Virus record (IMG/VR): IMGVR_UViG_3300018481_000049
Location: 1-34,794 of that record
Direction: 5' to 3' (one strand)
DNA: 34,794 bases
DNA from: a virus
The notes beneath the pieces are model-generated. The model had not been told where the DNA came from. It saw nothing but the letters and a program-made list of their open reading frames with translations, and searched no databases. Shown one piece after another: positions 1 to 34,794 of the stretch; within the stretch, counting starts at the first letter, position 1, and every line of letters starts with the position of its first letter. A program made the translations under genes and the position numbers.

Positions 1-107
1 CCGAAATATGATCCAGTAGCAGAGACCTCAAGAGGCCGGTTTCTCGCACTGTCACTATCGATGAACGCGTTCCAGGCGTGTCTCAGCCGGTCTCCGAGCT
101 TTGCCAT
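1..107 (-). CDS. Portal protein, N-terminal fragment (probable)
   Basis: The gene starts at the ATG at 107, seven bases behind an AAAGGAGG site, and runs off the left edge; only 35 codons are visible. It begins MAKLGDRLRHAWNAF, the amphipathic basic helix that opens many actinophage portal proteins (short start, then R-x-AWNAF). A portal forms the dodecameric ring through which DNA is packaged and ejected. It is the last gene seen in the virion module that contains the large terminase, which fits. The call rests on the first 15 residues and position only, since the conserved core lies outside the window. Confidence 0.55.
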   Translation of the reverse strand, partial: MAKLGDRLRHAWNAFIDSDSARNRPLEVSATGSYF

Positions 108-124
108 ACATCACCTCCTTTCTT

Positions 125-352
125 CTATCGAGGCCAGATCTGTCCGGTGGTAGGTTCGAGATATGTGCTTTCTGTGGCTAAAGCCGAGGTAAGATGATAC
201 GGAGGTGAAATCGTATACTTAGGTTTTTCTATGTCATCTCCATCAGTCACAAAGCCTGCTGCTGATGGTGTGAGAAGGAACGCGAAAGCTCTCCACGTAA
301 CCAAATCCGCTGACGCCGTATACGGCGAAGCTACATTGGCAATAATCGCCAT
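125..352 (-). CDS. Small virion-module protein, unknown function
   Basis: This 75-residue protein starts MAIIANVASPYTASADLVTW. I chose the ATG at 352 because it overlaps the TGA of the upstream gene (TGATG) and has GGGAG about ten bases before it. A longer in-frame ORF reaching 412 would overlap the upstream gene by 61 bases and has no ribosome binding site. The stop at 125 sits directly before the Shine-Dalgarno of the probable portal gene, which supports it as a real translated gene. I recognise no domain. It may be a small capsid or connector accessory protein. Confidence 0.6.
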   Translation of the reverse strand: MAIIANVASPYTASADLVTWRAFAFLLTPSAAGFVTDGDDIEKPKYTISPPYHLTSALATESTYLEPTTGQIWPR

Positions 353-1320
353 CAGGCTGATACTCCCGTATCCCACATGTGGCCTTCTGCCGTAGCCACA
401 TAGGGAACCCAAAGCCGACCTTGAAGAACGTAGGCGTCACCAAACGCAAAACCAGCCGGAGGATTCGTAGGATTGAATCGCATACGTTTTACCTTCCCAT
501 ATGCCCAACCATATATCGGAATTTGCACTGAATCCGAGAAGATGTTTTTCGTGAAGATTCCCCGCTCAGCAACCAAACGCTGCCCACCTTGAAGGGCATC
601 GTTTATCGCAAGCGGACCATAGAACCCTAGAATCCCGCTTCCAGTATTCGGAGAAAGGCTAGTTTGTAGAGCACCACCGTAATGATTGACGTTGGCAATC
701 GCCGGGTTACGGGTCACATGCCCATCTACGTTAGTACTAGGCAGTCCGAATTGATGAATCGGCATCGTGATTGGCAAAGATGTCAGAGGAATATACGCTC
801 CGACATGGACAGCTCCATTAGAAGCCCCATTGAACGCCACCGTGAATCCATCGTCAGCTGCGATCAGCCACCATTTGGTAGACGTACCGCTAGGAGTCCA
901 CGAATTGAATAGAGGCTGAGGAAATGTTGCCGCAATTTGGGTAAGACCCAACGTAAAGTTGGTAGCAACCGGAACCCGACCGACGCTGTCGTATAGAAAT
1001 TGAGTGGAGCTGGGATTAGACACACAGTACTGAGTAACAACATGTGTAGCGGGGTTGTATCCCTCACTGATAAAGAAACGAAGAGATCCATCGCCGAGGG
1101 TTCGACCCATGATGACATAGAAGTCGGCAGGCAATCCCGATTGCGCGGCGAGACACCGAAAGACATACCACCGAACGGCTCCGGTAGCCGGGTAATACTC
1201 CTCGACCAACTCCCATGCTGCGTGAGCAACAAGATCATCTCGGATCTTCTCAGCCATGGCCAGACCGACAGATCCCGCGTCAGGCTGGTTGATAGTGCCA
1301 GTTGTGAAAGCAGTTGCCAT
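352..1320 (-). CDS. Putative virion structural protein, 322 aa
   Basis: The start is the ATG at 1320 (MATAFTTGTINQPDAG), preceded by GGAGTGAT; an upstream in-frame extension to 1356 overlaps the previous gene. The N-terminal 60 residues hold a short helical region (AMAEKIRDDLVAHAAWELVEE). The rest is rich in Gly, Pro, aromatic residues and Ser/Thr, typical of beta-structured phage surface or fibre proteins. No enzyme motif is visible. It lies between a fibre-like protein and the portal, with one base between the upstream stop and its start. The structural role is inferred from composition and neighbours. Confidence 0.6.
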   Translation of the reverse strand: MATAFTTGTINQPDAGSVGLAMAEKIRDDLVAHAAWELVEEYYPATGAVRWYVFRCLAAQSGLPADFYVIMGRTLGDGSLRFFISEGYNPATHVVTQYCVSNPSSTQFLYDSVGRVPVATNFTLGLTQIAATFPQPLFNSWTPSGTSTKWWLIAADDGFTVAFNGASNGAVHVGAYIPLTSLPITMPIHQFGLPSTNVDGHVTRNPAIANVNHYGGALQTSLSPNTGSGILGFYGPLAINDALQGGQRLVAERGIFTKNIFSDSVQIPIYGWAYGKVKRMRFNPTNPPAGFAFGDAYVLQGRLWVPYVATAEGHMWDTGVSA

Positions 1321-1321
1321 A

Positions 1322-1828
1322 TCACTCCGTCCTGATATAGTGGTAAGTGACGGCAACCGCCCCTGAGACGGTATCGAGATTCGTCACAGAAGTGTAGAAA
1401 TCCGAATCGAACGTATCCACCGAAGTCATGTCTACCGCCGGACTGAGAATAAGCGAAAGCATAAACTGACTCGTGACCACTTCGAGAAGTCGTCCGTGGT
1501 TTCCCGTTGGTTTGATTCCTAGAGAACGAGACTGATCATTGTCTCGCATCTCAGCCGTAGGATACAAACGTATCCGAGCAGGACGATTGGTGGCAATTTT
1601 GGTCAGTCTCACCGACGGATATAGGGTGAGAACATCAGTTTCCATTGCCCCAGAACCCAGAACTGCGGTATTCTCGGTTTTCTCAGTGCGGGCGAACCCT
1701 CCGCCAATCATAAGCGGCTCGCCCAACTCGTTGAAGAGCTGAATTTTCTCCGGAAGTTCGTTTGGGTCGAGCGGATCTCCTGTCGTGAGGAGCATTTGAC
1801 GTGTTCGCTGCTGGGTAACTCTGGCCAT
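1322..1828 (-). CDS. Putative virion/fibre-associated protein, 168 aa
   Basis: I set the start at the ATG at 1828 (MARVTQQRTRQ), five bases behind AGGAGG; an in-frame TTG three bases upstream is too close to the ribosome binding site. The central part (RPARIRLYPTAEMRDND) and the end (SVTNLDTVSGAVAVTYHYIR) look like a beta-sandwich module of the type seen in phage fibre and capsid-decoration proteins. The N-terminus holds a short helical region. It is followed one base later by the next gene. Function is unknown beyond a likely virion role. Confidence 0.55.
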   Translation of the reverse strand: MARVTQQRTRQMLLTTGDPLDPNELPEKIQLFNELGEPLMIGGGFARTEKTENTAVLGSGAMETDVLTLYPSVRLTKIATNRPARIRLYPTAEMRDNDQSRSLGIKPTGNHGRLLEVVTSQFMLSLILSPAVDMTSVDTFDSDFYTSVTNLDTVSGAVAVTYHYIRTE

Positions 1829-1864
1829 CAATCCCTCCTCTCGCCAAATCGGTATTTCATCAAG

Positions 1865-2053
1865 TTACTGTTTGGGCCGGAGGGGAGTCCCGCCAACCAG
1901 CTTCAGAATATCTTCCGAAGAGAGCTCTCGATCCGTCGGAATCGGAACCACGGAATTGGGAAGCGTCGTGTATACCCAATCCCCCGCCTTCATGTTCTCT
2001 TCAGCAGCCTTTTCCAGCTTGTCGAGCGCAGCTTTGTTCGCAGGAGCACTCAT
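1865..2053 (-). CDS. Small hypothetical protein (62 aa) coupled to the tagged metallopeptidase
   Basis: The ATG at 2053 overlaps the TGA of the upstream 477-aa gene as ATGA, so translation is probably coupled. The sequence is hydrophilic with a helical N-terminal half (NKAALDKLEKAAEENMKAGDW) and a Pro-rich tail. No transmembrane segment or known motif is present. It could be a chaperone or inhibitor of the upstream peptidase, or just a small virion protein; nothing in the sequence decides this. Confidence 0.55.
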   Translation of the reverse strand: MSAPANKAALDKLEKAAEENMKAGDWVYTTLPNSVVPIPTDRELSSEDILKLVGGTPLRPKQ

Positions 2054-3483
2054 GTCACACCACCCATTTCGTCGAATAGAGCTTTCGCCCTGGTCACATC
2101 CCCAGGAGACATCTTGGCCCGGAACTCAGGAGTAAAATAATGTCCTGACAATTCTGCCAAGGCTTCTGCCGGTTCTGTGGCAGCGTATTTGCTCAGCTTG
2201 CTGAGTTGCTTGAACGAGAACCCGTGCTTCTTGAGGGTTTGCTTGTGAAACTTGCTTTTATTTATCCCCCAGTTGATTTGTCCTCGGAATCCACCCTTGG
2301 TAAAGGCATCGAAGGCGGGCGGTATATCACCATGAGCTACAGCCAGCATATGACCCATCTCATGGTAGCCCAAGAACTTCTTGGTAAATACCCCAGGCTG
2401 CATGGACTTTACGTACTCTGCCTCTGCCGGAGACAATCCGTCCATAAGGTCGTTATAGAGAAGGCGAGCTTCGCCCTTCTTGATGGACATTACCGCGGCT
2501 GGGCTTTTCATGGCGGCTAGTCCCTCCATGCCCGGGGCATGGGACATAGGGACGACTTCGACTTTCAAGTTGCGTACGGCGGGGTACTTCTCCCGCATCT
2601 CCTCAAAAGTAGAGATGAGTTCGGCATGCCGCCCCTTCACGTAGTCATTCGGAAACCCATTGATGCTACGAATATCGGCATAGCCCTTGGAGGTGTCGAC
2701 CATCAGTTTGTCGGTGTTCTTCAACCGAAAGGCGGGATGGCCATGATCCAGTTTACCTAACGGAGTTTTACTGAGCGGCCCTTTAGCCAGGTCAGATAGG
2801 TCAAACTCAGGAGCTCTTCCTGCTGCGTAATGGCGATAGGCAACGTACCCGCCAATAGCAACGACGCCTACTCCAGCGGCAAGCAAGGCCTTCTTCTGAG
2901 TAGGGCTCAGTCCACCCCGACCCTCGTTGCTTTCTTCCTTCTTCGTCCCAACAGATTCGACTCGTCCGGAAGAGCTTTTCCGAGGCGGAGTAGCATTTCC
3001 AGTGGCGAAACCCTCCGGTGTTCTCTGCTTTGCCGCTTCGTTACGACGAGCAGTACCTCGATCGGAAGTTTCTTCTGCCTTCCGATGCCCCCAGCGCATA
3101 CCCTTGACTCCGTAGTGAGCCAAAGATTCCGGAGGATCCTCGTCCAACTGAGCGTAATATCGCTTCAGCGCCTTGGCTGCCTTTTGCTTCTGATCGTCAG
3201 AGACCCCCTTGAGCCCACCTCGAGCCCCAGCCAAAGCTGCTGCAGCAGCGTGCACACCATTCCGATTCAAGGCCCCGTTAGGAGTCTTGACCGGCAGCTT
3301 GCATTGACTCTTGGAAGTAGGCTCCTCGTCATGAACATGGATCGAACATGCCGCATGCCACTGCTCGATCGAGTAATCGGCCTTGGTATAGTCGCTCCAG
3401 GGCTTTTCGGAGATATGAGCAACAGAGTAGTGCTTGAGCGCCTCCTCCGGGGAGGCGAAATGCTGGACTTGGCCCAGTATCAT
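2050..3483 (-). CDS. Tagged virion protein with HExxH zinc-metallopeptidase-like domain
   Basis: This 477-residue protein has four parts. Residues 1-120 resemble the conserved 'QWHAAC...KLPV...GALN..GVHAAAAAL.GARGG..RYY..PPES' segment found in phage head and protease proteins. Residues 123-135 are the tag HYGVKGMRWGHRK (DNA 3079-3117). A basic linker leads to a membrane-like segment (about 198-219, LLAAGVGVVAIGGYVAY). The C-terminal domain has HEMGH at 374-378 and candidate third-ligand glutamates at 437-444 (EPAEALAE), as in zincins. The ATG at 3483 follows CAGGAGG. Zinc peptidase activity is inferred from motif and spacing only. The enzyme could process head proteins or act in the host after ejection. 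Confidence 0.6.
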   Translation of the reverse strand: MILGQVQHFASPEEALKHYSVAHISEKPWSDYTKADYSIEQWHAACSIHVHDEEPTSKSQCKLPVKTPNGALNRNGVHAAAAALAGARGGLKGVSDDQKQKAAKALKRYYAQLDEDPPESLAHYGVKGMRWGHRKAEETSDRGTARRNEAAKQRTPEGFATGNATPPRKSSSGRVESVGTKKEESNEGRGGLSPTQKKALLAAGVGVVAIGGYVAYRHYAAGRAPEFDLSDLAKGPLSKTPLGKLDHGHPAFRLKNTDKLMVDTSKGYADIRSINGFPNDYVKGRHAELISTFEEMREKYPAVRNLKVEVVPMSHAPGMEGLAAMKSPAAVMSIKKGEARLLYNDLMDGLSPAEAEYVKSMQPGVFTKKFLGYHEMGHMLAVAHGDIPPAFDAFTKGGFRGQINWGINKSKFHKQTLKKHGFSFKQLSKLSKYAATEPAEALAELSGHYFTPEFRAKMSPGDVTRAKALFDEMGGVT

Positions 3484-3508
3484 TCAAATGCCTCCTGGTA
3501 GTTACTTC

Positions 3509-4114
3509 TTATAATGCGACCATCCGAAAAGCAGTGACCGATACCTGAGGAATTGTGGATCCGCTGAAGTCCCCTCCAGATGAAGTTTCCACACCTGCAT
3601 AAAGGTAGCTATCCCCTTGAGTAGGAATATGAATCGGGACCAGGAATCGACTTTGATAAGTAAGGGGATCTACCCCAGCAAACGCGGTTGCATTTGCGTT
3701 GTAGATTTCTGTCTGATTACCAACCTGAGTCCCTTCGTTTCCCAGAGTTACCTTGATCGGCTTAGCTTGGAACGAGTTGTCGAAGAAATGAATAGCGCCT
3801 GAAAACAGATAGACACCGGGACCAGGAGGCCTGATAGCTCCGATATACCAGTCACCCTCTTCTTCTCCAGCCGATTCCGGTACCCTTGTCCATTCTCCTG
3901 AGTATACGGTAAGAGCACTGTCATTTTCTGTCCGCATCTCACGACTGTGACCGGAGTCAGGTACTTCCTGGAATACAAATCGAGCCGAATCTAAGGAAGC
4001 AGCACCTCCTCCTAGATCAATCAGCGTTCCGTCCGGATTGAACAGCTTGAGTTTTACTTCTTCTCGCTCGCCAACCTTGCGCTGCTTGAAGATATGCGCC
4101 TTGTATGTGGTCAC
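3509..4114 (-). CDS. Putative virion protein, 201 aa
   Basis: The start is a GTG at 4114 that overlaps the TAG of the terminase gene; GGAGG lies ten bases upstream. The predicted protein is beta-rich and acidic, with repeated short strands and a C-terminal 'YLYAGVETSSGGDFSGSTIPQVSVTAFRM' type segment. It has no membrane segment or catalytic motif. It sits directly behind the large terminase and before the tagged metallopeptidase, so it is probably a structural or head-completion protein. I do not recognise the family. Confidence 0.6.
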   Translation of the reverse strand: MTTYKAHIFKQRKVGEREEVKLKLFNPDGTLIDLGGGAASLDSARFVFQEVPDSGHSREMRTENDSALTVYSGEWTRVPESAGEEEGDWYIGAIRPPGPGVYLFSGAIHFFDNSFQAKPIKVTLGNEGTQVGNQTEIYNANATAFAGVDPLTYQSRFLVPIHIPTQGDSYLYAGVETSSGGDFSGSTIPQVSVTAFRMVAL

Positions 4115-5859
4115 TACTCGAACGCCTCCTGATTGGCTTTGAATGCGATGTAGGCGTCCATCATGGCCGCTACGTTGTCGATCTTCTCTTCCTGGCGCCT
4201 CTTGAGTAGCTTGCGATTACCGTTGGTATCCTCCAGGGTAATGGCATTGCCCATGGCGAACGACATCAAAGATTGGTCGAAGATGAGATGACGATCTTCG
4301 GACAACTTCTTCAGCTCACCGAGCGGCACAGACTCGGTCTTGGCCCCCTGGATCACCTTTTCAATTCCGAAGGGACCGTTCTCAGCCTCCCAACGCTTGA
4401 CAAACTCCTTGGCGTTGTAGGGGTCATAGCCGAAGCAGCGCACGTCGTACTCGGAAGCGAGAACAAAAGCATCAAGATCGTCATAGATCTGTTCCCAATC
4501 GAGCACGGTTCCGTCCATAACATGGAGGCTACCCTCTTTGATGAACTCCTCGTACTTTTGTCGCATAGACGCTTGCAGCAACATGAGCGTGCGTTCGGTG
4601 ATGTAGCTTCGTGTCTTCACTCCATAGAGATCTCCGCCCAACGGGAAGAGAAAGGTGAAGGCCCAGAAGTCATCGCCCTGCGATGCATCCATTCCCAGTG
4701 AGCAGGGCAGCTGCCAGAACTCACGAACACGATGCGGCAACGTCTCCTCGTAGGTGAAGAAGTAGGTGTAACCCTCCATGGGGATGCCAAACCGCTTGGC
4801 GAGAATATCGTTGCGCGCTGCCGGAGCCTTCTCGGCGCGTTCGACGTCCAACTGATATGTCTCGTACGTCACTGTTTGCCCAAGATTGGGATTCGCCTTC
4901 AGCCACATGGCTGGATCCGCTACTTCCTCCAACTCGTCCAGTTTGTAGTGCCAGATCGAGATGTGGGGAGCGGTGTACTCACCCTTGAGGATGTCCGCAA
5001 GCTCCATTTTGATTGTATCGCCCGAACCGTTGCGAACCGTGCCTTCCGAAGAGATAGCGATGATCAGATAGTCATCCAGCTTGGACGCGCCCTGTTCCAC
5101 CGCCCCGATGACATCCTCTCGAAGGTCACCAGACAACCACTCATCGATGGTAGCGATCTTGGTCCGAAGCCCTTGAAGCTTGTTGATGGTCATCGGCCGA
5201 ATCTCCAGCAGAGATCCGGTAAGAAAGTTCTCGATACCCTTCTTGGTGGTCGCCAACTTCTGCCGCAGCATTCGATTGCCAGTGGTGTTCTGCAGCGAAC
5301 CCTCGGTAAGGAACTTGAACAACGGACCCCGAGCACGAGTTATGGCAGTTCGGAAGGGTGACAAGACCTCTTCCGCCTGCTTCATGGTCGGGGCCGCTGT
5401 AATCTGATGGGTGGTGGAGGTATCGACAGTTAGGAAGTAGGCGTGGACCAGGGCCGCAAACATCGACTTGGCGGCGCCGCGAGCCACGATGAGGTAGAAC
5501 TTCTTGACCAGCCGGATCTTGAGCGTCCGGGTCTCGTAATGGCCCCCGTGGTTGCCGTCGGAGGGGACGTAGACCGACCGGTCCATGAAGTAGTACCAGC
5601 CGAAGATCTGCTCGGCCCATAGCTTGAAGGTGAACAGAAGGTGGAGATCGCTTCCTTCCGTCAGGGTCATCTCACCCTCACAGAAGCGCAGAAAGCCCTC
5701 CACCGCCTGATCATCGTAGTAAAGGTTGGGGTTTGCGATGAGTGAATCGATCCGGTTCATCTCCAGCGAGATCTCCCGGTTGACCGGAATCTCTCCTCGC
5801 ATCACCGCATTGCGGAACTGCCCGTAGTACACCGGGACTGCCGAATTGGACAGCGCCAC
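4114..5859 (-). CDS. terL: Terminase large subunit
   Basis: This 581-residue protein is the DNA-packaging motor ATPase and nuclease, acting at the portal of the prohead. A Walker A-like motif lies at about 125-132 (VARGAAKS) and Walker B at 236-240 (ATIDE), typical of HK97/P27-type large terminases. The nuclease domain begins near Asp391 (GMDASQGDD), with further acidic residues around YDPYN and the C-terminal KIDNVAAMMDAYIA segment common to this family. Length is normal. The GTG start at 5859 has AAAGGAGG about eight bases upstream. No frameshift or truncation is seen. The candidate small subunit is some 9 kb upstream, which is unusual spacing. Confidence 0.93.
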   Translation of the reverse strand: MALSNSAVPVYYGQFRNAVMRGEIPVNREISLEMNRIDSLIANPNLYYDDQAVEGFLRFCEGEMTLTEGSDLHLLFTFKLWAEQIFGWYYFMDRSVYVPSDGNHGGHYETRTLKIRLVKKFYLIVARGAAKSMFAALVHAYFLTVDTSTTHQITAAPTMKQAEEVLSPFRTAITRARGPLFKFLTEGSLQNTTGNRMLRQKLATTKKGIENFLTGSLLEIRPMTINKLQGLRTKIATIDEWLSGDLREDVIGAVEQGASKLDDYLIIAISSEGTVRNGSGDTIKMELADILKGEYTAPHISIWHYKLDELEEVADPAMWLKANPNLGQTVTYETYQLDVERAEKAPAARNDILAKRFGIPMEGYTYFFTYEETLPHRVREFWQLPCSLGMDASQGDDFWAFTFLFPLGGDLYGVKTRSYITERTLMLLQASMRQKYEEFIKEGSLHVMDGTVLDWEQIYDDLDAFVLASEYDVRCFGYDPYNAKEFVKRWEAENGPFGIEKVIQGAKTESVPLGELKKLSEDRHLIFDQSLMSFAMGNAITLEDTNGNRKLLKRRQEEKIDNVAAMMDAYIAFKANQEAFE

Positions 5860-5872
5860 TTACCCCTCCTTT

Positions 5873-6031
5873 CTACGGTGGTGGCCCTCGCCGACCCCGC
5901 CAACTGGAATAGCCATAGGGAACTGCTGGTACGAAGAGCATGATCAGGCCAGCAATCACGACCAGAAGTCCCAGCAATGACGAAAGCGTAAACCAGATGA
6001 CAACTCCGATTAGAATTACTATCAGACCCAA
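5873..6031 (-). CDS. Small membrane protein (52 aa), TTG start
   Basis: This short gene fills the gap between the 753-aa tagged gene and the terminase. GAGGAGG lies seven bases before a TTG at 6031, and the frame stays open for 52 residues to a TAG just before the terminase ribosome binding site. The sequence holds two adjacent hydrophobic stretches (LIVILIGVVIWF and LLGLLVVIAGLIMLFV) and ends in a basic, Pro-rich tail (WRGRRGPPP). It may be a holin-like or virion-linked membrane protein. Only composition and position support this. Confidence 0.6.
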   Translation of the reverse strand: MGLIVILIGVVIWFTLSSLLGLLVVIAGLIMLFVPAVPYGYSSWRGRRGPPP

Positions 6032-6051
6032 GCGAATACCTCCTCTCTCGA

Positions 6052-8313
6052 CTAGAATCCTCTCGCCATCGCCTTTCTCCGGACGACTCGTTCGGCACTC
6101 TGCTGACCCTGGCCCTTGAGGAACCCACCTACGAACTTCTTGCCCCCAGAGGTAGTCAGCTGTTTCACCTGCTGCTCGAGTTGGAGCCGATTGGCTACAT
6201 CTTTGAGCTCTTTGTTGGATAGCGCGGCGGTTCCGCTCTTGACGAGCTTGGTCCGGGCTTGCGCCACCTTTACCGCATCTTCATGGGCAGGTTGGTTTTC
6301 TCCGCCCTCTACCTTGATCTTGGTCTTTCGCTTCGTCCCATGCGGAACGATCGACTTGGCCGTGGTTCCTACCGCCGTCGGCTCTGCCTTTCGCTGACCC
6401 CAGCGCATACCCTTGACCCCATAGTGTTCGAGGATAAAGGCGGCGCCGACGTCAACCGAGGACTGGGCCAACCCGGTCTCGACCTGCTTGAGATCGGTAA
6501 TATAGCCCTCATTGTCCATGACAACTTCGAGTGTCGTGAAGTCGTCGATAGCAGCGTGCTTTACCGGACGAGAGCTGACGTCCCAGTAATGCTTCGACTT
6601 GGGAAGCTCTCCGCCCTGAGCAGGTAGTTCGATCCCGCGCTCACGAATCGTATACTGACGATCACCCGAGACGTTCTTCAGCGAATTGGCTGTAGTTTCC
6701 AGCCGCTTGACATAGGTCTCTCTGGCGTCTTTGCGATAGGCTTTCGCCTCTGGAGAAAATGGCTTCTTTACCCGATTGGTAAGCTTGGCGTAATCTCCGT
6801 GCCGAGCCTTGACCGCAGGTAGGTCCTTCTTTCGAAAGTCTGGTTTCGCTCCTCGAATAACCTGTTCGCGAGCCCTTCCACTTTCGACCTGATTCTCGAA
6901 GGTAACATCTCCGACATACCTGGCCGTACCCTTAGCCGCCTTCTTGACTCCGCGTCCAACAGATCGGGCACCTGCGCCAACCTGCGCCTTCCGATGCCCC
7001 CAGCGCATACCCTTGACCCCGTAGTGAGCAAGGAACTCGGCACCGAGATCGGCAGTCTGAGCCATTGCGTCCACTTCGAAGTCGTCGAACTTGAGGCCTA
7101 CGATATGACCAGTGGCATCGCGTAGGATCTTGCCCGAGAAGGTGACGACTTCGTCTTCATCCTCAGCGGCATGCTTGACCCGCTTGGGAAGCGGGGTCGG
7201 AGCGCCTTCCTTGGCGTGAATCGTGAAGTCGTAGCCATCGTTCTTGAACTTGACATCGAGATGCATGGTCTGACGCTTGTTGCCAATCGAGTTGGCCGAT
7301 TGGCGATAAGCATCCTGCATCAATTTCTGAACTTCACCGTCGTACTGCTTCTGCTTCGCAGGGTTCTTCGTCAGATCGTCGGGATACTTCTTGTTGATCG
7401 CGCCGATTTCTCGGTTGAAGCGTTCGCCCGATCCGTTATGGATCTTGACGAAGTTCTCGGCCGACTGGGCCTTCTTCTTGAACTTCTTCTCTTCTCTGTC
7501 AGCCAGCTTGGCCCCGACGCCGCGAACTCCACCTCGGGCCACACGGATCTGGGCAGGCCAGGTAAGCGGTTGGATGACGGGAACGATGACACCGGCGGCA
7601 ATCTTGGCCGCATCAGTAGACAGCTCATGCCCCTGCGGATCCAGATATCGTTGAATCCCTTCTCGGCGTGTTTCCCCCGCCCCACTCGTGTTGTTTCGAA
7701 CTCCCCAGCGCATGCCCTTGACCCCGTAATGCTGGAGATCGCTCATGGCGACGTCCATCGGTATCGCCATCTCGTCAAACTCCTCCCAGTAGTCTTTGAG
7801 CAGAAACTCAGGACCTTCGAAGTCACCGGTCCATACCGCGATCTTGTTGAAGCTGACGTCGTAGATCGATCCGAACTGATCGTCAGGAATCTGCTTGGCC
7901 GGAGTTGCAGGATAACCCAGCGTCAGATGCGGAATCCACGATTGCCCAGGAGCCCCTACTGCTTCAGGAGGTTCGAATTGCTTGGTAGAGTCGTAGGCGG
8001 TCTTGACGTTGGAATCTTTCAGCAGCAAGCTGCGAAAATCCCGAACCGCCTTGAAGTCGTAACGGCCCTTCTTGAAGAAGAGAACATCCGCCTGATCGGC
8101 CCCCAACTCGCCGCGACGATCCACCGGCAGGTAGAATCGCTTCAAGGAGGTGCTTGTCGCATGCTCTACGAACTGCATGATGGATTGAAGATTCGATATC
8201 TGATCTGAATCGCCCAGAAACAGCAGGGTGAGATGGGGAATCTTCTCACTGGAGATCTTCCAGACACGATCGTTCTCATCGGGAATAGCTACGATGACCA
8301 GATTACTACCCAT
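6052..8313 (-). CDS. Triple-tagged protein with N-terminal 2H phosphoesterase domain
   Basis: This 753-residue protein opens with a 2H phosphoesterase (LigT/cyclic phosphodiesterase-like) domain. Its paired H-x-T motifs are H27-L-T29 (IPHLTLLFLGD) and H129-L-T131 (IPHLTLGYP), about 100 residues apart as usual for the family. Such enzymes open 2',3'- or other cyclic phosphodiester bonds; phage Acb1 is one. Three copies of HYGVKGMRWG follow at about 195, 430 and 630 (DNA 7696-7731, 6988-7026, 6388-6426). The two ~200-residue segments ending in tags 2 and 3 look duplicated. The C-terminus is a basic helical region (LSNKELKDVANRLQLEQQVKQL begins near 685). ATG 8313 follows GGAGGTGA. Virion location and substrate are inferred. 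Confidence 0.7.
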   Translation of the reverse strand: MGSNLVIVAIPDENDRVWKISSEKIPHLTLLFLGDSDQISNLQSIMQFVEHATSTSLKRFYLPVDRRGELGADQADVLFFKKGRYDFKAVRDFRSLLLKDSNVKTAYDSTKQFEPPEAVGAPGQSWIPHLTLGYPATPAKQIPDDQFGSIYDVSFNKIAVWTGDFEGPEFLLKDYWEEFDEMAIPMDVAMSDLQHYGVKGMRWGVRNNTSGAGETRREGIQRYLDPQGHELSTDAAKIAAGVIVPVIQPLTWPAQIRVARGGVRGVGAKLADREEKKFKKKAQSAENFVKIHNGSGERFNREIGAINKKYPDDLTKNPAKQKQYDGEVQKLMQDAYRQSANSIGNKRQTMHLDVKFKNDGYDFTIHAKEGAPTPLPKRVKHAAEDEDEVVTFSGKILRDATGHIVGLKFDDFEVDAMAQTADLGAEFLAHYGVKGMRWGHRKAQVGAGARSVGRGVKKAAKGTARYVGDVTFENQVESGRAREQVIRGAKPDFRKKDLPAVKARHGDYAKLTNRVKKPFSPEAKAYRKDARETYVKRLETTANSLKNVSGDRQYTIRERGIELPAQGGELPKSKHYWDVSSRPVKHAAIDDFTTLEVVMDNEGYITDLKQVETGLAQSSVDVGAAFILEHYGVKGMRWGQRKAEPTAVGTTAKSIVPHGTKRKTKIKVEGGENQPAHEDAVKVAQARTKLVKSGTAALSNKELKDVANRLQLEQQVKQLTTSGGKKFVGGFLKGQGQQSAERVVRRKAMARGF

Positions 8314-8333
8314 TTTGAAGCGTCACCTCCTTT

Positions 8334-9068
8334 CTAGGAAAGTTCGAGGGTGATGTAAGTAAGAAAGACTTCGAATCGATTGCTTGCGTCTCCGCCGGTC
8401 GGATTGCTAGATCCAGTTTCAGCCCCCATAGTTAGAGCAATGCCATTATCTTGGAGGTTCCCCTTGAAATTGGCGTGTATCGCTTCGCCAAACTCATTGA
8501 ATTGAGCGGCGATACCAGCTTGACCACCTGAGGGTAGCCAAACGTATGGTTCGTAGATGAAGGCATCTTGTGTAACATCTGGTACTAAATCGCTATTCGT
8601 ATCCGCCAAAATTCCACCTACTTTTACAACACGCCTGCTTCTAGCTATGATTACGTCCTCGCCGGTAGAGAGTAAAAGACACATATGGGGAGATGTACCG
8701 GCAAGAACATAAGGCGATCCGCCATCACTAATACCGACGACCGTGCAGGCAATCGGCCAGGGGATGGTGGTTGGTAGTCCTTCGTAGTCGAGAATTTCGG
8801 TTGGCTCGACGAGAACCTTGGGGGTGCTGTAAAGCGTAAGAATTTCGGAGTGGGGGATCGTAAGGCGAACGGTTTGAGGACCCTCTCCACTACCAACCGA
8901 CTCGCCGCCACCTACATAGGCCAACTCCGTCCACGGACTGGTTCCATCACCAATCTTCAACCGGCCGGTATTGATCTCGACTCCGGGCTCCCCCCGAAGA
9001 AGGACGGGATTCAAACTTACCCAGGCAGAAGCATTTCTTCGACGAAATTGAATTGCACGGCCACTCAT
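8334..9068 (-). CDS. Fibre-type protein with Mtd N-terminal domain, 244 aa
   Basis: The N-terminal ~45 residues match the Mtd_N (major tropism determinant N-terminal) repeat: IQFRRRN..AW..LNPVL..GEPG.E..TGRLKIGDG..PW..L. In receptor-binding proteins this module attaches the protein to the virion. The remainder is beta-rich with no clear enzyme motif; a Thr/Val-rich C-terminal domain ends in EVFLTYITLEL. I chose ATG 9068, six bases behind AAGGAGG, over an in-frame GTG that abuts the ribosome binding site. It is likely a tail fibre or host-recognition component, paired with another Mtd_N protein 1.6 kb upstream. Confidence 0.72.
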   Translation of the reverse strand: MSGRAIQFRRRNASAWVSLNPVLLRGEPGVEINTGRLKIGDGTSPWTELAYVGGGESVGSGEGPQTVRLTIPHSEILTLYSTPKVLVEPTEILDYEGLPTTIPWPIACTVVGISDGGSPYVLAGTSPHMCLLLSTGEDVIIARSRRVVKVGGILADTNSDLVPDVTQDAFIYEPYVWLPSGGQAGIAAQFNEFGEAIHANFKGNLQDNGIALTMGAETGSSNPTGGDASNRFEVFLTYITLELS

Positions 9069-9081
9069 GATCACCTCCTTT

Positions 9082-10128
9082 CTAGAGAGTTACTTTGACC
9101 ATCTCATACCAGACGGTAATCTTGAGGAAGTCGCCGACTGAACCTCCGGTAAGAGCCCCGGGAGGACCAGACATGGTCAACCAGAGACCGTTATCCTTGA
9201 GTGAGGGTTCACTAGGGCTGAGCGAATTGCTGAACTCACCCCACCACTCCTTGCCCCCGGCCGACATGAGATCCTGCATGTCCACCGTGTTGATCCTTGT
9301 GACCCCTGTCGAGAAGTCAGGGATTTCGTTGACACTATAAGCTGCGGTCAAGCTCCAATCCTGTCCATAGGTAAGTACCAGAGGATTGGGATCAACGTTG
9401 GCTCCCTCTGAACGGAAGTTCGCATACGAGGATCCAATCTTGAGGGCAAAGGCCGTATTGACCAAGACCGGGTACTCGGTGGCCGCAACGCTATAGTTGA
9501 GATTCGGTTCAGTTGGGGGAACGATCATGACCGGTGTAACCGGAAGCTGCTGAATGGCATCCCGATTGAGAGTGACCTCGGTCTTCTTGATCTGGCTGCC
9601 GAACGGGACACCCACGGTGTCAAGATCTTTCCACCGCATGAAAGAGCCGGGAAAGATCTGAACCGCGTTGGCCGCTGCCGATTCAGCTCGAGCCCCGATG
9701 CGAATGTTGCCTGCCCCCGGGGTTCCGACTTCGACAACGCCATCAAGGAGAATAAGATGAGGAGTAGTAAGGCTGGCGGTTGCCGCCGTATACGCATTCA
9801 ACGCGTTGAGATTGGCGATCAAATCAGCCGCCGCCCCCGAAGGAGTGACAACTCGAGCCGTGGCACGAGTGATACCAGTGCTCGGTCCTAGCAGGGCGAT
9901 CTGAATACCTGACGCAGCTGCCGCCGATTGCGCTACCAGCACAGCTTCAATCGCATACCGCTTGTTGGCCAGAGGAGTAAAGCCTGCGAATACATTAGTA
10001 CCAGTAACCGTAGCATTGACATACGTCGCCGTAAGCTTTTGTTGCTGTTCGGCTCCCGAGGCTTGAAGCGCCTTGATGTCCGCCCCGACAGCTGCGGTCA
10101 GAGCTGTGAGGCGTGTCTCCAGGCTCAC
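9082..10128 (-). CDS. Putative tail fibre/virion surface protein, 348 aa
   Basis: A GTG start at 10128 overlaps the previous stop as GTGA. The N-terminal residues (SLETRLTALTAAVGADIKALQ) form a short coiled coil like the start of the preceding gene product, which suggests trimer formation. The rest is Ala/Thr/Val-rich beta-structure, with a C-terminal jelly-roll-like end (FLKITVWYEMVKVTL). No catalytic motif is visible. The fibre gene cluster and translational coupling support a role in the adsorption apparatus. Exact role unknown. Confidence 0.65.
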   Translation of the reverse strand: MSLETRLTALTAAVGADIKALQASGAEQQQKLTATYVNATVTGTNVFAGFTPLANKRYAIEAVLVAQSAAAASGIQIALLGPSTGITRATARVVTPSGAAADLIANLNALNAYTAATASLTTPHLILLDGVVEVGTPGAGNIRIGARAESAAANAVQIFPGSFMRWKDLDTVGVPFGSQIKKTEVTLNRDAIQQLPVTPVMIVPPTEPNLNYSVAATEYPVLVNTAFALKIGSSYANFRSEGANVDPNPLVLTYGQDWSLTAAYSVNEIPDFSTGVTRINTVDMQDLMSAGGKEWWGEFSNSLSPSEPSLKDNGLWLTMSGPPGALTGGSVGDFLKITVWYEMVKVTL

Positions 10129-10694
10129 GCCTTCGCCGTCGTATAGGCGGCGACAAGATCAGTTTCAGGATTGCCGATCTCAGTCTTGGAATAGACGTTG
10201 AGATTGGTCTGACCGTTGGTCTGCTGAGGAGCGGTCAAGCCCTGAGCCGCCGTGTCAACGCGAAGTCGGTTGCCCAACGCGGTCGTGGTAGTGGCCGCGA
10301 AATTGGCGTCGTCGGCCAGCGCTTGTGCCAACTCGTCCAGGGTATCGAGAGCAGCAGGCACACCGGCACCAAGGATCTCGGCTTTGAGTGCCGTTCGTTC
10401 CTGACGAACCCCCGCGGGCGTGACGATACGAAGAGCATCGGTACCCGTAGCTACCTCAGCCAGGGTGGCCAGCTCGTCGATGCCCTTGACCGTCTCACTG
10501 GCATCAGCCGGAGTACCGCCGACGGGCTTGGCGTTGACCTCGTTGATGGCCGCAATGAGATCACCCTTGGCCGTTGTGGTGAGCCCGGTAAGGTTTCCGG
10601 ACGAAGAGCCAGTCAACCAAGTTCGGAGCTGCTTGATGTCAGTTCCGATCGCTGTGACCAGGTCAGTGATACGGAGTTGGAGTGACAAGATCAC
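10125..10694 (-). CDS. Tail fibre-like protein, 189 aa
   Basis: The gene uses a GTG at 10694 that overlaps the upstream TGA (GTGA). The product begins with a heptad-like helix (LSLQLRITDLVTAIGTDIKQL) and contains the 'TKGDLIAAINEVNA' and 'ETVKGIDELAT' segments that recur in phage fibre shafts, where they alternate short helices and beta turns. It shares the N-terminal helix style with its downstream neighbour. A structural adsorption role is inferred from these segments and the neighbouring Mtd_N genes. Confidence 0.68.
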   Translation of the reverse strand: MILSLQLRITDLVTAIGTDIKQLRTWLTGSSSGNLTGLTTTAKGDLIAAINEVNAKPVGGTPADASETVKGIDELATLAEVATGTDALRIVTPAGVRQERTALKAEILGAGVPAALDTLDELAQALADDANFAATTTTALGNRLRVDTAAQGLTAPQQTNGQTNLNVYSKTEIGNPETDLVAAYTTAKA

Positions 10695-11038
10695 ACCTTC
10701 GCATTCTGGTAGAGGAGAGCCAAAGAAGGTCCGTCATCGTAGACGGGATGCGGTGTTTCGGAGTCAATATGAGCGGTTATGTCAGTAGACTCCCGACCTT
10801 GATCATAGACGGGATGGGGATTGACCGAGTTGACATGCTCGATCATCTCAGTAGATCTGAGAAAACCCAGGTCGTTCCAAGACGTTATCCCATCGCCAAT
10901 CTTGATTCTTCCTGTATCCAGTTCGACAGCGGGTTCACCTTCGGACAGTACCGGATTGATTGACGCCCACTTAGAACTCGTATCACGACGAAGTTTGAGC
11001 CGTCGAAATGAAGTAGAAGAGGGGACTGTAGGACTCAT
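10691..11038 (-). CDS. Mtd_N-domain fibre base protein with PHPVYD repeats, 115 aa
   Basis: Residues 12-58 form an Mtd_N-like module (LKLRRDTSSKWASINPVL, then GEPAVELDTGRIKIGDG). Two short repeats follow, each of the type H-(V/I)-(N/D)-S-x-(N/T)-PHPVYD-x-G, and the protein ends LYQNAKV. It is coupled by ATGA to the gp6-like gene upstream and by GTGA to the fibre gene downstream. It is a paralogue of the N-terminal part of the 244-aa fibre protein at 8334-9068. Probably it links fibres to the virion; no diversity-generating reverse transcriptase is present. Confidence 0.7.
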   Translation of the reverse strand: MSPTVPSSTSFRRLKLRRDTSSKWASINPVLSEGEPAVELDTGRIKIGDGITSWNDLGFLRSTEMIEHVNSVNPHPVYDQGRESTDITAHIDSETPHPVYDDGPSLALLYQNAKV

Positions 11039-11472
11039 GCCGGACCGCCATCCAAATACAAAGGCGGTTCTCCGATCACTATCGGCGACTCATCCTCGTC
11101 AATAGCACCAGGCGGATCAGGATCAACCCACTCGGTCGCCTCGCGATTAGTGACGAGACGCCACTCCTGCTCTCGAAGCTGCTCCTTGGTCGACTCGAGC
11201 AGAAATCCTGAAGTAGGAGGATCGAAGAGGAGACGGGTGCGCAGCCACACGCTGGTCTTGATCTTGCCCATCTTGACCGGATCGTCGGCAAGAAATGAGT
11301 CCCACTCCGCCGTATCGTCTTCGATGACGAAGCCTTCCTCGGGGCCTACGCCCAGATCGTGAAGGACGGAGAACGCCGAGTTGATGTGAGTGATGATGTC
11401 GAGATCGAATGACGTGTCATCGTCTCCAATGCCCAAGATTTTCTTGGTACTCTTCAGGATGCTCTGTTCCAT
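11035..11472 (-). CDS. Head-tail connector, phage gp6-like, 145 aa
   Basis: The sequence follows the gp6-like connector pattern: an opening helix (SILKSTKKILGIGDDDTSFDLDIITHINSAF begins at residue 4), a Gly/Pro turn (GVGPEEGF), a short W-D-SFL segment, and the helix IKTSVWLRTRLLFDPPTS followed by LREQEWRLV. This family joins the portal to the tail or neck. The ATG at 11472 has AAAGGAGGTGG upstream. Its place at the start of the fibre cluster, upstream of terminase and portal, is unusual for a connector. Confidence 0.75.
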   Translation of the reverse strand: MEQSILKSTKKILGIGDDDTSFDLDIITHINSAFSVLHDLGVGPEEGFVIEDDTAEWDSFLADDPVKMGKIKTSVWLRTRLLFDPPTSGFLLESTKEQLREQEWRLVTNREATEWVDPDPPGAIDEDESPIVIGEPPLYLDGGPA

Positions 11473-11505
11473 TCTCCACCTCCTTTCGGGCTCCGAGTTG
11501 AACTG

Positions 11506-11682
11506 CTACGTATCGCTGCTGGTCTCCTCGACGACTTCGGTGGTCTCGGTGGTCCGAGTGACCGTGGTGTCCTCGTCACGTCGCTCCTGCTCCGTCGGCA
11601 TCGGTTGATCCGGCTGCGGCGTCTGGAGACCCGAGTCGTGCCTCGGCTCCTGCTGTGAATCCTTTTCGTCGTGCAGAGTCAT
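11506..11682 (-). CDS. Small acidic disordered protein, 58 aa
   Basis: I placed the start at the ATG at 11682, which has AAAGGAG at proper spacing; a longer frame to 11790 lacks a ribosome binding site. The protein is almost wholly polar (Glu, Asp, Gln, Thr, Pro) and ends in a Thr/Glu-rich stretch (TTVTRTTETTEVVEETSSD). It is probably disordered. It is the third of a run of acidic proteins. No function can be assigned. Confidence 0.5.
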   Translation of the reverse strand: MTLHDEKDSQQEPRHDSGLQTPQPDQPMPTEQERRDEDTTVTRTTETTEVVEETSSDT

Positions 11683-11793
11683 CACTCCTTTGTATGAATA
11701 TGAAGCAAGCCTATCCCGGTCCTTCGGCTTGCGGGCAGTGGCGCAGGTGCTACTGGAGGGTCGGCACCTGACTACGACGGGACCACACATTGA

Positions 11794-12291
11794 TCAGAGA
11801 CTGGCGTCTCCGACACGCTCGAGATGCTCTTCTCGCTGACGCCGAACCTCGCCTTCGTGGACGGGTCCTCCGCCAGTGCGCTCGTTGTGAACTGCCCGAA
11901 CTTCGTGGGCCAGACGCTCACGTTCCTCCGGGTCGTCTACCGGAGGATGCTCAACCGGCTCCTCTGTCTCTTCCGGCTCGGATGGCTCCTCCGGCTTAGC
12001 CTGTGGTTCGGCCTGCGGCTCGTCCTCCTCGGGCGGTTGGGCCTGTGGCTCATCCGATTCGGCTGGGTCTGTCGGCGGTGCGGACTCCCCGATTGTCGGC
12101 TGATCCTCCGACTGCTGAACCTGTGATTCCGGTTCGGGCTGCTCGTCCTTCTGCTCGTCCGGCCCGGACTCGTCCGACACCTTATGAGACGACCGCTTCT
12201 TCTTCGATTGCGGCAAGTAGTTCACCTCCTTGATTGCAGTTGTCGAGGTTTTCGCTGCCTCAGGGCGAGGCCCCATCGGGACGTCGCTCAC
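11794..12291 (-). CDS. Acidic Pro/Glu/Gln-rich disordered protein, 165 aa
   Basis: The GTG at 12291 overlaps the stop of the upstream gene (GTGA). A basic patch (SKKKRSSHK) near residue 30 is followed by about 90 residues made mostly of Glu, Pro, Gln, Asp and Ala, with repeats such as QPPEEDEPQAEPQAKP. The C-terminal part is charged and helical (EERERLAHEVRAVHNER). No fold or catalytic motif is visible. It resembles phage low-complexity proteins sometimes tied to scaffolding, DNA mimicry or internal virion content. The reading frame is intact and coupled, so it is very likely translated. Confidence 0.55.
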   Translation of the reverse strand: MSDVPMGPRPEAAKTSTTAIKEVNYLPQSKKKRSSHKVSDESGPDEQKDEQPEPESQVQQSEDQPTIGESAPPTDPAESDEPQAQPPEEDEPQAEPQAKPEEPSEPEETEEPVEHPPVDDPEERERLAHEVRAVHNERTGGGPVHEGEVRRQREEHLERVGDASL

Positions 12292-12563
12292 CCCGAGCTG
12301 TCGTCCTCGTCGTCGTCGAACTCTTTGTCGACGTCCGACAGATCGTTCGGCTCCTCGGGCGTCTCGCGATTGTCCATCGAGTCGTCGCCGTGCGGATCGT
12401 CGAAGTCCTCCTCTGGAACCGGGTCCTCCTCGACCTCGTCGGGGTCACCCTCCGGCGGCAGGTCGGGGTTGTCGACCGGCAACGCGGGGCTGGGCGACTC
12501 ATCCTTCTGCGGGTCGTCACCCGGCGCCGGAACCCCTGCCGGGTTGGGCGTTGTCTCGCTCAT
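12288..12563 (-). CDS. Highly acidic disordered protein, 91 aa
   Basis: The ATG at 12563 (MSETTPNPAG) follows GGAGGCAGT; I prefer it to an upstream in-frame start at 12608 without a ribosome binding site. The protein is Pro- and Gly-rich at first and ends in a very acidic tail (VDKEFDDDEDDSSG). It is coupled to the next acidic gene. It could be a DNA-mimic or scaffold-like protein, but no specific evidence supports either. Confidence 0.5.
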   Translation of the reverse strand: MSETTPNPAGVPAPGDDPQKDESPSPALPVDNPDLPPEGDPDEVEEDPVPEEDFDDPHGDDSMDNRETPEEPNDLSDVDKEFDDDEDDSSG

Positions 12564-12609
12564 ACTGCCTCCCTCAGGAAATAGAACTTCGATGTTAGTA
12601 ATCCCCACC

Positions 12610-13686
12610 CTAGATCAAAGCGATGGGGAAGCGGTTCAGACCTTCGCCGAAACCCCCGCGGACGTTGCCGTAACACGCCCGTCGGATACTGACGTTGGTG
12701 CCTCTTCGGAACGAACGGCCTCGAACACTGACCCGATAGCGAACCCGAGCCGTGTAGACACCACGGGGCAGGCCGCTGAGGTTGATCTGGACCGTGTACA
12801 TCACGCGTCCGTTAGGCGTGAGCCCGCGCGTGAAGGGAGTCGGGCTACCTTCGAAGAAGGCTCGCAATCCCACCACCCGATGGGTACGCACCACGATCAC
12901 TCGCCATCGCGCGGTTCGTCCCGATGCGCACGCTGTCGGAGCGTCCGTACCTCTTGGTCCAGCAGGTCCAACTGGTCCTGAAGGGCCTTGACCGCCTGGC
13001 GTACCTGCCGGACCCTGAGGGCCAGTAGGGCCAGCCGCTCCCGGTAGCCCGTTGCAGATATAGAAGACCTGCGGAGCCGTTCCCTCATCATCGTTGTCGG
13101 GCACTTCGACACGGATACCACCGGTCGGGCAATTTGCGCCCGCCGGTTCCACCGTGACAGTAGGGGATTCCCCCGGCTCGCCAGGCTCTCCCTGAGGTCC
13201 GGGTACTCCGTTGCACAGGAAGAACGTGGTATCGGCAGGATCGCCCATAGTGGGAGGAACCGTGTCCACAGCACCGCGAACGATGGTGACCTTCACTCCA
13301 CCTGCCGGACAGTTGGCCCCGGCAGGCTCGGTCACGACGTTGATACGATCACCGGGAGTTCCAGGGGGTCCTTGCGGCCCAGGCGCTCCAGGAGGTCCTT
13401 GCGGTCCGGCCGGACCGGCGACGCCGTTGCAGACGTAGAAGACCTTGTCGTCGGGATCGTTGTGCTTGCGATCCGGCTTGCGATCGTCCTGACCCTTGAT
13501 GACGATGATCTTGATGCCCCCGGCGGGACAGTTGGGCCCCGCGGGTTCGACCACGACCTCGATGTTGTCCCCACAGAGATCGGTCGGGTTGCCGTTGGCA
13601 CACGGTGTCTGCTGTGCCTGTGCTGATACTGCGAATAGCAGCATCCCTGCCATGATGGCCATCGTGGCCAAAATAATCCTTCTCAC
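12610..13686 (-). CDS. Secreted collagen-like protein with three CNG modules, 358 aa
   Basis: The start is the GTG at 13686, behind AGAGGGGA, and gives a clear signal peptide (VRRIILATMAIMAGMLLFAVSAQAQ begins the protein) with a likely signal peptidase site after AQA. Three modules of about 45 residues follow, each running from 'EPAG.NCP.GG' to 'F(Y/F)(V/L/I)CNG' with paired cysteines. Each is followed by Gly-X-Y collagen-like repeats (for example GPQGPPGAPGPQGPPG). The last ~110 residues form a basic beta-rich domain with two more cysteines. It should be exported and may trimerise. A surface or host-envelope role is likely; a virion fibre is an alternative, but a cleavable signal argues against it. 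Confidence 0.78.
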   Translation of the reverse strand: MRRIILATMAIMAGMLLFAVSAQAQQTPCANGNPTDLCGDNIEVVVEPAGPNCPAGGIKIIVIKGQDDRKPDRKHNDPDDKVFYVCNGVAGPAGPQGPPGAPGPQGPPGTPGDRINVVTEPAGANCPAGGVKVTIVRGAVDTVPPTMGDPADTTFFLCNGVPGPQGEPGEPGESPTVTVEPAGANCPTGGIRVEVPDNDDEGTAPQVFYICNGLPGAAGPTGPQGPAGTPGGQGPSGPVGPAGPRGTDAPTACASGRTARWRVIVVRTHRVVGLRAFFEGSPTPFTRGLTPNGRVMYTVQINLSGLPRGVYTARVRYRVSVRGRSFRRGTNVSIRRACYGNVRGGFGEGLNRFPIALI

Positions 13687-13721
13687 TTCGTTCCCCTCTT
13701 TCTCAACTTGTGAATAGGTGC

Positions 13722-14132
13722 TTATCCCCGCCAGTTGGCGGCGTAGTCGCGCAGATCGATATGTACGAACGTGCGGTAAAGCCCGAGTCCTCCTCGGCCC
13801 CTCCGCTTGTGTCGTCGGATCCAGTTCGCCGTGGCGTGCCAGTTCGAGGAGTTGCCCCTCGCGAACGACACGTCGACGGCCTGGTCGTTGCCGTCGTGTT
13901 CCGGATAGACGTGATAGCTTCCGTCTTCGCCTCCGACGTGGACATTCCACGAATGGGTACGGAAACCGGAATGAACCGAGCAGGGGCCATACCGACGGCG
14001 CATGGGCTCGAGGTACTGACGACACAGATACTCGAGGCCCTTGTAGTCGCGTGGCGAAACCTTGGTTCCGTCCTTGCAGTCGAATTCCTCGACCACGAAA
14101 TGCTTGCTCAACCGATGGCGGGTTCTTGCCAC
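13722..14132 (-). CDS. M15-family D,D-carboxypeptidase-like endolysin, 136 aa
   Basis: I set the start at the GTG at 14132 (VARTRHRLSKHF), which has AAAGGAGAG upstream; the longer in-frame ORF is not supported. The zinc peptidase signature of the M15 family is seen in order: SGFRTHSWNVHVGG, then SYHVYPEHDGNDQAVDV (the first His and Asp ligands) and FVHIDLRD near the end (second His ligand). Such enzymes cut peptidoglycan cross-links, usually at D-Ala. There is no signal peptide, so release would need a holin; a one-helix protein 0.8 kb upstream is a candidate. The length suits a single catalytic domain without a wall-binding domain. Confidence 0.8.
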   Translation of the reverse strand: MARTRHRLSKHFVVEEFDCKDGTKVSPRDYKGLEYLCRQYLEPMRRRYGPCSVHSGFRTHSWNVHVGGEDGSYHVYPEHDGNDQAVDVSFARGNSSNWHATANWIRRHKRRGRGGLGLYRTFVHIDLRDYAANWRG

Positions 14133-14133
14133 C

Positions 14134-14307
14134 TTACTCTCCTTTCGAACGTTTGTCGGAAGTTCGTGTCCATGGATCGACCTTTCCGATCTGTTCGACA
14201 CGGCGGAGCCAGTCGTAACCCGAGACAGTACGGCCGATACGTAACTCGAGTTCCTGTCGTTTCTTCTTGCGTGCCTCCTTCTTCTCAAGATCATCTTTGC
14301 TAGGCAT
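14134..14307 (-). CDS. Small basic helical protein, 57 aa
   Basis: The ATG at 14307 overlaps the end of the upstream Cys-rich gene. The protein starts with a strongly charged helix (DDLEKKEARKKKRQELELR) and has a short conserved-looking centre (GRTVSGYDWLRRVEQIGKVDPW). No known family is recognised. It lies one base before the endolysin gene and may be a small DNA-binding or lysis-linked protein. No ribosome binding site is obvious, so translation would depend on coupling. Confidence 0.5.
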   Translation of the reverse strand: MPSKDDLEKKEARKKKRQELELRIGRTVSGYDWLRRVEQIGKVDPWTRTSDKRSKGE

Positions 14308-14506
14308 GAATACCAGCGCAAGGCTCGCACATGGAAACCGCAACGTCATACAGCTTTACGTTGCGTTGCGCTGCTCCGGTACAAATACCCCGCTGATGAG
14401 GATGAAGAATCGGACACAAACAGTGACAGCCGATGGTTCCCTTGGCTCGAAGGTCGGCCTCAATATCTTCCAAGCGACGACGCTTGCGCTTTCCTTCGCT
14501 TACCAT
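14300..14506 (-). CDS. Cys/His-rich small protein, possible zinc binder, 68 aa
   Basis: The ATG at 14506 overlaps the last codons of the HNH gene, with GGGGGA eight bases upstream. A basic helix (GKRKRRRLEDIEADLR) is followed by a Cys/His cluster (GCHCLCPILHPHQRGICTG) and a second pair CEPC near the C-terminus. The Cys pattern suggests a structural zinc site. It lies behind an HNH nuclease gene and may act on or with DNA. No named family recognised. Confidence 0.5.
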   Translation of the reverse strand: MVSEGKRKRRRLEDIEADLRAKGTIGCHCLCPILHPHQRGICTGAAQRNVKLYDVAVSMCEPCAGIHA

Positions 14507-14910
14507 AGCTGAGTATCCCCCGGGCGTCGTTCGACCAGCGGTTTGGGAATAAGGCTGTAGTCGCCGTAGTGGATGGCGTTGTGGGTTCGGTGAGTGGTAG
14601 TGATCAAGTACTGCGGATCGAGCACCCATTGCTCACCGTGTTCGAGAGCTTCGGAGGTAACCGGATTCATGTGGTGAACCAGCAACTGATGATGAATCTC
14701 GTAACCCAGAACGCCAAGATCACAAGCCTGGTCTCGAAACACGACTCGTTCCCGAACCTGCTTCCATTCCCGAGAACGGTAGAAGTTCTGGTTGATCCAG
14801 CGATCGAAGCCGAAGGTGGCTACCCCAACCTCACCACCCAGTGAGAGATACTCAAACCGCTCTTCGAAGGTTGGTAAACGACGAAGTTCCGAATACCTTC
14901 TCGTCCTCAT
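14500..14910 (-). CDS. HNH endonuclease, 136 aa
   Basis: The ATG at 14910 overlaps the upstream TGA (ATGA). The HNH core spans about residues 60-118: ACDLGVLG, then EIHHQLLVHHMNPVT (the HH dyad and the N), and the last His in THRTHNAIHYG. The protein has the size of small phage HNH enzymes. Those located near terminase genes often help cut genome ends during packaging, and this one lies close to the candidate small terminase. Alternatively it is a free homing endonuclease. The HH-N-H spacing is complete, so it is likely active. Confidence 0.8.
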   Translation of the reverse strand: MRTRRYSELRRLPTFEERFEYLSLGGEVGVATFGFDRWINQNFYRSREWKQVRERVVFRDQACDLGVLGYEIHHQLLVHHMNPVTSEALEHGEQWVLDPQYLITTTHRTHNAIHYGDYSLIPKPLVERRPGDTQLW

Positions 14911-15068
14911 GGAACCAGCTTCACAATCTCACCGACCGCCTCACCAACATGAGCGATGGCGGAAATTATGGTTAGCGCGGCAATCACCTTTGCCAAGGTC
15001 CAATGCCATCGCTCGATGCACACTTTCTCCGTGGCCTTGTCGATGGCCTTCTCAGCCTGGTCGCTCAT
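14907..15068 (-). CDS. One-helix membrane protein, candidate holin, 53 aa
   Basis: The start is the ATG at 15068 (MSDQAEKAIDKATEKV); it overlaps the last 17 bases of the upstream gene. A polar N-terminal helix precedes a single hydrophobic segment (TLAKVIAALTIISAIAHVG) and a short amphipathic tail ending GEIVKLVP. Size, topology and nearness to the M15 endolysin fit a small holin, but many small phage membrane proteins look alike. Another possible holin is the 52-residue protein at 5873-6031. Confidence 0.5.
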   Translation of the reverse strand: MSDQAEKAIDKATEKVCIERWHWTLAKVIAALTIISAIAHVGEAVGEIVKLVP

Positions 15069-15399
15069 CGTCTTCGATCTCAGGCGAAGGACCAAAGCCC
15101 GAATACGAGCGCATAGCCTCGAGCGCTGAGACGTAGAGCTCCTCCACCTTCTTCTGGCCTTCGAGCTGTTGGCGCTTGACGTCCATCAGTTCGATCTCGT
15201 GTTCCATGCGCTGCTGCTCGAGACGCTCACGCATGGATCCGGCCTTGAGGAAATGGGTGATGACCTGCGACGATGCGGTTCCGGCGTTGATCTGCTCTTC
15301 GGCCAGATCGTAGGCCGCCGAAGCAAGTTCGAGCTCACGGGCCTCAGGAGTGCGCGCCGGGGCCCGGCCGTTGCCGTTGCTAGTTCTTGATCGGGCCAT
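15052..15399 (-). CDS. Putative terminase small subunit-like protein, 115 aa
   Basis: I chose ATG 15399, seven bases after AAAGGAG, over a GTG two codons upstream that abuts the ribosome binding site. After a basic Gly/Pro leader comes an all-helical protein: ELELASAAYDLAEEQI, then TASSQVITHFLKAGSMRERLE and a long coiled coil (EHEIELMDVKRQQLEGQKK), ending EELYVSALEAMRSYSG. This pattern recurs in phages near HNH and terminase genes and suits a DNA-recognising small terminase. The large terminase is 9 kb away, and I see no definite HTH, so the call is moderate. Confidence 0.45.
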   Translation of the reverse strand: MARSRTSNGNGRAPARTPEARELELASAAYDLAEEQINAGTASSQVITHFLKAGSMRERLEQQRMEHEIELMDVKRQQLEGQKKVEELYVSALEAMRSYSGFGPSPEIEDDERPG

Positions 15400-15436
15400 G
15401 TTCACACTCCTTTCGTTTGCTTGAACTTGACCGAGT

Positions 15437-15670
15437 TTACCCGGGTGCTGTGATCTCTCGGGCGATAGCGGCGTTCGCCCAGAACATTGCCTCCTCGAGT
15501 GCGGTGATGGCGAGCGACTGCTCCCGGCAAGGAGCCCCCGTCACCTCGACCAGCTCCTCTCCCGCCCCGAGACAGATGGCCCGCACCTGCTCATGACGCT
15601 CTTTCTTCTCCTCGGTGTCCGCAGGATGGTAGTTGAAGCGTCGAGCCAGCTCGTCGTTGGTGATGTGAAT
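15437..15670 (-). CDS. Acb2-like cyclic-nucleotide sponge (anti-CBASS candidate), no canonical start
   Basis: The frame from 15670 to the TAA at 15437 encodes 77 residues but holds no usable ATG, GTG or TTG before the conserved region. A probable start is the ATT at 15670, six bases after GCGAGG; ATC or CTG a little further in are alternatives. The product has the hallmarks of the Acb2 family: DELARRFNYHPA, then ERHEQVR, and the C-terminal signature CREQSLAIT followed by LEEAMFWANAAIARE. Acb2 proteins are small helical hexamers that bind cyclic di- and trinucleotides and so silence CBASS signalling. Start choice is unsure; family call is from pattern only. Confidence 0.7.
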   Translation of the reverse strand: MHITNDELARRFNYHPADTEEKKERHEQVRAICLGAGEELVEVTGAPCREQSLAITALEEAMFWANAAIAREITAPG

Positions 15671-15679
15671 TGTTTGCCT

Positions 15680-15846
15680 CGCTTTCTCGTGGATTGGAAG
15701 AATGTTGAAGGGGGTTTACGGCCCTTTCCAAGGGGTACCTTTCACTTTGTTCCTACAAAAAGTCCCACCGGGGCTATTTTTTAGAGCCGGGCGATACAGG
15801 AGGGGGCCTAATTTTTTGACCCCCTCCCCCCTACCCTTTTCTTCGT
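15680..15846 (-). promoter_or_regulatory. Non-coding gap with G-rich hairpin and A/T-run stem-loops
   Basis: Read on the minus strand, a G-rich run (GGGTAGGGGGGAGGGGG) begins a perfect 8-bp stem, GGAGGGGG with CCCCCTCC, closing a 13-nt A/T-rich loop (about 15805-15833). A second small stem-loop (GGCT/AGCC around an A-run) and a CCC/GGG hairpin before TTTTT (near 15755) follow. The gap lies just upstream of the Acb2-like gene, whose start codon is not canonical. It may be a leaky terminator or a translational control element. No experiment-like evidence in the sequence decides which. Confidence 0.4.
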
Positions 15847-16023
15847 TCATCTTCTCGTAGTTCGTCGTTGTATTTCTCGCATCATGTGACGAACGGTTTC
15901 AGAGAAACGTTTTATTCGATCTCTTTCCCTATCTGTCATCGACCTGACATCAGCTTCTGTCCAACGATGTCGACGATATTGGTATTGCTTTGCTTCTTCT
16001 TCCTCATCATTGTGTTCCGTCAC
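15847..16023 (-). CDS. Small charged protein, 58 aa
   Basis: A GTG at 16023 follows GATGAGGTAACA, and the frame runs 58 residues to a TGA at 15847. The product is highly charged: an acidic start (TEHNDEEEEAK), then a basic, helical remainder (YQYRRHRWTEADVR, RERDRIKRF, MREIQRRTTRR). It has no membrane segment. It lies just behind the 102-aa gene and shares its codon use, so the two were probably acquired together. Function unknown; a nucleic-acid-binding role is possible from its charge. Confidence 0.55.
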   Translation of the reverse strand: MTEHNDEEEEAKQYQYRRHRWTEADVRSMTDRERDRIKRFSETVRHMMREIQRRTTRR

Positions 16024-16040
16024 TGTTACCTCATCTACCT

Positions 16041-16349
16041 TTAGCTTTGCTTAGGTAACGACACTTCTCCTTTTTTTACTTTACGAAACACACCAAGCAC
16101 ATTCTCTCGAACAATCTCATCAATTGCTTCCTGTATCGCACGATTCACATCTGCTTCAGCAAGGTCATCGGATAGCCTTGCTACTCTAGCTAGTAGTCCA
16201 GGCGTATGGTACCCGGCGGCCTGATCCCAAGCAAACCACTCATCCCATTGTGTGAATGGATCGTATGGATTGTCCATTGTTGTCAGCATGTACTCAGGTC
16301 GGCTAGGTACGGTAGGCGTGTCAGCGTCCACTGCTCCATCTCCTATCAT
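16041..16349 (-). CDS. Conserved-type small protein paired with the RNAP-like gene, 102 aa
   Basis: The ATG at 16349 overlaps the TGA of the giant upstream gene (ATGA). The central part, NPYDPFTQWDEWFAWDQ then GYHTPGLLARVARLSDDL and EADVNRAIQEAIDEIV, is a pattern I associate with small phage proteins encoded right after similar large genes. It is acidic, mostly helical and soluble. Translational coupling suggests it acts with the RNA polymerase-like protein, perhaps as an accessory or packaging partner; this is inference. Confidence 0.65.
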   Translation of the reverse strand: MIGDGAVDADTPTVPSRPEYMLTTMDNPYDPFTQWDEWFAWDQAAGYHTPGLLARVARLSDDLAEADVNRAIQEAIDEIVRENVLGVFRKVKKGEVSLPKQS

Positions 16350-19228
16350 GACGCAAGACTTGATTGTAGTGTGGACACAGGAATGTTCAGTGCATCTGCT
16401 ACCTCAGATGGTGTAGCACCTGAGCCTAGCAGTTGCCTAGCCCTAGCCATCATGACATCAGTCATCACTGGATTCTCACGACGAGGTGTAGCACGCTGCC
16501 TAATAGCGTCTAGATCAGCGTTGTTTAGAATCTTCTTCAACATCTCATTAGAGATAGCACCAGCTTGAATAGCTTCCCATTCACGGTCTGTGATAGGAGC
16601 TCTCTTAGATCCTAGTCTAGTCTTACCAGCACCAGTACGAAGTCTAGCTTCGTTCAGTGCTTGACCTTTGATCTTCCTCTGTTCATCCTTCTCCATCTCT
16701 GGATTAGCTCTCTTTAGCTGAGAATAGATCCGTCCTGCCACTACCTGTGCCTGTCTCTCTAGGGGGGAGTTCTTCTCAGCCTCATTCAGCTTCGCCTTGA
16801 GAGAGTTCACCTCATGCTTGTACACCCTGTTAGCTGAGGGCGAATAGGGGATAGGCTTAGTCCTAACCACCTCTCTACGTGCCTCATTAGCCAACGCCTT
16901 GAGTCTATTGGAATGGTCAGCATAGATCTGCTCAATCCGTACACCCCTACCTTCAGAGACAAGGGTATACGCATCAGTAGTCTCAGCCAACTGCTTAGAC
17001 CTGAAGGTAGCAGGCTCATCAAGGGTGATAGTACGCTTCTCACCAGTGCGCTTATCGACAACCTGTTTCTTCTTAGGCTCACCTGTATAAACGTACCGCT
17101 TCTCACCAGTCCTGACATCGATAGTCCCGCTTGAGACACGAACTACTCCTGGACCAGCAGGGGCATCCTTACGCTTAGGCACATGGGTCTGTGCCGTAGC
17201 TCTAGAGATGAGCGTAGACGCACCACGAAGTTGACCCTTTGGATGTACCCCTTGATACGTACGTTTTAGATTGTTGATTCCGTAGGCTTGAGCCGAAGCC
17301 TTGACATCGAGATTGTGTTTCTCGGAATCAATGACCACCATGGAATGACGAACAGCACGAGAAAGCTCGTCATTGTTGGCCCCCTTGATCGTCATGTCGG
17401 TGATCAGGTTGGAGACATCCCCCATGAGCTGCTGCTTTTGAACCGAAGTAACCGTAGGTTTACCATCAGGAAACTTCTTGCTTTTAGGCCCATAGGGAAC
17501 CTTGTAGGTCTGAGGATCGAAGTCCTTCAATCCTTCGAGAGGGGGTTGTTTGCTGATAACACCCCGTCGATTGGGAATGACCACCACACTATCGCCATCG
17601 AAATCAGCACCCGACAAATGTTCAGCGACTTTGGGATGAATAGCTACCGCATCCGGAACATCTCTACCCCCGAACATCTTAGCTACTTCTCGAGAACGGT
17701 TGTTTACCGTAAGCTCAGGGATTTCGAATCGTCCCGCATGGGGGTACCGAATCAAAGCAACGCGCTCTCCGTTGTCAAACGTAGGCGCAAAGATCTCATC
17801 GGGCTTTACCCGATTCGAAGGAAGAATGACTTTGGTTGCCTGCCGAGGCAGGTTAGCCGCTTTGAGATGAACGGCGGCAGAATCGGTCTCATCTCCGAAC
17901 GTTTCAAGAAGCTTTCTCTTGATCTGCGGATTAGTCAAACCTTTGATTTGTTCGAATTCAGAACGCCGTCGATCGAAGGTCACGTCCAACTGGGTCTTGG
18001 CGAAATCAGGAGACTGCTTAGAAAGTACCTGCCGAGAGATGGTTCTCGACCACGTATCCCAATCTCCTTCTTCATGAACAATGTTCATCACCGACGTAGG
18101 CTTACCGTTCTTACCCAGAATCTGGCCGCCCTCTTTGATTACGGCTCCGAAAGGATTGAACTGATCAACCTCTCCGGTTTCCTTGACCTTCTTGAGCGGC
18201 TTCAAAGCATCGAGCTTATTACCCGTCTTCGACTTGTTGGTATTGAACTGAAGATCGACACCAGGAGGAAGATCGTCCTTGTAGACGGCCATGCCTTTGA
18301 GGTAGTGAGTTCCACCCACCGCAATTCGAACCTGAGCATAGCGCGACTTTCCTAGAGAAATGTCCTTTACTCCAGGACGGACGTAGATAACACCATCCGC
18401 GTCAGCTCCGCCCTCTTCCTTGTATCGAACACCTACACGCTTGGCGGAGATATGAAGAGGCGGCTTGAACCCAACATCCTGCCAGCTTCGACCATGATCA
18501 TCGGATTTCTCCGCGATCAATCGAATCTTGTCACGATTGGCGAACGCCTCTTGCTTGGTCACACCCGGCTTGGTAAGGACTAGATACTTAGTTCTTTCTC
18601 CTGTACCCGCTTGCTGAATGTGTACCGGATGAACGTTGTAGCCCTCTTCTTTGAGCATGGAAAGGGCTGTCTTGAACTTGTCCGGACTGATACCGATTCG
18701 TGTCGAAGGATTATCTCCGATGGGAAGATCCTTCTCGACGTTGGCTCCGACGTCGATGAAACCTTTCTCTTCGACCTGTCGCTTGAGCATATCCGCCGTA
18801 GACTGAAGAATATCGAGTTTCTCTAGACGACCCGGTTCCAGAAGCGAACGAACGGTGGATTCGCTCACTTTCTTCTCGTCGGTTGACATCTGCCTTGCAA
18901 TCGCAGATGGCCCCATGCCCTTGTCTCGAAGGCGTTGCGCGGTACGAATCTGTTCTTGCTTTACTTCGTTACCCGCCCTAGACTTCGTAGCTCGAAGATC
19001 CGCTACCGTCATCTGCTCATCTTTGATGACGTTTCCATCTTTATCCACGGGGGAATACGCCTTGGCGATCTCGGATTCCGTCATCCCGTCGATCTTCTTA
19101 TGTTGCTCAATGGTGTCCAAGAATGTCTTGGATCGCTGCAACGGGTTCTCTCCGGACCCCCAAGGATATCTGCCCGACTTGCGGAGAATTCCGTAGTGCA
19201 TGAGATAGTCTTCTTCTGCAACCTTCAC
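16346..19228 (-). CDS. Candidate single-subunit two-barrel RNA polymerase with tag-like N-terminus, 960 aa
   Basis: The key motif is ADFDGDSVVV (DFDGD at 542-546, DNA 17591-17605), the metal-binding loop of beta-prime-type RNA polymerases. It is preceded at the right distance by RYPHAGRFEIP and AIHPKVAEHL, which parallel the NR.PTLHR..IQA and .LHP..C.AF segments of bacterial beta-prime. A possible first barrel lies at 305-335 (HYLKGMAVY, NTNKS), with lysines K311 and K332. The N-terminus (LMHYGILRKSGRYPWGSGE) resembles the HYGVKGMRWG tag, and HTH-like helices occur near 95-130 and at the C-terminus. YonO and crAss-like phage enzymes are known relatives in type. GTG 19228 follows GAGGAGG. Activity is unproven. 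Confidence 0.68.
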   Translation of the reverse strand: MKVAEEDYLMHYGILRKSGRYPWGSGENPLQRSKTFLDTIEQHKKIDGMTESEIAKAYSPVDKDGNVIKDEQMTVADLRATKSRAGNEVKQEQIRTAQRLRDKGMGPSAIARQMSTDEKKVSESTVRSLLEPGRLEKLDILQSTADMLKRQVEEKGFIDVGANVEKDLPIGDNPSTRIGISPDKFKTALSMLKEEGYNVHPVHIQQAGTGERTKYLVLTKPGVTKQEAFANRDKIRLIAEKSDDHGRSWQDVGFKPPLHISAKRVGVRYKEEGGADADGVIYVRPGVKDISLGKSRYAQVRIAVGGTHYLKGMAVYKDDLPPGVDLQFNTNKSKTGNKLDALKPLKKVKETGEVDQFNPFGAVIKEGGQILGKNGKPTSVMNIVHEEGDWDTWSRTISRQVLSKQSPDFAKTQLDVTFDRRRSEFEQIKGLTNPQIKRKLLETFGDETDSAAVHLKAANLPRQATKVILPSNRVKPDEIFAPTFDNGERVALIRYPHAGRFEIPELTVNNRSREVAKMFGGRDVPDAVAIHPKVAEHLSGADFDGDSVVVIPNRRGVISKQPPLEGLKDFDPQTYKVPYGPKSKKFPDGKPTVTSVQKQQLMGDVSNLITDMTIKGANNDELSRAVRHSMVVIDSEKHNLDVKASAQAYGINNLKRTYQGVHPKGQLRGASTLISRATAQTHVPKRKDAPAGPGVVRVSSGTIDVRTGEKRYVYTGEPKKKQVVDKRTGEKRTITLDEPATFRSKQLAETTDAYTLVSEGRGVRIEQIYADHSNRLKALANEARREVVRTKPIPYSPSANRVYKHEVNSLKAKLNEAEKNSPLERQAQVVAGRIYSQLKRANPEMEKDEQRKIKGQALNEARLRTGAGKTRLGSKRAPITDREWEAIQAGAISNEMLKKILNNADLDAIRQRATPRRENPVMTDVMMARARQLLGSGATPSEVADALNIPVSTLQSSLAS

Positions 19229-19806
19229 TACGAAACCTCCTCTCTGAGCCGATTGAGAATCTCATCGAACTTTTCAATTTTGTCCATGATTCCCTTTATG
19301 AAGTATGGATCGGAATCGTACAAATGTACTCTACCGTCCTTATAGAGACGGAGCTCGATGCCCCGTAGAGAAAACGGATCTATCTTGTATTCAAGACAGA
19401 AGAGCGCAGCATAGACTTCGAGCTGATGCTCTGAAACTCGGGTAACCCCAGTCTTGAGATCACTGATACGAAGCAGCCGATACCGATAGGCGATAGCATC
19501 CACCGTACCAAAGGCATTGGGCGAATAGAACAATACCACCTCAGGCGACATCTTGTATTGGATGCACTGGTTGATGTACAACCCAACCGTGGTCGTCTCA
19601 TCATCTTGGACAATTCCCTCTTCGATACAGATCGCAGCGTAGCGATGTTGTTCTATACCCTCCAGTGCCGCGCGCAGAGTCTTGTATCGGAATGCGAGCT
19701 TCTCTTCGTCATAGTTGATCCAGTGATATGAACTAGGACTAAGGAACGCATGTTGCCCCTCGAGATGCGAATGCTTCTTGAAGCGCAGCGAGCACCTCCT
19801 CTTCAT
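19228..19806 (-). CDS. PD-(D/E)XK nuclease, RecB/Cas4-like, about 192 aa
   Basis: The catalytic core is seen as FGTVDAIAY (first Asp), LRISDLKTG (D-x-K) and HQLEVYAAL (the Q-L-x-x-Y motif of RecB/Cas4-type exonucleases). The N-terminal LSPSSYHWINYDEEKL is typical of phage members. The start is uncertain: ATG 19806 is inside the end of the previous gene, and no strong ribosome binding site is seen; a TTG at 19830 is another option. The stop overlaps the start of the RNAP-like gene (TAGTG). It likely degrades or processes DNA ends in replication or recombination. Confidence 0.75.
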   Translation of the reverse strand: MKRRCSLRFKKHSHLEGQHAFLSPSSYHWINYDEEKLAFRYKTLRAALEGIEQHRYAAICIEEGIVQDDETTTVGLYINQCIQYKMSPEVVLFYSPNAFGTVDAIAYRYRLLRISDLKTGVTRVSEHQLEVYAALFCLEYKIDPFSLRGIELRLYKDGRVHLYDSDPYFIKGIMDKIEKFDEILNRLREEVS

Positions 19807-20053
19807 TTTCAGGATAGACGTAGGCTGCAAACGACATGTCTGCGAGCTGCTCTACGAAGTAATCCTGATTCGGTTGACGCTTCGCTGTACGTGATGCCTT
19901 GATCTCCAGAGAAGCCCAAGTGTCGCCATACAGCAGCGTCCAATCAAGCATTCCCTGTTGATATCGAGGGTCGTTTCTCAGGAGAACACATCCTGGGAAA
20001 GTACGTTTGAGCTTCTTGATGAACTTCGTTTGAAACGCAGATTCAGCAGGCAT
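19739..20053 (-). CDS. VRR-NUC/resolvase-like small nuclease, 104 aa
   Basis: The ATG at 20053 follows GAAAGGAGG. The sequence FPGCVLLRNDPRYQQGMLDW, then YGDTWASLEIKAS, matches small PD-(D/E)XK nucleases of the VRR-NUC or phage resolvase type (a D near residue 37, then E-x-K). QPNQDYFVEQL supplies the conserved helix. The C-terminal part overlaps the next nuclease gene by 68 bases. It may cut branched DNA during replication or before packaging. A TATAAT box lies about 60 bases upstream, so this gene may head a transcript that includes the RNAP-like gene. Confidence 0.7.
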   Translation of the reverse strand: MPAESAFQTKFIKKLKRTFPGCVLLRNDPRYQQGMLDWTLLYGDTWASLEIKASRTAKRQPNQDYFVEQLADMSFAAYVYPENEEEVLAALQEAFASRGATCVP

Positions 20054-20112
20054 GATCCTCCTTTCATCGAGAAAAAAAGAGACATCAACTTCGAGATACT
20101 TGCCCTCCTTCT

Positions 20113-20148
20113 ATTATATGCCGCGATTTAGTCGCGTCCCAGTATCTG
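20113..20148 (-). promoter_or_regulatory. TATAAT box with upstream CAGATACTGGGA and a CGCGA palindrome
   Basis: On the minus strand the order is CAGATACTGGGA (20148-20137), the inverted repeat CGCGA-CTAAA-TCGCG, then GGCATATAAT (TATAAT at 20118-20113), followed about 60 bases later by the nuclease gene start. A consensus -35 box is missing; the repeat motif lies near the -35 position instead. It looks like a promoter with an operator or an activator site. A phage polymerase promoter is a further option. Confidence 0.5.
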
Positions 20149-20174
20149 AAAAAAAATAAGGTGTGTTTTGCTCA

Positions 20175-20339
20175 CTAACCCGAGTCTTCATCAGGGTCAT
20201 ATGGCTGCAAAACGACATGTACGGTGTCTCCTCCAGCAATGATAGCCTCCTTGATAACGGGAGTCAAATGGTCGGCCAGAGCTCGACGATCTGCTTGCGG
20301 AAGTCGTAACGAAATATTGACCAGGATTTCTGGTTCCAT
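20175..20339 (-). CDS. Small hypothetical protein, 54 aa
   Basis: The ATG at 20339 overlaps the stop of the NUMOD4-like gene (TAATG) and the frame ends at a TAG at 20175. The protein reads EPEILVNISLRLPQADRRAL, a helix (HLTPVIKEAIIAGG) and DTVHVVLQPYDPDEDSG. This beta-alpha-beta layout could be a small nucleic-acid-binding or dimerisation fold, but no family is recognised. It is the last gene before the TATAAT promoter region. Confidence 0.55.
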   Translation of the reverse strand: MEPEILVNISLRLPQADRRALADHLTPVIKEAIIAGGDTVHVVLQPYDPDEDSG

Positions 20340-20842
20340 TAGGTCATCGTCACTAATTCAAAGTATTGATAGGTAGGCCAAGCCGGTGTCCGATTGACAA
20401 CCGACAACACCACCTCACGCTCTAAGAGTCCGTAACGACAAGCTGCTGCCAAAGAATTTGGAAATCGTTCTGGTTCGCCTATCGCCCTAACCGGCACATT
20501 GAGCGGATGATCATAACGATCATCGAACTGACGATTGTAAAGCACGGCATACCATCGAGGACGCCACATGAGATTGTCTACTCGACAGTTTGATCGATTC
20601 CCGTCAATCTGAATCGGGGTATCGAAAATATCCGAAGGAGCCGGAAGAAACGCTCGAGCCACTAGCCGCGGAAGAGAGCGACTGCACTGCTGCCACTGTC
20701 GCATGAGTCCTACATAGGGAACCCCGTACTGGTTGTATCTCGGAACTAGTAACCGACCAGTCGAATCTCTCGAAACCTGTCCCAGGGGGTTTATGCTGTA
20801 ACCGGGAAAGCCCTCAACGGGAATCCAACCGTTGTCATTCAT
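20339..20842 (-). CDS. NUMOD4/HNH-type homing endonuclease-like protein, 167 aa
   Basis: I chose ATG 20842 (MNDNGWIPVEGFPGYSINP), which follows GGAGGAGAGTT; the longer frame to 20950 overlaps upstream genes. The opening W-I-P-V-EGFPGY-S-I-N-P-L-G-Q-V-S-R is the NUMOD4 DNA-binding module. The segment RLVARAFLPAP with IQIDGNRSNCRVDNLMW matches the HNH_3 core (D/H-G-N...NL-W), with Asp where His is usual. Such proteins are often mobile endonucleases in phages. The changed His may lower activity. Confidence 0.7.
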   Translation of the reverse strand: MNDNGWIPVEGFPGYSINPLGQVSRDSTGRLLVPRYNQYGVPYVGLMRQWQQCSRSLPRLVARAFLPAPSDIFDTPIQIDGNRSNCRVDNLMWRPRWYAVLYNRQFDDRYDHPLNVPVRAIGEPERFPNSLAAACRYGLLEREVVLSVVNRTPAWPTYQYFELVTMT

Positions 20843-21048
20843 AACTCTCCTCCATACCTCTCCTTCTTTCGCTCGATCAAAATCGCATCGGCGTAACCTA
20901 ATCCAGAAGACGGTATGATTGCCACGGTTCTCCACCCCATGGTCGCCCAACGATTAGCCGCTGTCTCAATAGTCGGCTTGCGCATACTATTGGGGAGGGG
21001 CGGCTCGAGAGAGACATTGACCTTCTTGTATTCGTAGATTTCAGTCAT
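20839..21048 (-). CDS. DUF4177-like small protein, 69 aa
   Basis: The protein reads TEIYEYKKVNVS, then NRWATMGWRTVAIIPSSG and GYADAILIER. This is the layout of DUF4177-type proteins (E-Y-K first strand, 'GW.vvai' helix-strand, then an aromatic end). The ATG at 21048 overlaps the previous stop as TGATG; an in-frame GTG one codon upstream is an alternative. Its role in phages is not known. Confidence 0.55.
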   Translation of the reverse strand: MTEIYEYKKVNVSLEPPLPNSMRKPTIETAANRWATMGWRTVAIIPSSGLGYADAILIERKKERYGGEL

Positions 21049-21266
21049 CACTCAACCGGCGAGCCGTCGACAGGATATCTGTTTTTCAGCTCCTTGTCCA
21101 CCCGTTCTACCGAATCTACCATACCGATTAGATGAGCATCCGTCACAATTGCATCGGTCCAGATAGTAATTACCCACGAATATACGCCCGCGGCTGTCCG
21201 ACGCAATTCAATTGATCCACGACCAGGAACAGGATCTCTATAAGGCTTGACGGTATCATTAGCCAT
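21048..21266 (-). CDS. Small hypothetical protein, 72 aa
   Basis: ATG 21266 follows GGAGG seven bases upstream and lies inside the end of the preceding gene. The centre (GSIELRRTAAGVYSWVITIW) has two short strands and the rest is a helix with charged residues (VDSVERVDKELKNRYP). I recognise no family. It belongs to a run of four overlapping small genes between the repeat region and the HNH-like gene. Confidence 0.5.
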   Translation of the reverse strand: MANDTVKPYRDPVPGRGSIELRRTAAGVYSWVITIWTDAIVTDAHLIGMVDSVERVDKELKNRYPVDGSPVE

Positions 21267-21483
21267 CACTCAACCTCCGAAGATAGTGCCGCCCATACTT
21301 CTTGAGGGCATTGTTATGAGTGTCGACCACATTCTGAGCCAGATCCGAAGATTCCATCGTTCCTATGAGGGGATCTTGCGTAGAGGGTTTCGAGACATCA
21401 TTAGACAACAGCGCGTAGACACTGCGTCCCAGTCGAAAGTCCGTACGCCACATACGTTCCCCCGGGTTACTCAACAACGCCAT
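21259..21483 (-). CDS. Small hypothetical protein, 74 aa
   Basis: I selected the ATG at 21483 (MALLSNPGERMWRTDF) because AGAAAGGA lies four bases upstream. A start eight codons earlier (21507) is possible but has no ribosome binding site. The product is basic, with a helical C-terminus (LAQNVVDTHNNALKKYGRHYLRRL). It overlaps both neighbours, which suggests coupled translation. Function unknown. Confidence 0.5.
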   Translation of the reverse strand: MALLSNPGERMWRTDFRLGRSVYALLSNDVSKPSTQDPLIGTMESSDLAQNVVDTHNNALKKYGRHYLRRLSDG

Positions 21484-21685
21484 GTAATCCTTTCTCTCGG
21501 ATTTCATTCTGAGAACCCCGACGCCATGCTCTCAGCCTTCTTAGGTACTCTTGTCGTGAAAGTTCCCCAATATGAGCACCTTCATGACCCTCTGGTCCAA
21601 CCTCGCAATACAGACTCCCAAGTCGTCCGGTACGAGGATTGATGGTTTCCGCATGCCAAGGACACGGCTTTTTGGGTGCTTCCAT
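21467..21685 (-). CDS. Small Cys/His protein, 72 aa, first gene after the repeat region
   Basis: The ATG at 21685 follows GGGAGGGT. The N-terminal half has spaced Cys and His residues (KPCPWHAETINPRTGR, then LYCEVGPEGHEGAH) that could hold a zinc ion; the C-terminal half is basic and helical (RQEYLRRLRAWRRG). It is the first gene downstream of the repeat-rich non-coding tract, so its expression may be set by those motifs. No family recognised. Confidence 0.55.
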   Translation of the reverse strand: MEAPKKPCPWHAETINPRTGRLGSLYCEVGPEGHEGAHIGELSRQEYLRRLRAWRRGSQNEIREKGLHGVVE

Positions 21686-22088
21686 ACCCTCCCTTTCTGG
21701 CAAATCTTGGCAAAATCTTGGCAAAACGGGCAAATAGATACTGGGAATTCCCCTAAATAGCGGGCTTTTCAGCTCCCAGTATCTGCCAAGATTTTTGAGG
21801 TAAAAAGTTTCTACTGAAACGCATGTCAGTATCTGTTACTCCTATGAGGGTATGTATATACTTGCGCGGGGGCGCGTAGGGAGTATAAACAGATATTGGC
21901 ATGAACGATATAAAAACTTTTTTGCCCTGAAATCTTGGCAAGCCCTTTTCAAGATAAAAAGCTCGAGATGCAGGACTTTTGTTCACAAAATCTGCCAAAA
22001 AAAATCTTGGCAAAATGCTTGGCAAAGCGATTTTCGAGCGGGAACGCGCCAACTTAGCTCGAAAAACCCCATTCCCAGTATCTGAATT
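21686..22088. repeat. Non-coding iteron-like tract: candidate replication origin or control region
   Basis: This AT-rich, 400-nt gap lies between the helicase stop and the next gene. Two motif families repeat in it. (1) AATCTTGGCAAAA-type: plus-strand copies at about 21698, 21706, 21717, 21931, 22003 and 22018, and inverted copies at about 21784 and 21991. (2) TCCCAGTATCTG: exact at 21774-21785 and 22073-22084, variant at 21825-21835, inverted at 21736-21746 and 21890-21900. A third exact copy lies at 20137-20148 outside the tract. Clustered direct and inverted repeats next to a helicase gene suit a replication origin or a multi-site regulator target. Confidence 0.6.
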
Positions 22089-23309
22089 CTACCTTTGGTA
22101 TAGAAACTCTGCAAATTCCTCGCCTGTCATGTCAAAATGCTTGGTCTGGAAATTCTTCTTGCTCTTGAGCGACCTCCAGATCGCCCAGTCGATGGCCGCC
22201 TTGGATCTCAGCGTGTAGTAATAGAGATCCTCGTACGGAGTATTGATCCGGTCTATCCGGCCGTGGGCCTGCTCCCACAGCTTGTACGAATAGGTGAGGC
22301 TCCAGAAGCACATGGCATTGGTGGTCGTGCAGTTCCAGCCCTCGGCACCTGCGATGTATTGCACGACGTAGATCCATTTGTCCGTCTCGGGAATCGCCTG
22401 ATGCTTGTGGCCGTTCCATTCGGCGTAGGCATAATCGGTTTCCGACTCCTTCAGCGTTCTTAGGATGGCCAGTTCGTAATCGAAGTTGTAGAAGATGATG
22501 AGGCGGGGATGCTCTGCCAACAGCTTCCACACCTCGCCCAGGCGCGAGGGATCCGAGTTGGTGACCTTGCGCATCTGATGAAACAGATCAGCGATGTCCC
22601 GGATAGGCTTGTCCTCAAAGATGTTCCACCGCCCATGCGAGACGCGGGCCATGGTGATCTCGTCGAACTCGCACCACACGTTGACGGGATGCCGCTTGGT
22701 CTCCTTGGGGTAGGGCATGTGGATGAGGATCTGGTTACGCTGGCGCACCAGGCGCTGGACGTTGACGTATCTCTCCACCTTGGGATACTTGGAGAACGGG
22801 GCGTAGATCACGTGCTCGTGCTTGAACTCGGTGCGGTTGCGGTAAAAGCCGTTGGCGATGAACACCGGGATGTAGTCCAGCCAGGTATCCCCAGGGGTGG
22901 CCGAGAGGAGGATCCAGCGGTTCTTCTTGGCGATCTTCAGGAAGGCCTTGGTCCACTTGCCGTTTCCGACCAGGCGTTGCTCGTCGAAGATGAAGAACTG
23001 ATCCTTCACGTCTATGTACTTGTGAAGGTTGTTCCAGGAGTCGACGGTGAGGATCCCCGCCATCGTCGCGTCCGGTTCCTTACCGATCCCGAAACGCGCG
23101 GCCTCGGTCACCCAGTCCATCGAGTCCCGCTTCTTGGCCGTAGTGATGACGTACACATCCTGCTGCTTCTCGGTCAGCATGTAGTAGGCCAGGGCCACTC
23201 GGCTCTTGCCAGACCCAACCCCTCCCCACAGAATATTACCATCTTGGAGCTTGGCCAGGGCCTTCTTCTGATGCGGATCCATCTTCACGGCGGTGCGAAT
23301 CTCTGCCAT
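22089..23309 (-). CDS. SF2 helicase, DEAD/SNF2-type, 406 aa
   Basis: This ATP-dependent DNA helicase or translocase has a full motif set: motif I GGVGSGKS (29-36), motif II DEQR (109-112), motif III LSATPGD (135-141), and in the second lobe motif V IAGAEGWN and motif VI EQAHGRIDRIN (about 355-366). The length is that of small phage SF2 enzymes involved in replication initiation or fork restart. The ATG at 23309 follows AAAGGAGGTGACGG. The repeat tract just behind the gene fits a replication function. G+C and codon use are higher than in the flanking small genes. Confidence 0.88.
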   Translation of the reverse strand: MAEIRTAVKMDPHQKKALAKLQDGNILWGGVGSGKSRVALAYYMLTEKQQDVYVITTAKKRDSMDWVTEAARFGIGKEPDATMAGILTVDSWNNLHKYIDVKDQFFIFDEQRLVGNGKWTKAFLKIAKKNRWILLSATPGDTWLDYIPVFIANGFYRNRTEFKHEHVIYAPFSKYPKVERYVNVQRLVRQRNQILIHMPYPKETKRHPVNVWCEFDEITMARVSHGRWNIFEDKPIRDIADLFHQMRKVTNSDPSRLGEVWKLLAEHPRLIIFYNFDYELAILRTLKESETDYAYAEWNGHKHQAIPETDKWIYVVQYIAGAEGWNCTTTNAMCFWSLTYSYKLWEQAHGRIDRINTPYEDLYYYTLRSKAAIDWAIWRSLKSKKNFQTKHFDMTGEEFAEFLYQR

Positions 23310-23344
23310 ACCGTCACCTCCTTTCTAAATTTGTCTTAGCGGGT

Positions 23345-23563
23345 CTACGCCTTTTCCCTCTCACCCAAGGTCAGGTAGTCGGGTGGGCTAGCTTGCGATT
23401 GCTTTCTGAGCGCCGTGTGGTATTCGGCGAGAAGTTTCTCGATTCGACGCCGGTTCTGATCGGCTACGGCTTCCCGCAATTTCAGCAAACGCTCCCACTT
23501 GTCGACGGTCCGATCAATTTCTTCGTCGATCTCATCAAGTGTCAACTTATCCACGTCGAACAT
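23345..23563 (-). CDS. Small coiled-coil protein, 72 aa
   Basis: I placed the start at ATG 23563 (MFDVDKLTLDEIDEEID), six bases from GGAGGTGA. The protein is a long charged helix with heptad character (ERLLKLREAVADQNRRRIEKLL), then a polar tail ending in LTLGEREKA. It is likely a dimeric coiled coil. Function unknown; it lies directly before the helicase gene. Confidence 0.55.
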   Translation of the reverse strand: MFDVDKLTLDEIDEEIDRTVDKWERLLKLREAVADQNRRRIEKLLAEYHTALRKQSQASPPDYLTLGEREKA

Positions 23564-23564
23564 C

Positions 23565-23675
23565 TCACCTCCAGGCGCCACCGACCCGATAGTCTCGAGG
23601 CCAGTACATAACGACTAGAACGAAAGGGCCTACGTAGTAATGAACATCAGACGGTGGACTACAGGTGCAGCGCAT
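23565..23675 (-). CDS. Small hydrophobic protein, 36 aa
   Basis: An AGAGGTGAG site stands before the ATG at 23675, and the frame ends at a TGA at 23565, inside the Shine-Dalgarno region of the next gene. The product (MRCTCSPPSDVHYYVGPFVL starts it) has two N-terminal cysteines and a short hydrophobic stretch (YYVGPFVLVVMYW). It is short but well placed in a chain of tightly spaced genes. Could be a micro-membrane protein. Confidence 0.45.
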   Translation of the reverse strand: MRCTCSPPSDVHYYVGPFVLVVMYWPRDYRVGGAWR

Positions 23676-23676
23676 C

Positions 23677-23847
23677 TCACCTCTTTTCTAAGTTTCGGAG
23701 AAACTCTTCTCGCTCCACCTCCCACGATCGATCTGGACGATCTTCTAAAGGCATTTGGGATAAACGATAATCGAGAATCGCAAAGGCTGCTTTGAGAGAA
23801 GCTTGGCGGAGGCGCTCCATGGCTTCGATAACTTTGCTCATTTCCAT
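23677..23847 (-). CDS. Small helical protein, 56 aa
   Basis: The ATG at 23847 follows GGCGGTGA and lies six bases after the stop of the 80-aa gene. The product is alpha-helical and charged (EMSKVIEAMERLRQASLKAA, then WEVEREEFLRNLEKR). No known motif. It ends one base before the start of the 36-residue gene, as expected for a dense small-gene cluster. Confidence 0.5.
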   Translation of the reverse strand: MEMSKVIEAMERLRQASLKAAFAILDYRLSQMPLEDRPDRSWEVEREEFLRNLEKR

Positions 23848-23852
23848 AATGG

Positions 23853-24095
23853 TCACCGCCTAGTCTTTTGAAGCCTGGCTACAGCCTCTTCTTCCGACCA
23901 GCAGTCGGCCGAGAAACCTCCGTTGACCTCCTGCATGTAATCCAGCAAAGCATCGGCGGGAAGGGATCGGGCGTCAAGCAAGTTTCGATGTACGAGAATG
24001 GTGATGGCTGCGGCCATGCCTTCAGCAGCGGCTAGCAGAGCATGATGAGAATGCGTCTCACACTGATTCTCATCTTCCCAACCGGGGATGGCCAT
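23853..24095 (-). CDS. Small hypothetical protein, 80 aa
   Basis: The ATG at 24095 has GAAAGGAGGAGT upstream, a strong site. The product has a His/Glu-rich N-terminus (WEDENQCETHSHHALL), an Ala-rich helix (AAAEGMAAAITILVHRN) and a C-terminal acidic helix (EEEAVARLQKTRR). No motif that I recognise. Possibly a small regulatory or host-takeover protein. Confidence 0.5.
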   Translation of the reverse strand: MAIPGWEDENQCETHSHHALLAAAEGMAAAITILVHRNLLDARSLPADALLDYMQEVNGGFSADCWSEEEAVARLQKTRR

Positions 24096-24126
24096 ACTCC
24101 TCCTTTCTAAGCTGGTCTCAGCCGGT

Positions 24127-24366
24127 CTATGCCGGACACCCGGCGGTCAGGTGTTTTTCTTTCTCGAGAAGAACCAGACCATGCAGGGTTTGAGCTTTGG
24201 CTACCAACAGTGGGGACAAGACGAGGTCGCCTTTACTGTCTCGGATCCTTTCTGCCCGAACCCCCGACGCTTTGGCCATAGCCTTGACCACGTTGACCTG
24301 CGCTTCCAATTCTTTGAAAGCTACGGCAAGTTCTTCGAGCAGAATCTGGGAGCTGATTTCTACCAT
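24127..24366 (-). CDS. Small helical protein, paralogue of the gene at 32081-32293, 79 aa
   Basis: The ATG at 24366 follows GAAAGGATTC. The product has a helical first half (ILLEELAVAFKELEAQVNVV) and the block ERIRDSKGDLVLSPLLVAKA, which is shared almost residue for residue with the 70-aa protein at 32081-32293 (ERLRDSNGNWVMSPLLLAKA). The two genes are 8 kb apart and differ elsewhere. The block may bind a partner or nucleotide; the function is unknown. Confidence 0.6.
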   Translation of the reverse strand: MVEISSQILLEELAVAFKELEAQVNVVKAMAKASGVRAERIRDSKGDLVLSPLLVAKAQTLHGLVLLEKEKHLTAGCPA

Positions 24367-24381
24367 GAATCCTTTCTTTAC

Positions 24382-24609
24382 TTAGAATAACCTTCCTTGT
24401 TCATCGTCCTCATCTTCATCCTTCGGCTCTTCAACCGGAGGAAGCTTCGGATCTATCTTGGGCTCTATTTTCGGCCAGCCGTCTCTCTCGAAGCGAAGGA
24501 AGACAGCGATGACCTGCTCGTCAGACCACCCGGCCACCTTTTCGTGCCATGACCAGCCGGGATAGGCCGTGGACAGTCGGTTACGTTTCTTGCCAATATC
24601 TGAAGTCAT
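24382..24609 (-). CDS. Small hypothetical protein with acidic tail, 75 aa
   Basis: The ATG at 24609 overlaps the TGA of the phosphatase gene (ATGA). A W-rich region (STAYPGWSWHEKVAGW) and a helix (SDEQVIAVFLRFERDGW) come first; the tail is Pro- and acid-rich (EEPKDEDEDDEQGRLF). No family recognised. It may be a partner of the phosphatase by virtue of coupling. Confidence 0.5.
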   Translation of the reverse strand: MTSDIGKKRNRLSTAYPGWSWHEKVAGWSDEQVIAVFLRFERDGWPKIEPKIDPKLPPVEEPKDEDEDDEQGRLF

Positions 24610-25157
24610 TTCATATCGGTGAGCTCGTTCAAGTGGAGACCCTTTCGCCACATTTCGGCAGGCATGAATCGCAATGCCGCGTTCTCAGCACATTCCTCGT
24701 CCTCGGGACGATCACCGACAAACAGTCCCAGATGCGGTGGGTAGATTTCTCCGGTTTTCTCGTTCAGGTCCAGTGCGGTCTCGATGACCAACCCAGGCCT
24801 TGGTTTGCGGCACCAGCATACGGCCATCTCCGGGGTTTCGGCGTCAGGATGATGTGAGCACCAGGCGATCTTGTCAAAAGCGCCATTACACTGCTTCTGG
24901 GTCTCGTTCATGGCGGAGACACACGTCTCCATGGTCATGTACCCAAGCGCAATACCCCCTTGGTTGCTGATTGCAATAATCCGCCATCCAAGAGCCCGAT
25001 AGTTCGAGAGTAGTGCGGGAACTTCGTCAAAGATGCGAACATCTTCGGGACCGTTGGCGAATCGTCCCAGCTCGTCTTTACCCCATCGCACCGTGCCATC
25101 AAGGTCGAGATAGAGTACCGGAACCATCTTCTCGCCGGTAAGCGCGCTTGCCGTCAT
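24606..25157 (-). CDS. HAD-superfamily phosphatase (GmhB/PNKP-type), 183 aa
   Basis: All four HAD motifs are present: LYLDLDGTV (nucleophile DxD), ISNQGGI (motif II Ser/Asn), CRKPRPG (motif III Lys) and VGDRPEDE (motif IV). A Cys/His zinc loop (WCSHHPDAE...CWC) before motif III is typical of GmhB-type D,D-heptose 1,7-bisphosphatases and histidinol phosphatases. The start at ATG 25157 overlaps the previous stop (ATGA). In a phage it might act on sugar phosphates or as a 3'-phosphatase for nucleic-acid ends. Confidence 0.78.
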   Translation of the reverse strand: MTASALTGEKMVPVLYLDLDGTVRWGKDELGRFANGPEDVRIFDEVPALLSNYRALGWRIIAISNQGGIALGYMTMETCVSAMNETQKQCNGAFDKIAWCSHHPDAETPEMAVCWCRKPRPGLVIETALDLNEKTGEIYPPHLGLFVGDRPEDEECAENAALRFMPAEMWRKGLHLNELTDMK

Positions 25158-25372
25158 GAAGGTCTCGCTCTTTTCGTAGATTGGGCATTGCGAATGATCC
25201 TGCGGGCCTCGGCTTCGCATTCTTCCGGGGTACCGGAGAAGTCGCCTTCGATGAAGAAGGTCGAGCCGTTGACGCTGACCAACGCGGCGTGCCTGGAGTT
25301 GGAGACGATGAAGCTCTCGTCCGGGTGTTCCAGCATTTCGTCGTACATGTGATCCAAGGTGTTGTAATGCAT
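25154..25372 (-). CDS. Small hypothetical protein, 72 aa
   Basis: The ATG at 25372 has AGGAGG seven bases upstream, immediately after the T-run of a terminator; a longer frame to 25417 would start inside that terminator. The product reads YNTLDHMYDEMLEHPDESF, then strands (AALVSVNGSTFFIEGDF) and a C-terminal helix (CEAEARRIIRNAQ). Soluble and acidic, no known motif. It is coupled to the HAD phosphatase by ATGA. Confidence 0.55.
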   Translation of the reverse strand: MHYNTLDHMYDEMLEHPDESFIVSNSRHAALVSVNGSTFFIEGDFSGTPEECEAEARRIIRNAQSTKRARPS

Positions 25373-25384
25373 GGGGTACCTCCT

Positions 25385-25414
25385 AAAAAAGAGAAGCCGT
25401 GATTGGCTCCTCTT
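25385..25414 (-). terminator. Rho-independent terminator (copy 1)
   Basis: On the minus strand GAGGAGCC pairs with GGCTTCTC around an AATCAC loop and leads into TTTTTT. The one non-Watson-Crick pair is G-U only on this strand. It lies just after the stop of the 80-aa gene and right before the ribosome binding site of the next gene, so read-through or a new start is needed there. Confidence 0.8.
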
Positions 25415-25420
25415 CATAAC

Positions 25421-25663
25421 TTAGTCCTGCTGAATATCGTGAGTAAGCGCGATCAGGTCGAATTCGTCGAGCTCGACCTCGTTCTCCTCGAGGATGTGGA
25501 TCAGGTATTTCGCTTTCTCCTTCAGAGTTTCGTTCTCCTCGTACAGGCAGGCGGTGCCGTAGGCGAGGGTGTCGAACTTCTTCTGAAGGGGTCGGGTGCG
25601 TACCAGATCGTGGACGATGAGGGTGACGAGGACAGCTCCGACAATCTTGAACTTGACGGGCAT
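25421..25663 (-). CDS. Small membrane-anchored coiled-coil protein, 80 aa
   Basis: ATG 25663 follows GAAAGGAAAG. Residues 4-20 (KFKIVGAVLVTLIVHDLV) form an N-terminal membrane anchor, followed by a helical region (LYEENETLKEKAKYLIHILEE) and an acidic end. With its own TATAAT box upstream and a terminator downstream it forms a one-gene unit. Function unknown; early membrane-targeted takeover proteins have such a form. Confidence 0.6.
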   Translation of the reverse strand: MPVKFKIVGAVLVTLIVHDLVRTRPLQKKFDTLAYGTACLYEENETLKEKAKYLIHILEENEVELDEFDLIALTHDIQQD

Positions 25664-25689
25664 ATCTTTCCTTTCACAGGGTGGGGTTC

Positions 25690-25695
25690 ATTATA
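25690..25695 (-). promoter_or_regulatory. TATAAT -10 box before the 80-aa gene
   Basis: The minus strand reads GGGCATATAATGAACCCC just after a terminator. No good -35 box is visible 16-18 bases upstream. It shares TATAATGAACC with the box at 26035, so a common initiation signal is plausible. Confidence 0.5.
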
Positions 25696-25715
25696 TGCCC
25701 TGTATTCGACGCGAG

Positions 25716-25745
25716 AAAAAGAGAAGCCGTGATGGCTCCTCTCTT
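25716..25745 (-). terminator. Rho-independent terminator (copy 2)
   Basis: GAGGAGCC pairs with GGCTTCTC around an ATCAC loop, extended by AGA/TCT pairs, and ends in TTTTT on the minus strand. It is nearly identical to the terminator 330 bases further on. It follows the stop of the 82-aa gene and precedes a TATAAT box by about 20 bases. Confidence 0.82.
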
Positions 25746-25757
25746 GAACTACAGACC

Positions 25758-26006
25758 TTAGGAAGGTCCAATCATGAGCTGGACCCCGTCGTGGCGAGTG
25801 GTCATAACGGGCAGGCCCGTCTCGAGAATCGACCTGACGATGCTGTCGGGGATGTGCAGCGTGGTCTCGGGGTCAGTGAAGTTCGCCCTGTGGGCGATCA
25901 GACTTGCCAGAGTGACTGCGGATCCGACGACACCGCCGATGACGATTCCGTGGACGAACGAGGTGTTGATGCCTCCGCCGAACGGGGTCTTGAGCTTGTC
26001 CTTCAT
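25758..26006 (-). CDS. Small membrane protein, 82 aa
   Basis: ATG 26006 (MKDKLKTPFGGGINTSF) follows AAGGAGTATCC; a longer frame to 26036 would place the start next to the promoter. A glycine-rich membrane segment lies at about 15-38 (FVHGIVIGGVVGSAVTLASL), followed by a soluble domain that ends LPVMTTRHDGVQLMIG. Like its downstream neighbour it has a private promoter-like box and terminator. Function unknown. Confidence 0.6.
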   Translation of the reverse strand: MKDKLKTPFGGGINTSFVHGIVIGGVVGSAVTLASLIAHRANFTDPETTLHIPDSIVRSILETGLPVMTTRHDGVQLMIGPS

Positions 26007-26034
26007 GGATACTCCTTGGTGGTTGGGTAGGTTC

Positions 26035-26040
26035 ATTATA
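26035..26040 (-). promoter_or_regulatory. TATAAT -10 box before the 82-aa gene
   Basis: The minus strand reads GGTCTATAATGAACC, about 28 bases upstream of the start codon. The nearest -35-like sequence is poor. The shared downstream GAACC with the box at 25690 suggests the two are of common origin. Confidence 0.5.
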
Positions 26041-26060
26041 GACCGAGAAATATCCGCGAA

Positions 26061-26492
26061 TTACAGCGTGACCAGCAAGGCGGCAACAGCTATGCAGAAG
26101 ATATGGAAGACCTGATCGGTCCAGATACGAACCTCGAGACCGACGTCGACAATCGGAGCCCCCTTCCCCAGAGGCTGAGTCTGCTCGATCCACTTCGACC
26201 ACCACACCACGGGTGTGCGAGTATCGATGATGAGATGGGTAATCGCCAGGAGAATGGCTACCCATCCGAAGATAACAGAGAGGAGGAGGCCATGAATAAG
26301 AGCATGGACATAAGCCGCTTGATGACGATCCCACCATGGTGAAGGAATTACCACATTATCTCTTCCTCGTCGAATACGTCGCAGCATCTTGTGATTAGCC
26401 ATCCAGTCGTTCTGAAATGGCCAATCAGCGATGAGATGGATAACGAGTCCCCATATCATCAGATCACTGGCGGATAGGTCCCAGGGGTTCAT
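26061..26492 (-). CDS. DUF3307-like integral membrane protein, 143 aa
   Basis: ATG 26492 follows AGAAAGGAGTTC. The sequence has the DUF3307 pattern of small membrane proteins: LVIHLIADWPFQNDWMANHK at residues 16-35, a second segment with HALIHGLLLSVIFGWVAILL and a His (THLIIDTRTP), then WWSKWIEQTQP and a C-terminal membrane span (FHIFCIAVAALLVTL). Three to four helices are predicted by eye. Phage copies have no agreed function; a change in host envelope is possible. Confidence 0.7.
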   Translation of the reverse strand: MNPWDLSASDLMIWGLVIHLIADWPFQNDWMANHKMLRRIRRGRDNVVIPSPWWDRHQAAYVHALIHGLLLSVIFGWVAILLAITHLIIDTRTPVVWWSKWIEQTQPLGKGAPIVDVGLEVRIWTDQVFHIFCIAVAALLVTL

Positions 26493-26502
26493 GAACTCCT
26501 TT

Positions 26503-26706
26503 CTAGTTACGACTGGCGATGTCGATCATCGCGATCTGAATCAGTTCTCGTTGGTTATCGATATCGGCCTGTTTACGATCCAGTTCCAGTTGCACCGTCT
26601 GATTCATCCAAGCGGCGGTTCGAGCGCGGTCAATCCACTCCTGAACCTGATCCAGTTCGAGGGTGACCCCGTTGAGATGAGCCAGGGTCGTGATCGGGTT
26701 TTCCAT
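26503..26706 (-). CDS. Small coiled-coil protein, 67 aa
   Basis: ATG 26706 follows GAGAGTCAGG. Nearly the whole protein is predicted helical (LELDQVQEWIDRARTAAWM, then VQLELDRKQADIDNQRELI). It starts inside the end of the preceding gene. Function unknown; a dimeric helical protein is likely. Confidence 0.5.
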   Translation of the reverse strand: MENPITTLAHLNGVTLELDQVQEWIDRARTAAWMNQTVQLELDRKQADIDNQRELIQIAMIDIASRN

Positions 26707-26980
26707 CCTGACTCTCCTCTCTTACTTCTTCGTCTAGTTTCTTGGCTTCTTCGCGTAATGCGTCGGTAACCGGAAGACCGCCAGTTTCCATATCGTTGAC
26801 AACATCTTCGTAGGTATGCGCGTAGTGGATAATCAGACGACCCATCTTAGTGCCGGGAGGCGTGATCCCCTTGATATCGATGTCCAAGGGCATACCCGCC
26901 TGCATCCGACGAAGATTCTCGTGGTTGATTCCGATGATGCCGATGGGGCCTCTGTTGGTATTCAGCGCTGCTTGAATCAT
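26630..26980 (-). CDS. Conserved-type small phage protein, 116 aa
   Basis: The start is ATG 26980 after GAGGAGAATCG. The first 65 residues hold strands and the pattern IGIIGINHENLRRMQAGMPLDIDI, seen in small phage proteins of unknown role ('.GI..ENL.RL..G.P...D'). The C-terminal part is charged and low in complexity (KLDEEVREESQDGKPDHDPG). It overlaps the next gene by 77 bases; the tail may not be conserved. Confidence 0.6.
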   Translation of the reverse strand: MIQAALNTNRGPIGIIGINHENLRRMQAGMPLDIDIKGITPPGTKMGRLIIHYAHTYEDVVNDMETGGLPVTDALREEAKKLDEEVREESQDGKPDHDPGSSQRGHPRTGSGSGVD

Positions 26981-26991
26981 CGATTCTCCTC

Positions 26992-27225
26992 TTAGGCTTG
27001 TCCAATCTCCCGCAGGGTCTGGGCTGTCACCACATCTCCCAAACTTTCGTAGTGATTACCCTCCGGATCGGTGTATCTTCCTGGAGCTATTGTCCACCCC
27101 TTTGTTTTGAGGGCTCCGAAAATTGTTGACAGGAGTGGAGGAAGCTCGAAGCGTTCTGTGTCGTCGGACTCGGTGACTTTCAGGACATTCTGGCCACAGG
27201 TTGGGCATGTCGTGGGGGATAGCAT
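26992..27225 (-). CDS. Small zinc-ribbon protein, 77 aa
   Basis: ATG 27225 (MLSPTTCPTCGQNVLKV) follows TTAGGAGG; a longer frame to 27246 is less well placed. One CxxC knuckle (CPTC) opens the protein; no second pair is present, so zinc may be shared between subunits. The rest (PPLLSTIFGALKTKGWTIAPG, then GNHYESLGDVVTAQTL) is unrecognised. It is the first gene after the RNA-A region. Confidence 0.55.
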   Translation of the reverse strand: MLSPTTCPTCGQNVLKVTESDDTERFELPPLLSTIFGALKTKGWTIAPGRYTDPEGNHYESLGDVVTAQTLREIGQA

Positions 27226-27249
27226 CTTGAGTTTCCTCCTAACCAACGG

Positions 27250-27576
27250 GTCGACGGCCGGGACGGCTCGGCCGGGCGCTTGGCTCTCCCCGTCGCTCCT
27301 CTATCTGCTGCGCAGACGGCCGCCAGCTGGAGACAAGAAGTAAATGGGGGTGCCCAAAAGCCCCGGGTGCACGGGCCAGGACACCCCCTCAAAGTGGTAT
27401 GTGGCGCCGGAGTCCGAGACCTTACCGGGCGCTGGATATCACAGGTTCTTCCTTTCTGATTATTTGTACGGCTGTCGCCGGCGAGGATGGGATCATCAGA
27501 AGGTCTTCACGGTCACGAACAGCACAGCCATAGACTCACCTCCTTGGTTTGTTTGAAATCGGTAAGAGTGGCGGAC
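27250..27576 (-). ncRNA. Possible 3' extension of RNA-A; GC-rich, mostly non-coding
   Basis: Inverted repeats continue here: GGGGGTG/CACCCCC closes an element at about 27345-27388, GCGCC...GGCGC lies near 27400-27435, and GACGG...CCGTC near 27256-27293. No long gene is present on either strand. An 11-codon reading frame with a very good ribosome binding site lies inside (27496-27531). Whether this belongs to the same transcript as the folded part at 27577-27914 is not shown by the sequence. Confidence 0.35.
27496..27531 (-). CDS. Possible 11-aa leader peptide
   Basis: AAGGAGG stands seven bases before an ATG at 27531, and the frame encodes only MAVLFVTVKTF before TGA. The site is as good as those of real genes in the window, yet nothing else is encoded. 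It could be a leader peptide, a remnant of a lost gene, or chance. Confidence 0.3.
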   Translation of the reverse strand: MAVLFVTVKTF

Positions 27577-27914
27577 GGGATGCCCCAGTTGTGCCCCGGG
27601 TGGGGGTATGTCTGGAACACCCCGCCCTATCTCTCGTGGTTTCCACGGGATGAGCATCGACCACGAGAGAATCTTTGAAAACCGGCGGGTGAGGCTCCAA
27701 GTTCCCCTTGGGGGCATGCTTGGAACCCCACCCTATCCCCAGGCCGCGCGACTCACGGGCGAAACCGCAAGCAAGTTACCCGGGGAATCTTTTCTGAGCT
27801 GCCTACCGTTACCCTTGGCGAAAGATCACGGTACTCCTGGCACTCCCGTGTGATTAGCACGGTCGCAGATCGCCCTCGATGATCTTACGGTAACGGGCGA
27901 TCCCACTCAGAAAA
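27577..27914 (-). ncRNA. RNA-A: highly structured non-coding RNA candidate
   Basis: The sequence begins right after the stop of the 55-aa gene and folds richly. TTTTCTGAG (27914-27906) pairs with CTCAGAAAA (27798-27790). Inside are GATCGCCC/GGGCGATC, CCGTG/CACGG and a pseudoknot-type pairing CCGTTACC/GGTAACGG (27889-27896 with 27806-27813). Next come a 15-bp stem (27687-27701 with 27719-27733), a 9-bp stem CTCTCGTGG/CCACGAGAG (27631-27669), and a stem at 27581-27619. The imperfect pairs become G-U only when read as minus-strand RNA, which sets the orientation. The first 125 nt are paralogous to part of RNA-B. Confidence 0.65.
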
Positions 27915-28082
27915 TTACTTTTTCAGTTCTTTTAGCGCCTCGCGAGCTTTCTCTCCACGATCATCATCGATGGGATAATGCGGAGAACCCCAGGCTCCGC
28001 CGACCAGTGGACCATCCACTTCGTAATTCTTCTTGTCCGCGTAGAATTTCAACGCTTCGCGAACTATTTCGTTTTCTTTCAC
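27915..28082 (-). CDS. Small hypothetical protein, 55 aa
   Basis: A GTG at 28082 overlaps the upstream stop (GTGA), behind GGGGGTGGAG. The product starts KENEIVREALKFYADKKNYE, has a Gly/Pro centre (GPLVGGAWGSPHYPID) and ends in a charged helix (EKAREALKELKK). The repeated 'REAL' helix hints at a small compact fold. The stop lies against the first stem of RNA-A. Confidence 0.55.
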   Translation of the reverse strand: MKENEIVREALKFYADKKNYEVDGPLVGGAWGSPHYPIDDDRGEKAREALKELKK

Positions 28083-28201
28083 TTTCTCCACCCCCAGAGA
28101 ACGACGATAGTGATTATCGCCAGGCCGACGATCATGAGAGCCATTACCTCACCTGGTCCAAGAAGAGCGCCGATCATCTGGGATCCGGAATCGCTTCGCA
28201 T
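28079..28201 (-). CDS. Small membrane protein, 21-40 aa
   Basis: The frame from ATG 28201 gives 40 residues; an internal ATG at 28144 with GGTGAGGTA upstream gives 21 (MALMIVGLAIITIVVLWGWRK). The internal start has the better ribosome binding site and I favour it. Either way the end is one membrane helix with a basic tail. Its role is unknown. Confidence 0.5.
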   Translation of the reverse strand: MRSDSGSQMIGALLGPGEVMALMIVGLAIITIVVLWGWRK

Positions 28202-28320
28202 AATCTATGACACCCCTGACAAACGAAGAACTCTCGTCCTGGTTCGATAACGCGATTGATGGTAGCGTGGCAACAGTCGCTAATCCGGAAGGCACAGAGG
28301 TAGATTCGGATTTCGCCCAT
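28174..28320 (-). CDS. Small Cys-rich protein, 48 aa, zinc-binding candidate
   Basis: The ATG at 28320 overlaps the upstream stop (TAATG). Seven of the 48 residues are Cys or His in the right spacing for a zinc site (SDCCHATIN, then FFVCQGCHRLC). The frame ends at TGA 28174 inside the next gene. Such mini zinc proteins are common in early phage gene clusters. No family assigned. Confidence 0.5.
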   Translation of the reverse strand: MGEIRIYLCAFRISDCCHATINRVIEPGREFFVCQGCHRLCEAIPDPR

Positions 28321-28463
28321 TAGCTTGCATAAACCAAGATAACCAAACAAACGACGACCACACTGACACTAGCCCAAAAAATACAGGCATAGAGCGTGTC
28401 ACGACTCATACTTGTCTTGCTCTTGTAAATCTTTCTTTTTGAGTGTGGATCGTCTGGCCTCAT
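28320..28463 (-). CDS. Small membrane protein, 47 aa
   Basis: I chose ATG 28463 because it overlaps the stop of the 32-residue gene (ATGA); a longer frame to 28502 would overlap that gene fully. A basic N-terminus (PDDPHSKRKIYKSKTSM) precedes one membrane helix (LYACIFWASVSVVVVCLVIL). Type II topology is likely. Function unknown. Confidence 0.5.
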   Translation of the reverse strand: MRPDDPHSKRKIYKSKTSMSRDTLYACIFWASVSVVVVCLVILVYAS

Positions 28464-28558
28464 TCCTCTCTCCGGTAAAATCGACTGCATATCGAACACC
28501 ATCTAACTCCTATACCCATGAGAGGATGGCCGAGTTTATGCCAGAATTCGTCGCTCAT
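28460..28558 (-). CDS. Very small protein, 32 aa
   Basis: ATG 28558 overlaps the stop of the upstream 90-aa gene (ATGA), and its own TGA overlaps the next start. The product (SDEFWHKLGHPLMGIGVRW, then CSICSRFYRREE) has a CxxC pair. Two exact overlap junctions support it in spite of its size. Confidence 0.45.
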   Translation of the reverse strand: MSDEFWHKLGHPLMGIGVRWCSICSRFYRREE

Positions 28559-28827
28559 GTCTTATCGATCATGGCCGGATCCAGAATATCGACCCCCATG
28601 GCGCCGTCTTCGTCGGCTTCGTAGAGATGCATGGTAGCCGTCCAGATCCCAAACCGGCGCTCACCTATGTTGAAGCAGATCCAGGGACCCGTCTCCTCAA
28701 AGGAGCTTCGGGGGTATATGGCGATCTCCGGCTCCTTATCCAAAGCGGTGCCCACCATAGCGATGATCATCAACGCCACTCGAGGTATTACCTGCTTGAC
28801 TCCGCTTCCCTCGAACGGATCAGGCAT
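28555..28827 (-). CDS. Small hypothetical protein, 90 aa
   Basis: ATG 28827 lies inside the end of the zinc-finger gene, with AAGGTAGAAG upstream. The protein has strands around VIPRVALMIIAMVGTALD and a region WICFNIGERRFGIWTATMHL, then an acidic end (ADEDGAMGVDILDPAM). It appears soluble with a beta core. No family recognised. Confidence 0.55.
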   Translation of the reverse strand: MPDPFEGSGVKQVIPRVALMIIAMVGTALDKEPEIAIYPRSSFEETGPWICFNIGERRFGIWTATMHLYEADEDGAMGVDILDPAMIDKT

Positions 28828-29086
28828 AGACTTCTACCTTGGCAAAGACAAAACGGATGATCTCCTCGTAGGTTTCGTGGGAAAGTCCGAGATCGCCGTG
28901 ACGAAATCCGCTCCCGAAGTGCAAGACACATTCTCGCGCCAGTTTAGTCACGAGGAATGGATCATAAACCGGTTCTCCAATCTGAGCGAGACGTTCGGCG
29001 ATGATCTCGGGATGACGGGAGTTCATGTGGGCGATTTCGGTAGGCGTGTCCGCACATTCGAAGTCGCAGTAAGGGCATTTCCTCAT
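28820..29086 (-). CDS. C2H2 zinc-finger-like protein, 88 aa
   Basis: ATG 29086 overlaps the TGA of the transglycosylase gene (ATGA). RKCPYCDFECADTPTEIAHM followed by NSRH gives a C-x2-C...H-x4-H type finger at the N-terminus. The remainder is helical (PEIIAERLAQIGEPVYDPFL, then LSHETYEEIIRFVFAKVEVY). It may bind nucleic acid or protein. The longer frame to 29362 reads through the transglycosylase gene and is rejected. Confidence 0.6.
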   Translation of the reverse strand: MRKCPYCDFECADTPTEIAHMNSRHPEIIAERLAQIGEPVYDPFLVTKLARECVLHFGSGFRHGDLGLSHETYEEIIRFVFAKVEVYA

Positions 29087-29442
29087 ACGTACCCGCACCT
29101 TGGCCAGTGCCCGTATCCGCCCTTGTGGATGAGCTTCACCGCCCGGTACTTCTGCTCGAGCTCGGAGTTCTGGTGCGGATATCCGCTGCCTCCGACCCAA
29201 CGCCAGGTTCCCAAGGTGAACTGCAGACCCCCGTAGAAGCCGTTGCCGGTGTTGATCCACCACCGCTTGCGGCTTTCGCACCACGCCATCCTCTCGAGCT
29301 TGGCATTGTACGGTCGTACTATCCGGCGCTTTCTGCGTATTCTCCGGCATGCCAGATTGCACACAGGGGCTCTGTGAGCCACAGGAACCGCGATTTCCGG
29401 CGTTGGGACCGCCATAGCCAGGACGGACATCAGAACTACCAT
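29083..29442 (-). CDS. Rpf/transglycosylase-like lytic protein with signal peptide, 119 aa
   Basis: ATG 29442 follows GGGGGGAG. The N-terminal hydrophobic stretch (VVLMSVLAMAVPTPEIA) looks like an export signal. The domain at about 50-115 has the transglycosylase pattern of resuscitation-promoting factors: RMAWCESRKRWWINTGNGFYGGLQF (written here as the two parts MAWCESRKRWW and INTGNGFYGGLQF), then TWRWVGGSGYP. The Glu in CES is the likely catalytic residue. This would cleave the glycan strands of actinobacterial peptidoglycan, complementing the M15 endolysin 15 kb away. Confidence 0.78.
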   Translation of the reverse strand: MVVLMSVLAMAVPTPEIAVPVAHRAPVCNLACRRIRRKRRIVRPYNAKLERMAWCESRKRWWINTGNGFYGGLQFTLGTWRWVGGSGYPHQNSELEQKYRAVKLIHKGGYGHWPRCGYV

Positions 29443-29512
29443 GCTCCCCCCTTAGATTCGATTTACCCGTACGAGTGCTGTTCGTGTTTTATATCGAGTG
29501 CCGTTCTAAAAA

Positions 29513-30195
29513 TTTTCTGAGCTGCCGACATTGCCTTACTGGGGAAAGGGTGGCAACCGGCACTCCCTGGATTACGTCACAGGTCGCAGACCATTACCCC
29601 TGCCTATGTGGAGGGCGTACGGAGCGATGATCCCACTCAGAAATATGCGGGCGTCCCTCCGTCAGCCCGCGCCAGCCGGTCATCCACCCCGGATCAAGCG
29701 GGGCCCGACCTCCCGATCGTGCTTATTCAAAAACGTAATAACCTGCGGGAGCCGATCCCCGCAGGTACCAGGACACTACCCCGGGTTTACTCGAGCCCGC
29801 AGTCATCTTACCTTATGGAATCTACGGTTCCGACTATAGTCAGAATGCTCTCAAACGCAGGCGGCTAAACCCCACGTGTTGCCGATTTACCCTTATAAGG
29901 GACTTACGGCGACGGGCGTGTCCCGTCACGGTTTTCTGGTCACCTAGAGCAAGGAGGGCAGGGAACTATTACCGTCCTTGTGGCCTGTTCGGGATCACTT
30001 TATATGGCTTCGAAACGCTGTAATAGGCAGGTCCCCATATCCGCCGTTTGATACAGTCCGCAATTCACCATGACCCATCTCTAGATCGTTACCGGCTCTC
30101 GACCAGATTATTGGTGGCGTAGCTAACTTACAGTCGGGTTAGAAGCCCTTCCTTACCACCAATTTCTACGTCCCCTCCCAAATCTCGAGTTCCCC
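29513..30195 (-). ncRNA. RNA-B: large structured non-coding region
   Basis: Almost 700 nt without a credible gene, filled with stems: ATTGGTGG/CCACCAAT around CTAAC/GTTAG (30110-30163), GACGGG/CCCGTC (29911-29927), CCCTTATAAGGG (about 29890), TTCTGAC/GTCGGAA (29828-29845; U-G pair only on the minus strand) and ACCTGCGGG/CCCGCAGGT (29741-29766). The end nearest the transglycosylase (29643-29513) repeats the RNA-A domain: CTGAG/CTCAG closure, and TCTGCGACC, TAATC, GGGAGTGCC and GGCAGCTCAG in the same order. The size is in the range of ornate large phage RNAs such as GOLLD and ROOL; identity not established. Confidence 0.6.
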
Positions 30196-30198
30196 TAC

Positions 30199-30723
30199 CT
30201 AGGTTTTGTCCGAGCCCCCTTCTCGAACGGCGTCGACTGCCGCATTCACGGTGACGCCTGGCACGATCTCCTCGTTTCCCATGAAGATCTCGTCATGCGT
30301 AGCCTGCGGGACATAGTTCATGCCCTTCCAGCACAGCATCAACCCATCGCGGCGAACGAAGCATTCGGGCCCGAGCACCGTCACGCCATTCTCTTCGTAG
30401 GGGTAGGTCTTGTTCCCGTTCGGCTCTTCCGTCTGATCGTTGGCTTCGTCGAAGGAGGCGAGGAAGGCCTTGTTGGTGTAGACCTTGTAGCCTCTCTCCG
30501 TATAGAGGAGCCAATCGCCGACAAACGCCTTTGTCTGGCGAGTGTTCTTCGGGTTGTGGACCCGAACGTGAATATACCTCTTGCCGGTTCCTTGTCCCGG
30601 CGTATCGTCCTCTAGGATCTCTCCTTGGCACCAGGTGGCAATCTCCTCGAAGTTTCCGTTGGTGATACGCACGGCGGCGACGTAGAGAGGCTTCCTGATG
30701 TACTTTTCTGTGGTCACACTCAT
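30199..30723 (-). CDS. PGDY/RKKP-family phage protein, 174 aa
   Basis: The protein opens with KYIRKPLYVAAVRITNGNF and contains IATWCQGE, then KAFVGDWLLYTERGYKVYTN. These match, in order, the elements of the two smaller proteins at 32290-33004 (RKK-P..VEA.QW, then PGDYIVT...). A C-terminal extension has WKGMNYVPQATHDEI. No strong ribosome binding site precedes ATG 30723, so translation may be coupled to a short frame upstream. The family is common in phages and has no firm function. Confidence 0.6.
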   Translation of the reverse strand: MSVTTEKYIRKPLYVAAVRITNGNFEEIATWCQGEILEDDTPGQGTGKRYIHVRVHNPKNTRQTKAFVGDWLLYTERGYKVYTNKAFLASFDEANDQTEEPNGNKTYPYEENGVTVLGPECFVRRDGLMLCWKGMNYVPQATHDEIFMGNEEIVPGVTVNAAVDAVREGGSDKT

Positions 30724-30860
30724 GAAGCGGCAAAAACCTTTTTTATGTAGTGTGTCTCCGAATCAATCAGTCCCTCCTAAACTATGATCCGAGAAATAAG
30801 ACGACCTTCTTCCGTGTGGTCATCAGCTTTGACTACAATATGCTAACGTTCCTTCGGGTA

Positions 30861-30968
30861 CTACTTATCGGATTTGTCAGCAGAGGAAGCTACCTTGGCT
30901 ACCCCCATTGCGTATCCGATGATGATTCCGACCAGCATGATGACTGAACCGGCAATGAGCATGGTCAT
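30861..30968 (-). CDS. Small membrane protein, 35 aa
   Basis: ATG 30968 overlaps the stop of the SSB-like gene (ATGA). The product is one glycine-containing membrane helix (MLIAGSVIMLVGIIIGYAMG) with a short polar tail (SSADKSDK). The overlap and clean helix support it. Between it and the next gene (30724-30860) I see only a ribosome binding site followed by a 15-codon frame with an ATT start. Confidence 0.5.
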   Translation of the reverse strand: MTMLIAGSVIMLVGIIIGYAMGVAKVASSADKSDK

Positions 30969-31432
30969 TGTGCGTCCATTTGGGCGTATTTACGTTCTAG
31001 CTCATCCTCCTCGATTGTGACGTACATGGACTGAAGATAGGCCTTGACGCCGGTGCGCCCAGACACTTCCCAGGTGTAGGGGCGGACGATCAGGTCTACA
31101 TTGGTGATGTCGACCCAGTCAAGCTCTGAGACCGTATCGGAATCCATCGCTGTGCGACCCCGCTCGGTGATCAGCATGATCTTCGGGGGTTTGCCCTTGT
31201 CGAAGTTCACCGACACGGCGAGCCACGGAGTCTCGGTCTCATCCTCGTCATCTTCGCGAGGCTTGAGCCACTTGACGTTCCAGCCATCAGCAGCCATCTG
31301 CTCGGCGATGTCGGGCGGGAGGATGACCCCGAAGTTACGATCACCCTCGCGGTTGTACTGTCCTTCTTTTCCCGAGAAGTTGCGGAATATGATCCGCACC
31401 CCCTCCATCATGACGGTGTTCTCTGCAGCCAT
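30965..31432 (-). CDS. Candidate ssDNA-binding (SSB-like) protein, 155 aa
   Basis: ATG 31432 follows GGAGAGTTG. The sequence NTVMMEGVRIIFRNFSGKEG, then NREGDRNFGVILP, and later DWVDITNVDLIVRPYTWEV, GVKAYLQSMYVTIEEDELE, is a pattern of beta-rich phage proteins encoded next to DNA polymerase and helicase genes. Layout and acidic C-terminus (ERKYAQMDAQ is only mildly acidic) suit an OB-fold single-strand-binding protein, but this is inference. It is coupled to the small genes on both sides. Confidence 0.5.
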   Translation of the reverse strand: MAAENTVMMEGVRIIFRNFSGKEGQYNREGDRNFGVILPPDIAEQMAADGWNVKWLKPREDDEDETETPWLAVSVNFDKGKPPKIMLITERGRTAMDSDTVSELDWVDITNVDLIVRPYTWEVSGRTGVKAYLQSMYVTIEEDELERKYAQMDAQ

Positions 31433-31554
31433 CAACTCTCCTTTGCCCGCTGATCAAAGGCTTTGTCCTTGAACAGCTCTGTGTAAAGCTTGAGAACCAG
31501 TCCAAGGACCATCAAATTTGCTATGAGAATGAGCAAATTCGAAATCCGCTCCAT
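31432..31554 (-). CDS. Small membrane protein, 40 aa
   Basis: ATG 31554 follows GAAGGAGAG and overlaps the upstream stop (TGATG). One membrane helix (ISNLLILIANLMVLGLVLKL) is followed by a short charged tail (YTELFKDKAFDQRAKES). Too short to assign. It lies directly before the SSB-like gene. Confidence 0.55.
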   Translation of the reverse strand: MERISNLLILIANLMVLGLVLKLYTELFKDKAFDQRAKES

Positions 31555-31718
31555 CAGCTCTCCTTCGAATGTCGATCACAAATAGCGATCGCCTGTTTTG
31601 CTGCGTCTTCGAATCGAATATCCCGCATTACATCTATACTCGGCGGGATAGTGTTTCTCAATTCGGCTTTGATAGCCTGCTTTACTTCTTCCACACGAGG
31701 ATCTATGCTCTCCTCCAC
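31554..31718 (-). CDS. Small helical protein, 54 aa
   Basis: A GTG at 31718 overlaps the upstream TAG (TAGTG) with AAGGAGAG five bases away. The product is a charged helix (IDPRVEEVKQAIKAELRN) followed by a second helix (IRFEDAAKQAIAICDRH). Soluble. It resembles small helical accessory proteins; no specific family. Confidence 0.5.
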   Translation of the reverse strand: MEESIDPRVEEVKQAIKAELRNTIPPSIDVMRDIRFEDAAKQAIAICDRHSKES

Positions 31719-32077
31719 TAACTCTCCTTCTTCCCAGTCCCCTTACAATTGGGACACGTGATATCCCGCTCTGGACGGTTACCCGGATTGAGGGCAAACC
31801 CTCCTCCCGGATAAATCGGAATGGTGCCACTACCACCACAGCGAGGGCAATTCGGACTCTCCTTCTTGAATATGGCGGACTCTCCGAAGTCACCCTTTGA
31901 AAGGAACTCCGCGAACGATGGGTTCTCAATCGTCATGTCAGCCATCAAACTACCGGAGCTGGAGTCATACCTCAAGGTCGCTTCCCCGATAACCGGCCCT
32001 CCGATTTCTAGAGTCAAGGGAACTTTCTTACCGTCTTGCGCCTTGAGTGCTTCTTCTGTAAATCGCTCGTTGTCCAT
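31718..32077 (-). CDS. DnaJ-type zinc-finger protein, 119 aa
   Basis: The N-terminal 65 residues look like a beta-rich domain (KVPLTLEIGGPVIGEATLRY). At about 76-118 there are two CxxCxGxG-type units (NCPRCGGSG and TCPNCKGTG) as in the DnaJ cysteine-rich region, with 30 residues between. Two units can bind one zinc ion. ATG 32077 has AGGTGATG upstream. The protein may help assemble or fold proteins, or use the zinc site only structurally. Confidence 0.65.
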   Translation of the reverse strand: MDNERFTEEALKAQDGKKVPLTLEIGGPVIGEATLRYDSSSGSLMADMTIENPSFAEFLSKGDFGESAIFKKESPNCPRCGGSGTIPIYPGGGFALNPGNRPERDITCPNCKGTGKKES

Positions 32078-32080
32078 GAC

Positions 32081-32293
32081 TTATTTCATCACCTGAAGTT
32101 GTACCAGCGTGGCGTACGCCTGCGCCTTGGCCAGAAGTAGAGGACTCATAACCCAGTTGCCATTGGAGTCACGTAGCCTCTCAGGTGAAAAGCCTCTTCG
32201 CTGAGCTTCTTCCTTTACTTCCTTGATCTGCGTGTTGATGTCATTCAGCAACTGAACCGTATCTCGACGCATAATATCGGGATTGATGATCAT
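32081..32293 (-). CDS. Small helical protein, paralogue of 24127-24366, 70 aa
   Basis: ATG 32293 follows AAAGG and overlaps the upstream TGA (ATGA). After a short leader the helix TVQLLNDINTQIKEVKEEAQ is followed by ERLRDSNGNWVMSPLLLAKA. This block is shared with the protein at 24127-24366, and spacing from the helix is conserved. The C-terminus is short. Possibly a small regulatory or structural protein kept in two versions. Confidence 0.6.
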   Translation of the reverse strand: MIINPDIMRRDTVQLLNDINTQIKEVKEEAQRRGFSPERLRDSNGNWVMSPLLLAKAQAYATLVQLQVMK

Positions 32294-32655
32294 GTTTGTA
32301 CCTTTGGTGGAGGCTGAGGTATAGGCGCGTATGGCTCATACATCGCCTCGAATCTTTCGGGTTTGAGGACGTAGTAATTGCCCTTTGGGTCGGTGACAAT
32401 ATAATCACCAGGGCAGACGATCTCTTCACCGTTCAACCCGTCGAGCAGGCCATGCATTTGCATGACGTTACCGCAGTGAGGGCAGAATCGATCTCCGGGT
32501 ATATTGAGCGATCGAAAATACCGAACAACTTTCCCCTCGGTAGCCCTCTGGGCCCCCTCTGGGCTATCGATTGGTGTCGATTCATCTTGAGGATGATCGC
32601 CATTCGCAAACCACTGGGTAGCTTCGACGAGGGCTGGCTTTTTACGGTACTTCAT
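32290..32655 (-). CDS. RKKP/PGDYIVT-family protein with zinc knuckle, 121 aa
   Basis: The protein starts MKYRKKPALVEATQWFANGD, has FCPHCGNVMQMHGLLDGLNG and ends with EEIVCPGDYIVTDPKGNYYV and KPERFEAMYEPY. The core is the phage 'PGDYIV' family; the CPHCGN insert is a zinc knuckle. ATG 32655 lies within the last 14 bases of its tandem paralogue. It looks like a duplication of that gene (about half the residues align). Role unknown. Confidence 0.65.
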   Translation of the reverse strand: MKYRKKPALVEATQWFANGDHPQDESTPIDSPEGAQRATEGKVVRYFRSLNIPGDRFCPHCGNVMQMHGLLDGLNGEEIVCPGDYIVTDPKGNYYVLKPERFEAMYEPYAPIPQPPPKVQT

Positions 32656-33004
32656 GTCTTATGCGACGTTGTTTCCGCTCTTCGAGATCGGAAATGGATA
32701 CGGATTCGTGCCTGGGAGGGCGTACGTAGCGTTCGTATTGAGATTCGAATTCGCCCCTACTGAGTCGATAAGGAAGTCCTTCTCGATTAGTGACAATATA
32801 GTCACCGGGACAAACGACCTGTTCCCCGTCCGCTCCATCTAAACACCCATGCCGAACCATAAGATTGCCACAGTGCGGACAGTATGGGTTTTCCGGAATC
32901 TCCTGATAAGGATCCGGAGGAGGGAGAGGTTGCACCTGAGAATGATCACCATGCTGAAGCCATTGCGTGGCTTCAATCAACGGCAACTTCTTACGGTACT
33001 TCAC
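32642..33004 (-). CDS. RKKP/PGDYIVT-family protein, tandem paralogue, 120 aa
   Basis: The GTG at 33004 follows AGAGGAG and overlaps the upstream stop (GTGA). MKYRKKLPLIEATQWLQHGD, then YCPHCGNLMVRHGCLDGADG and QVVCPGDYIVTNREGLPYRL repeat the domain order of the next gene. The C-terminal tail is basic (LEERKQRRIRHEV). Tandem copies plus the distant 174-aa relative show local family growth. Confidence 0.65.
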   Translation of the reverse strand: MKYRKKLPLIEATQWLQHGDHSQVQPLPPPDPYQEIPENPYCPHCGNLMVRHGCLDGADGEQVVCPGDYIVTNREGLPYRLSRGEFESQYERYVRPPRHESVSISDLEERKQRRIRHEVP

Positions 33005-33177
33005 TTACTCCTCTCTTTCCGGTTAGCCGCAGTGACTTTACTCTGAGACATATGATCATCTTCGTGGCCTTTGAGTTTGATGCATACCTGCTTTCTAGAG
33101 GTGACTCTTGTCTTTGGCGGTGGTGCGGCATGCCGTGCGTACCATTCGTATCCGCATTTTCGAGGTATTTCGACCAT
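33001..33177 (-). CDS. Small basic protein, 58 aa
   Basis: ATG 33177 overlaps the TGA of the upstream gene (TGATG) and the stop overlaps the next GTG (GTGA). The product is basic and Pro-rich (EIPRKCGYEWYARHAAPPP, then KTRVTSRKQVCIKLKGHEDD). Both junctions argue for a real gene. A nucleic-acid-binding role is possible from charge. Confidence 0.55.
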   Translation of the reverse strand: MVEIPRKCGYEWYARHAAPPPKTRVTSRKQVCIKLKGHEDDHMSQSKVTAANRKERSK

Positions 33178-33437
33178 CAAACTCCATCATCTTTCTCTCT
33201 GTAGAGAACGATTCGATACGAGTGATCGATAGCCAAGCCTTGGGTCATGGCGGCGTGGAATAGATCCTCCACATCCTCCATGGCGGTGTCCTTATCGGCT
33301 CCCAGCCAAATAACCACTCTCTCATCTTCCGGGAGACTCAGATCATGGACCTGAAGGTAGAAGCTTTGCAGCGGCTGATCCCAGCCGAATACCCACTTCC
33401 TCGTTCCTTTCTTGTTTTGTACAACGTGTCTTGACAC
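33177..33437 (-). CDS. Small hypothetical protein, 86 aa
   Basis: The GTG at 33437 follows AGAAAGGTAGAA. The sequence GTRKWVFGWDQPLQSFYLQV, then DERVVIWLGADKDTAMEDVE and LAIDHSYRIVLYREKDD resembles small phage proteins with a 'GWD.PL..F' core. It appears as a compact alpha-beta protein with no membrane segment. It is the first gene after the DNA polymerase. Function unknown. Confidence 0.55.
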   Translation of the reverse strand: MSRHVVQNKKGTRKWVFGWDQPLQSFYLQVHDLSLPEDERVVIWLGADKDTAMEDVEDLFHAAMTQGLAIDHSYRIVLYREKDDGV

Positions 33438-33456
33438 TTCTACCTTTCTCTAAATT

Positions 33457-34794
33457 TTATGACACGAACTCCTCAAAGTTTCCGAATTTCTCGATGGTAG
33501 AAACCGCATCATCCTTCAGTTTCTCGAAATATGACATGTCGATCTGCAGATCACTTTTCTCATTGACCTCAACGGCGGTATCAGCTTCCATCCACAGATG
33601 ACCTTTCGTGCCGGACACCGTGTAATACTTCTTGGTGGGCTGTTCGTTCTCGAGTATCTCATTGACACGATACAGCTTGCCGCCACCTGAGAGCACCGGT
33701 ACGAACAATCCAGTCCTTCCCACATGACGCATCTTTGTGTAGTCCGGCTCCTCCACTCCAGACTTGTCGAGATACATCGTGCCTTTCACTACACTGCGTG
33801 CTTCGCAGTAGTCGTCAAAGGCGGGAGCTTCGCCCGAGAACAGGGACTTGAATACGTAGGGGTGCTGGAACTGAGCGCCTACCGCCGTCCACGTGTACTT
33901 CGGGAAGTGCTCTTCCCAGGGCACGGCCTGGATTCCCCCGACATAGACAGCGTCATTGACTAGGCAGAATCTGTCGTATGTCTCTTCATGGTCGAATTGG
34001 TAGCCATACTCGGCTCCGAATTCCATGACGAATTTGATTATTTCGGGAGTCGCCCCTGGGATTTTTACGGAATCCGTTTTGATGTGAACGACTTGTGCGC
34101 CCATTTCTTTCAGCGCTTGCTTTAGATCGATCATGAACAAGGCGCCACGTTTGGCGACAATGTTGTCGATGTTACGAATATCCCGGAACGGATTGTCAAA
34201 CTTGGCGGAGGTCAACCCGTAGACGATGTTGAGCGCAATGCGAAGCGCGAAGGCCAAGTCGCTACCATGACGACCGGCTTCGTCGTTCTCAGCGCCGACC
34301 AGAAACTGAGCAAGACGACCATCAAGCAAGGTTCGAGCCTTGTCGTAGTCTTGATGCTTGATCGCTACTCTGGCTTCGGTGAGGGCGGCATAGTTCTTCG
34401 TATAAGGCCCGAATAGGTTGAGTATCTCGATGCTCTTCGGATGCATGCTCACTACATCCAATACCGCCACGTTCTCGTACATACCAGGTTCGGCATAGAC
34501 GTAGCCGCCTTCTCCCGGCTCCTCTCCCTTGTAGTAGCTCTTACCGAGCTCAAATTTATAGCCGGGGAAATCCTTTGAGAGATCCGTGTAGATAAACTCT
34601 TTGCTTGCCCGCTTGACATCATCGCCAAATATGATCTTGGCAGTATGCGTCTGAGTGGTGTCGTTGACCGTGAGTCCTGATAGCTCAGCCAGAATTTGAC
34701 GAGCAATGAAATCGCTCTTTCGATCTTCGAACACTGCCTCGGTAGCCACCACATCATTGGCGCAATACTCCACCACTCGTCCCCAGTCCTTTTC
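33457..34794 (-). CDS. Family B DNA polymerase, C-terminal part (gene runs off the edge)
   Basis: The frame is open to the right edge, so the N-terminal exonuclease lobe is missing. The first visible residues (WGRVVEYCANDVVAT) look like the Exo III motif (Y-x3-D). The polymerase motifs follow: LDVVSMHPKS (motif A, D-x2-S-x-x-P), LNIVYGLTSAKFDN (motif B, normally K-x3-N-S-x-Y-G) and HIKTDSVKIP (motif C, with K-T-D-S for the usual D-T-D-S). The motif C change (first Asp replaced by Lys) is worth noting. The first visible GTG (34776) is an internal codon, not the start. It replicates the phage genome. Confidence 0.85.
   Translation of the reverse strand, partial: EKDWGRVVEYCANDVVATEAVFEDRKSDFIARQILAELSGLTVNDTTQTHTAKIIFGDDVKRASKEFIYTDLSKDFPGYKFELGKSYYKGEEPGEGGYVYAEPGMYENVAVLDVVSMHPKSIEILNLFGPYTKNYAALTEARVAIKHQDYDKARTLLDGRLAQFLVGAENDEAGRHGSDLAFALRIALNIVYGLTSAKFDNPFRDIRNIDNIVAKRGALFMIDLKQALKEMGAQVVHIKTDSVKIPGATPEIIKFVMEFGAEYGYQFDHEETYDRFCLVNDAVYVGGIQAVPWEEHFPKYTWTAVGAQFQHPYVFKSLFSGEAPAFDDYCEARSVVKGTMYLDKSGVEEPDYTKMRHVGRTGLFVPVLSGGGKLYRVNEILENEQPTKKYYTVSGTKGHLWMEADTAVEVNEKSDLQIDMSYFEKLKDDAVSTIEKFGNFEEFVS

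Follow-up and report, generated by a model that had tools for sequence, protein, structure and literature searches.

A predicted two-barrel RNA polymerase, encoded as a free-standing protein in a phage lineage, with an associated promoter-like element and a putative N-terminal packaging tag

The window analysed here, a 34,794-base virus record from IMG/VR that is probably a fragment and ends inside a DNA polymerase gene, encodes a predicted two-barrel RNA polymerase of 960 amino acids on its minus strand (16346-19228; GTG start, no internal stops). Homology, fold class and conserved catalytic residues place this protein among the single-chain two-barrel enzymes of the QDE-1/YonO/crAss-gp66 superfamily, and from fold and residues it would be expected to synthesise RNA. 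A promoter-like element of about 30 bp precedes early genes in related phages and is associated with the polymerase gene. We consider it likely that the protein is a DNA-dependent RNA polymerase which is loaded into the particle by an N-terminal tag, injected, and uses this element as the promoter of the early genes.

The motifs on which a sequence-only reading had based a polymerase candidate were found at the positions given there: RYPHAGRFEIP at residues 494-504, AIHPKVAEHL at 529-538, ADFDGDSVVV at 541-550 (ADFDGD at 541-546) and two lysines, K311 and K332. In an alignment of 77 homologues with 43-76% identity to the window protein, K311, K332, R494, P496, H497, E502 and residues 540-546 (GADFDGD) are invariant, and therefore a chance origin of the motifs can be dismissed. 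The DxDGD triad is found in a beta-prime-like context, with an invariant DFDGD and RxPH upstream. The predicted catalytic DFDGD (residues 542-546, 17591-17605, minus strand), assigned by its conservation in the 77 homologues, belongs to the second barrel region (DPBB-A, residues 461-560, 17549-17848, minus strand), which shows the beta-prime-like succession RxPH ... HPxV ... ADFDGD. The first barrel region (DPBB-B, residues 261-345, 18194-18448, minus strand) contains K311 and K332 and was assigned by Foldseek and by analogy to QDE-1, based on its residues Q736, K743 and K767. In QDE-1, the first barrel holds K743 and K767 and the second D1007, D1009 and D1011; K311, K332 and D542, D544 and D546 of the window protein follow in the same order with similar spacing. 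A bridge-helix-like segment (MGxVSNLITDMT ... HSMVVID, residues 598-660, 17249-17437, minus strand) was recognised by the YonO profile alignment and by conservation.

Sigma70_r4-like matches were obtained for 29 of 33 polymerase homologues, and HTH matches were seen close to the N terminus as well as at the C-terminal end. Residues 36-135 (18824-19123, minus strand) were taken as a putative helical/HTH region, for which relatives show Pfam matches of the Sigma70_r4-like and HTH kind, and Pfam and the model indicate a C-terminal HTH at residues 918-956 (16361-16477, minus strand). By these matches, DNA-binding domains appear to be built into the polymerase chain.

Since sequence searches of the PDB were uninformative, with only spurious matches from single-sequence phmmer and only HTH, designed-repeat and other chance-level matches from profile hmmsearch, a comparison of structures was needed. 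The AlphaFold model built from the 77-homologue alignment reached a pLDDT of 86.8 and a pTM of 0.76. The check proposed in the sequence-only reading, structure prediction followed by a Foldseek search, returned two-barrel polymerases as the significant PDB matches: QDE-1 (E 6e-9), P74-26 gp62 (7e-7), RDR2 (4e-6) and crAss phi14:2 gp66 (5e-4). The proposed two-barrel RNA polymerase is thereby supported. The matches to QDE-1, gp62 and RDR2 have a Foldseek probability of 1.00 and long alignments, in which the barrels were judged together. Weaker structural matches, with E above 0.001, were those to bacterial beta-prime and Rpb1. The global TM-scores of the model to the solved structures are low (0.17-0.30), as would be expected if the domain arrangement differs. 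At the level of profiles, the YonO family aligns over residues 470-613, comprising RxPH, DFDGD and the MGxVSN segment (P 4.6e-5), with a score of 52 compared to at most 27 for 12 column-shuffled profiles and one reversed profile. This similarity is not full-length, as only about 131 columns align. The YonO family profile was significant, whereas hhalign comparisons with individual YonO and gp64 sequences were not.

Residues 3-958 of the window polymerase match positions 7-906 of the 909 of PHROG 4291 (1138 bits) and hence the full length of the profile. Full-length homologues were detected by tblastn in about 250 of 50,697 phage records, the carriers being assigned to Arthrobacter (95), Gordonia (55), Streptomyces (54), Lactococcus (13) and others. 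Further homologues occur at more than 500 IMG/VR loci and at 138 loci of the bacterial and archaeal genome collection, the latter mostly from Clostridia. The annotations in use are "RNA-dependent RNA polymerase", "helix-turn-helix" protein and "hypothetical". Those members of PHROG 4291 which RefSeq calls "RNA-dependent RNA polymerase", from 1706-like and actinobacterial phages, are full-length homologues with 35-52% identity and share tag and gene order with the window protein; in the literature searched, the name is an annotation only, without function or promoter. An enzyme that copies RNA in the manner of QDE-1 and RDR2, as this name implies, is very unlikely. The cellular RNA-dependent RNA polymerases are the best structural and Pfam matches, and QDE-1 and RDR2 possess the equivalent lysines and aspartates, but they are eukaryotic and act in RNA silencing, and the window protein scores 19.5 bits with Pfam PF05183, under the gathering score of 23.8. 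In addition, the context is that of a dsDNA phage, the related YonO is a DNA-dependent enzyme (PMC5467207), and promoter-like DNA elements track the polymerase gene. For these reasons, the name was rejected as a description of function.

The polymerase gene is part of a conserved arrangement on the minus strand. An endonuclease gene (VRR-Nuc-like, PHROG 93, 19739-20053) is the first of the operon and is followed by a Cas4-type exonuclease gene (PHROG 3953, 19228-19830) directly upstream of the polymerase. The order of exonuclease and polymerase is also found in ReqiPoco6, GirlPower, Mudcat, Petito, Count, Daddyjeff and FP_oengus, and the endonuclease gene is syntenic in the same seven phages. 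After the polymerase lies a small gene (PHROG 4303, 16041-16349, minus strand), which corresponds by position to 1706 orf76 and ReqiPoco6 gp107. The adjoining gap without assigned gene (15406-16040) presumably represents the packaging end, as relatives have a genome end (cos) here and the cos of ReqiPoco6 lies at the equivalent place; 3' cos ends are described for the P078 group (PMC4110766). In phage 1706, repeated CTATCACGAAAAAACTTCGGGAAAACTTCGGGAT blocks lie upstream of orf75 (52082), before the polymerase gene.

The promoter-like element has the form CGCA-N4-TTACA-N4-CTATAATGA. On the coding strand ahead of early genes, it was found in GirlPower (a Streptomyces phage), ReqiPoco6, Petito (a Gordonia phage), Count and Mudcat and, in diverged form, in the Lactococcus phages P162 and 1706. 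The repeated intergenic words of GirlPower and ReqiPoco6 are identical and part of TCGCA-N4-TTACA-N4-CTATAATGAGACCCC, and Petito shows the same form. The element reads TATAATGACACC in Count, TATAATAGA in Daddyjeff, TTTTACATACCCTATAATGAAAG in P162 and TTTTACATATACTATAGTAGAAAG in 1706. With a weight matrix built from four phages, 10 copies were determined in GirlPower, 13 in ReqiPoco6, 12 in Petito, 13 in Count, 10 in P162 and 7 in Mudcat, and the scan of these six phages showed no copies on the opposite strand. The element was not found by weight-matrix scan in the Faecalibacterium phage FP_oengus. Most copies fall into the region that extends from the tail/lysis genes to the DNA polymerase gene, and a few into the replication module; in the genomes scanned in full, no copy stands ahead of structural genes. 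The element also immediately precedes tRNAs or similar sequences in ReqiPoco6 (42668), P162 (24241 and 29261) and 1706 (31068), with only the ReqiPoco6 tRNA annotated; this suggests that the phage polymerase makes them.

Two copies were identified in the window, both on the minus strand: TCGCGTCGAATACAGGGCATATAATGAACC (25685-25714, score 21.6), which comes after a terminator-like hairpin and before an ORF of 80 amino acids (ATG 25663), and TCGCGGATATTTCTCGGTCTATAATGAACC (26030-26059, score 16.1) before an ORF of 82 amino acids (ATG 26006). In 20 simulated windows, the best whole-window score was 6.8. A weaker candidate is the variant TATAATAGAAGG before the endonuclease-exonuclease-polymerase operon (20108-20137, minus strand), whose score of -3.6 is not distinct on its own; it was retained for its conserved position, since variants occur there in six other phages. 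Its presence before the operon suggests that the polymerase also drives its own production.

The distribution of the element follows that of the polymerase. A 43-nt consensus matched 227 of the 50,697 phage records (Arthrobacter 95, Gordonia 55, Streptomyces 54, Rhodococcus 4), and the reversed control matched 19 unrelated records. Compared as genus counts, the numbers of records with element and with polymerase are equal for Arthrobacter, Gordonia, Streptomyces, Rhodococcus, Siphovirus contig89 and Caudovirus; by these counts, the element is present in most of the about 250 database phages carrying the polymerase. When IMG/VR contigs above 30 kb were chosen by the motif, 31 of 40 encoded the polymerase (two of the 31 as short partial matches), as did 24 of the 25 with a length of 40 kb or more. 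Chosen by the polymerase, 12 of 12 contigs carried the element with 2-9 copies each, always on one strand per contig, and 0 matches to the reversed pattern were found in them. The exact core pattern was present in 1 of 80 genome-collection loci, which mostly stop short of the early region. Because these phages share ancestry, and other genes as well, the association ties the element to the lineage. Judged by sequence, the polymerase is the most likely reader of the element; another phage factor, or host sigma-A via the TATAAT, could also read it.

If the element were read by sigma-A or by another phage factor, the polymerase could be devoted to the late genes, as its relative YonO is in SPbeta (PMC5467207). 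The sigma-A-like -10 within the element would fit this explanation, which we nevertheless consider quite unlikely. TTACA is only five bases away from TATAAT and thus is not a sigma-70 -35 box, no such box is present in the element at sigma spacing, and phages of hosts from Lactococcus to Streptomyces have retained the same TTACA block upstream. The candidate cognate promoters furthermore sit almost only before early genes, and structural genes are without one in the genomes scanned in full; early genes are therefore favoured over later ones as the targets.

Packaging of the polymerase is suggested by its N-terminal tag MHYGILRKSGRYPWGSG (residues 10-26, 19151-19201, minus strand), which follows the pattern HYG..SGRYPWGSG in the family. 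Its mean conservation of 3.62 bits, compared to 2.5 bits overall, is attained by only 40 of 944 stretches and matches that of the active site; yet the tag is modelled as disordered, residues 1-32 showing a pLDDT below 50. A conserved but disordered tag suits a short binding peptide. The relatives of the tag which the sequence-only reading had noticed in two virion-module proteins could be verified by Pfam and tag search: HYGVKGMRWG (DUF7211) occurs once in the ORF at 2050-3483 and three times in the ORF at 6052-8313, both on the minus strand. Of the 76 proteins of Lactococcus phage 1706, only orf7 and the polymerase homologue orf75 have HYG-type tags; the structural label, which 11 proteins bear, was given to both of them (hypergeometric P 0.02). 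The label "structural protein" was given to orf75 by the depositors and is repeated in a note of the ReqiPoco6 record; it reportedly rests on virion proteomics. Similar tags are found in ReqiPoco6, GirlPower and P162 on proteins encoded beside the terminase gene; for ReqiPoco6 and GirlPower, the genes concerned lie between those for terminase and portal. The earlier suggestion that the polymerase is possibly carried in the virion is strengthened by the tag and by the label that the 1706 homologue bears, and the polymerase is probably packaged in the particle. The same label would agree with a degenerate or repurposed two-barrel protein of purely structural role, which is scarcely credible given that none of the 77 sequences departs from the catalytic aspartates and lysines.

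Tags of the form HYGVKGMKWG (DUF7211), one to three per protein, were observed in the window ORFs 6052-8313 and 2050-3483, in ReqiPoco6 gp018-gp023 and in GirlPower gp8-gp11, mostly on unnamed proteins encoded between terminase and portal. This tag looks like a shared virion-cargo signal, and the polymerase tag may have the same function. The N terminus of the ORF 6052-8313 additionally showed a weak match to 2'-5' RNA ligase/LigT phosphoesterase (E 0.003), possibly a virion-carried enzyme.

Alternatively, the polymerase could be a non-virion enzyme that is made early by the host RNA polymerase and then transcribes the element-bearing genes, the tag having another role. The gene's place within the replication module agrees with this, and so do the variant element that may belong to it and the TATAAT of the elements, which might serve host sigma-A. 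However, 1706 orf75 was deposited as structural and the tag has kin on proteins encoded between terminase and portal, so that we regard a non-virion enzyme as rather unlikely. According to the preferred reading of a packaged and injected enzyme, the polymerase would be loaded into the capsid, probably through the HYG...SGRYPWGSG peptide, and would enter the cell together with the DNA. There it would recognise the promoter (CGCA-N4-TTACA-N4-CTATAATGA and its lineage variants), probably via its own HTH domains, initiate just downstream of TATAATGA and transcribe the early genes, and the variant element of the operon would allow renewed production of the polymerase.

Among known enzymes, YonO of SPbeta is likewise a single-chain two-barrel enzyme of about 100 kDa, in which RxPH, DxDGD and the bridge-helix segment align; it differs by the lack of an HYG tag, by its late-gene transcription and by a similarity limited to about 130 residues. 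The virion RNA polymerase gp66 of the crAss-like phage phi14:2 (6vr4) shares the two-barrel fold and is packaged, but its chain comprises 2,166 residues, whereas the window protein is free-standing and carries a short tag. The fold is also common to gp96 (vRNAP) and gp64 (nvRNAP) of Thermus phage P23-45 (P74-26 gp62, 8f5m); here gp96 is fused to the tape measure, the promoter is different and no tag is present. The window protein, a free-standing ORF, shows no fusion into a giant virion protein of the crAss gp66 or P23-45 gp96 type. The N4 vRNAP, which has a T7-like fold, is injected and transcribes early genes, and its likeness to the proposed role is an analogy only. Phage-specific promoters that track the enzyme are described for the P23-45 type (PMC10770324).

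The two-barrel fold and the concept of virion-borne polymerases were already known (PMC5467207, PMC10770324), and the survey data of the latter paper may already list this polymerase family. In the open-access literature searched, there was no report of a free-standing polymerase with a tag and with a promoter conserved across phages of two bacterial phyla, and a search for the element gave no relevant paper and one unrelated chance match. It is evenly balanced, in our judgement, whether the about 250 actinobacterial, lactococcal and related phages carry an unrecognised type of virion polymerase, which would be free-standing, loaded by an HYG tag acting as a general cargo signal also on DUF7211 proteins, and provided with its own compact early promoter from Lactococcus to Streptomyces. 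If so, hundreds of Streptomyces, Gordonia, Arthrobacter, Rhodococcus and Lactococcus phages would bring a packaged polymerase of their own to the start of infection. The tag would then represent a short signal for loading into the capsid, and the many early genes that follow the promoters could automatically be listed as candidate host-takeover genes. The enzyme and its compact predicted promoter are directly testable in vitro and could yield a new orthogonal transcription system.

Elsewhere in the window, a polynucleotide kinase 3'-phosphatase domain was detected at 24606-25220, where PF08645 scored 27.7 bits and so exceeded the Pfam cut-off, and a tail-fibre-type protein with the N-terminal domain of Mtd (major tropism determinant) at 8334-9074. 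The region 21702-22144 contains direct and inverted AAATCTTGGCAAAAT repeats, possibly a replication origin or a regulator site.
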